Assembly (NCBI GenBank): GCA_015655435.1
Contig: JAATFC010000030.1
Span: forward strand, 1 to 36,600
Length of the DNA stretch: 36,600 nucleotides
Direction of reading: 5' to 3'
DNA from: Chitinophagales bacterium
GTDB lineage: Bacteria > Bacteroidota > Bacteroidia > Chitinophagales > Chitinophagaceae
A program made the translations under genes and the position numbers. The notes below the pieces were generated by a model. That model had not been told where the DNA came from. It saw only the letters and a program-made list of their open reading frames with translations, and ran no database searches. Positions 1 through 36,600 of the stretch are shown here, piece after piece (within the stretch, counting starts at the first letter, position 1; every line of letters begins with the position of its first letter).

Positions 1-1
1 A

Positions 2-454
2 AAAATCGTTCCCGATTGCGGTATCAGTTCGGACATTATTGCAGGTTTCTGTACCGAAACGGAAGAAGACCACCAAGACACGCTGAGCTTGATGGAATAC
101 AGCCAATACGATATGAGCTATATGTTTTTCTACAGCGAACGCCCCGGCACGTTGGCGGAAAGACGTTATGACGACGACATTCCCGAAGAAACCAAAAAAA
201 GGCGTGTGGCGGAAATCGTCGAACTTCAAAACAGATTGTCTCTGGAAAGCAATAATCGCGACTTAGGCAAAACCTTCGAAGTACTAATCGCAGGCGAAAG
301 CAAAAAAAACGACCAGGAATGGAAAGGTCACAGCTCCCAATACAAAACCATCGTATTTCCCAAAAACAATGACAGTTCACTCAAGCCCGGCAGCTATTGC
401 CAAGTAAAAGTGACAAGCTGTACGCAAGCGACCTTATTGGGAGAAATTGTATAA
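2..454 (+). CDS. miaB: MiaB, tRNA methylthiotransferase (3' part only)
   Basis: The reading frame is already open at the window edge and ends at a stop at 452-454, so only about the last 150 residues are present. MiaB is a radical-SAM enzyme that adds a methylthio group to N6-isopentenyladenosine-37 of tRNAs. The visible part matches the end of its radical-SAM domain (PDCGISSDIIAGFCTETEEDH, then YSERPGTLAERRYDDDIPEE) followed by the C-terminal TRAM domain (about the last 65 residues, ending VTSCTQATLLGEIV). The cluster-binding cysteines lie upstream of the window and cannot be checked. It is the first visible gene of an operon that continues, after an apparent insertion, into a sigma-54 activator, lptE and secG. 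The family call is confident; MiaB rather than a sister methylthiotransferase rests on the C-terminal sequence style and this neighbourhood. Confidence 0.9.
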   Translation, partial: KIVPDCGISSDIIAGFCTETEEDHQDTLSLMEYSQYDMSYMFFYSERPGTLAERRYDDDIPEETKKRRVAEIVELQNRLSLESNNRDLGKTFEVLIAGESKKNDQEWKGHSSQYKTIVFPKNNDSSLKPGSYCQVKVTSCTQATLLGEIV

Positions 455-464
455 AACCGATACT

Positions 465-782
465 ATGATTGCCGTTGTAAAAAATAACATGAGTGCGTTG
501 CAGCAGGTCTGCAAAGATTTGGCGGTAAGCCAACTGTACCTTTTTGGTAGTGCGGCTCGCGGCAACGATTACAACGATTCCAGTGATATTGATTTTCTTT
601 TTCGTTTTGAAAATAAAGTTGAAAAATTAGAATTGGACAAAAAACCGGACTATCTTGAATTGCTTTTCCGCTTGGAAAACGTTCTTCAGCGAAAAGTGGA
701 TTTAGTCTGGATTGACGGTGTTACCAATCCCTATTTTATCCAATCCATCAAAAAAGACCTTACCCCAATATATGGAGCTTGA
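465..782 (+). CDS. MntA-type minimal nucleotidyltransferase (putative antitoxin)
   Basis: A 105-residue protein with the minimal nucleotidyltransferase signature: G28-S29 followed by the aspartates D41 and D43 (GSAARGNDYNDSSDIDF) and a likely third acidic residue at D79 (KVDLVW). The spacing between GS and DxD is 11 residues, one more than the textbook GSx10DxD. In characterised MntA/HepT pairs this protein is the antitoxin and AMPylates a tyrosine of the HepT RNase. The frame is open from a TTG at 447 that overlaps the end of miaB; I chose the ATG at 465 because it gives the usual N-terminal length. It overlaps the following hepT-like gene by 11 bases, the typical translational coupling of these pairs. 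The family is clear; the antitoxin role is by analogy. Confidence 0.85.
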   Translation: MIAVVKNNMSALQQVCKDLAVSQLYLFGSAARGNDYNDSSDIDFLFRFENKVEKLELDKKPDYLELLFRLENVLQRKVDLVWIDGVTNPYFIQSIKKDLTPIYGA

Positions 783-1140
783 AGTATTAAAATATTTACA
801 TGACATATTGGAAAGTATTGAAAAACTTATACTTTATTCAGCCCAAATAGACAAAATTGGGCATATTGAAGAAAGTACAATGCTCAAAGATGCAATAGAA
901 AGAAGATTAAGCATTATTGGAGAAGCATTATATCAAGCCAATAAAATAAACAAGGATATTCCTATCAGCAATAAAAATAAAATCATTGCATTGAGGCATA
1001 TTATTGTGTATGATTATGACAAGGTAAATCCAGCGGGGCTTTACATCATTTTAAAAGAGCATATTGGATTATTGCATAACGAAGTCAAAAACATTTTAGA
1101 TCAATTTCCACCAATGGAAAACATTAAGTTAGATATTTAA
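772..1140 (+). CDS. HepT-like (DUF86) protein, putative toxin with altered catalytic motif
   Basis: A 122-residue helical protein of the HepT/DUF86 family, cognate to the nucleotidyltransferase just upstream. The longer frame from 712 only adds a tail read out of frame from the antitoxin gene, so I chose the ATG at 772. HepT toxins are RNases with an R-x4-H-x-Y motif. Here the site reads R75-HIIV-Y80-D-Y82: arginine and the final tyrosine (the residue AMPylated by MntA) are kept, but the catalytic histidine position is tyrosine, a change that one base (CAT to TAT) would explain. The gene is visibly more AT-rich than its neighbours. The next gene starts directly after its stop (TAAATG). It may be inactive or act only as a binding partner; this has not been tested. 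Confidence 0.8.
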   Translation: MELEVLKYLHDILESIEKLILYSAQIDKIGHIEESTMLKDAIERRLSIIGEALYQANKINKDIPISNKNKIIALRHIIVYDYDKVNPAGLYIILKEHIGLLHNEVKNILDQFPPMENIKLDI

Positions 1141-2445
1141 ATGGCAGATATACAATCCATAAAAAACAGATTTGGCATCATCGGCAATGCACAGGCACTC
1201 AACCACGCGTTGGATGTCGCCGTGCAAGTGGCAACTACTGACCTGACCGTATTAATTGTCGGTGAGAGCGGTGTTGGTAAAGAAGCTTTTTCTCAGATTA
1301 TCCATTCGCTTTCTTCCCGAAAACACAACCCATTCATCGCTGTCAACTGTGGCGCGATTCCGGAGGGAACGATTGATTCCGAATTGTTCGGACATGAGAA
1401 AGGTTCGTTCACTGGAGCGGTCGATGCGCGCAAAGGATATTTTGAGACCGTTAACGGCGGTACGATATTTTTGGATGAAATAGGCGAAATGCCTTTGGGT
1501 ACGCAAGCGCGTTTGTTGCGTGTATTGGAAACCGGCGAATTTATCCGTGTCGGCAGCTCCAAAGTCCAGAAAACGGATGTCCGCGTCATCGCAGCGACCA
1601 ATAGGGATCTGTACGATTTTACGCAGGTTGGCAAGTTCCGCCAGGATTTATATTACCGCTTAAGCACCGTTCCCATTCGTGTCCCTTCATTACGTGACCG
1701 CAAAGAGGACATTCCGTTATTGTTCAGAAAATTTGTCGTGGATTTTTCCGAACGCTACAATACAACGCCTGTTCAGTTGGACGAAAACGCCAGAAACTGG
1801 TTGGTCAACTATCCGTGGCCGGGAAACGTACGTGAACTGAAAAACGTTGCGGAACAGATTTCCGTATTGAGCAAAAAGAAAGAAATCGACATCGAATCCA
1901 TACAGCATTTTCTTCCATATAAACAGGTTTCCAATCTTCCGGCGGTCACGCACAGTCCACAGTCCAATAACGGTTCTGATTTTGCCAACGAAAGAGAGAT
2001 TTTGTACAAATTGTTTTTTGACATGAAAAAAGATGTCAACGAACTCAAGAAGATGTTTCTGGAAGTATTGAAAAATCCGGCCATCGCGGAGCACCCTTCC
2101 TATTCCGACCAGCCGATTTTTAACGAAGTGGACAAAAACTACAACTACGAAGGGGGCAAAGCACTACCTTCGAGCACGTATATCCCGACAGTGGAAACGC
2201 CTCGTTACGACAACGGTTTTGTACAAAACGAAGTGCCTCGGCCCGTTGTAATAGCTCCGCAGCAAAATGGTTTTCAGGAACACGAGGAAGTAGAGGAAAC
2301 GCTCAATATCATCGACAAGGAAAAGGAACTCATCACAAAAGCACTGAAAAAACACAGAGGCAAACGCAAAGATGCAGCAACCGACCTCGGCATTAGCGAA
2401 AGAACATTATATCGCAAACTCAAAGAATACGACATCAATGACTAG
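1141..2445 (+). CDS. Sigma-54-dependent transcriptional activator without receiver domain
   Basis: A 434-residue enhancer-binding protein that would use ATP to remodel RNA polymerase carrying sigma-54. The AAA+ domain begins almost at the N-terminus, with Walker A GESGVGKE (residues 41-48), the sigma-54 contact loop GSFTGA (88-93, a variant of GAFTGA), and Walker B GGTIFLDE (106-113). A Fis-type helix-turn-helix closes the protein (about 396-432, ending ISERTLYRKLKEY). There is no response-regulator receiver or other sensory domain in front, so activity is probably set by expression level or a partner protein. Between AAA+ and helix-turn-helix lies a poorly conserved linker of about 130 residues. 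It sits between miaB and lptE in what I know as a conserved Bacteroidota gene string. Its stop overlaps the lptE start (ATGACTAG). Confidence 0.93.
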   Translation: MADIQSIKNRFGIIGNAQALNHALDVAVQVATTDLTVLIVGESGVGKEAFSQIIHSLSSRKHNPFIAVNCGAIPEGTIDSELFGHEKGSFTGAVDARKGYFETVNGGTIFLDEIGEMPLGTQARLLRVLETGEFIRVGSSKVQKTDVRVIAATNRDLYDFTQVGKFRQDLYYRLSTVPIRVPSLRDRKEDIPLLFRKFVVDFSERYNTTPVQLDENARNWLVNYPWPGNVRELKNVAEQISVLSKKKEIDIESIQHFLPYKQVSNLPAVTHSPQSNNGSDFANEREILYKLFFDMKKDVNELKKMFLEVLKNPAIAEHPSYSDQPIFNEVDKNYNYEGGKALPSSTYIPTVETPRYDNGFVQNEVPRPVVIAPQQNGFQEHEEVEETLNIIDKEKELITKALKKHRGKRKDAATDLGISERTLYRKLKEYDIND

Positions 2446-2983
2446 TAAAAAACATTCTTATTGGACAGTGAAAGTATTGGCAATATTGGCTTTGGTCATT
2501 ATTGGCACTACTTCATGCGGAGTCTATTCTTTCCGAAATACCAGCATACCGTCCAATGTAAAAACGGTGCACGTCAACTTGTTTGGCAATAAGGCACGCT
2601 ATGTCAATGCGACCTTGGCGCCCAATCTTACGGACGCGGTCGTCCAGTTAATCAATAATCAGACAAAACTGACCTTGAACGACGACAACAATGCACATTA
2701 TGTGTTGAGCGGGGAGGTAACCGGATATGACGTTTCGACCTCGGGTATTGGTTCTGGTGTCAACGGCTCGACATCTGCGGCAAGCATGAACCGATTGACG
2801 GTCAATTTTCATTTAGTCTGGATTGACAATACAAAAGACGGCAAAAAGAAAGAATTTAACGTAAGTCAGAACTTTGATTTTTCTTCCAATCTATCTTTGG
2901 ACCAGGCAGAACTTTCTTTAAAAAGTGATATTCTGAAAAACGTGAGTGAAGCAATTTTCAACGATGTCTTTGCCAACTGGTAA
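2438..2983 (+). CDS. lptE: LptE, outer-membrane LPS assembly lipoprotein
   Basis: A 181-residue predicted lipoprotein: charged N-terminus, hydrophobic stretch VLAILALVIIGTTSC with the lipobox cysteine, then GVYSF. The start GVYSF...SIPSNVKTVHVNLFGNKA is the hallmark of Bacteroidota LptE proteins, which plug the LptD barrel and help deliver lipopolysaccharide to the outer leaflet. The frame is open further upstream, but I chose the ATG at 2438 because it places the signal peptide correctly; it overlaps the upstream stop by eight bases. The sequence around residues 105-115 is Ser/Gly-rich (SGIGSGVNGSTSAAS), probably a surface loop. The LptE call is from family pattern and position between the sigma-54 activator and secG. 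Confidence 0.88.
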   Translation: MTSKKHSYWTVKVLAILALVIIGTTSCGVYSFRNTSIPSNVKTVHVNLFGNKARYVNATLAPNLTDAVVQLINNQTKLTLNDDNNAHYVLSGEVTGYDVSTSGIGSGVNGSTSAASMNRLTVNFHLVWIDNTKDGKKKEFNVSQNFDFSSNLSLDQAELSLKSDILKNVSEAIFNDVFANW

Positions 2984-3045
2984 GTTTTCGTATTTTCACT
3001 CTTGATTGACAAACCTATTTAAGCACAGCCTTCACGGAGACTTTA

Positions 3046-4572
3046 ATGGACAATATGCTAGACGGAGCAAGAACAACAGAAAATAACATTGTCAGTTGGA
3101 TTACTGGCAAATCGGATTTGCAGCAGGTTTCCCTACAGGAATTGAAGGACATCACGCATCAATATCCCTATTTCACTTTGGCGCAGTTGTTATTGACAGT
3201 CAAGATGAAAAAGGAAAACGATCCCGAATATCAGCATCAGTTGCAGAAAACCGCACTCAATTTCCAAAATCCGCAGTGGTTGCATTTCCAATTGGAATCG
3301 TTGGAACTGTCCTTGCGGGAAAATGAATCCAAAACGGAAGAACCAGTAGCTACAGCCGAAGATATATTGGACGAGCCGAAAGCATCCACGAAACTTTCCG
3401 AAAACCTCTGGGAAGAAACGCAGGCGGAATCGGCAAATGAAGCAGAGATTGAAGAAGTCTCCTCCGATTTTGTTGATGAAAAAAGCACAGAGCAGCCGGA
3501 AACAATTGAAGAAGAGTTACCAATAGCGGAGTCTTTTCACGAAGAAGAAACGGTCGCCGAGCCCGTTGTTTCATCCAATATAGCGGAAGAAGCAATTGAG
3601 GAAAAAAACTCCGAACCGGAAACACCAACAGAAGAAGGTAATTCAGAAGATATTTCTGAAAATAATTCCGAGGAAGAGCACATTTCCACGGAAAACAATG
3701 AAGAAGAAGAAATAATAGCAGAAGCTCCTATTGAAGAATCCATATTGGAAACCGACAACCAGGAACATTTGCCCAATATAGAAGACGAATCCAATACGGT
3801 TGAACATTTCCATTTGGAAATAGCGGAACCATTGGCAGAGGAAAAAGTCGAGGGTGAAAATACAGAACCCGAGACATCAACGAAATCTGAACCTTCCAAT
3901 GATTTTGCTGAAAACATATCGCAAGAAGAACCAATAGTCGTGAAAGATATCGAGCTCGAACCAACGGAGGAAACACCAATCGAAGAGCCTATTTTGGTTG
4001 CAGAAAACCACGAGCCACCTTCCAATGCAGAACAATCCAATCCAACCGAGGAAAGTCCAACAGATACTGTAGAAGAAAAATCTTTGGAAAGCGATAACGA
4101 ATCCAATAAAGATGACGATGCTACGTCTTCTCGCTTATCGTCCATGTTGGAAGCGCAAGCCATTGCCTTCAAAACAGTGGATGTCTCCAACAAATCTTTG
4201 GACTACGACAATCCGGTATTGTTGCCGACCAAGGACTATTTTGCATCTATCGGGATTACGACCGACAACACGCTAAATACCGATTTTGGTCAGAAAGTCA
4301 AGCGTTTCTCCGATTGGTTGAAACAGATGAAACGTGTCGGAACCAACCAGATAGAAAAACAAGTCGACCCCAACGAGGACAAAATCATCATGCAAAAAGC
4401 AGACGATTCCAACAAATCATCCAGCATATTGACCGAAACGATGGTTGAGGTATTGGTACAACAGGGCAAAAAACAGGAAGCAATCGACATTCTCGGAAAA
4501 TTAAGTTTGTTAAAACCGGAGAAATCATCTTATTTTGCATCCTTGATTAATAATTTAAAAAGCAACAATTAG
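3046..4572 (+). CDS. Glu-rich protein with conserved ends and an acidic linker
   Basis: A 508-residue protein without an enzymatic signature. Residues 1-95 form a compact helical region (ELKDITHQYPYFTLAQLLLT). Residues of about 96-355 are an extremely acidic low-complexity stretch dominated by Glu, Ser, Pro and Asn. The C-terminal 140 residues are again ordered-looking and contain a helix pair (MVEVLVQQGKKQEAIDILGK) that resembles a tetratricopeptide unit. There is no signal peptide, so it is likely cytoplasmic. Proteins of this shape occur between lptE and secG in Bacteroidota; the function is not known to me. The central part probably varies in length between relatives and may be disordered. 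An ATG nine bases downstream (3055) is an equally possible start. Confidence 0.85.
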   Translation: MDNMLDGARTTENNIVSWITGKSDLQQVSLQELKDITHQYPYFTLAQLLLTVKMKKENDPEYQHQLQKTALNFQNPQWLHFQLESLELSLRENESKTEEPVATAEDILDEPKASTKLSENLWEETQAESANEAEIEEVSSDFVDEKSTEQPETIEEELPIAESFHEEETVAEPVVSSNIAEEAIEEKNSEPETPTEEGNSEDISENNSEEEHISTENNEEEEIIAEAPIEESILETDNQEHLPNIEDESNTVEHFHLEIAEPLAEEKVEGENTEPETSTKSEPSNDFAENISQEEPIVVKDIELEPTEETPIEEPILVAENHEPPSNAEQSNPTEESPTDTVEEKSLESDNESNKDDDATSSRLSSMLEAQAIAFKTVDVSNKSLDYDNPVLLPTKDYFASIGITTDNTLNTDFGQKVKRFSDWLKQMKRVGTNQIEKQVDPNEDKIIMQKADDSNKSSSILTETMVEVLVQQGKKQEAIDILGKLSLLKPEKSSYFASLINNLKSNN

Positions 4573-4578
4573 CATACA

Positions 4579-4929
4579 ATGGCACTTTTGTTTTTGATAA
4601 TCGTGATTTTGATTAGTGTGGTATTGGGTTTCATTGTTTTGATTCAGAACCCGAAAGGTGGCGGATTGTCCGGTAATATCGGCGGTATTGGCAACCAGTT
4701 TATGGGCGTAAAACAGACCAATGACGTATTGGAAAAAGGTACATGGATTTTTGCAGGTGCATTGGGTCTTTTGTGCTTGATTTCCATTGTTTTTCTAAGA
4801 GGTTCGGGAAGCACTAACAGCAATTCTATTTTGAAAAACCTGAACACTAACGGTGCTCCGGCTGCCAACCAACAGCAAGCTCCGGCACAAGGACAACAAC
4901 CAGCTCCAGCTACACAGCCAGCGAAGTAA
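4579..4929 (+). CDS. secG: SecG, preprotein translocase subunit
   Basis: A 116-residue membrane protein with two hydrophobic segments (about residues 2-22 and 55-74) flanking the conserved SecG loop VLIQNPKGGGLSG...GNQFMGVKQT. SecG joins SecY and SecE in the inner-membrane translocon and assists SecA-driven export. The C-terminal tail is a Gln/Ala/Pro-rich low-complexity extension (APAANQQQAPAQGQQPAPA), common in Bacteroidota SecG. It starts six bases after the Glu-rich gene and is the last gene of the operon, followed within 30 bases by a terminator. Confidence 0.93.
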   Translation: MALLFLIIVILISVVLGFIVLIQNPKGGGLSGNIGGIGNQFMGVKQTNDVLEKGTWIFAGALGLLCLISIVFLRGSGSTNSNSILKNLNTNGAPAANQQQAPAQGQQPAPATQPAK

Positions 4930-4955
4930 TTATTTAAACTTTTTATATTTTTTCT

Positions 4956-4984
4956 AAACCCTGACTTTATGCCAGGGTTTTTTG
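4956..4984 (+). terminator. Rho-independent terminator after secG
   Basis: A perfect 8-bp stem, AAACCCTG (4956-4963) with CAGGGTTT (4973-4980), has a 9-base loop and is followed by a run of T (4978-4983). It ends the miaB-secG transcription unit. Confidence 0.85.
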
Positions 4985-5137
4985 TTGTTAACTTTGAATC
5001 TCAAAAGGTTGGTTTCTTTTTTCTATAAAGTGTTCTCTCTTTTATCAAAACCTACAGATATTGAATAAAATAAAGATGAATCACACAACAACTTTCTGTT
5101 AACGCCAAATGACAATTGAAAAACAAAAAATATTCAG

Positions 5138-6178
5138 ATGAAAAAAATATTAGCCACGATACTTATACTCTTGATATTGGTCGGAGCAATTGGATACGCA
5201 ATGTTGGGGCTTAACTCCACCAAGTTCGAGGCACCACACAAATACGTTTTCATTTCCAATAAATCCAATGCAAAAGACACTATCATCAGCCAGCTCTCCG
5301 GAGCAGAAGGCATCAAAAACATTGGGCTCTTCAGTTTCCTTACGGACAGGTTACACGTCTGGGACAGGGTCAAATCGGGAAGATTTGAAATCAAAAAAGG
5401 TGCAAGCCTGAAAAGCATCATCATGATGTTCCGTCGCAACGACCAGGCTCCTGCCAAACTCATCATCAACAAACTCAGAACCAGGGCTGACCTTGCAGGA
5501 TTGATAGGACGACAGTTCAAGATAGACTCATTGACCGCTTTGAATTATTTGGATAATAATGACTCCTTAAAATTCTTGGGCGTTGACACCAATACCGTCA
5601 TGTCGTTGGCAATTCCAGATACTTATTTGTTGAACTGGAATAGCTCAATGCGTGCAATCATGGAACGTCTGCAAGACTATCAGAAAGATTTTTGGGCAAG
5701 CGACAACCGTACTGCAAAGGCAACCAAATTAGGATTGACACCTTTGCAGGTCTATATTTTTGCATCCATAGTAGAAGAAGAAACCAATACCAACGCAGAA
5801 AAAGGCAATATCGCAAGCGTGTACTACAACCGATATAAAGGAGATATGGCACTAGGAGCTGACCCGACTATACGTTTTGCATTAAATGACTTTACTATCA
5901 AACGTGTACTGTCAGGACACCTACAAGTACAGTCGCCTTACAATACCTACAAAAACAAAGGCCTGCCTCCAGGACCAATATGCACTCCGTCCAAAAAAAC
6001 AATCGATGCGGTATTGAACCAGCCAACAACCAAATACTTATTCTTTGTTGCAAAAAGTGATTTTAGCGGTACACATGAGTTCAGCGAGACATTCCAGCAG
6101 CACGTCACATACGCTAACCAATATAGAGAAGCTTTAGACAAAAGAATGGCTGCCAAGGACTCCGCTCAAAAACAATAA
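5138..6178 (+). CDS. mltG: MltG, endolytic murein transglycosylase
   Basis: A 346-residue YceG/MltG-family protein. It has one N-terminal membrane anchor (residues 4-23) and a periplasmic domain. MltG cuts nascent peptidoglycan strands within the glycan and so limits their length. The catalytic region is easy to see: FASIVEEETNTNAEKGNIASVYYNRY (about 208-233), then GDMALGADPTIRFAL (235-249), matching the family pattern around the catalytic glutamate in the IVEEE cluster. Later the typical SPYNTYKNKGLPPGPICTP (about 268-286) is present. It is the first gene of a plus-strand string with short gaps (21, 46 and 54 bases) to the yihY-like, bestrophin and LCIB-like genes. Length and motifs are normal. 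Confidence 0.94.
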   Translation: MKKILATILILLILVGAIGYAMLGLNSTKFEAPHKYVFISNKSNAKDTIISQLSGAEGIKNIGLFSFLTDRLHVWDRVKSGRFEIKKGASLKSIIMMFRRNDQAPAKLIINKLRTRADLAGLIGRQFKIDSLTALNYLDNNDSLKFLGVDTNTVMSLAIPDTYLLNWNSSMRAIMERLQDYQKDFWASDNRTAKATKLGLTPLQVYIFASIVEEETNTNAEKGNIASVYYNRYKGDMALGADPTIRFALNDFTIKRVLSGHLQVQSPYNTYKNKGLPPGPICTPSKKTIDAVLNQPTTKYLFFVAKSDFSGTHEFSETFQQHVTYANQYREALDKRMAAKDSAQKQ

Positions 6179-6199
6179 GACAAAATAACAAAACCATAG

Positions 6200-7171
6200 T
6201 TGACCAAATTAGAACGGCTGATACTCAATAGCCCTCCTATCAACTTCATTAGGGCTTGTTGCAGGAGAATTGTACTTCCTGGATTCGAAGGATTTAACCT
6301 TTACGAAGTGTATCGACAATTGTGGAACACTATCAAGAAAGATGGACTTTCGTTAAGGTCCGCATCCATGTCGTTTAATATCATATTGGCAATCCCGGCG
6401 ATATTTTTGTTTATCTGTTCGTTGCTGCCTTACTTGCCGATATCAAAAGATTTTTTCAGTGCCTTGGAATCATTGGTCTACGACATCACGCCCGACCACA
6501 ATACCAGAAGGATATTGAGCAGATTCCTCAACGATATTTTCATCAAGCAGAAAAACGGGTTGCTTTCTCTGGGTTTTGTATTGACCCTTTTTTACTCTTC
6601 CAACGCAGTGATGGGCATCATCCGAGCGATGGACAGAAGCGTCCCCAACCGTGCAAAAACAAACGTCGTCAGAAAGCGTTTTCGCGCTATCAGATTATTG
6701 TTGATTATAGTTGTATTGGTATTGGGCAACCTGATTATTTCCATGGGACAAGGTGCTATTTTTACCAAAATAATGGGATGGCTACACATCAAAGACCCGT
6801 CCATCAAGGCTTTGATTAAAAATATAAGATGGTTGGTTATCTTCTTGTTGTTCCTTTATTCCCTTGCTTTTTTGTACAAATACGGACCAACTATAAAAAA
6901 ACGAAACAAGCTATTGACACCCGGCGCACTTATAGGAAGTGTTCTGATTATAGTCACCACGACTATATTTTCCTATTGGGCGCAGAACATTTCGACGTAC
7001 AACAAGTTTTACGGCTCCATTGGCTCGGTGATGTTGATAATGCTATTGGTCTTTTACGGTTCGATGATGCTACTCATCGGATTTGAAATTGACATGAGTA
7101 TATTGAAACTCAAGATAGAAAGAGCCGAGAGAAAAAAGCAGGAAGACGCATTAGCGCAGACGTATTATTGA
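6200..7171 (+). CDS. YihY/BrkB-family inner membrane protein
   Basis: A 323-residue polytopic membrane protein of the YihY/BrkB family, with about six hydrophobic segments (for example around residues 62-80, 112-130, 172-190, 213-230, 248-265 and 276-300). Family motifs seen are GLSLRSASMSFNIILAIPAI near the N-terminus and YKYGPTIKKRNKLLTPGALIG in the second half. An in-frame stop (6197-6199) lies directly before the TTG at 6200, which is therefore the earliest possible start; no ATG occurs until well inside the conserved region, so TTG is chosen. The family was once called ribonuclease BN in error; its transport function is unsettled. It is probably cotranscribed with mltG. Confidence 0.88.
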   Translation: MTKLERLILNSPPINFIRACCRRIVLPGFEGFNLYEVYRQLWNTIKKDGLSLRSASMSFNIILAIPAIFLFICSLLPYLPISKDFFSALESLVYDITPDHNTRRILSRFLNDIFIKQKNGLLSLGFVLTLFYSSNAVMGIIRAMDRSVPNRAKTNVVRKRFRAIRLLLIIVVLVLGNLIISMGQGAIFTKIMGWLHIKDPSIKALIKNIRWLVIFLLFLYSLAFLYKYGPTIKKRNKLLTPGALIGSVLIIVTTTIFSYWAQNISTYNKFYGSIGSVMLIMLLVFYGSMMLLIGFEIDMSILKLKIERAERKKQEDALAQTYY

Positions 7172-7217
7172 GTCGGTTAGATAACAATCACGATATACCC
7201 AAACATCAATACCAAAT

Positions 7218-8234
7218 ATGAATACAGCAAGCCATTACAAACTAGCACATTTCATCCCGTGGACCCGAAAAAATATTTATAAGATGCTTTTGTTAAGCGT
7301 CATTCCTACTGCATTATTTTATTTTCCGGGTTGGACTTGGATTGCCATTCCATGGGTTCCGGTTGCGTTGATAGGCACAGCTACTGCCTTTATATCAGGT
7401 TTTAAGAACACGCAAACCTACAATCGAACATGGGAAGCTAGGCAAATCTATGGAGCAATCATCAACAATAGCCGCAGCTTTGGGATTATGGTCAGGGACT
7501 TTATCCGAACGGATGATAATGCACAAGACAAGGATCTGCACAGAGAAATTATTTACCGCCACTTTGCATGGCTCACAGCCATGCGTTTTCAACTAAGAGA
7601 AACCAAAAGTTGGGAGAACGTCAAGACCAAAAGCTACAACCAGGAATATCTCAAATACTATAAAGTCCCTGAATGGGAAAGCAGCCTGGAAGAGGAACTA
7701 AAACCATTCTTATCCGATACAGAAAGACAATACATTCTTTCCTCCAAAAACAGGGCTACACAACTTATAGCACAGCAATCCTCGCGACTCAAAAACTTAA
7801 ATGAGCAATCCATCATCACAGACTATAACTATGTGGCACTCGAAAGCCAGTTGAAGGAATTCTACGACCAACAAGGGAAATGTGAACGTATTAAAAACTT
7901 TCCATACCCACGCCAGTTTTCAAGCATCAATCTATACTTTACCAATGCCTTATGTTTCTTGATTCCATTAGGATTCATCGGGGAACTGTCTAAACTTATG
8001 GTAAAGCAGGGAGATTGGTTTATTTGGCTTACTATTCCGCTAAGCATATTGGTAGGTTGGATTTTTCTGGTATTAGAGCAGATTGGAGAAAGTACGGAAA
8101 ATCCGTTCGAAGGAAGTGCCAACGATATTCCGATTACTCAAATAAGTCGTAATATTGAAATAGATTTAAGAGAAATTTTGGGCGAAAAAGATTTGCCTCC
8201 GGCTATACAACCGCAAAACAACATACTGATGTAG
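7218..8234 (+). CDS. Bestrophin-family anion channel
   Basis: A 338-residue protein of the bestrophin (formerly UPF0187) family. These proteins form pentameric channels; eukaryotic members pass chloride and bicarbonate, some bacterial ones pass cations. Recognisable features are two N-terminal hydrophobic segments (about 23-60), the family signature FKNTQTYNRTWEARQIYGAI (62-81) and NNSRSFG just after it, two later hydrophobic segments (about 240-295), and the C-terminal NPFEGSANDIPI typical of the family. Ion selectivity cannot be read from the sequence. It is followed after 54 bases by an LCIB-like carbonic anhydrase homologue on the same strand, which suggests bicarbonate as a possible substrate; see findings. 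Confidence 0.92.
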   Translation: MNTASHYKLAHFIPWTRKNIYKMLLLSVIPTALFYFPGWTWIAIPWVPVALIGTATAFISGFKNTQTYNRTWEARQIYGAIINNSRSFGIMVRDFIRTDDNAQDKDLHREIIYRHFAWLTAMRFQLRETKSWENVKTKSYNQEYLKYYKVPEWESSLEEELKPFLSDTERQYILSSKNRATQLIAQQSSRLKNLNEQSIITDYNYVALESQLKEFYDQQGKCERIKNFPYPRQFSSINLYFTNALCFLIPLGFIGELSKLMVKQGDWFIWLTIPLSILVGWIFLVLEQIGESTENPFEGSANDIPITQISRNIEIDLREILGEKDLPPAIQPQNNILM

Positions 8235-8288
8235 TACGTCAATAAATAAAGTGTCCAATAACCAAAACACTACACACCAAAAAAAATT

Positions 8289-9023
8289 ATGAGCATAGAA
8301 ATAGTAAGGAAATGGTATCCCAATGCACTTACCTCCATTGATACCGTCAATCGACTCCTAGACACAATCGAAAAATATTTAGGGCTAAAACCCAATCAAC
8401 TCATGCATGCAGATAGTATGTGTTGTGATGACGTGAACGCTATACAATATCCACCAAGGGCATTAGAAATGCTGGGACCATTTCACTTAGGAGGGCTGGA
8501 CGGATTCCCTTTTGCAGGTATTGCAGGCATGAACGCATTTGCACATCACGTTCCGGAAGACGGTGCGGTAATTATTTTCTATGCACCACATATTGGCATT
8601 ACCAAAGACGGAACAATTGGAGAGATACACCGATTCGGACAAAGCAATAATTCTGCGTGTTGCGGAGCAGCTAAAGGAGCGTTAGGAAAACTTATAAACA
8701 ACCAGATTATAGAGGGAGACATACGTTCGCTTGATTTTCAGATGAATACTATAGAACAGATTTTCCTTCATGAAAAACAAAGGATATTGAATGCAGCGAA
8801 TCCCATTTTCGAGGCTACTGAAGTCATGTACGAAGCTATCGACAAGCGCATCGAAGTATTAGTCAAGGAAACGCATTATCCGTGCAAATACGTACTGCTC
8901 GCTGGCGCAATATTTATCAATGGAGACAAGGACATGGGTTCTTTTTGTCAATATAAAAAGTTTGATTGTCTCAATCTCGAAACAGGCGACAGAAGAAGTC
9001 TGATGAAAGAATATTACGAGTAA
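8289..9023 (+). CDS. LCIB-like (theta-type) carbonic anhydrase homologue
   Basis: A 244-residue soluble protein without signal peptide. It shows the pattern of the LCIB/LCIC family (limiting-CO2-inducible proteins of algae and their prokaryotic relatives, a beta/theta-carbonic anhydrase-like fold). The motifs are C45-C46-D47-D48-V49-N50, then FHLGGLDGFPFAGIAGMNAF (65-84), AHHVPEDG (85-92), HIGIT (101-105) and SACCGAAKGAL (122-132). The likely zinc ligands by analogy are C45, H87 and C124 or C125, with D47 as the partner of the C-x-D pair. The expected activity is interconversion of CO2 and bicarbonate, although some LCIB relatives are inactive in vitro. It lies 54 bases behind a bestrophin gene and is followed by a terminator, so the two probably share a transcript. 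The family assignment is from memory of motifs; activity is inference. Confidence 0.75.
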   Translation: MSIEIVRKWYPNALTSIDTVNRLLDTIEKYLGLKPNQLMHADSMCCDDVNAIQYPPRALEMLGPFHLGGLDGFPFAGIAGMNAFAHHVPEDGAVIIFYAPHIGITKDGTIGEIHRFGQSNNSACCGAAKGALGKLINNQIIEGDIRSLDFQMNTIEQIFLHEKQRILNAANPIFEATEVMYEAIDKRIEVLVKETHYPCKYVLLAGAIFINGDKDMGSFCQYKKFDCLNLETGDRRSLMKEYYE

Positions 9024-9092
9024 GAAACATTCGAATTATAGATTCTGAAAATATAGTCTATAGAAAACCAGCATACAGCGTGTATTGAATAT

Positions 9093-9128
9093 CAAGAGCC
9101 AACATTTCCACGTTGGCTCTTGTCTTTT
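9093..9128 (+). terminator. Rho-independent terminator after the LCIB-like gene
   Basis: A perfect 11-bp stem, CAAGAGCCAAC (9093-9103) with GTTGGCTCTTG (9112-9122), has an 8-base loop and a short T-rich tail (TCTTTTCT). It lies 70 bases after the carbonic anhydrase-like gene. Confidence 0.75.
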
Positions 9129-9282
9129 CTGCCAATAATATCATAACACTATAGGGTTAAAATGTCATTCATCGACAGAAATAGTTGTTTGTCGTTGCAA
9201 CCAGATATTCGGAACGGAATGGCACATAAGTTGAAATTTTAGTTATCAGAAATATTTGATTAACAACTTAAAATTTTCAATT

Positions 9283-9819
9283 ATGAAAAAGTTAGTCCTT
9301 TCCTCAGCAATCGTCGCCATCAGCATAGCGAGTTACAAAAAAGCCGATGCTCAGTTGAGTCTTCAAATCAATATTGGTGGTGTATTTTCTGCAACAGTAA
9401 GCACCGCTCCTACTGTACCTGTGGTTGCCGCAAGTGACTACTATTACTACAATGATATCAATTGCTATTACGACGTTGCCAATAACCAATACATCTATCC
9501 CGAAAACGGTGCATGGTACTATTCAAGTGTTGCCCCGGTTATGTTCAGCAACTATGATTTTCGGAACAGTCGTCGTACCGTAATGGACAGAAAATCTTTT
9601 GAGGGTAGAAACATCCGCCCTACTGTATACAACCGTCAGGCTATTCCCAACAACAATGGCTATAACAACACTATGAATCAGAATCGTTTTGCTCAACAGA
9701 ATAGAGCCAAAGAACCACAAATGCAGCAAAGGAATAACCAGCAAGCACAACGTTCCATGGCCATGAACAACAATGGCGGAAACAGTCGGGGTATGGGTAG
9801 ACGCGGTGGATTACGATAA
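9283..9819 (+). CDS. Secreted Tyr/Asn-rich protein, function unknown
   Basis: A 178-residue exported protein: signal peptide MKKLVLSSAIVAISIASYKKADA, then a short hydrophobic beta-like stretch. A tyrosine-rich module of the form YYYYNDINCYYDVANNQYIY...GAWYY (about residues 50-82) follows, then a basic Asn/Gln-rich tail (NNNGYNNTMNQNRFAQQNR...) ending in a Gly/Arg stretch. I recognise the tyrosine module as a recurring one in small secreted Chitinophagaceae and Sphingobacteria proteins, but know no function. The ATG at 9283 is preferred to one 27 bases upstream because it begins the signal peptide. The next gene has a diverged copy of the same module, so the two look like a tandem pair. Confidence 0.75.
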   Translation: MKKLVLSSAIVAISIASYKKADAQLSLQINIGGVFSATVSTAPTVPVVAASDYYYYNDINCYYDVANNQYIYPENGAWYYSSVAPVMFSNYDFRNSRRTVMDRKSFEGRNIRPTVYNRQAIPNNNGYNNTMNQNRFAQQNRAKEPQMQQRNNQQAQRSMAMNNNGGNSRGMGRRGGLR

Positions 9820-9866
9820 TAATTATTTTCAAGAAACAATCTTTAATTTTTTAAAACATAAACATC

Positions 9867-10229
9867 ATGAAAACTAAATTTTTACTATTGACACTGGTCG
9901 CTAGCATCGGTATTGGCATGAGCAGTTTCGAACAGCAGAGAAACCCTCAGTCCCATCCTAAGGAACAACACAAAAACGTCCAAACCATTGAGGTACGTTA
10001 CTATTACTTACCCGAGTACAATGCTTATTTTGACACAAGGGACAAAGTCTATTACTATAAAAAGAAAAACAAATGGATAAAAACGAGCAAGCCAACCAGA
10101 ATCAATAAAAACATTGCTCAAGCAAAAAGAGAGCCCATACAAGACTTAAAAAGCAACGAATTGCCCTATACACACAATGCCCAACATGTCCAGACTTGGA
10201 AAGGTCAGCAGAACAGTGGTCGTCGATAA
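9867..10229 (+). CDS. Small secreted protein with Tyr-rich module, function unknown
   Basis: A 120-residue exported protein with signal peptide MKTKFLLLTLVASIGIGMSS followed by a hydrophilic, basic chain. The central module RYYYLPEYNAYFDTRDKVYYYKKKNKW (about residues 44-70) has the same layout as the module in the preceding gene: Tyr run, acidic/Asn turn, Y-x-D, Tyr run, Lys/Gly-x-Trp. The rest is rich in Lys, Gln and Asn and looks unstructured. It lies 47 bases after its neighbour and may be cotranscribed. A strong terminator follows. No function is known to me; a cell-envelope or matrix role is a guess. Confidence 0.7.
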   Translation: MKTKFLLLTLVASIGIGMSSFEQQRNPQSHPKEQHKNVQTIEVRYYYLPEYNAYFDTRDKVYYYKKKNKWIKTSKPTRINKNIAQAKREPIQDLKSNELPYTHNAQHVQTWKGQQNSGRR

Positions 10230-10242
10230 ACGCTGAAGAGTG

Positions 10243-10297
10243 AATATTAAAAAAGCAATATCCCGCTAGTTAAGCGGGATATTGCTTTTTTAATATT
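10243..10297. terminator. Bidirectional terminator between convergent genes
   Basis: A perfect 25-bp inverted repeat: left arm 10243-10267, loop AGTTA (10268-10272), right arm 10273-10297. The GC-rich centre TCCCGCT/AGCGGGA is flanked by A and T runs in both directions, so it can end transcription of the secreted-protein genes on the plus strand and of the uptake operon on the minus strand. Confidence 0.85.
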
Positions 10298-10342
10298 CCA
10301 ATTGGGAGATGTATTTGACGGCGAATAGTCAATAACCATTCT

Positions 10343-11524
10343 TTATTTCAGCAACTCCGCCAGTTTATTTGCCAGCTCATTGTCGTCATGATAGTGACCG
10401 ACAATGACACCATTCGGGTCTATCAATATCTTGGTAGGGTAAGAAGGGACATTGTATAGTTTAGCTACATCCACTTTACGTCCGGAACTATCAACATTAT
10501 TCGTCTGTCGCAGGATTTGATGCCAGATATCAATGTTATCTTTTTTGACGGCATTTTTCCAACCATTTATATTGTTGTCATCGTCAGAAATACCAACGAT
10601 TTCTAGCCCTTTGCTGTGATATTGGTTAAATAGTTTTATCAAGTCTGGATTGCCCGCCCTACAAGGGGCACACCAAGTAGCCCAGAAATCCAGAAGCAAA
10701 TATTTTCCTTGAAATGACTTAATGGATATTTTGTTCCCGGAAAGTGTAACGGAAGAAAACAAAGGAGCTGGCGTATTGTCAGCAGCGATAGTGATTCCCG
10801 CTATTTTATTTTTCAGTTGTATGCCCAATGCGCTGTTCTGCATCGATGCGTCGAGACTATTGTAAACTTTTTTTACGGAATCACTGCTAAGATAAGAAAA
10901 GAGATCCAGCGCGCTACCTACGGCAAAATAGGTATTGGGATACTGAAATATCGCTTGCTTCCACGCATCGATATATTGGTCACTCAGAGGTGCAGCCAGA
11001 TTCTGAAAATACACATCCCTTTCTTCCAAAACTTTTATGTCTTTGCTCGACGAAGTGGAGTCACGGCGAAGCAGGGACAACTTGTAATTAATGGCGTTAA
11101 TCGAATCGTAGAGATCTTTTATCCCTGTAAAATAGCCGATCTGGCTATCTTTGAACCGCTGCATAATATCGTTACTTGGCGTCCCACCTACCCTTAATCC
11201 ACCTAGTACGGAGTCAACTGTCACATTAATATTGCCAGGTTCGGTATATACGAGAAACATCTCATAGGGATTCTTTTTGCTGGAGCGATGCATGTAAAAA
11301 ACGCCTTTTGTTACATTGCTGTTTGTTCCTTTAAATCGAAAATTTCCTCCGTCATTGGCATACGCACTGTCACTGATAACCGGATTGGAAAAGTCTCCGA
11401 CAAAAAAAGCGCTGTCCAGGTCAGGGACATGACCTTTTATGTCGTACACAATCTGCCCTTGTGAAAAACCGCAATGGGCAAATAAGATACCCAATACAGC
11501 CAATATCGATTTTTTGATGTTCAT
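10343..11524 (-). CDS. TlpA-like thioredoxin-fold protein with DUF4369-type N-terminus
   Basis: A 393-residue exported protein with signal peptide (MNIKKSILAVLGILFAHCGF). The N-terminal half (about 25-245) resembles the DUF4369 domain common in Bacteroidota TlpA-type proteins (YDIKGHVPDLDSAFFVGDF). The C-terminal thioredoxin/AhpC-TSA-like domain (about 250-393) carries the redox motif W284-C285-A-P-C288 within LLLDFWATWCAPCRAG, and the cis-proline region VPSYPTK. It should act as a periplasmic or outer-membrane-facing thiol-disulfide reductase. It is the last gene of the ECF sigma-FecR-SusC-SusD string, 10 bases after susD, so it is probably co-expressed with that uptake system. The substrate is unknown. 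Confidence 0.88.
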   Translation of the reverse strand: MNIKKSILAVLGILFAHCGFSQGQIVYDIKGHVPDLDSAFFVGDFSNPVISDSAYANDGGNFRFKGTNSNVTKGVFYMHRSSKKNPYEMFLVYTEPGNINVTVDSVLGGLRVGGTPSNDIMQRFKDSQIGYFTGIKDLYDSINAINYKLSLLRRDSTSSSKDIKVLEERDVYFQNLAAPLSDQYIDAWKQAIFQYPNTYFAVGSALDLFSYLSSDSVKKVYNSLDASMQNSALGIQLKNKIAGITIAADNTPAPLFSSVTLSGNKISIKSFQGKYLLLDFWATWCAPCRAGNPDLIKLFNQYHSKGLEIVGISDDDNNINGWKNAVKKDNIDIWHQILRQTNNVDSSGRKVDVAKLYNVPSYPTKILIDPNGVIVGHYHDDNELANKLAELLK

Positions 11525-11534
11525 ACTATAAGTT

Positions 11535-12983
11535 TTAATATCCCGGATTCTGAGCGGCTTTTTGGTTTTTAGTTATCTCCGAATTAGGTATCGGAAGTAT
11601 CATCTTGGTCTGCGATGTCAACAGCGGCTGTATCGTAGCTATCTGGCCCATAGACAAACGCCTCAACGCATACCAGTCCGACCCATTTTCCATCATGAAA
11701 TTCTTGATTTCTTCTTTGATTATTTCGTAGCGCAATTGACTTGATGTCTGTATGCTGTTAACCCAAGACACATCGGTAAATCCCGCATTTTTCAATACGG
11801 TGGAGAACAGCGTCTTTGCGGTATTCAAGTCCTGATTAAGTGTTGCAAGTGCTTCCGCTTTGTACAGATACGCCTCACTGAGCCTGAACGCATAGCTGAT
11901 TTCGCAGTTGCCAGTACTGACAGGATTTACAACGGGGCCATTGTAGTATTTAGTTATTTCCAATATGGATTTACCTAGATTCCTGCCCATTATCGTGCCT
12001 TTTTGATCGTCTGCATAGTACCAAGTATTTCGTGGGTCATCCTTGTATAATGTGGAGTTTGAAGCTTTGGCGGAATAGGTGCCATAGTATTGCAAATAAT
12101 AAAATTTCCAGTTTTGGTTACTATAGGGTTGGATGCCCAATACAACCTCGTTGCTGGACAAGCCTTTTGTATAGAATATATCTTTCAACGAACTCTCCAG
12201 CGTAAACGGCGTATTATTGAGTATGTCATCTGTTACGGACACAACATTGGATAGGTCTTGTGCCGAACCTCTGTTAATCAATACTCTCGCCTTGAGAATC
12301 TGAGCAGCCGTTCGATTGGTGTATATTTTTGCCGTATTGGTTGCCGGCAAGTCTGCTATGGCATCGTCCAAATCAGACAAAATGTTTTTGTAACAGTCCG
12401 CAACATTGCTTCTTGCAGCTGTCAATGTTTCGGCATTGACAAATTCTGTCCTCAATATAATACCAAAAGTACTAGTGGTATCATAGTACTGCCCATAGGA
12501 CAATAGTAGTGTTTCGTTAGCAAATGCCCGGAGAAATTTGGCTTCCGCAACCATTTCCTTTTTTGCATTGCTGCTTATATTGGATACTTCCGCTATATTT
12601 TTCAAAAAACCGTTTGCCGCGTTGACTATCTGGTAGCAATAAGTCCAAAGCGTACTTGCCTGAGTTGTATAAGTGTCAAAAGTATAGGAGTACACTCCAT
12701 CGTCCGAAGAACTATATATGACCGTTCCGGCCAACTCGGAAGGAATCAGTTCCATTATAGTGAACCATTTGGAGATGGGAACTTCGTTGAAATCAGTGCC
12801 GCCGTTTGCAAATCTATAATACACACCGTTCAAGGCTGCCTTCGCACTGATGGAATCCGTTATAAGATTACCGTCAATGATTGAGGTAGTAGGATATACA
12901 TTCAGTTGTTTTTTGCAGGCAAGTGTGGACAATGCCAATATGGAAAGAAAAATGTAGATGCGATATTTATGTAAATATTTCAT
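11535..12983 (-). CDS. SusD/RagB-family outer-membrane nutrient-binding lipoprotein
   Basis: A 482-residue lipoprotein with the lipobox cysteine at position 23 (ILALSTLAC) followed by KKQLNVYPTTSI, the typical SusD start. Later family features are visible: repeated helical TPR-like stretches, the segment NEVVLGIQPYS, and the C-terminal LRYEIIKEEIKNFMMENGSDWYALRR followed by LPIPNSEI, which close most SusD proteins. SusD proteins sit on the cell surface as a lid on the SusC barrel and bind the imported ligand. It is 11 bases behind the partner susC. No glycoside hydrolase or peptidase is encoded nearby, so the ligand cannot be deduced. Confidence 0.94.
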   Translation of the reverse strand: MKYLHKYRIYIFLSILALSTLACKKQLNVYPTTSIIDGNLITDSISAKAALNGVYYRFANGGTDFNEVPISKWFTIMELIPSELAGTVIYSSSDDGVYSYTFDTYTTQASTLWTYCYQIVNAANGFLKNIAEVSNISSNAKKEMVAEAKFLRAFANETLLLSYGQYYDTTSTFGIILRTEFVNAETLTAARSNVADCYKNILSDLDDAIADLPATNTAKIYTNRTAAQILKARVLINRGSAQDLSNVVSVTDDILNNTPFTLESSLKDIFYTKGLSSNEVVLGIQPYSNQNWKFYYLQYYGTYSAKASNSTLYKDDPRNTWYYADDQKGTIMGRNLGKSILEITKYYNGPVVNPVSTGNCEISYAFRLSEAYLYKAEALATLNQDLNTAKTLFSTVLKNAGFTDVSWVNSIQTSSQLRYEIIKEEIKNFMMENGSDWYALRRLSMGQIATIQPLLTSQTKMILPIPNSEITKNQKAAQNPGY

Positions 12984-12994
12984 GGAATGAGCTT

Positions 12995-15900
12995 TTAGAA
13001 TGATGCTTTGATACCTAAAGAGAATGTCTTAACCGCAGGGTAGTTACTAATGTCAATATAACCTCCCGCTGCGCTGTAAGGGTCGTTGGACGTTTCCGGG
13101 TCATTGCCTGGATATTTCGTAATCGTAAACAGATTAGTAGCCGAAACGAATGCAGAGAAACTTCTCGAACCTATATTGTGCGGCCATACTACACTGGAAA
13201 GATTATAGTTGATGGAAAGCGTTCTCAATTTTAAATAAGAGGAACTAAACACATCCAAAGAAGATTTTGCATAACCACCGTCATCTCCATATAATAGTCG
13301 TGGCTGGTTACTATTTGTATTGGACGCATTGTATCGACCTAGCATAACTGCATTGGCATTTGCCTGTCCGTTAAATGCTACGCTGGATATATGGTCAGCC
13401 CACAAGAGTTTGCCTCCATACGAATATGTAAAATACGCTTGTAAGGAAATATTTTTATACCGCAGATTTTGGTTGATTCCTCCATAATATTTAGGCGCGG
13501 CATTCGCAATAATGGCGTTAGAATTGGGAGTAGCAGCCCCAGCTCCTAGTGAAGTAAGCGCATACATAGGGTCACCTATTCCCAAATAAGGGAAAAATAT
13601 ACCCGCCATCATTCCCAATTGGTTTTTATAATTTGTCAGCTCGTCCTGCGTCTTGATGATACCTGTCACTTGACGTCCCGTTATCAGTCCCAAAGGTTGA
13701 CCTTGAACCAACGTAATGTTGCCAGATTCTACACCGGTTAGATTACCCAACTGTCCCAAAGACGCATCATCTGCCAATTTGGTAACCAAGGACTTGTTCC
13801 AAGAAATATTGAACCCTGCAGACCATGAGAAATCCTTTTTTTGGATAATATCACCGTTAACCCCTAGCTCCCATCCACTGTTCTTAAGACCAACTGCATT
13901 GCTGAGCAGTGTAGTGAAAGAAGTGCTGGCAGCCACAGGCAGGGAAAACAATGCACCATCCGTCCGTTTATCATAATAATCGACCGTAACCTGCATCCTG
14001 TTATTGAACAAGGCTATGTCAGCCCCCGCATCCAACTGCTTAGTTGACTCCCATTTGATACCATCATTACCCAGTTGGGTAGGAACCAATGCACTTTGCC
14101 CGCCGTAACTATAGGGAGTATAAAGTGTGCGGTACATCTGGTTGCCTATATTCTGATTACCGGTCAGTCCGTAGCTTACCCTTAATTTTAGGTCACTCAA
14201 CCATTTGACCCTTTTCAAGAAATCTTCGTTATTGGCTCTCCAGGCGACTGCGCCCGACGGGAAATAACCCCATTTGTTATTAGTACCAAATTTTGATGAA
14301 CCATCTGCCCTTCCGGTTAATGTGAATATATATTTGTCAAATAATGAATAATTGGACCTCAGGTAAAAAGACAGCAAATATTCTTGAGGCTTGGTTGGGT
14401 CGTCTCCTTTTACGTATAATGGTGTAATTGCAGAAGACAATGAGGTAAGATAATTGTCATCAGGATATCCGCTTGCCGTAGCACTAAAGAAAGTTTTCTT
14501 CGTGGTCTGGTAAGATTGCCCCACTAGCAAATTCAACGTCGAATGCTTGTTGAAATATTTGTTATAAGTCAATGTATTTTCCCAAAACCAATTGGTAAGG
14601 TTACTGTTGGCATTCGACCCTATGGCAGTTGCCGTTCCAGAGTTGCCGACATAACCACCCGTAGATACATAACTTGGAACAAAAGTACGCTGGTCATAGG
14701 ACTGGCGGTTTAGGGAAAGTGCACTATTGAAAAGCAACTCCTTTGACAACTTGTAAGACGCCGAAAGCGTTCCTAACAATGTGAACGTTTTGGACATATT
14801 GATACTGGTCAGCAATGCTGCCGGATTTTGGTAACCCTGGTAATCATAACCCAAAGAAGAAAAATTGATGAAATTCCCGGAGCCATCCCTTGCTGTCCAA
14901 TCCGGACGAGCTCGAAGTGCCTGTCCATAGGCTCCATTTGTAAGGTCCTGTTTTGAATACCCCAACATAATATTGGTTGATATTACCAACCGTGAACCGA
15001 TATTGTTTTCCAAGGATACTTTACCAGAAATCCTATCAAAGCTGCTTGCTTTCATCGTTCCGGGAGTGGAGTTGTACGCTATTGAGCTGTAATATTTAGA
15101 CTCGGCGCCTCCTCCCTGTACGGAGACCTGAGCATTGTGTGATACAGAATTACGAGTCACTTCCTTACCCCAATCCGTATTATAGTTTCCGAAATATTGG
15201 CTCGGATTGTTCAATATTGTTGTGATGTCGGCAGGGATATAAGTTGTACCAGATGCAATCCTACTGTCGTAGCTGTTTTGTGCAGCTTCTGTGACCAACA
15301 TTTTGTACTGTTCTGCATTCAATACATCCGGTAGTTTGGGTGTTGTCAATGTAGTATAATAGCCAAAATCAAGTTTAGGTTTCGTATTTTTATTTCCTTT
15401 TTTAGTCGTGATGATGACAACACCGTTAGCAGCTTTGGAGCCGTAAATTGCAGTTGCGGAAGCATCCTTCATGATGGATATGGATTCTATATCATCCGGA
15501 TTTAAACCATTCAATGAATTAATACCATTAACGGAAGCTATGGACATCCCAGCAGCCATACCTCCGCTATTGGATGCGTCATTTGCCGCAGGGCTGGACA
15601 CATCATAGTTGGGCGATATGAAGTTGCTTTGAGTCTGTACGGGTATGCCGTCAATGACATAAAGCGGATCATTACCTCCTAACAAAGAAGAAGTACCCCT
15701 TATCCTAAGACGAACACCACCACCGGGAGTTCCGTCTGACTTGATGACTTCCACTCCGGGAGCTTTCCCAGCCAATGCGTTGTCAACCGTAAGCAATGGC
15801 ATGTCTTTGAAAGAGTTAGCATCGACCGTGGCGACAGAGCCTGTCAGATCCTTTCGTTTAGCAGAACCATAACCAATGACTACAAGCTCTTCCAGATTCT

Positions 15901-16453
15901 TTCCGTCTGCCGTAAGCACTATATTGGGGCTAGCATTGACATTCGTAACGCTATAATTATAAGATTTATAACCTACAAGTAAGAAGACCAACACATCTCC
16001 CTTTTTTGCCTTAATCTGAAACTGACCTTTGGTATCGGAGATTGTGGCAAGGTCTTTCTGCATGACGTTTCTTATCGTCACGCCCTCGAGCGGAAGCCCA
16101 GTTGCATCCGATATCGTTCCGGTAATAGCATCTTTTTCATTTTGCTTGGTAGCGGTAGTTTTAGAAACCAGAACAATCATTTTGTCTTCAATGGAGTAGC
16201 CAATGCCGTTCTTGGAAAGCACTTCATTCAATACGGAGGTTAGCGGACTATTGTTAGCCTTAATCGAAACGGACGGTGCATTTTCCAATAAACTGTAATT
16301 GCCAAACACGGTAAATCCCGTCTGTTCGCGTACAATCTTAAAAAACTGTTGCATGGAAATTCCTTCTGCCGAATAGGTTATCTGTTGGGCTTGCGCATAG
16401 ACTCCGAACAATATCAGAACCGAGCACATCAATAAAGTAGTAGTTTTCTTCAT
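12995..16453 (-). CDS. SusC/RagA-family TonB-dependent transporter with STN signalling domain
   Basis: A 1152-residue outer-membrane protein. In order it has a signal peptide (about 1-22), an STN domain (about 30-90; GISMQQFFKIVREQTGFTVF), a carboxypeptidase-regulatory-like beta domain (about 105-180; GTISDATGLPLEGVTIRNV), the SusC junction ELVVIGYGSAKRKDLTGSV, a plug domain (PGVEVIKSDGTPGGGVRLRI and PLYVIDGIPV), and a long barrel ending in FSLGIKASF with a terminal aromatic residue. It should import a TonB-energised substrate together with SusD. The STN domain is what lets such transporters signal to a FecR anti-sigma factor, and a FecR gene lies just upstream (42 bases), with an ECF sigma gene before it. 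The length is normal for a SusC with STN domain. Confidence 0.96.
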   Translation of the reverse strand: MKKTTTLLMCSVLILFGVYAQAQQITYSAEGISMQQFFKIVREQTGFTVFGNYSLLENAPSVSIKANNSPLTSVLNEVLSKNGIGYSIEDKMIVLVSKTTATKQNEKDAITGTISDATGLPLEGVTIRNVMQKDLATISDTKGQFQIKAKKGDVLVFLLVGYKSYNYSVTNVNASPNIVLTADGKNLEELVVIGYGSAKRKDLTGSVATVDANSFKDMPLLTVDNALAGKAPGVEVIKSDGTPGGGVRLRIRGTSSLLGGNDPLYVIDGIPVQTQSNFISPNYDVSSPAANDASNSGGMAAGMSIASVNGINSLNGLNPDDIESISIMKDASATAIYGSKAANGVVIITTKKGNKNTKPKLDFGYYTTLTTPKLPDVLNAEQYKMLVTEAAQNSYDSRIASGTTYIPADITTILNNPSQYFGNYNTDWGKEVTRNSVSHNAQVSVQGGGAESKYYSSIAYNSTPGTMKASSFDRISGKVSLENNIGSRLVISTNIMLGYSKQDLTNGAYGQALRARPDWTARDGSGNFINFSSLGYDYQGYQNPAALLTSINMSKTFTLLGTLSASYKLSKELLFNSALSLNRQSYDQRTFVPSYVSTGGYVGNSGTATAIGSNANSNLTNWFWENTLTYNKYFNKHSTLNLLVGQSYQTTKKTFFSATASGYPDDNYLTSLSSAITPLYVKGDDPTKPQEYLLSFYLRSNYSLFDKYIFTLTGRADGSSKFGTNNKWGYFPSGAVAWRANNEDFLKRVKWLSDLKLRVSYGLTGNQNIGNQMYRTLYTPYSYGGQSALVPTQLGNDGIKWESTKQLDAGADIALFNNRMQVTVDYYDKRTDGALFSLPVAASTSFTTLLSNAVGLKNSGWELGVNGDIIQKKDFSWSAGFNISWNKSLVTKLADDASLGQLGNLTGVESGNITLVQGQPLGLITGRQVTGIIKTQDELTNYKNQLGMMAGIFFPYLGIGDPMYALTSLGAGAATPNSNAIIANAAPKYYGGINQNLRYKNISLQAYFTYSYGGKLLWADHISSVAFNGQANANAVMLGRYNASNTNSNQPRLLYGDDGGYAKSSLDVFSSSYLKLRTLSINYNLSSVVWPHNIGSRSFSAFVSATNLFTITKYPGNDPETSNDPYSAAGGYIDISNYPAVKTFSLGIKASF

Positions 16454-16495
16454 CCAGTTATGCCATTTTATGATTAGAGATAATATTGTCTTCCT

Positions 16496-17662
16496 TTATA
16501 GGACAGTGACGATGTTTTTGTCAATAGAGAATCTTGCGCCCGATTTTTCCAACACTTTTAATATTTCGGACAATGGGGCGTCGCGATGCAAAAAGCCAAA
16601 GAATTGTTCATTGGTGAAATGGTCGGAATATTTGACTTCAATATTGTACCAACGAGCCAGTTGCCGCATGACGGTTGCCAAATCCGTATTTTCAAAAGCA
16701 AAATATCCGTCCTTCCATGCTATCACATCTTTATAGCTAGACAGATTGTTCATTGTAGCCTTGCGGTTACGGAAAATGACTTGCTGTCCAGGCGCCATGA
16801 TTACAGAATCAACACCGTTACTCGTATTGGCATATTGAAAAGCAATCCTACCTTCCAAAAGTGTAGCCGTCTCAAAAGGTTCGTCCATGTAGCTGTTCAC
16901 ATCAAAATGAGTTCCCAATACCCTGACGGAGCTATTTCTCAGTTGAACCATAAACGGTTTGGTTGGGTCTTTTGCGACTTCTAGATACGCCTCTCCTTCT
17001 ACTTTTATTTCGCGCTTGTCTTTTGCGAAAGGAATAGTGAACGTGATTTTTGAATCCGCGTTTAACCAGACATTCGTTCCATCGGTCAGTTGTACCATGT
17101 ACTGCTCCCCTTTTGCTGTCGTCACAGTGTTATAGACCATAGTGTCCACATTTGGCGTACAGGTAAATATGATTTTTTGTCCCAATACCTTTACGTCATA
17201 TAGGTTTCCGACCTTGGTATTGTAGCTGTGTTCATCGATATGAATCGGAGTTTGGCTGATGGCGTTTACAGTCCACGACGCGCCGTATTTGCCAGGTTGG
17301 ATTTCGTTCCTGTATCGTTCGACAAGAGGAGATTCCTTGGTTGTGGTGAATTTTCTATCCCTGAACAAAAAGATTGCAGACACCAATATAACCGTAACCA
17401 ACATCATGGCAACAGCTATACCCCTTCGGACTTTGCGCGACCTTAGAAGAGGTCTGCGCCGTCTTGTATTTTCTTCGGTTTCTTTTGTTATGTGTGCACT
17501 CAGTTTCTCATAGAGCTGTTGCTTTTCCGTATTGGACAACTTTTCTGTCTCATTTTGGGACAATAGGAATCCGTACCATTTTTCTATGGCATCCATCTCC
17601 TGTTGGCTACATAAACCGAGACGATATTTTTGAAGTAAAAGTTGTGCTTCTTTTTCAGTCAT
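16496..17662 (-). CDS. FecR-family anti-sigma factor
   Basis: A 388-residue membrane-spanning regulator. The N-terminal cytoplasmic part (TEKEAQLLLQKYRLGLCSQQ, then an Arg-rich stretch near 68-78) precedes a single membrane helix (about 80-100; GIAVAMMLVTVILVSAIFLF). The periplasmic part contains the FecR core (GEQYMVQLTDGTNVWLNADS and REIKVEGEAYLEVAKDPTKPF) and a C-terminal STN-like end (DLATVMRQLARWYNIEVKY...APLSEILKVLEKSGARFSI). It would hold or activate the neighbouring ECF sigma factor depending on signals from the SusC STN domain. It lies between the sigma gene (84 bases upstream) and susC (42 bases downstream), all on the minus strand. Confidence 0.95.
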   Translation of the reverse strand: MTEKEAQLLLQKYRLGLCSQQEMDAIEKWYGFLLSQNETEKLSNTEKQQLYEKLSAHITKETEENTRRRRPLLRSRKVRRGIAVAMMLVTVILVSAIFLFRDRKFTTTKESPLVERYRNEIQPGKYGASWTVNAISQTPIHIDEHSYNTKVGNLYDVKVLGQKIIFTCTPNVDTMVYNTVTTAKGEQYMVQLTDGTNVWLNADSKITFTIPFAKDKREIKVEGEAYLEVAKDPTKPFMVQLRNSSVRVLGTHFDVNSYMDEPFETATLLEGRIAFQYANTSNGVDSVIMAPGQQVIFRNRKATMNNLSSYKDVIAWKDGYFAFENTDLATVMRQLARWYNIEVKYSDHFTNEQFFGFLHRDAPLSEILKVLEKSGARFSIDKNIVTVL

Positions 17663-17746
17663 ATTAACCCGAGATTAGAGTGTCAATATACAGTTGTATA
17701 TAGATATTCTGAAAAAGGAGGCTTGGTAGTAGAAAGAAAGAAAATT

Positions 17747-18349
17747 TTATATATTTTTTGAAAAAAACAGCAACGCATAGAACACAATCAGGTCATTATC
17801 GTTGGACTGTATATTTTTCCGGATGAGCTTCAGTGCATTGCTGACCTGTTTTTTGACGGTAGTCTCGGCAATCGACAATCGCTCTGCGATTTCTTTGTAA
17901 GGCAGGTTTTCGATACGGCTCAATAAAAACACTTCCCGCATTTTGGATGGAAGTTCTTCTATTGCAAGGTTGATGGTTCTTTCCAGTTCGTCTATTTCCA
18001 GTTCACTTAATTGAGATGGTGGGATTTCCTGTGTAAAATGCGTCAAGGTTTCCAGAAAATTGCCCTTGGAAATGTTTTGTTCGACAAAACGGAGAGAAAG
18101 ATTTTTAGCGGCACGCAATAGGTACGCAATGACGGGACCTTTTATCTCAATGACTTCCCGTCGCCGCCAGATAGAAATAAATATCTCCTGAATGATATCC
18201 TGTGTATCGCTGGACGTTTTGGTTATCCTAAAGATAGTATCAGACATTACAGACCAATGGCGCTCATACAGTTCCTGAAAAGCGCGCACATCACCTTTTT
18301 TGATTAAGGGCAACAAATTGGTATCTGTCCATTCTAAATAGTATCTCAT
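17747..18349 (-). CDS. ECF-family RNA polymerase sigma factor (FecI-like)
   Basis: A 200-residue sigma-70-family protein with only regions 2 and 4. Region 2 is seen at about 20-85 (AFQELYERHWSVMSDTIFRI, DTQDIIQEIFISIWRRRE), and region 4 at about 125-185 (ELPSKMREVFLLSRIENLPY, KEIAERLSIAETTVKKQVSNAL). It is the first gene of the minus-strand locus sigma-FecR-SusC-SusD-TlpA, and by analogy directs transcription of that locus when the transporter is loaded. The upstream 130 bases do not show a clear TAnnTTTG element; an AGGAGG lies about 30 bases before the start codon, too far to act as a normal ribosome-binding site. Confidence 0.94.
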   Translation of the reverse strand: MRYYLEWTDTNLLPLIKKGDVRAFQELYERHWSVMSDTIFRITKTSSDTQDIIQEIFISIWRRREVIEIKGPVIAYLLRAAKNLSLRFVEQNISKGNFLETLTHFTQEIPPSQLSELEIDELERTINLAIEELPSKMREVFLLSRIENLPYKEIAERLSIAETTVKKQVSNALKLIRKNIQSNDNDLIVFYALLFFSKNI

Positions 18350-18484
18350 CTACAAAAACTGACCTATTGACGGTGTTTCCTCCTGAAGCTAACGAATAAA
18401 GGTCTTTTAAGACTTACGAAGTTAATCCTAAAAGGTCTCTGTAAAAAAATTAACCTATGTATCCTATTTCCATAAGGAAGGATG

Positions 18485-18518
18485 CAAAAGAAAAGCTCGC
18501 CAGTTTCCCGGCGAGCTT
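18485..18518 (-). terminator. Rho-independent terminator after rplL
   Basis: A perfect 9-bp stem, AAGCTCGCC (18493-18501) with GGCGAGCTT (18510-18518), has an 8-base loop. Read on the minus strand it is followed by TTCTTTT. It ends the ribosomal-protein operon about 55 bases after rplL; rpoB does not follow. Confidence 0.8.
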
Positions 18519-18573
18519 CTTGTAATTATCGTTCGCGTTTTTAATGAATGTTGTTAAAAACGTGGTAGAATGC

Positions 18574-18951
18574 TTATTTAACTTCTACTTCAGCACCAGC
18601 TTCTTTCAATTTAGCTGCGATGTCATCAGCAGTAGCTTTGTCAACACCTTCTTTAACTGGTTTTGGAGCTCCGTCAACTAAGTCTTTAGCTTCTTTAAGA
18701 CCTAAGCCAGTCAATTCTTTAACAACTTTAACTACACCCAACTTAGCTGCACCAGCGTTAGTCAAGATTACGTCGAAAGAAGTTTTTTCTTCTGCAGCAG
18801 CAGCGCCACCAGCAGCAGGACCTGCAGCAACTGCAACAGCAGCAGCGGCTGGTTCGATACCATACTCGTCTTTCAAAATTTGTGCTAGTTCGTTAACTTC
18901 TTTTACTGTCAAGTTAACCAATTGTTCTGCAAATGCTTTAATATCTGCCAT
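18574..18951 (-). CDS. rplL: Ribosomal protein L7/L12
   Basis: A 125-residue L7/L12 protein, present in several copies on the ribosomal stalk where it recruits translation GTPases. It has an N-terminal dimerisation region ([20 protein letters not shown]), an Ala-rich flexible hinge (about 37-58; [19 protein letters not shown]), and a C-terminal domain ([20 protein letters not shown]...[20 protein letters not shown]). I chose the ATG at 18951, which gives the canonical MADIK start; a longer frame adds nine unlikely residues. It is separated from rplJ by 130 bases that contain a terminator-like hairpin. Confidence 0.97.
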
Positions 18952-19000
18952 TTCAATTAATATTTTTCCCGCCTTCATTGCCTGTGCTCCGGCGGATGTT

Positions 19001-19037
19001 TAAAAAAATTTAATATCAGTTCCCAGGCTTGAACTGA
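19001..19037 (-). promoter_or_regulatory. Possible attenuator between rplJ and rplL
   Basis: On the minus strand a 7-bp stem (TCAGTTC/GAACTGA, arms 19016-19022 and 19031-19037) with an 8-base loop is followed by ATATTAAATTTTTTT. This is the form of a weak intrinsic terminator, placed inside the operon before rplL. It may tune the L10 to L7/L12 ratio. A second hairpin, CCGCC/GGCGG, follows at 18969-18995. Confidence 0.4.
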
Positions 19038-19081
19038 GTTATTTTAAGCGCACATGTCGCACGCTGTTTTACGAATAGAAA

Positions 19082-19612
19082 CTATCCTTCCCTTTCGGAC
19101 AAGGTCTTGATCAATCCTGCGATTGTGTTTCCGCCGCTCTTCAAGCCGCTGATAACATTCTTGGCAGGGGATTGCAATAGACCGATAACTTCTCCGATAA
19201 GGTCGTGTTTGCTCTTCAGTTCCTTCAACGCGCCCAACTGATCGTTACCGATGAATACATCGGAATCAATATAGGCAGCCTTCAATTCTGGTTTTTCGGT
19301 ATTGGCATCCTTGCGGAAAGAGCTGATGATCAATGCAGGATCCTTAGGATTCTCACTGAACAACAATGCAGTCACACCGTTAAGGCTGTCATAGACACCG
19401 GAATATTTTTCAGCATCGATGGATTCCAATGCTTTTTTGATAAGGGTATTCTTAGCGACCTTCATTTCAACTTTTTTGTTGAAACAAGCACGGCGCAATT
19501 TACCAATCTGCTCTACAGTCAGAGCTTCTGTATTGGTAACATAGAAATTATTGTATTGGCTGAATTTCTCTTTGAGAAGCTCGATTGCCTGATTTTTTTG
19601 ATCTTTTGTCAT
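19082..19612 (-). CDS. rplJ: Ribosomal protein L10
   Basis: A 176-residue L10 protein, the base of the ribosomal stalk that anchors L7/L12 dimers through its C-terminal helix. The start MTKDQKNQAIELLKEKFSQY and the motif GKLRRACFNKKVEMKVAKNT (about 40-60) are typical. I chose the ATG at 19612; the frame continues only two codons further to a TTG. It lies 75 bases downstream of rplA and 130 bases upstream of rplL. A leader region before it could hold an L10 autoregulatory site, but I could not identify one with confidence. Confidence 0.96.
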   Translation of the reverse strand: MTKDQKNQAIELLKEKFSQYNNFYVTNTEALTVEQIGKLRRACFNKKVEMKVAKNTLIKKALESIDAEKYSGVYDSLNGVTALLFSENPKDPALIISSFRKDANTEKPELKAAYIDSDVFIGNDQLGALKELKSKHDLIGEVIGLLQSPAKNVISGLKSGGNTIAGLIKTLSEREG

Positions 19613-19687
19613 TTTCAAAAATTTGATACGTACGCATTTGCACGTTTTTTAAAAATAGCACCACCCTTGCGGGAAGTCCGTATTTAA

Positions 19688-20383
19688 TTAGTTAGATACG
19701 GATTTAGTATCAACAAGGATACCAGGGCTCATGGTAGAGGCTACACTTACACCTTTCAAGTATGTACCTTTGATAGTCGTAGGTTTCAATCTAAGCAATG
19801 CGTTGATCAATTCCTGGCCATTTTCGGTCAATTTTTCGGAAGTAAATGAAACACGTCCGATAGAAGCGTGTACAATACCTGCCTTGTCCACTTTGAAAGC
19901 GATTTTACCACCTTTTACTTCGGTAACGGCAGCAGCTACATCATTGGTAACTGTTCCGGTCTTAGGATTAGGCATCAAGTTACGAGGCCCCAATACTTTA
20001 CCAAGACGTCCGATTTTAGGCATTACGGAAGGTGTAGCGATGATAACGTCTACGCCAGTCCATCCACCGTCTATTTTAGTGATATATTCGTCCAGACCTA
20101 CAAAATCAGCACCTGCTGCAGTAGCATCTGCTTCTTTGTCGGGAGTACACAATACCAATACTTTCTTTGTTTTACCAGTACCGTTTGGTAACGTTACGGT
20201 TCCGCGCACCTGTTGGTCTGCCTTTCTTGGATCTACACCAAGACGTACATGCAGGTCAACGGAGCTATCAAATTTTGTCGTGTTGACTTCTTTTACGAGT
20301 GTGGTAGCTTCCTGTAAAGTGTAAGCTTTGTTAGCGTCCACCTTAGGATTTACCTCTTTTCTTTTCTTTGTTAAGCTTGCCAT
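19688..20383 (-). CDS. rplA: Ribosomal protein L1
   Basis: A 231-residue L1 protein, forming the mobile L1 stalk near the ribosomal E site. It contains the family segments [20 protein letters not shown] (about 43-62) and the highly conserved [20 protein letters not shown] (124-143). In many bacteria L1 also represses its own operon by binding the rplK leader mRNA; a candidate structure is present upstream of rplK here. It starts 30 bases after the rplK stop. Nothing unusual in length or motifs. Confidence 0.97.
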
Positions 20384-20413
20384 AGCAAATAATAAGTTTT
20401 AAGGAAGTTTAAA

Positions 20414-20857
20414 TTAATTGTCCCATGGTGCTGCGCCTTCAACGGTAAGGCCCATGCTGCGTGCAGTACCGGCAACCATTTTCATTGCACTCTCAACCGT
20501 GAAGCAGTTCAAGTCAGGAAGTTTGTCTTCTGCGATCGCTTTTACCTGATCCCATGTGACCTTTCCTACTTTGCTACGGTTACTTTCCTTAGAACCTTTC
20601 TTGATTTTGGCAGCTTCCAAAAGTTGGATAGATGCTGGAGCTGTTTTAATGACGAAGTCGAACGACTTGTCAGAATAAACAGTGATAACAACTGGTAATA
20701 CTTTACCAGGTTTGTCCTGTGTTCTTGCATTGAACTGTTTGCAAAATTCCATGATGTTAACACCCTTGGAACCCAATGCAGGACCTACTGGAGGTGCAGG
20801 GTTGGCTTGTCCGCCTTTGACCTGCAACTTTACGAATCCTGAGATTTCTTTTGCCAT
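20414..20857 (-). CDS. rplK: Ribosomal protein L11
   Basis: A 147-residue L11 protein, which with 23S rRNA forms the GTPase-associated centre. It shows the Pro-rich N-terminal signature [20 protein letters not shown] (about 15-34) and the C-terminal RNA-binding domain ([38 protein letters not shown]). It is the first gene of the rplK-rplA-rplJ-rplL operon here. In most bacteria secE and nusG lie directly upstream; in this window the upstream genes are Crp/Fnr regulators, and a promoter lies in the 145-base gap. Confidence 0.97.
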
Positions 20858-20902
20858 TTTAAAAAACTTTTTTGGTTAAAACGTCCCGGTTTAATCGAGA
20901 CT

Positions 20903-20939
20903 CCCAAACTAACAACTGCCTTCGAAAAGGCACTTTGGG
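20903..20939 (-). promoter_or_regulatory. rplK leader hairpin, candidate L1-binding autoregulatory site
   Basis: On the minus strand the leader can fold as an outer stem CCCAAA/TTTGGG (arms 20934-20939 and 20903-20908) and an inner stem TGCCTT/AAGGCA capped by TTCG (20917-20932). They are joined by an asymmetric internal loop, one base against eight (GTTGTTAG). Two helices linked by an asymmetric loop is the general shape of L1-binding sites in L11 operon leaders. The assignment is inference. Confidence 0.4.
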
Positions 20940-20943
20940 GTTG

Positions 20944-20951
20944 CAAAGGTA
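20944..20951 (-). promoter_or_regulatory. Bacteroidota-type -7 element upstream of rplK
   Basis: The minus strand reads TACCTTTG here, a perfect TAnnTTTG -7 element. Transcription would begin near 20938 and give a leader of about 80 bases with the hairpin described. No well-spaced -33 TTG was found (the nearest is 14 bases away). Confidence 0.5.
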
Positions 20952-21002
20952 TATTTTATAAATGGCAATAAAAAATTTTTGTTGGTCTAGCAAAAAACGG
21001 TG

Positions 21003-21629
21003 TCAATGCTTGTGCCGAGCCATTCTGGATTTCAATCGGCTCAGGCTTTGCGGTGTCACTCCCAGAAAAGAGGCAATATCTTGTTGAGGTATTTTCTGTA
21101 CCAATGTAGGATTCCATTTCAAGAGGTATTCGTACCTGTTTTTCAAGTCTTTTGTCTGTAATCCAAATATTCTCTGGCTTACCATTGTGCAAGCATAAGT
21201 CGCAAGACCGCATCCAATATCGTTAATCAGTGGCTCAATCCGATATAGATCTTCCAGGTCTTCTTTTTTGATACTGTAAAAAACCAGATCGGTCACTGCC
21301 TGAAAAGATAGCTTCGACCCATCTCCCATCAAGAAACTACTATAATCTCCGATGAAATGTCCATCTACAGCCAATATATATGTCCAGTCCACGCCACCGA
21401 CATTACGTACGCCCCTTAATGCTCCGTCCACGATGAACCATATTTCTTCAAAATGGTTACCCGCCTCAAATAAAGTTGTTTTCGCAGGATATTCGTGCCG
21501 AGTCCATCTGGACATGAAAAGTTTCAAAACTTCATGTTTGATGGAAAATGTACGTGCTATTTTTTCTAAATGTTGGCGAAAAAATGCCAACTCCCCTTCA
21601 TTATCATTGTTCTTTAATGTTTTCTCCAT
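21003..21629 (-). CDS. Crp/Fnr-family transcriptional regulator (second of a tandem pair)
   Basis: A 208-residue protein with an N-terminal cyclic-nucleotide-binding-like beta barrel (about 30-130; PAKTTLFEAGNHFEEIWFIV, DGALRGVRN) and a C-terminal helix-turn-helix (about 172-203; IPQQDIASFLGVTPQSLSRL). No iron-sulfur cysteine set of the Fnr type is visible. It overlaps the upstream paralogue by 26 bases in another frame. The effector and targets cannot be read from the sequence; Bacteroidota have many such regulators acting on neighbouring genes, but neither flank is an obvious target. Confidence 0.9.
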   Translation of the reverse strand: MEKTLKNNDNEGELAFFRQHLEKIARTFSIKHEVLKLFMSRWTRHEYPAKTTLFEAGNHFEEIWFIVDGALRGVRNVGGVDWTYILAVDGHFIGDYSSFLMGDGSKLSFQAVTDLVFYSIKKEDLEDLYRIEPLINDIGCGLATYACTMVSQRIFGLQTKDLKNRYEYLLKWNPTLVQKIPQQDIASFLGVTPQSLSRLKSRMARHKH

Positions 21630-22230
21630 TCATAGATAGATTTCTTCTCCCATTGGTAATCTCCGTTTTTATCCGGCTTAGGCTCTGGGGCTTCACTCCC
21701 ATAAATGATGCCAAATGATATTGCGGGACAATATTTATCAAATCGCCGTGCAATTCTATCATTTTCAGATAACGGTCTTTCAGGTTACTTGTCTGAAAAT
21801 CAACAAGTCGCCCTACCAAATGGAGGTATTTCGCCTGTATGAACAGCCGCCTACCATTTCTATGATGTGGATATCGTTCCAAAAAAGCCATGTAATCCTC
21901 GTATTCCCAATAATGGTACGTGGTTGGGAACAGTGCTTCGTAATTAAACTGGCTGGTGTCCAGCCTGCTAAAACTGGTCGGATCCATCAGAAAAAATCCC
22001 GTAGTATAAAATCCTGATGTATAGTCTCTATTGTCAGCAATGACATACGAACGAATCATTCCCTCTGTTACGAACCACAACTGGTCAAAGACTTCGGCTT
22101 GTGTTTTCAATATAGTCTTAGCTGGGACTTCTCTCTTCTTACTTATCTTGATAAATTCTTCAAATTCTTCTCTATCCGGTGTAAAATACACTTTGAATGT
22201 ATCCAGCAGGATATCCCTGAATGTCTTCAT
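21604..22230 (-). CDS. Crp/Fnr-family transcriptional regulator (first of a tandem pair)
   Basis: A 208-residue protein of the same size and layout as the next gene: an effector-binding beta barrel (about 30-125; VPAKTILKTQAEVFDQLWFV, TEGMIRSYV) and a C-terminal helix-turn-helix (about 170-195; HLASFMGVKPQSLSRIKTEI). The two proteins share the overall pattern but are clearly diverged, so the duplication is old or they came together separately. The 26-base overlap with the downstream gene implies coupled translation and possibly a heterodimer; that is inference. The 245 bases upstream, to the RsmB-like gene, are AT-rich and show no recognisable feature. Confidence 0.9.
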   Translation of the reverse strand: MKTFRDILLDTFKVYFTPDREEFEEFIKISKKREVPAKTILKTQAEVFDQLWFVTEGMIRSYVIADNRDYTSGFYTTGFFLMDPTSFSRLDTSQFNYEALFPTTYHYWEYEDYMAFLERYPHHRNGRRLFIQAKYLHLVGRLVDFQTSNLKDRYLKMIELHGDLINIVPQYHLASFMGVKPQSLSRIKTEITNGRRNLSMNGENIKEQ

Positions 22231-22475
22231 AGATTATATTTGTTTCATAGGTTTAGATATAGGTTACATGGACAATCGACCTTGACCACATCAAGTCTAG
22301 GGAATATAATATCGTAAAGGGTCTCCGTTCCATTCTCTCCAAAAAATAAAATAACTAGTCTGTAAAAAATAAAATCATTCGCTTGAATATTGTTTAGCTA
22401 AGTAAAGTAAATATTTATAAAATTCAAAACAAAATAACAAATACTTAAATATTATTTAAAAATAGTTCTTTTTAT

Positions 22476-23639
22476 TTAAACATTCGTTTTCCTTAAAAGG
22501 CATCCGTACATCGTGTCAGACCGCTCAGGGAAACCCTGTATCAATCTTTTATGGATAAATGTAAATGAATATTTTGAACATAGCTCCTGCATCTTCTCCT
22601 CATCCTCCCGTGCAAACAGAGAGCAAGTGACATACAAAAGATAACCTCCGTTTTTGACGTGCATTTCAATACGAGAGAGGATTTGGCTCTGAAGATTGAC
22701 AACGTCCAATAGCGACTGCTCTTGGAAAAAATACAGTTCCTCGGGCGTCCTTGACCACGTACCCGAACCCGTGCATGGTGCATCGCAAATGACAAGGTCG
22801 AACTGTTTTCGAAAGCCTGTTGACGGTTTTGTCAGGTCCTGAACAAACGATTGCGCAATTTTTATCCCAGCTTCCTCCATGCGCTTTTTATGATTATGCA
22901 AAATCGACGTTCGCACATCCGAAACCGTAATTTCTGCCTTTGGATATCGGTCTTTCGCCAATATTGTCTTGCCGCCGCTCGCTGCACAACAGTCCCAAAT
23001 AGAAAGAATATTGTCATCGGGAAAAAGCGAGGCAATCGCTTGCGAACTCAAATCCTGAACCACGACGTCTCTGTTTACCTGCAAAATCTCGTCTATTGCC
23101 ACCCTGCTTTTCAGTCGTATGGCATTGTCGCCCAACCATTGAAAATCTATATTGGACTGCAATAAAGTCTGTTCTATCCGCTCCCTATTTCCATCCGGTC
23201 GCACCCGCAAAAAAACATCAGGTTGCCGGAGAAAACTTTTGTTTAGTCCCTTGATGTCTATTTCCGGCATCAGCAAATCCGTAAAGGGAAAAATTTCGTC
23301 AAGTTGAAAACCCAATTCGGATTGAGCGTATTGGATTTTTGCATCCAAATCATTTGTCTTTAACCAATTTTCCGGTAAATAGTCTCCCAAAACATCCAAG
23401 TCTTCCGTACATAAATAAACAGCTATCGGCAGCCGATTTTCTACTTCCATATTGGACAAGGACTTTCCCAAACGGTAGAAACTATAGCAAAAATGGCTAA
23501 TCCACTTCCTGTCTTTCGAACCATGTTTTTTGTTTTCGGAAAAATATTGTTTGAGAAAATGCTGGAGAGGCATCTCCTTGCGGTAAGACGTTATTAGTTT
23601 GCAAGCCGTATTGTGGTAACTGAAAAATCGATTTGCCAT
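22476..23639 (-). CDS. RsmB/NOP2-family RNA m5C methyltransferase
   Basis: A 387-residue S-adenosylmethionine-dependent methyltransferase that forms 5-methylcytosine in rRNA or tRNA. The N-terminal region (about 1-130) resembles the RNA-binding NusB-like part. The SAM-binding motif I is seen at about 213-226 (SIWDCCAASGGKTI). The two catalytic cysteines are present: C289 in DAPCTGSGTW (motif IV) and C339 in YVTCSLFAREDEE (motif VI). The normal RsmB is somewhat longer; this shorter form is common in Bacteroidota. The gene is divergent from cutC with only 38 bases between the start codons. Confidence 0.9.
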   Translation of the reverse strand: MANRFFSYHNTACKLITSYRKEMPLQHFLKQYFSENKKHGSKDRKWISHFCYSFYRLGKSLSNMEVENRLPIAVYLCTEDLDVLGDYLPENWLKTNDLDAKIQYAQSELGFQLDEIFPFTDLLMPEIDIKGLNKSFLRQPDVFLRVRPDGNRERIEQTLLQSNIDFQWLGDNAIRLKSRVAIDEILQVNRDVVVQDLSSQAIASLFPDDNILSIWDCCAASGGKTILAKDRYPKAEITVSDVRTSILHNHKKRMEEAGIKIAQSFVQDLTKPSTGFRKQFDLVICDAPCTGSGTWSRTPEELYFFQEQSLLDVVNLQSQILSRIEMHVKNGGYLLYVTCSLFAREDEEKMQELCSKYSFTFIHKRLIQGFPERSDTMYGCLLRKTNV

Positions 23640-23664
23640 GTCGCAAAGGTCAGCAATAATCTGC

Positions 23665-23672
23665 TATTTTTG
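23665..23672 (+). promoter_or_regulatory. -7 element for cutC, near-leaderless
   Basis: TATTTTTG fits TAnnTTTG and ends five bases before the cutC ATG at 23678. The transcript would have almost no leader. No correctly spaced -33 TTG is seen. Confidence 0.4.
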
Positions 23673-23677
23673 ACAGC

Positions 23678-24394
23678 ATGAAACTACTTGAGATAGCCGT
23701 TTTCAACATTGAATCTGCCATCGCTGCCGAAAAAGCGGGAGCAGACCGCATTGAACTATGCGAAAATCCATTCGACGGAGGCACGACACCTTCCTACGGT
23801 ACATTAAAAACAATTCGCGAAAGGATTAGGATTCCGATCTTTCCGATTATCCGTCCCAGAGGAGGAGATTTTTTATATTCCGATACAGAGTTTGAAGTGA
23901 TGAAAGCGGATTTGCAAATGGTGAAAGAGCTTGGTTTTTCAGGTGCCGTTATCGGGCTTTTGCATAAGGACGGAACGATTGACACCGAGCGTACAAAAGA
24001 GTTGGTGCATATTGCATCCAATATGCAGCTTACATTTCATCGCGCTTTTGACCGATGCAAAAATCCGTTGCAGGCATTGGAAGACATCATCCAAACAGGT
24101 TGTGCACGCATATTGACCAGCGGACAAAAACCAAATGTCAACGATGCCAAAGACCTTATCAAAACCTTGGTTGAGAAAACCGCAAATCGCATCATCATCC
24201 TTCCCGGTAGCGGTGTTCGCAGTGAAGGTTTGCCTAAACTCGTATCGGAAACAGGAGCAAATGAATTTCATTCTTCCGCACGCACGGAACTTCCGTCCAA
24301 TATGGATTTTGTCGTTCCGACAATGCAAGAAACATTGACCAATACTTTTGTCAATACAGAGGAGGTGAAGAAGATGAAGAAGATTCTATCTTAA
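23678..24394 (+). CDS. cutC: CutC family protein (copper homeostasis)
   Basis: A 238-residue TIM-barrel protein. CutC was named for copper tolerance in E. coli, although its biochemical role is still debated. Signature segments are AEKAGADRIELCENPFDGGT (about 18-37), IPIFPIIRPRGGDFLYSD (50-67), LTFHRAFDRCKNPLQALE (117-134) and GCARILTSGQ (141-150). The length is close to the usual 240-250. It is divergent from the RsmB-like gene and 18 bases ahead of an unrecognised gene on the same strand, with which it may be cotranscribed. Confidence 0.9.
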   Translation: MKLLEIAVFNIESAIAAEKAGADRIELCENPFDGGTTPSYGTLKTIRERIRIPIFPIIRPRGGDFLYSDTEFEVMKADLQMVKELGFSGAVIGLLHKDGTIDTERTKELVHIASNMQLTFHRAFDRCKNPLQALEDIIQTGCARILTSGQKPNVNDAKDLIKTLVEKTANRIIILPGSGVRSEGLPKLVSETGANEFHSSARTELPSNMDFVVPTMQETLTNTFVNTEEVKKMKKILS

Positions 24395-24412
24395 AATAAA
24401 ACATAAAAATGA

Positions 24413-25255
24413 ATGAACACTGAAGAATACCAACATCGAACTTATCCGATTAAGATGCAATATCAAACGCGAGGGATACATCTCAATGATGCACAAGCCA
24501 TAAAAATATTACAATATGAAGAAGACAAAGATTTCTTTTCCTTAAAATATTTCTTCTCTCAATGGGAAGAGTGGGATTATGAACAAGATACTTTGCTGCA
24601 AATTCTGAATCATGAGCAATATACAGCGTATGAAAAAAAACTTAAAGAAGCTATACAACAATATCAACAAGACCTTACAGAACGAGACAAAAATATTGCG
24701 AAGGACGTTGCTTATGTAGAAGAATTATTACAATTCCATAAAACAAATATTTTTCCATTTCTTTCGGCTTATCCGACTGCATTACATCTTGGATTCATCG
24801 ACCAGAGTTCTAAAATTGAATATTTAAAAAAAGAATATGCTACATTTTTAAAAGAGAGCAAGAAAGAGATACTAGTGAACCATTTTAGGATGTATAAAAA
24901 TTTTCAACCTAATAGATTAAAACACTTGATACTAGGCAACAAAATAGACCATCTATTTCCTAACTATCAGGATTTCAAATACAAGATGGAAGAACCTACA
25001 ACTACCATAAACAATTTTATTGTCTCGAAACTCCCCAAACGACTATATGAAACATCTTACAATAAGCCCAAAGATTCTTTATACAAGAAAATGGAAACTT
25101 GGAAAGAGCAAATAAGAATTATTAGGGAAAAACATCATACCGAAAAAGTTGGTATATGGTATAAAGAGGATCAACAAAACGAAGATAAATCATTTCAAGA
25201 TTTACACATGTCGTTGTTGTTATTTGATAAAGATATGTACGGATTGGACAATTAA
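24413..25255 (+). CDS. Hypothetical protein, helical, no recognised domain
   Basis: A 280-residue hydrophilic protein with no signal peptide or membrane segment. It is rich in Lys, Glu, Gln, Tyr and Phe, with long predicted helices (for example EQYTAYEKKLKEAIQQYQQD, about 65-84) and several aromatic clusters (FFSLKYFFSQWEEWDYEQ). I recognise no motif or catalytic pattern. The gene is distinctly more AT-rich than cutC before it, which may mark an acquired or fast-evolving gene. Its stop overlaps the stop of the convergent downstream gene by three bases. The coding call rests on a long open frame with a sensible start and amino-acid composition. Confidence 0.7.
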   Translation: MNTEEYQHRTYPIKMQYQTRGIHLNDAQAIKILQYEEDKDFFSLKYFFSQWEEWDYEQDTLLQILNHEQYTAYEKKLKEAIQQYQQDLTERDKNIAKDVAYVEELLQFHKTNIFPFLSAYPTALHLGFIDQSSKIEYLKKEYATFLKESKKEILVNHFRMYKNFQPNRLKHLILGNKIDHLFPNYQDFKYKMEEPTTTINNFIVSKLPKRLYETSYNKPKDSLYKKMETWKEQIRIIREKHHTEKVGIWYKEDQQNEDKSFQDLHMSLLLFDKDMYGLDN

Positions 25256-26550
25256 TTTTTCTTCACTTGAAATACATTTTTCTTTCCATTTTCAAAAACC
25301 ACCAGCGTATAGTTTCCGTTTGAAAGTTCTTTGCATTTTAGAAAAAATGATTTTCCTGGTTCAATATAACGTCGATGAACGGACAATACTTTTTCATCTG
25401 AACTATTATACAAAATAAACTGTAAGTTTTCTTGCCGTTCGGAAACGCTTATCTCTATTGCATCTTGAAAATCTGTCGTTACAACCTGTACAAAATTACC
25501 CGTATTGACAGGAACATTATTTTTAGGATTTATAGTTATATTTTTATCTTGTGTATCTTCTGTATTGGGAGTTTTTGTATTGGCACTATTGGTCTTAATA
25601 AAATCAAACGAAGAGCTTATGGGATAATGGTCTGACGTTTTACCGTTTTTAAAATCACTTACGGCATTGACGATATCTTTTCGAATAGCAATTGAACCTT
25701 TTACATAGTGAGCAGCCAACGCACTATTGATAATCTGGTTATCGATTATAGTAGGGTAATGCAAGGTTGTACCGCCACTTGCAGGAGACAATTGCAATGT
25801 CAATGCGGTGTTTCCATTTTGCAATAAAGCACTATAAGGGCTCGTTAAGTTTTTACCTGCGATACTATTTTGCAAAACATCATTATAGTCGCCCATAATC
25901 ATCAACGGCTTATCGTTTAATACTACTTTAATAGAATCCGCCATTTCGTTTGCGGCCTGCAATCTTCTGTTGTAACTATCCTTGTCCGCACCGGATTTTG
26001 CGTGAATCAACAATACAGCAATAGGAAAATCTTTACCGTTTTGCTGTATTGTCGCTTCCAATAGGAAGGGATAACGACCATTGGAAAAATTGTATCCCGC
26101 ACGACTACTCTTTTGCATAAAAGCGCGCGTATGTACATTTTTGAAAATATTTTTGTCAAAAACAAATGCCATTTTCTGCGCGTCTTTTAATGTCTGAGTA
26201 TTTCCACTTTTAGCTCCAGCCGCATAGTCGGAAACAATACAACTATATTGGTCACCTAGTTGATGCACGACCTCGTTAAGTCTATCTATATCGACCACTT
26301 CACATAACCCGTATAGTTCCGCATGTAAATACTGCAATATTTTTTGAACATTGGCTTGTTGCAAATCCAAATCATACGGGCCGTTTTTGGTAGAGCCAAA
26401 CCATTCAATATTCCAGTTGACAATCGTAATATTCTGCGTAGTGGACTTTGTACCTGATATAGCGTTTTCTTTCTGTTGGTTGTTTTGTCCATTGCCGCAA
26501 CCAAACGAGAACCAACTTAGGAGAATCAACAAACTTAATCTGTATTGCAT
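25252..26550 (-). CDS. Lipoprotein of the endonuclease/exonuclease/phosphatase superfamily
   Basis: A 432-residue exported protein. The N-terminus (MQYRLSLLILLSWFSFGCGN) has a lipobox-like cysteine at 18. The body is an EEP (DNase I-like) domain, about 40-315: VNWNIEWFGS, LYGLCEV (metal-binding Glu), LIHAKSG, MIMGDYNDVLQNS (catalytic Asp/Asn) and TSDHYPISS (terminal Asp-His). These cover all the usual catalytic positions. After a Thr/Asn-rich linker there is a C-terminal beta domain (about 350-432; LQFILYNSSDEKVLSVHRRY, SNGNYTLVVFENGKKNVFQV) that resembles type IX secretion sorting domains. The substrate may be nucleic acid, phospholipid or inositol phosphate. It is convergent with the hypothetical gene upstream in coordinates. 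Confidence 0.85.
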   Translation of the reverse strand: MQYRLSLLILLSWFSFGCGNGQNNQQKENAISGTKSTTQNITIVNWNIEWFGSTKNGPYDLDLQQANVQKILQYLHAELYGLCEVVDIDRLNEVVHQLGDQYSCIVSDYAAGAKSGNTQTLKDAQKMAFVFDKNIFKNVHTRAFMQKSSRAGYNFSNGRYPFLLEATIQQNGKDFPIAVLLIHAKSGADKDSYNRRLQAANEMADSIKVVLNDKPLMIMGDYNDVLQNSIAGKNLTSPYSALLQNGNTALTLQLSPASGGTTLHYPTIIDNQIINSALAAHYVKGSIAIRKDIVNAVSDFKNGKTSDHYPISSSFDFIKTNSANTKTPNTEDTQDKNITINPKNNVPVNTGNFVQVVTTDFQDAIEISVSERQENLQFILYNSSDEKVLSVHRRYIEPGKSFFLKCKELSNGNYTLVVFENGKKNVFQVKKN

Positions 26551-26642
26551 ACTTCGAGAGATATTGAGCAGCTAAATTAAATCATCTATATCCAATAGTT
26601 TTTCCAAATTTGCCAAATGTCCAAATCTTCAAATTCTCCATT

Positions 26643-26650
26643 TACCTTTG
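26643..26650 (+). promoter_or_regulatory. -7 element for gltX, near-leaderless
   Basis: TACCTTTG is a perfect TAnnTTTG and ends seven bases before the gltX ATG. The transcript would start at or next to the start codon. A TTTG at 26609-26612 is 30 bases away, too far for a standard -33 element. Confidence 0.45.
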
Positions 26651-26657
26651 CACCGTT

Positions 26658-28223
26658 ATGGAAAAAAGAGTAAGAACACGATTTGCGCCCTCTCCTACGG
26701 GCGGTCTGCATCTGGGTGGTGTGCGTACAGCCTTGTACAACTATTTATTTGCAAAGCATTTTGGCGGAGATTTTATCTTGCGTATCGAAGATACCGACCA
26801 AACAAGATTTGTTCCCGATGCGGAGGAATATATCATGGAAACCCTGAAATGGTGCGGATTGGAACCGGACGAAAGTCCATTCAAACCAGGCGATTATGCA
26901 CCTTATCGCCAGAGTGAGCGCAAGCCTATATACCGTGAATATGCAGAGAAATTGGTTGCAAACGGGCAGGCTTATTACGCATTTGACACGCCCGAAGAAT
27001 TGACGGCGATGCGTGAAAATTTTAAAACAGAACAAAATCCATCTCCCAAATATGATTTTTCCATTAGGGAAAAAATGAGCAATTCGCTTGCTCTTTCTGC
27101 GGAAGAGACTCAAAAGGAAATCAGCGACGGCACTCCATACGTCATCCGAATCAAGATGTCTGCAAACGAGAAAGTTTCCTTGCACGACATGATACGTGGC
27201 GATGTGAGTTTCAATACAACCGACGTGGACGATAAAGTTTTGTTGAAAGCGGACGGCATGCCGACTTACCATCTCGCTGTTGTTGTAGACGATTACCTGA
27301 TGAAGATTACACACGCTTTCCGCGGAGAGGAATGGTTGCCCAGCGCGCCCGTCCACATCAAGTTGTGGGAAAATCTTTTCGGTTTGGAAAACATGCCGGA
27401 ATGGGCGCATCTTCCACTTATATTGAAGCCCGACGGCAAAGGAAAGCTCAGCAAACGCGACGGTGCCAAACTTGGTTTTCCCGTATTTGCAATGAACTGG
27501 ACTGACCCGAGGGACAATGAGTTCACGGAAGGTTTTCGTGAAAGAGGTTTTGTACCGCAGGCATTTGTCAATATGTTGGCATTGATTGGCTGGAACGACG
27601 GCACGGAACAGGAACTTTTTTCCTCACCGGAACTCATTGCAAAGTTTGATATTGGTCGCGTACACAAAGGTGGAGCAAAATTCAACTATACGAAAGCGCT
27701 ATGGTTCAACAAGGAATGGGTAAAAACATTACCCGGATTTGAACTGGCACCGCAAGTCAAGCAACTATTGTTGGCAGACGGTGTTACCGAAAAACAAATC
27801 GATAGCGACGCTATATTGGCAGGCATTATTGACATGGTAAAAGATCGTTGCACGCTGCTGCCTGATTTTGTCTCGCAGACCGATTTCTTTTTCCGTCGTC
27901 CTGCGAGCATAGACACGGCTTCCGCTATCAAAAAATGGGAAACTGCCTACGGTATTTTTTATAGGGAAAAACTGATTCCCCAATATGAAAATTGCGAAAG
28001 CTGGACAGCGGAAAATCTAGAAAATATCTTCAACGAAACGACCGCTGCAGGCGGTATCGAAAAACCCGGCAACCTAATGCTGCCATTACGTATCATGCTA
28101 GTCGGTGGGAAGTTTGGTCCACACGTTTTTGACATTGCCGCATTGATTGGCAAAAAAGAGTCCATTGCAAGACTAAAAGAAGGTTTGGATAGCATCGAAA
28201 AAGCATTTTTGGAAAAGCAATAA
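26658..28223 (+). CDS. gltX: Glutamyl-tRNA synthetase
   Basis: A 521-residue class I aminoacyl-tRNA synthetase that charges tRNA-Glu. The N-terminal APSPTGGLHLGGVRTALYNY contains the HIGH-equivalent HLGG (18-21); the KMSKS-equivalent is KLSKRDGAK in the segment KPDGKGKLSKRDGAKLGFPV. The anticodon-binding helical domain follows to the C-terminus. I chose the ATG at 26658 because it begins the conserved MEKRVRTRFAPSPTG; a longer frame from 26610 only adds unlikely residues upstream of the promoter element. Length and motifs are normal. It is followed by a good terminator. Confidence 0.97.
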   Translation: MEKRVRTRFAPSPTGGLHLGGVRTALYNYLFAKHFGGDFILRIEDTDQTRFVPDAEEYIMETLKWCGLEPDESPFKPGDYAPYRQSERKPIYREYAEKLVANGQAYYAFDTPEELTAMRENFKTEQNPSPKYDFSIREKMSNSLALSAEETQKEISDGTPYVIRIKMSANEKVSLHDMIRGDVSFNTTDVDDKVLLKADGMPTYHLAVVVDDYLMKITHAFRGEEWLPSAPVHIKLWENLFGLENMPEWAHLPLILKPDGKGKLSKRDGAKLGFPVFAMNWTDPRDNEFTEGFRERGFVPQAFVNMLALIGWNDGTEQELFSSPELIAKFDIGRVHKGGAKFNYTKALWFNKEWVKTLPGFELAPQVKQLLLADGVTEKQIDSDAILAGIIDMVKDRCTLLPDFVSQTDFFFRRPASIDTASAIKKWETAYGIFYREKLIPQYENCESWTAENLENIFNETTAAGGIEKPGNLMLPLRIMLVGGKFGPHVFDIAALIGKKESIARLKEGLDSIEKAFLEKQ

Positions 28224-28248
28224 ATAAAAATTACCGTATTTATATTGG

Positions 28249-28280
28249 ACAGCCGGCATCATTGAAGCCGGCTGTTTTTG
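28249..28280 (+). terminator. Rho-independent terminator after gltX
   Basis: A perfect 9-bp stem, ACAGCCGGC (28249-28257) with GCCGGCTGT (28267-28275), has a 9-base loop and is followed by a T run (28275-28279). Confidence 0.88.
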
Positions 28281-28411
28281 TTGTATTGCTATCAAATAGC
28301 GTATATCGTATAACAAATAATCGAGTGTATGACATCGATACAAAATACGCATTGCGTATAATGAACATAAAAGATTAAGTGCCAATGAAATGAAGTTTAT
28401 TTTTTGGAAAT

Positions 28412-28453
28412 CAGCATATTTGATAAATTGCGCTAATAATAATGTTAGAGCGC
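28412..28453 (+). repeat. Dispersed intergenic repeat, copy A
   Basis: CAGCATATTTGATAAATTGC followed by an ATAATAATGTTAG segment. Copy B at 32768-32820 shares CAG, ATTTGATAAATTGC, AATAATAATG and AATGTTAG with a short insertion. Both copies end in a GTTAG box next to an accessory gene block. Confidence 0.6.
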
Positions 28454-28614
28454 AATCCGCTACGCTCCTTGCGCTCTAACGTCGCTGCGCCTACACCGCA
28501 TGTTAAGCTCGTCGCTTCGCGGACTTCGCCTAACATGCGGTTTTGCTCAATTCCTCAGCTTTCGTACCTTCGGTACGAGCTTCGGAACTGCGCAAAGCCG
28601 CAGCGACGTTACTT
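28444..28614. repeat. Nested palindromic island, attC-like
   Basis: Perfect inverted repeats seen are 12 bp GTTAGAGCGCAA (28444-28455) with TTGCGCTCTAAC (28469-28480), 13 bp TAACGTCGCTGCG (28477-28489) with CGCAGCGACGTTA (28599-28611), 11 bp ACCGCATGTTA (28495-28505) with TAACATGCGGT (28531-28541), and 7 bp TCGTACC/GGTACGA (28562-28578). The subsegment 28528-28614 starts with GCCTAAC, which fits the integron R'' consensus RYYYAAC. It folds into an 18-bp imperfect stem (28537-28554 with 28584-28601, three non-Watson-Crick positions) and ends at GTTACTT. This is the architecture of an integron attC site, though the final GTT box is not a perfect GTTRRRY. Confidence 0.55.
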
Positions 28615-28914
28615 ATAATATAGCCCAGCATACTATATAAACTCGACCGACGTATAACATCCCAACAATTTGACACAACGAAACTTGATTGGCTACAATA
28701 ACCAAAACCGTTAATCTATAACTTCAGTTTTCCTCATTTTTATATTCCAATTAATTATTGGCTTAAATTGCAAAGAATATACTTACATCTACAATACATG
28801 GCTACGTTGCCAATCGAATGGAATAGCCAACAAAAAGCCGATGATTTAAAGTGAACGTAGGCGGACTCCAAATCGGCTCTCTAATATTTAACCAAATATC
28901 ATCCTCAAAGATTA

Positions 28915-29532
28915 GTGTCCCAAGAAGAAAAATATATAGCCGACTTTAAGGAAACCATTTTAGGTTACTATCCCATCTCGGATAATGCGTTTTCATTGTT
29001 TGAAAAAATCATGACATTCAATCTTTTCAAAAAGAACGAAATATTAGTTTACACCGGACAGATAGCAAAGACGATTTACTTTATCTGCGACGGTGCTATT
29101 ATTGCATACGTTACAGACAATTTTGGAAATACATATAACAAAAACATTTTTCTCGAGAAGCAATTTGCAAGTTCAAGAGTTTCGTCAATTCTGCAAACAC
29201 CATCAGACTTTACACTTCAAGCGATTGAAGATTCCGTAGTCATTTGCATGCCTTATACTCAATACAAAAAAATCACTTCCGAAAACGAAGAACTCAAACA
29301 GTTTTATATTGTCTATTTGGAGAAAAACTGGATAATAGACAAAGAACAGCGAGAGATTTCTTTGGTTATGGAAAATGCCACTACTCGGTATATCAAACTT
29401 CTAAAAGCGCATCCAAATATCTACAAAAGAATTCCACTGCAGCATATTGCATCACATTTAGGTATTACGCCCACCCAACTGAGCAGGATAAGAAAAGATT
29501 TGAAGAAAAACGATTCCAATCAACATATGTAA
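28915..29532 (+). CDS. Crp/Fnr-family transcriptional regulator
   Basis: A 205-residue regulator with a cyclic-nucleotide-binding-like N-terminal barrel (about 30-120; KKNEILVYTGQIAKTIYFIC, DGAIIAYV) and a C-terminal helix-turn-helix (about 172-195; QHIASHLGITPTQLSRIRKD). The start is a GTG at 28915; no better start exists nearby. It differs clearly from the tandem pair at 21003-22230. It is followed after 50 bases by a dienelactone-hydrolase-like lipoprotein gene on the same strand, a possible target. It is AT-rich and lies just behind the palindromic island, so it may belong to an acquired block. Confidence 0.88.
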   Translation: MSQEEKYIADFKETILGYYPISDNAFSLFEKIMTFNLFKKNEILVYTGQIAKTIYFICDGAIIAYVTDNFGNTYNKNIFLEKQFASSRVSSILQTPSDFTLQAIEDSVVICMPYTQYKKITSENEELKQFYIVYLEKNWIIDKEQREISLVMENATTRYIKLLKAHPNIYKRIPLQHIASHLGITPTQLSRIRKDLKKNDSNQHM

Positions 29533-29582
29533 AGAGTCAACCCGATTATTGACATTACTTTTGGTGTATGGAAGCTAAGTAT

Positions 29583-30359
29583 ATGCTACGCATATTCGTC
29601 AATACAATTGTTTGTTTGACTATGTCTTCCTGTTCAAATTTAAAACGCATGAAAGAATCCTCAACTATACAGAACGCTTTGCAAACCGTTTCCTACCAAG
29701 AGGCGGGAGTGACATTTAATGGTACTATAACATCCAACAAAGGTAAAAAGCTCCCCGGAGTACTTATATTGCCCGCGTGGTTGGGCATTGACGAGGAAGC
29801 AAAGAATGCAGCCCTGGAATTGGAAAAGGAAGGCTACATCGCATTCATTGCAGACATCTATGGAGAAGGCTGCATTCCAAAAAACAAAGAAGAAGCTTCT
29901 GTAAAAGCTACTTTTTACAAACAAAACTATAAAGAATACCAAAAAAGGACAAACTTAGCGCTGGAAGCCCTTATTGCCAACGGTGCCGACAAAGAAAAAA
30001 TTGCTGTTATTGGCTTTTGTTTTGGAGGAACCGGAGCATTAGAAGCTGCTCGGGGAAATCTGCCTATTGTCGGAGTCGTATCTATACACGGGAGCTTGCA
30101 TAAAGATGCAAGTAGAGAAAACACGCCCATCAATACAAAGATATTGGTGGAGCATCCCGACCAAGATAAAAGTGTATCAAAAGAAGATTATGACAAATTT
30201 ATAGTTGAGATGAATGACAGTAAAACTGATTGGCAAATCATCACCTATGCCAACTCAAAACATACATTTACCAATCCTCAATCTCCTGACTATAATCCGT
30301 TAATGGCAAAAAGAGCATGGCGACACACATTACTGTTTTTGCAGGAAATATTAAAATAA
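29583..30359 (+). CDS. Dienelactone-hydrolase-family lipoprotein
   Basis: A 258-residue alpha/beta hydrolase with a lipoprotein signal (MLRIFVNTIVCLTMSSC, Cys 17). The catalytic triad of the DLH family can be placed at C146 in GFCFGG, D195 (HPDQDKSV) and H227 (SKHTFTNP). The early strand-helix region LPGVLILPAWLGIDEEAKNA (57-76) and ADIYGEG are also typical. I chose the ATG at 29583; one 15 bases upstream is possible but would lengthen the signal peptide. Enzymes of this family hydrolyse lactones or esters, but the substrate here is unknown. The export signal is common in Bacteroidota members. Confidence 0.87.
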   Translation: MLRIFVNTIVCLTMSSCSNLKRMKESSTIQNALQTVSYQEAGVTFNGTITSNKGKKLPGVLILPAWLGIDEEAKNAALELEKEGYIAFIADIYGEGCIPKNKEEASVKATFYKQNYKEYQKRTNLALEALIANGADKEKIAVIGFCFGGTGALEAARGNLPIVGVVSIHGSLHKDASRENTPINTKILVEHPDQDKSVSKEDYDKFIVEMNDSKTDWQIITYANSKHTFTNPQSPDYNPLMAKRAWRHTLLFLQEILK

Positions 30360-30410
30360 TACTCACTGAATTATAGTTGAATATCTGGTTGAATTATACA
30401 ACCGTTTCCA

Positions 30411-30485
30411 ATGAAAGTAATTGATATTTTGGGAACAATATTCAAAGAACCCTTTCGTGGGAACTCAAGCAAAAACTTGGTTTAA
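30411..30485 (+). CDS. Possible 24-codon leader ORF or gene remnant
   Basis: An ATG-initiated frame of 24 codons (MKVIDILGTIFKEPFRGNSS, then KNLV) ends three bases before the start of the GNAT gene. It could be a short upstream ORF coupled to that gene or a remnant of a lost gene. Nothing else supports it. Confidence 0.2.
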   Translation: MKVIDILGTIFKEPFRGNSSKNLV

Positions 30486-30487
30486 AG

Positions 30488-31246
30488 ATGCACAAAATAG
30501 CCAAAAACACAAACAATCTCATATCTCTATGGGAAACCGTTGGGAAAAACCTCAATGGTCTTCATCAACTTGATTCGTTAAGTTACTGCATGATTGAAAA
30601 CTCTGATTGGCCCAATAGAATATGGTTTACAAAAGAAATGACCATTAACTCGTTAAAAGCCTCTATTGACATTATCAACAATGAAAAGAGTTCAATAATC
30701 GTAAGCTATTGGAGCGATTTTGGAAATGCCCATCATTCATTATTTGAACAATTTGGGTTTACTGCAAAATCCAGACAAATAGGAATGTCACTACAACTTC
30801 ACAAAAAAGTAAAACACGATAATATTATCAACCTAAAAAGAGTCGAACAAGAAAAAGAGCAAGCACTTTGGTCCATGATATATCCATACAGCTTTGGATA
30901 TAAAATTTCTAGTCAAATTGTCGCACAAACAAAAGATTTCGTTTTCTATTATTTAATCTATCTTGATAGTCAAGTCATCGGAACAGTCATTACACACCAA
31001 ACGGAAGATACAATCGGAATACACGGATTAGGTATTCTTCCCGAGTTCAGAAGAAAAGGATATGCAGAAGAAGTAATGAAAATAATTTCCAATGAGGCAA
31101 TTGATAGGGAAATTAAAATACTTGTATTGCAATCATCTGAAATGGGAAAAAACATTTATAAAGGATTAGGGTTTTGTGAAGACTTTTTAGTTACGAACTA
31201 TACATTGAATCCAGACTATAACGCACTACACACAACAAACCTTTAA
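30488..31246 (+). CDS. GNAT-family N-acetyltransferase
   Basis: A 252-residue protein whose C-terminal half is a GNAT domain. The acetyl-CoA-binding motif A is IHGLGILPEFRRKGYAEEVM (about 178-197), followed by the typical end SSEMGKNIYKGLGF. The N-terminal half (1-120) has a second, weaker GNAT-like pattern, as in FR47-type or two-domain acetyltransferases (WSDFGNAHHSLFEQFGFTAK). GNAT enzymes acetylate amines of antibiotics, metabolites or proteins; the substrate cannot be inferred. The gene is very AT-rich and lies in the accessory block, 128 bases after the hydrolase gene. Confidence 0.82.
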   Translation: MHKIAKNTNNLISLWETVGKNLNGLHQLDSLSYCMIENSDWPNRIWFTKEMTINSLKASIDIINNEKSSIIVSYWSDFGNAHHSLFEQFGFTAKSRQIGMSLQLHKKVKHDNIINLKRVEQEKEQALWSMIYPYSFGYKISSQIVAQTKDFVFYYLIYLDSQVIGTVITHQTEDTIGIHGLGILPEFRRKGYAEEVMKIISNEAIDREIKILVLQSSEMGKNIYKGLGFCEDFLVTNYTLNPDYNALHTTNL

Positions 31247-31317
31247 GTATTATTACGGGTGAAGCGCTAAATCTCAACTTACGTATTTCCATTCTTTTCA
31301 ATACGGACAACCTTTGT

Positions 31318-31677
31318 TTACTTCTTTTTTATTTTGGCAATCTCCTTATCTCCCCAATTTTTCAGGTATTCAATAAAAGGAATCAGTTCCAGTCCGGTTT
31401 CTGTAAGTGCGTATTCTACTTTTGGTGGGATTTCGTGGTACACTTTTCTGATGACGAGCTTGTCTTCTTCCAATTCTCTGAGCGTTTGCGTCAACATTTT
31501 GGGTGTTATATCATGCAGCGTTTTTCTCAGTTGCCCGTAGCGCATCACGAGATGGAGATGCAAATACCATAGGATTCTGCCTTTGTATTTCCCGCCGATT
31601 CTTCGAAATGCATAGTCAACAGGACAGGTTGCTTCTACGGTATATTTATTTTCAACTTTTTTCATATTGTAAAACAT
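31318..31677 (-). CDS. HxlR-family transcriptional regulator
   Basis: A 119-residue winged-helix protein of the HxlR family. The conserved CPVDYAFRRIGGKYKGRILW (about 18-37) carries the N-terminal cysteine that senses electrophiles or oxidants in relatives such as YodB. It is followed by MRYGQLRKTLHDITPKMLTQ and the wing region (VIRKVYHEIPPKVEYALTET). It is divergent from an MDR-type NAD(P)H oxidoreductase, the usual arrangement for redox-responsive HxlR control of a quinone reductase. An ATG 12 bases downstream (31665) could also be the start. Confidence 0.92.
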   Translation of the reverse strand: MFYNMKKVENKYTVEATCPVDYAFRRIGGKYKGRILWYLHLHLVMRYGQLRKTLHDITPKMLTQTLRELEEDKLVIRKVYHEIPPKVEYALTETGLELIPFIEYLKNWGDKEIAKIKKK

Positions 31678-31730
31678 TGAATCTCAATATTAGTATATTT
31701 CTAGTACCTATGATACAAAAAAGTGCATAC

Positions 31731-31761
31731 TTGACTTAAATATACCAACAGTATAGCTTTG
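31731..31761 (+). promoter_or_regulatory. Promoter and candidate HxlR operator for the oxidoreductase gene
   Basis: A TTG at 31731-31733 and a TAGCTTTG at 31754-31761, separated by 20 bases, give a well-spaced Bacteroidota promoter (-33 TTG, -7 TAnnTTTG). An inverted repeat TATAC-CAACA-GTATA (31741-31755) lies in the spacer and overlaps the -7 element, where a repressor would block polymerase. Binding by the HxlR protein is inference. Confidence 0.6.
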
Positions 31762-31786
31762 CTTTCTTAATCATAAATTATTTGAA

Positions 31787-32734
31787 ATGAAAGCAATTAT
31801 CTTAAACAATGCTGGCACAGCCGAAAACCTTCATATTGTCGACATAGAAAAACCAATATTAAAAGAAAACGAAGTGCTTGTACAAACAGTTTCGTTGAGC
31901 ATCAATCCTGTGGACGTAAAGTCCAGGGCAAACGAAGGTGTATTGGATTGGTTGTTCGGAAAAGAACGTCCCGTAGTTTTGGGATGGGACATTTCCGGAA
32001 GGGTGGTCGAAGTTGGTAAAAACGTTACCGATTTCAATGTCGGGGATGACGTTTTCGGAATGGTCAATTTTTTCGGAAACGGAAAAGCATATGCCCAATA
32101 TGTCGCCGCTCCGCAAGAACACCTAGCGTATAAGCCACAAAACATTTCTCACCAGGAAGCTGCGGCATCCACACTCACCGCAAGTACGGCTTATCAGGCT
32201 TTGGTCGAAGTAGCAAAAGTCAAAAAAGGAGACAGAGTCCTTATCCATGCAGCCTCCGGTGGTGTCGGTCATTTTGCAGTACAGATTGCAAAACATTTCG
32301 GCGCTTATGTAATCGGGACTTCATCCGCGAAAAACAAGGATTTTGTTTTGTCACTTGGTACAGACGAGCATGTAGACTATACAAGTGAAGATTTCGCTGA
32401 AAAAGTAAAAGACATCGACATTGTCCTCGATACTATAGGCGGTGAAACCCTGTCCAAATCCATTCATGTCACAAAACCCAAAGGAATAATTATCACGTTG
32501 CCGTCACCTGATTTCCCTGACGAATTGAAAACCAAAGCAGAACGGAAAGGCATTTCCCTCCAATTCCTGATGGTAGCTTCAAAAAAAGAAACCATCAACC
32601 AAATCGCCAAACTATTGGAAAATGGAACTTTAAAACCGCATATCCACAAGGTGTTTGAATTTAACGAAATGGCAGACGCACACCGAGAAGTTGAGTCTAA
32701 TCGGGTTGTGGGAAAGGCAATCGTAAATATTTAG
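31787..32734 (+). CDS. MDR-family NADP-dependent oxidoreductase (quinone-reductase-like)
   Basis: A 315-residue zinc-free medium-chain dehydrogenase. The N-terminal catalytic domain shows ENEVLVQTVSLSINPVDVKS and GWDISGRVVEVGKNVTDFNV. The nucleotide-binding domain contains AASGGVGHFAVQIAKHFGAY (about 157-176), the usual glycine motif of quinone oxidoreductases. Cysteine zinc ligands are absent, as expected for this subfamily. It likely reduces quinones or activated double bonds with NADPH and may detoxify electrophiles. It is divergent from the HxlR regulator with a shared control region of 109 bases. Confidence 0.9.
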   Translation: MKAIILNNAGTAENLHIVDIEKPILKENEVLVQTVSLSINPVDVKSRANEGVLDWLFGKERPVVLGWDISGRVVEVGKNVTDFNVGDDVFGMVNFFGNGKAYAQYVAAPQEHLAYKPQNISHQEAAASTLTASTAYQALVEVAKVKKGDRVLIHAASGGVGHFAVQIAKHFGAYVIGTSSAKNKDFVLSLGTDEHVDYTSEDFAEKVKDIDIVLDTIGGETLSKSIHVTKPKGIIITLPSPDFPDELKTKAERKGISLQFLMVASKKETINQIAKLLENGTLKPHIHKVFEFNEMADAHREVESNRVVGKAIVNI

Positions 32735-32767
32735 GAATACGGTAGCGAAAGTTTATTTCTGAAAGAA

Positions 32768-32820
32768 CAGTGCATTTGATAAATTGCAATAATAATGACA
32801 ATAACAATGTTAGCGACAAC
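32768..32820 (+). repeat. Dispersed intergenic repeat, copy B
   Basis: A diverged copy of the repeat at 28412-28453, sharing ATTTGATAAATTGC and AATAATAATG and ending with AATGTTAGCG. Its GTTAGCG (32809-32815) is the exact reverse complement of CGCTAAC at 33997-34003 behind the next gene. Confidence 0.6.
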
Positions 32821-32838
32821 TCTAATTGAACCTCTCTT

Positions 32839-34002
32839 ATGAACAAAATTATTTTATTTTTAATAGGAGTCCTATTTGCCGGTACAATTGTATTCGGACA
32901 AAGTTCAAACGAAAAAACATTGTTTGTTATTGACTCTATTCCTGTTATTGACGACCCGGAAGATGGGAATGATCTTTCACAGGCAGATGTTTCAGACCTA
33001 ACCGTTGTAAAAAACAAAGACACTTTAAATGGTTTAGGTTATGGACAATTTGATGTTGTTACATTTATATTCTCAAAGGCATATAGAAACAGAGAAGATA
33101 GTATAAAGCAAATTCCTTCTTCAAAACAAATGGAAAAGAAAAGTGGAGTTTGGCTTTTTCACAATACACCATATAGTGGGCAGTTTATAGACTATTATTA
33201 TAATGGGAAAAAACAAGGAGAAGGTACATTCTTAAATGGAAGAGTGAACGGACATCGGACAATGTATTATCAAAATGGCAAAATATCTATTGAAAGAAAT
33301 TACAAGGACGGAATAGAAAATGGGATTGAGATTGAGTATTATGAAGATGGCTCAATAAAACAAAAAGGAGAATTTGTAAATGGAAAGGAGAATGGCATTT
33401 GGGATATGTATTTCCCAAACAGCCAATTAAAACAGCGAAGCAATTTTATTAATGGCGCGATGGACGGTGAAACTACTGTTTATTATTCAACGGGAAAGGT
33501 TCTTGCTGTTGAAGTGACTAAAAACGGCAAAACTAGTCCAGACAAATGGCTTGAAAAAATAAATCAGGCAATGGATAAAGGAAACGAGAGTAGCAAAGAA
33601 GAAGATTATAAAAATGCAATTAAAAATTATTCTAAAGCTATTGAAATTGACAGTACTTATGCCGAAGCCTATTTTGCGAGAGGTACGGCCAAACTAAATG
33701 ATTTTCAATTTGACGCTGCTGTTACAGATTTTGATAAGACTATACAGATAGAACCATATATGGATGTTGCATTTGCAAACAGAGCATTTGCACGAATAAG
33801 AAAGTATCAATTTGGAAATAGTCGGACAATTTCAAAGAATAGCGAGGTCACAATTTTAGCATCAAAATACAAAGTAGCACTTCCAGAAAGTGAACAGGAA
33901 AAGATTTGCAACGATTTACAGAGAGCAGTGTTTTTAGGCGACAAATCAAAAATGATAACAGAGGCAATCTCAAATTATTGCCAAACAAAGAGTAGCCGCT
34001 AA
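32839..34002 (+). CDS. Secreted MORN-repeat / TPR protein
   Basis: A 387-residue exported protein with signal peptide (MNKIILFLIGVLFAGTIVFG). Residues of about 112-235 contain about five MORN-type (MORN_2/YwqK-like) repeats of the form YYxNGK...GxF.NG..NG, for example YYNGKKQGEGTFLNGRVNGH. Residues of about 245-330 form tetratricopeptide units (YKNAIKNYSKAIEIDSTYAE, AYFARGTAKLNDFQFDAAVT). The combination suggests a protein-binding scaffold in the periplasm or at the envelope; some YwqK-like proteins are annotated as antitoxins without firm evidence. The gene is flanked by inverted GTTAGCG/CGCTAAC boxes, so it may be a mobile gene cassette. Confidence 0.85.
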   Translation: MNKIILFLIGVLFAGTIVFGQSSNEKTLFVIDSIPVIDDPEDGNDLSQADVSDLTVVKNKDTLNGLGYGQFDVVTFIFSKAYRNREDSIKQIPSSKQMEKKSGVWLFHNTPYSGQFIDYYYNGKKQGEGTFLNGRVNGHRTMYYQNGKISIERNYKDGIENGIEIEYYEDGSIKQKGEFVNGKENGIWDMYFPNSQLKQRSNFINGAMDGETTVYYSTGKVLAVEVTKNGKTSPDKWLEKINQAMDKGNESSKEEDYKNAIKNYSKAIEIDSTYAEAYFARGTAKLNDFQFDAAVTDFDKTIQIEPYMDVAFANRAFARIRKYQFGNSRTISKNSEVTILASKYKVALPESEQEKICNDLQRAVFLGDKSKMITEAISNYCQTKSSR

Positions 34003-34074
34003 CCTCGATTTGGTGCAATGCGGGCAGTAGTGCTCATATCCAACTTTGGATTTGCATCTTTGTTTTCGTTATAT
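33997..34074 (+). repeat. Possible attC-like recombination site after the MORN gene
   Basis: Starts at CGCTAAC (33997-34003, overlapping the gene's last codons) and ends near CGTTATAT (34067-34074). Between them, TTTGGTGCAATGC and the later GATTTGCATC are only loosely complementary. The boundary boxes and the 78-bp size fit an integron attC, but the stem is weak. Confidence 0.35.
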
Positions 34075-34197
34075 ACATTAAGAAAAAGTAAGCAGCAAAA
34101 GGAGATTTTCAAATGACAGCATCGAACAGAATCTAATGCTTAGCTATTGATGAAATCATAGAAGAATACTAAGCAATAAACGTTCTCCTATTTCGGA

Positions 34198-34986
34198 CTA
34201 TACATTTTCGTCTATATCCAATACAAGCCCATCATAGGAAAGGTGCATTCCCGCAGGCATTTCGCGCTCTACGATATCATATAGTCCCATGCTGTGTCCA
34301 ATATGCGTGAAGTAGACGGAAGGGATTTTAAGTTCGCGTACGACGTCTATTGCTTCTGCAAGCGAATAATGCGAGATGTGTTTGATTTTACCTAAGGCGT
34401 CCAATACCAACACGTCTGAACCCTTAATCAGTTCTTTCTGGTCATCGTCGATGCTGTTCACGTCTGTGATATAGGTGAATCGTCCAATACGAAAACCCAA
34501 TACAGGCATTTTATAGTGCCAAACGTGTATTGGCTGGATCTCAATATCGCCAATAGTAAAAGGCTGCGTATCGATTGTATTGAGTTCCACCTGAGGTATT
34601 CCCGGAAATCTTTTCTCCTCAAAAGCATAATAAAATATACGTTTCAGCGCATCCTGCGTCACTTTGGTCGCATATAATGGCATCGGTTTTTTCTGGTTGT
34701 AGTTATAGGGTCTTACTTCATCCATTCCGATGATATGGTCCATGTGCGCATGCGTGTACACGACTGCATCCAGACGTTCGTTGCCGATACGTAGCATTTG
34801 CTGACGAAAATCAGGTCCCGTATCGATGATTACTGTCGTGGTCGCCGACTCTATCAATATGCTGCTGCGCAGTCGATTGTCTTTCGGATTGGAAGAAGTG
34901 CAGACAGGACAGTGGCAACCGATAATCGGTACGCCGCTGCTAGTGCCTGTACCCAAAAAAGTAATTTTTAACGCCGGATTTTTCAC
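34198..34986 (-). CDS. MBL-fold metal-dependent hydrolase (PhnP/RNase Z-like)
   Basis: A 262-residue metallo-beta-lactamase-fold enzyme, probably a phosphodiesterase. The N-terminal LGTGTSSGVPIIGCHCPVCT (11-30) and DNRLRSSILIE resemble PhnP, including the cysteine cluster C24-x-C26-x2-C29 that binds a structural zinc there. The metal motif H79-A-H81-M-D83-H84 is complete. Further metal ligands are likely in VWHYKMPVLG, the aspartate of YITDVN and the histidines of YFTHIGHSMG. There is no signal peptide, so it is cytoplasmic. No phosphonate genes are nearby, and its natural substrate is uncertain. It is divergent from the glucosidase gene with 82 bases between starts. Confidence 0.9.
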   Translation of the reverse strand: MKNPALKITFLGTGTSSGVPIIGCHCPVCTSSNPKDNRLRSSILIESATTTVIIDTGPDFRQQMLRIGNERLDAVVYTHAHMDHIIGMDEVRPYNYNQKKPMPLYATKVTQDALKRIFYYAFEEKRFPGIPQVELNTIDTQPFTIGDIEIQPIHVWHYKMPVLGFRIGRFTYITDVNSIDDDQKELIKGSDVLVLDALGKIKHISHYSLAEAIDVVRELKIPSVYFTHIGHSMGLYDIVEREMPAGMHLSYDGLVLDIDENV

Positions 34987-35068
34987 AATGGCAAACTTAC
35001 AATTTCCACATTATTAAGAACAAGTTTTTTACCTTTCGTGTTGTGTTCAAAAAAGGACACATTTATCT

Positions 35069-36600
35069 ATGAATACGGAAAAGCAAAGACTGGCAAAACC
35101 TGAATGGAAAACATGGGGTCCATATATCTCCAATAGACAATGGGGTACCGTTCGCGAGGATTACAGTAACAACGGCGACGCATGGCATTTTACAACTTAC
35201 GAAATGGCTATTAGCAAGTCTTGGCGATGGGGTGAGGATGCCATTGCAGGCATTTCGGACGACAACCAGATACTGTGTTTCGCGCCGGGATTTTGGAACG
35301 GGAAAGATTCTATGATCAAGGAACGTTTTTTCGGTCTGAACAATACGGAAGGCAACCATGGCGAGGATGTCAAGGAGCTTTTTTACTATCTGGACAGCAC
35401 GCCGACGCATTCCTATATGAAGATGCTGTACAAATATCCTCAAGCAGCTTTTCCCTATCAGGAACTCCGTGACGTCAGCAAAAAGCTCAATGTACACGAC
35501 CCCGAATTTGAATTGGTCGACACGGGTATTTTTAATGAGAATAAATATTTTGACATTTTTATTGAATATGCCAAAGCAGATTCGAATGATATTTTAGTAA
35601 AAATCACCATTCACAATAGAGGAACGGAAGCCGCGCCCATAACGGTATTGCCAACGCTTTGGTTCAGAAACCGTTGGGATTGGGGACACAGTGATATCAA
35701 ACCAACCATGACGGCACACAAGGAAAATCGTATCGACCTCAACCAAAGAAGCCTTGGAAACTGGTATTGCTACTATGAAGACGAACATAAATTGCTCTTC
35801 TGCGAAAATGCGACCAACAACCAAAAACTTTACAATAGTGCCAACGATACGCCTTATACAAAAGACGCCATCAATGAGTACGTGGTCCACAACAATACGG
35901 ATGCCATCGACCCAAGCGAAACGGGCACTAAAGCAACTATCAAGTATGACTTAAACATAGACGGACAAGGTTGTGCGACCATCCGACTAAGACTGAAAAA
36001 TGCAACGGACATTAATCCATTTGGCGATTTCGACACTATTTTTCAGGAAAGAATAGCGGAGTGCAATGATTTTTACAATGAAGTACAAATATTGGTGGAG
36101 GATGACGACGAAAGAACTATCCAAAGACAAGCATTTGCTGGTTTGCTCTGGAACAAACAGTTCTACTACTACAATGTTGCCCGATGGCTACACGGCGACC
36201 CCGGCAATCCGCCACCTCCAGAAGGGCATACTACTTCGCGCAATACGGATTGGCCTCATATTGACAACCACGACATCCTTTCCGTTCCGGACAAATGGGA
36301 ATTTCCGTGGTATGCTTGTTGGGATTCGGCTTTTCATTGTGTGTCTTTTGCATTGATTGATATTGAATTTGCAAAAGAGCAACTGATTCTTTTTACAAGG
36401 GAATGGTACATGCACCCCAATGGCCAACTGCCGGCCTACGAGTGGCGCTTTGGCGACGTGAACCCGCCAGTGCACGCCTGGTCTGCCTTCCGGGTGTTCA
36501 AGATGGACCAGAAGCGGCGCGGCGACGCCGGCGACGTTGCTTTCTTGGAAACCGTTTTCCACCGCCTGCTACTAAATTTTACGTGGTGGGTGAACCGCAA
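35069..36600 (+). CDS. GH63-like glucosidase (5' part, cut by window end)
   Basis: A frame open from ATG 35069 to the window end, 510 codons visible. The N-terminal 300 residues form a beta-sandwich-like region (RQWGTVREDYSNNGDAWHFT, TLWFRNRWDWGHSD). From about 340 the helical barrel begins (RQAFAGLLWNKQFYYYNVAR, then WEFPWYACWDSAFH). D419 in ACWDSAFH corresponds to the general acid position of clan GH-G enzymes, and REWYMHPNGQLPAYEW and DVNPPVHAW follow. Such bacterial proteins are annotated as glucosidases acting on alpha-glucosides or glucosylated oligosaccharides. No signal peptide is seen. The last ~190 bases are sharply GC-richer while staying in frame; see findings. Confidence 0.85.
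   Translation, partial: MNTEKQRLAKPEWKTWGPYISNRQWGTVREDYSNNGDAWHFTTYEMAISKSWRWGEDAIAGISDDNQILCFAPGFWNGKDSMIKERFFGLNNTEGNHGEDVKELFYYLDSTPTHSYMKMLYKYPQAAFPYQELRDVSKKLNVHDPEFELVDTGIFNENKYFDIFIEYAKADSNDILVKITIHNRGTEAAPITVLPTLWFRNRWDWGHSDIKPTMTAHKENRIDLNQRSLGNWYCYYEDEHKLLFCENATNNQKLYNSANDTPYTKDAINEYVVHNNTDAIDPSETGTKATIKYDLNIDGQGCATIRLRLKNATDINPFGDFDTIFQERIAECNDFYNEVQILVEDDDERTIQRQAFAGLLWNKQFYYYNVARWLHGDPGNPPPPEGHTTSRNTDWPHIDNHDILSVPDKWEFPWYACWDSAFHCVSFALIDIEFAKEQLILFTREWYMHPNGQLPAYEWRFGDVNPPVHAWSAFRVFKMDQKRRGDAGDVAFLETVFHRLLLNFTWWVNR

Follow-up and report, generated by a model that had tools for sequence, protein, structure and literature searches.

A bestrophin gene paired with an LCIB-type carbonic anhydrase homologue in Bacteroidota, a candidate unit for CO2 and bicarbonate handling

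Why does a member of the Bacteroidota encode a bestrophin-type membrane channel and, shortly behind it, a protein that resembles algal LCIB? In the available text of PMC6708349, an interaction is reported between algal LCIB/LCIC and the bestrophin-like proteins BST1 and BST3, and the algal model given there lets LCIB/C make HCO3- on the side where bestrophin takes HCO3- up, and lets bestrophins carry it across the thylakoid membrane. The role of LCIB itself is put tentatively in the same text, either as a directional converter of CO2 to HCO3- or as a tightly regulated carbonic anhydrase. The parallel with this algal partnership, drawn in a preliminary description of the locus, is thus supported, and its remark that no description of the bacterial pair was known to it agrees with the open-licence literature, where none was found by title and start of abstract. 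What, then, may such a pair do in a bacterium? The locus lies in the window, by which we mean the whole stretch of 36,600 nucleotides analysed here, taken from a contig of a Chitinophagales bacterium.

The two genes and their predicted products

The two open reading frames stand on a common strand with 54 nt between them, just as described before, and the features to which the following text refers are these:

7218..8234, + strand: Bestrophin_2 (PF25539) membrane channel gene, 338 aa (Pfam, PDB sequence match, fold)
7377..7403, + strand: codons of the predicted pore-neck residues T54, F58 and F62 (alignment; F58 corresponds to KpBest I66)
8289..9023, + strand: gene for an LCIB_C_CA (PF18599) carbonic anhydrase homologue, 244 aa (Pfam, AlphaFold2, Foldseek)
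8421..8423, + strand: codon of C45, candidate zinc ligand (invariant in 109/109 rows)
8427..8429, + strand: codon of D47, candidate catalytic aspartate (invariant in 109/109 rows)
8547..8549, + strand: codon of H87, candidate zinc ligand (offset match to PtLCIB4 H88; invariant in 109/109 rows)
8631..8633, + strand: codon of R115, candidate partner of D47 (invariant in 109/109 rows)
8661..8663, + strand: codon of C125, candidate zinc ligand (invariant in 109/109 rows)
9093..9122, + strand: terminator-like hairpin of 11 pairs, followed by a T-rich tail (hairpin scan)

Genes for SecG, YceG and a BrkB-family protein precede the bestrophin gene on its strand (Pfam). As for the terminator that was said to close the pair, the hairpin does exist and has the longest stem among the 3 terminator-like sites in the scan, but the number of such sites is not significant, since shuffled sequences gave 3.5 on average.

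The assignment of the second gene to the LCIB family stands on several grounds. All the motifs listed previously are found in its product: CCDDVN at residues 45-50, FHLGGLDGFPFAG at 65-77, AHHVPEDG at 85-92 and SACCGA at 122-127. Its LCIB_C_CA score is 220.3 bits against a cut-off of 25, covering profile positions 3-222 of 223, and among PDB chains it matches 6kfs (E 2.7e-27), 9w05, 9vzj and PtLCIB4 by sequence; in NCBIfam neither this protein nor the bestrophin has a match up to E 0.1. Its AlphaFold2 model has a mean pLDDT of 84.9, and Foldseek places it with solved structures of the family, PtLCIB4 5b5y at the top (E 1.8e-14) and TM of about 0.76-0.78 for PtLCIB4 and 6kfs, with residues 41-80, the active-site loop, modelled at low confidence (block means 49-74). 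Therefore, the putative zinc site is read from the sequence, and no geometry is taken from the model. Typical of LCIB_C_CA proteins are zinc ligands of two Cys and one His, together with an Asp and an Arg. We take C45, H87 and C125 to be the zinc ligands here, and D47 and R115 to be the Asp-Arg pair of beta carbonic anhydrases. These five residues are invariant in all 109 LCIB rows compared (84 near and 25 remote), and C124 is kept in 105 of them, so that the zinc site suspected from the motifs appears undisrupted and the candidate zinc and catalytic residues are intact. It is to be noted that this set, and the tree built on it, leave aside L001-L010, the 8 of 38 phylum-sample LCIBs lacking a locus, and the class-sample loci L159-L179. 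By alignment offset H87 equals H88 of PtLCIB4, the residue mutated in 5b5z, and C46 of the window aligns with PtLCIB4 S47, whose S47R mutant is 5b60; position 46 is Ser or Cys, never Arg, in all the 109 rows. A simple scan finds no strongly hydrophobic stretch in the LCIB protein, which should be cytoplasmic.

The first gene likewise encodes what it was thought to encode. The Bestrophin_2 score is 155.4 bits against a cut-off of 27, KpBest of Klebsiella is matched by sequence (E 3.9e-22), and the single-chain AlphaFold2 model (pLDDT 93.1) is matched by Foldseek to KpBest structures with TM of about 0.9 by target length. By alignment, T54, F58 and F62 of the predicted neck correspond to KpBest I62, I66 and F70, where KpBest numbering was matched by us to that of PMC8496536. 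According to the available text of that review, KpBest is a Na+ channel whose I66F change moves selectivity towards Cl-, HCO3- passes well through human bestrophins, and selectivity is not settled by neck residues alone. The middle Phe of the neck occurs in all 68 LCIB-linked bestrophin rows (66 different sequences, as there are two identical pairs). Among the unlinked paralogues, 20 of the 21 long forms have it, as do 3 of the remaining 19; these 40 paralogues (20 with wide flanks and 20 others) were chosen by hand among the matches listed and are not a random sample. Three bestrophins more than 1.1 kb away from an LCIB gene were counted separately, and their neck is S-I-F in 2 and T-F-F in 1. 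As the neck Phe is also the rule in unlinked long forms, it is a trait of the subfamily and gives no evidence of adaptation to LCIB. Thus, the linked pair uses a bestrophin of the predicted anion-type (long-form) subfamily, and this trait is not tied to linkage. A conserved C-terminal tail was considered as a possible binding site for LCIB and was given up: it is present in 55/68 linked and 12/21 unlinked long forms, and a narrower pattern of it in 44/68 and 7/21, respectively. By these alignments the tail is commoner with LCIB and not specific to linkage.

Occurrence and spread of the pair in Bacteroidota

How often do the two genes stand together? When 84,980 species were scanned, each represented by one genome, 145 LCIB loci were confirmed, and the best 80 of them were analysed; their pairing rate is therefore biased to close relatives, and a class sample was drawn separately to correct this bias. 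Among these best 80 of 145, a bestrophin gene lies within 1.1 kb on the same strand in 66, upstream of LCIB in 62 and downstream, in swapped order, in 4 (L046, L070, L071 and L081). The gap has a median of 15 nt and is at most 100 nt for 61 of 69 ORF gaps at these loci, the 69 ORFs taking in two bestrophins broken into several ORFs (L038 and L042). The linked loci span 17 named genera, including a Limnohabitans bin (L085) that is maybe misbinned. In the other 14 of the 80 best loci, bestrophin is absent within 1.1 kb; in one of them (L086) it is found 4.9 kb upstream of LCIB. At L065:6622-6951, between a K+ channel gene and LCIB, there is a remnant of bestrophin from which a large internal part is deleted, which tells us that bestrophin can be lost while LCIB is retained.

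Samples were also drawn by taxonomy. In the window's family (147 genomes), LCIB is present in 5 and Bestrophin_2 in 73, and LCIB follows a bestrophin gene in all 5 LCIB genomes, the window's own included, one of the 5 bestrophins being cut by a contig end. Among 392 genomes of the phylum, LCIB occurs in 38, mostly as remote members; any Bestrophin_2 match is found in 8 of these 38 genomes, and the two genes are adjacent in 3 (G000, G021 and G415). The class sample (396 genomes) has LCIB in 21, namely 12 of the window's type (at least 299 bits) and 9 remote ones (below 193 bits), and a bestrophin gene lies within the 1.5-kb flanks read in 9 of the 12, counting the window and also L169, whose bestrophin ORF is truncated, against 0 of the 9. 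This split indicates that linkage belongs to one LCIB clade. Pairing is not a general property of LCIB, and remote LCIBs of Bacteroidota go without it. The adjacency noticed at this one locus is therefore widespread in the phylum, but does not extend to the remote LCIBs.

Could the adjacency come from chance or from simple inheritance? Under a rough model of random placement the chance is about 0.001-0.003 per genome, to be compared with 66 of the 80 best loci and 9 of 12 window-type genomes of the class sample, and the adjacency is beyond chance. The numbers overstate its significance because loci share ancestry and sets overlap: the samples and the 80 loci have some genomes in common, such as class-sample L160, which is the genome of L091, and the LCIB of L091 is identical to that of L063. 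Inheritance of one single arrangement is argued against by the swapped order and by the several bestrophin lineages that are paired. On a tree of 111 bestrophins, which leaves out the duplicates L001, L003-L005 and L007-L010 and ORFs below 270 aa (e.g., L042 and L076), the LCIB-linked label takes 9 changes, at least 7 of them forced by well-supported branches. The LCIB tree of 109 rows has few strongly supported branches, and four states take 15 changes on it. Changes on these trees may be gains or losses, and unlinked bestrophin rows come mostly from genomes without LCIB. No gene fusion was found among the bestrophin and LCIB ORFs inspected; an apparent one at L168 is a 573-aa ORF that starts with an overlapping frame, the bestrophin being in another frame.

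Identity values point to horizontal transfer. Ribosomal protein L1 is 90% identical to that of the window in a genome of the same genus, which has no LCIB, and 76-78% identical in the same family. In G415 and G579, L1 is only 66% and 67% identical while LCIB reaches 84% and 83%, respectively, and LCIB identity is 86-87% in G002 and G123 against 63% in G021 of the same family. G666 and G653 give no sign of transfer (LCIB 65-66%, L1 64-68%). Thus, the LCIB of the pair seems to move between lineages. Spread on plasmids or viruses was considered and given up, as a collection of plasmids contained no match and none was confirmed among viral contigs.

Two observations on the distribution may be added. 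Remote LCIBs (L094-L118) abound in one family (f24) that belongs to a different class of the phylum, and the genomes concerned mostly have no Bestrophin_2 match. The contig L085, binned as Limnohabitans of Pseudomonadota, also contains the pair, and on the trees it falls beside an Algoriphagus bin; this may be misbinning or transfer across phyla.

Neighbours of the pair and its possible function

Beyond what was described before, genes for cation-handling proteins recur beside the pair. By gene clustering, 32 of the best 80 of 145 loci have one and the same kind of membrane protein close to the pair. Its representative is an Ion_trans_2 (PF07885) K+ channel (43.8 bits, cut-off 22.5), and in 31 of the 80 loci (L011-L090) the gene precedes a bestrophin ORF, at 8 nt or less or overlapping in 28; the 32nd locus is L065, where it stands upstream of the remnant. 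Outside this set, L002 and L006 show the K+-channel-like filters TSIGYGD and TSIGFGD, and the gene at L006:2203-3638 lies directly 5' of bestrophin with an ATGA overlap. In 11 other loci of the 80, a Na+/H+ exchanger gene (PF00999) is found upstream of bestrophin, and L086 has one near LCIB. K+ channel and exchanger never occur together within 6 kb in the 80 loci (hypergeometric 0.001, ignoring relatedness). Other frequent neighbours are DoxX-like, SDR, AraC-type, aldehyde dehydrogenase and SnoaL-looking genes, where the DoxX-like representative is just below its Pfam cut-off and SnoaL is our own reading of a gene without Pfam label. None of these recurrent neighbours, K+ channel and exchanger included, was found by Pfam among the genes directly beside the window's pair; the window's genome has four Na+/H+ exchanger matches, all of them on other contigs.

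Unlinked long-form bestrophins were also inspected for a recurrent partner of their own, and this idea was dropped: families among 40 genes flanking 20 such loci, which include near-relatives, recur at most twice (Na+/H+ exchanger, Tex, MFS, SDR and methyltransferase), and the 25 of 58 families listed include no carbonic anhydrase. The two exchanger genes of this set (L128 and L134), with LCIB not in view, are one convergent and one co-directional with bestrophin.

How can these findings be put together? The best explanation, which we consider slightly more probable than its opposite, is that the two genes are inherited together, move horizontally and form a CO2/bicarbonate unit that keeps pH and charge in balance. 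That LCIB and bestrophin act jointly on CO2 and HCO3- in some way is likely. LCIB would interconvert CO2 and HCO3- in the cytoplasm, the anion-type bestrophin would pass the HCO3- so made through the inner membrane, and in relatives carrying one the K+ channel or the Na+/H+ exchanger would balance charge or protons. In a cell whose interior is negative, a passive anion channel favours efflux, and the membrane potential opposes entry. With LCIB on the cytoplasmic side, much as the algal protein is assigned to the stromal side of its thylakoid, the most likely course would therefore be hydration of CO2 inside and HCO3- going out, and to a net outward flow as such we give a little less than an even chance. 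Respiratory CO2 would be disposed of in this way, being hydrated inside and released as HCO3- outside, and export of HCO3- would keep a proton inside the cell, which would act as a brake on alkalinisation and serve pH and charge homeostasis. A proton left inside fits the K+ and Na+/H+ partners and a device for pH and charge. A much bolder version, unlikely as a whole, is that a cytoplasmic LCIB docked on the anion-type bestrophin, with a K+ channel or Na+/H+ exchanger as partner, forms an undescribed mobile bacterial machine by which metabolic CO2 exits as a bicarbonate salt and in which the membrane potential drives directional hydration of CO2; the algal partnership would then be the photosynthetic version of a wider LCIB-bestrophin unit and no invention of the algae.

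The preliminary description had thought, beside the handling of CO2 or pH, of a supply of bicarbonate to carboxylases. In that reading the pair would take bicarbonate in or keep it for fatty acid synthesis and anaplerosis, bestrophin letting HCO3- pass in either direction as needed and LCIB balancing CO2 and HCO3-. A carbonic anhydrase homologue beside an anion-type channel is in keeping with such a supply, and so is the algal parallel, which is a carbon-concentrating system. The window's genome, however, already has two Pro_CA carbonic anhydrase matches (best E 1.9e-46), its 82% complete sequence contains no match to RuBisCO_large, and passive entry of anions would have to work against the membrane potential. 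Nor does LCIB make up for a missing beta-carbonic anhydrase, an idea rejected for want of association: by hand tally in the phylum sample, Pro_CA is matched in 24/38 genomes with LCIB and in 229/354 without. Feeding of carboxylases becomes less likely by the Pro_CA matches and by LCIB not tracking their absence, and we now regard it as quite improbable.

The recurrent K+ channel and Na+/H+ exchanger genes can also be read in another way, as parts of an operon for ion or osmotic stress in which bestrophin moves Cl-, other anions or cations, while LCIB senses CO2/HCO3- or, being catalytically silent, regulates the channel. The 2 of 20 unlinked long-form bestrophins that adjoin a Na+/H+ exchanger speak for this as well, and, to our knowledge, Chlamydomonas LCIB alone has no measurable activity. 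A silent protein, though, would hardly need candidate active-site residues that are invariant in every row, and Ser or Cys instead of Arg at position 46 also argues against silence, so that such an operon is, in our view, fairly unlikely. Very improbable is a mere bystander relationship, that is, both genes riding on one mobile stretch with DoxX-like, SDR and AraC-type genes and having no joint function. Horizontal spread and a neighbourhood common to many loci would suit it, as would L015, which retains this neighbourhood and LCIB without bestrophin; yet the pair persists where those neighbours are missing, as in the window, its order is swapped in 4 loci, and several bestrophin lineages have become paired. 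As to L015 itself, a locus of Terrimonas with LCIB beside AraC, SDR and DoxX-like genes, a recent loss of bestrophin is possible.

Comparison with known systems

The preferred reading can be set beside systems already known. Chlamydomonas LCIB/LCIC and BST1-3 belong to the same two protein families as the bacterial pair; the source cited for the contact of LCIB/LCIC with BST1 and BST3 is reportedly Mackinder 2017. In contrast to the algae, the bacterial members are a gene pair in a cell without Rubisco match, and hence without a Rubisco to be supplied as far as the 82% complete genome tells, and many bacterial relatives have a K+ channel or Na+/H+ exchanger in place of lumenal CAH3 and a pyrenoid. 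With the PtLCIB4 and LCIB/C group (PF18599; 5b5y, 6kfs, 5k5w and 5b5x), the window's LCIB shares sequence, predicted fold and candidate zinc residues; structural alignment gives it 23-25% identity with PtLCIB4 and 6kfs but 15-16% with LCIC and LCIB, it belongs to a Bacteroidota branch and, unlike that group, it is encoded beside a bestrophin. The window's bestrophin shares predicted fold and family with KpBest (PDB 4wd7), and differs in being longer (338 aa), in having the neck T-F-F instead of I-I-F and in its link to LCIB. In DAB (DabA PF10070 and DabB), too, a protein that resembles beta carbonic anhydrases is encoded along with a membrane protein that conducts ions. In the available text of PMC13144422, DAB complexes are found in chemolithoautotrophs and described as proton-driven, whereas bestrophin would be a passive anion channel; the membrane partners are unrelated, and DabA has 0 matches in the window's genome (G000, 82% complete).

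The component families are known; what looks new is their conserved pairing and the cation-handling genes beside it. Algal LCIB is studied within a complex organelle, and a compact bacterial pair that occurs in many genera is a simpler setting in which to ask if LCIB and bestrophin form a unit. Such a pair could show in which direction HCO3- flows and whether the membrane potential drives the flow. It also suggests that many Bacteroidota have a device for handling CO2 and pH, of which no description was found by title and start of abstract in the open-licence literature.

Finally, the immediate surroundings of the window's pair have features of their own. The BrkB-family membrane protein gene (6200-7171) ends 46 nt 5' of bestrophin on the shared strand, and is not among the recurrent neighbours in the clustering of the 80 loci. 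Directly 3' of the pair, at 9256-10229, there are two small ORFs without Pfam match which, judged by eye, look secreted and are rich in Tyr and Asn.
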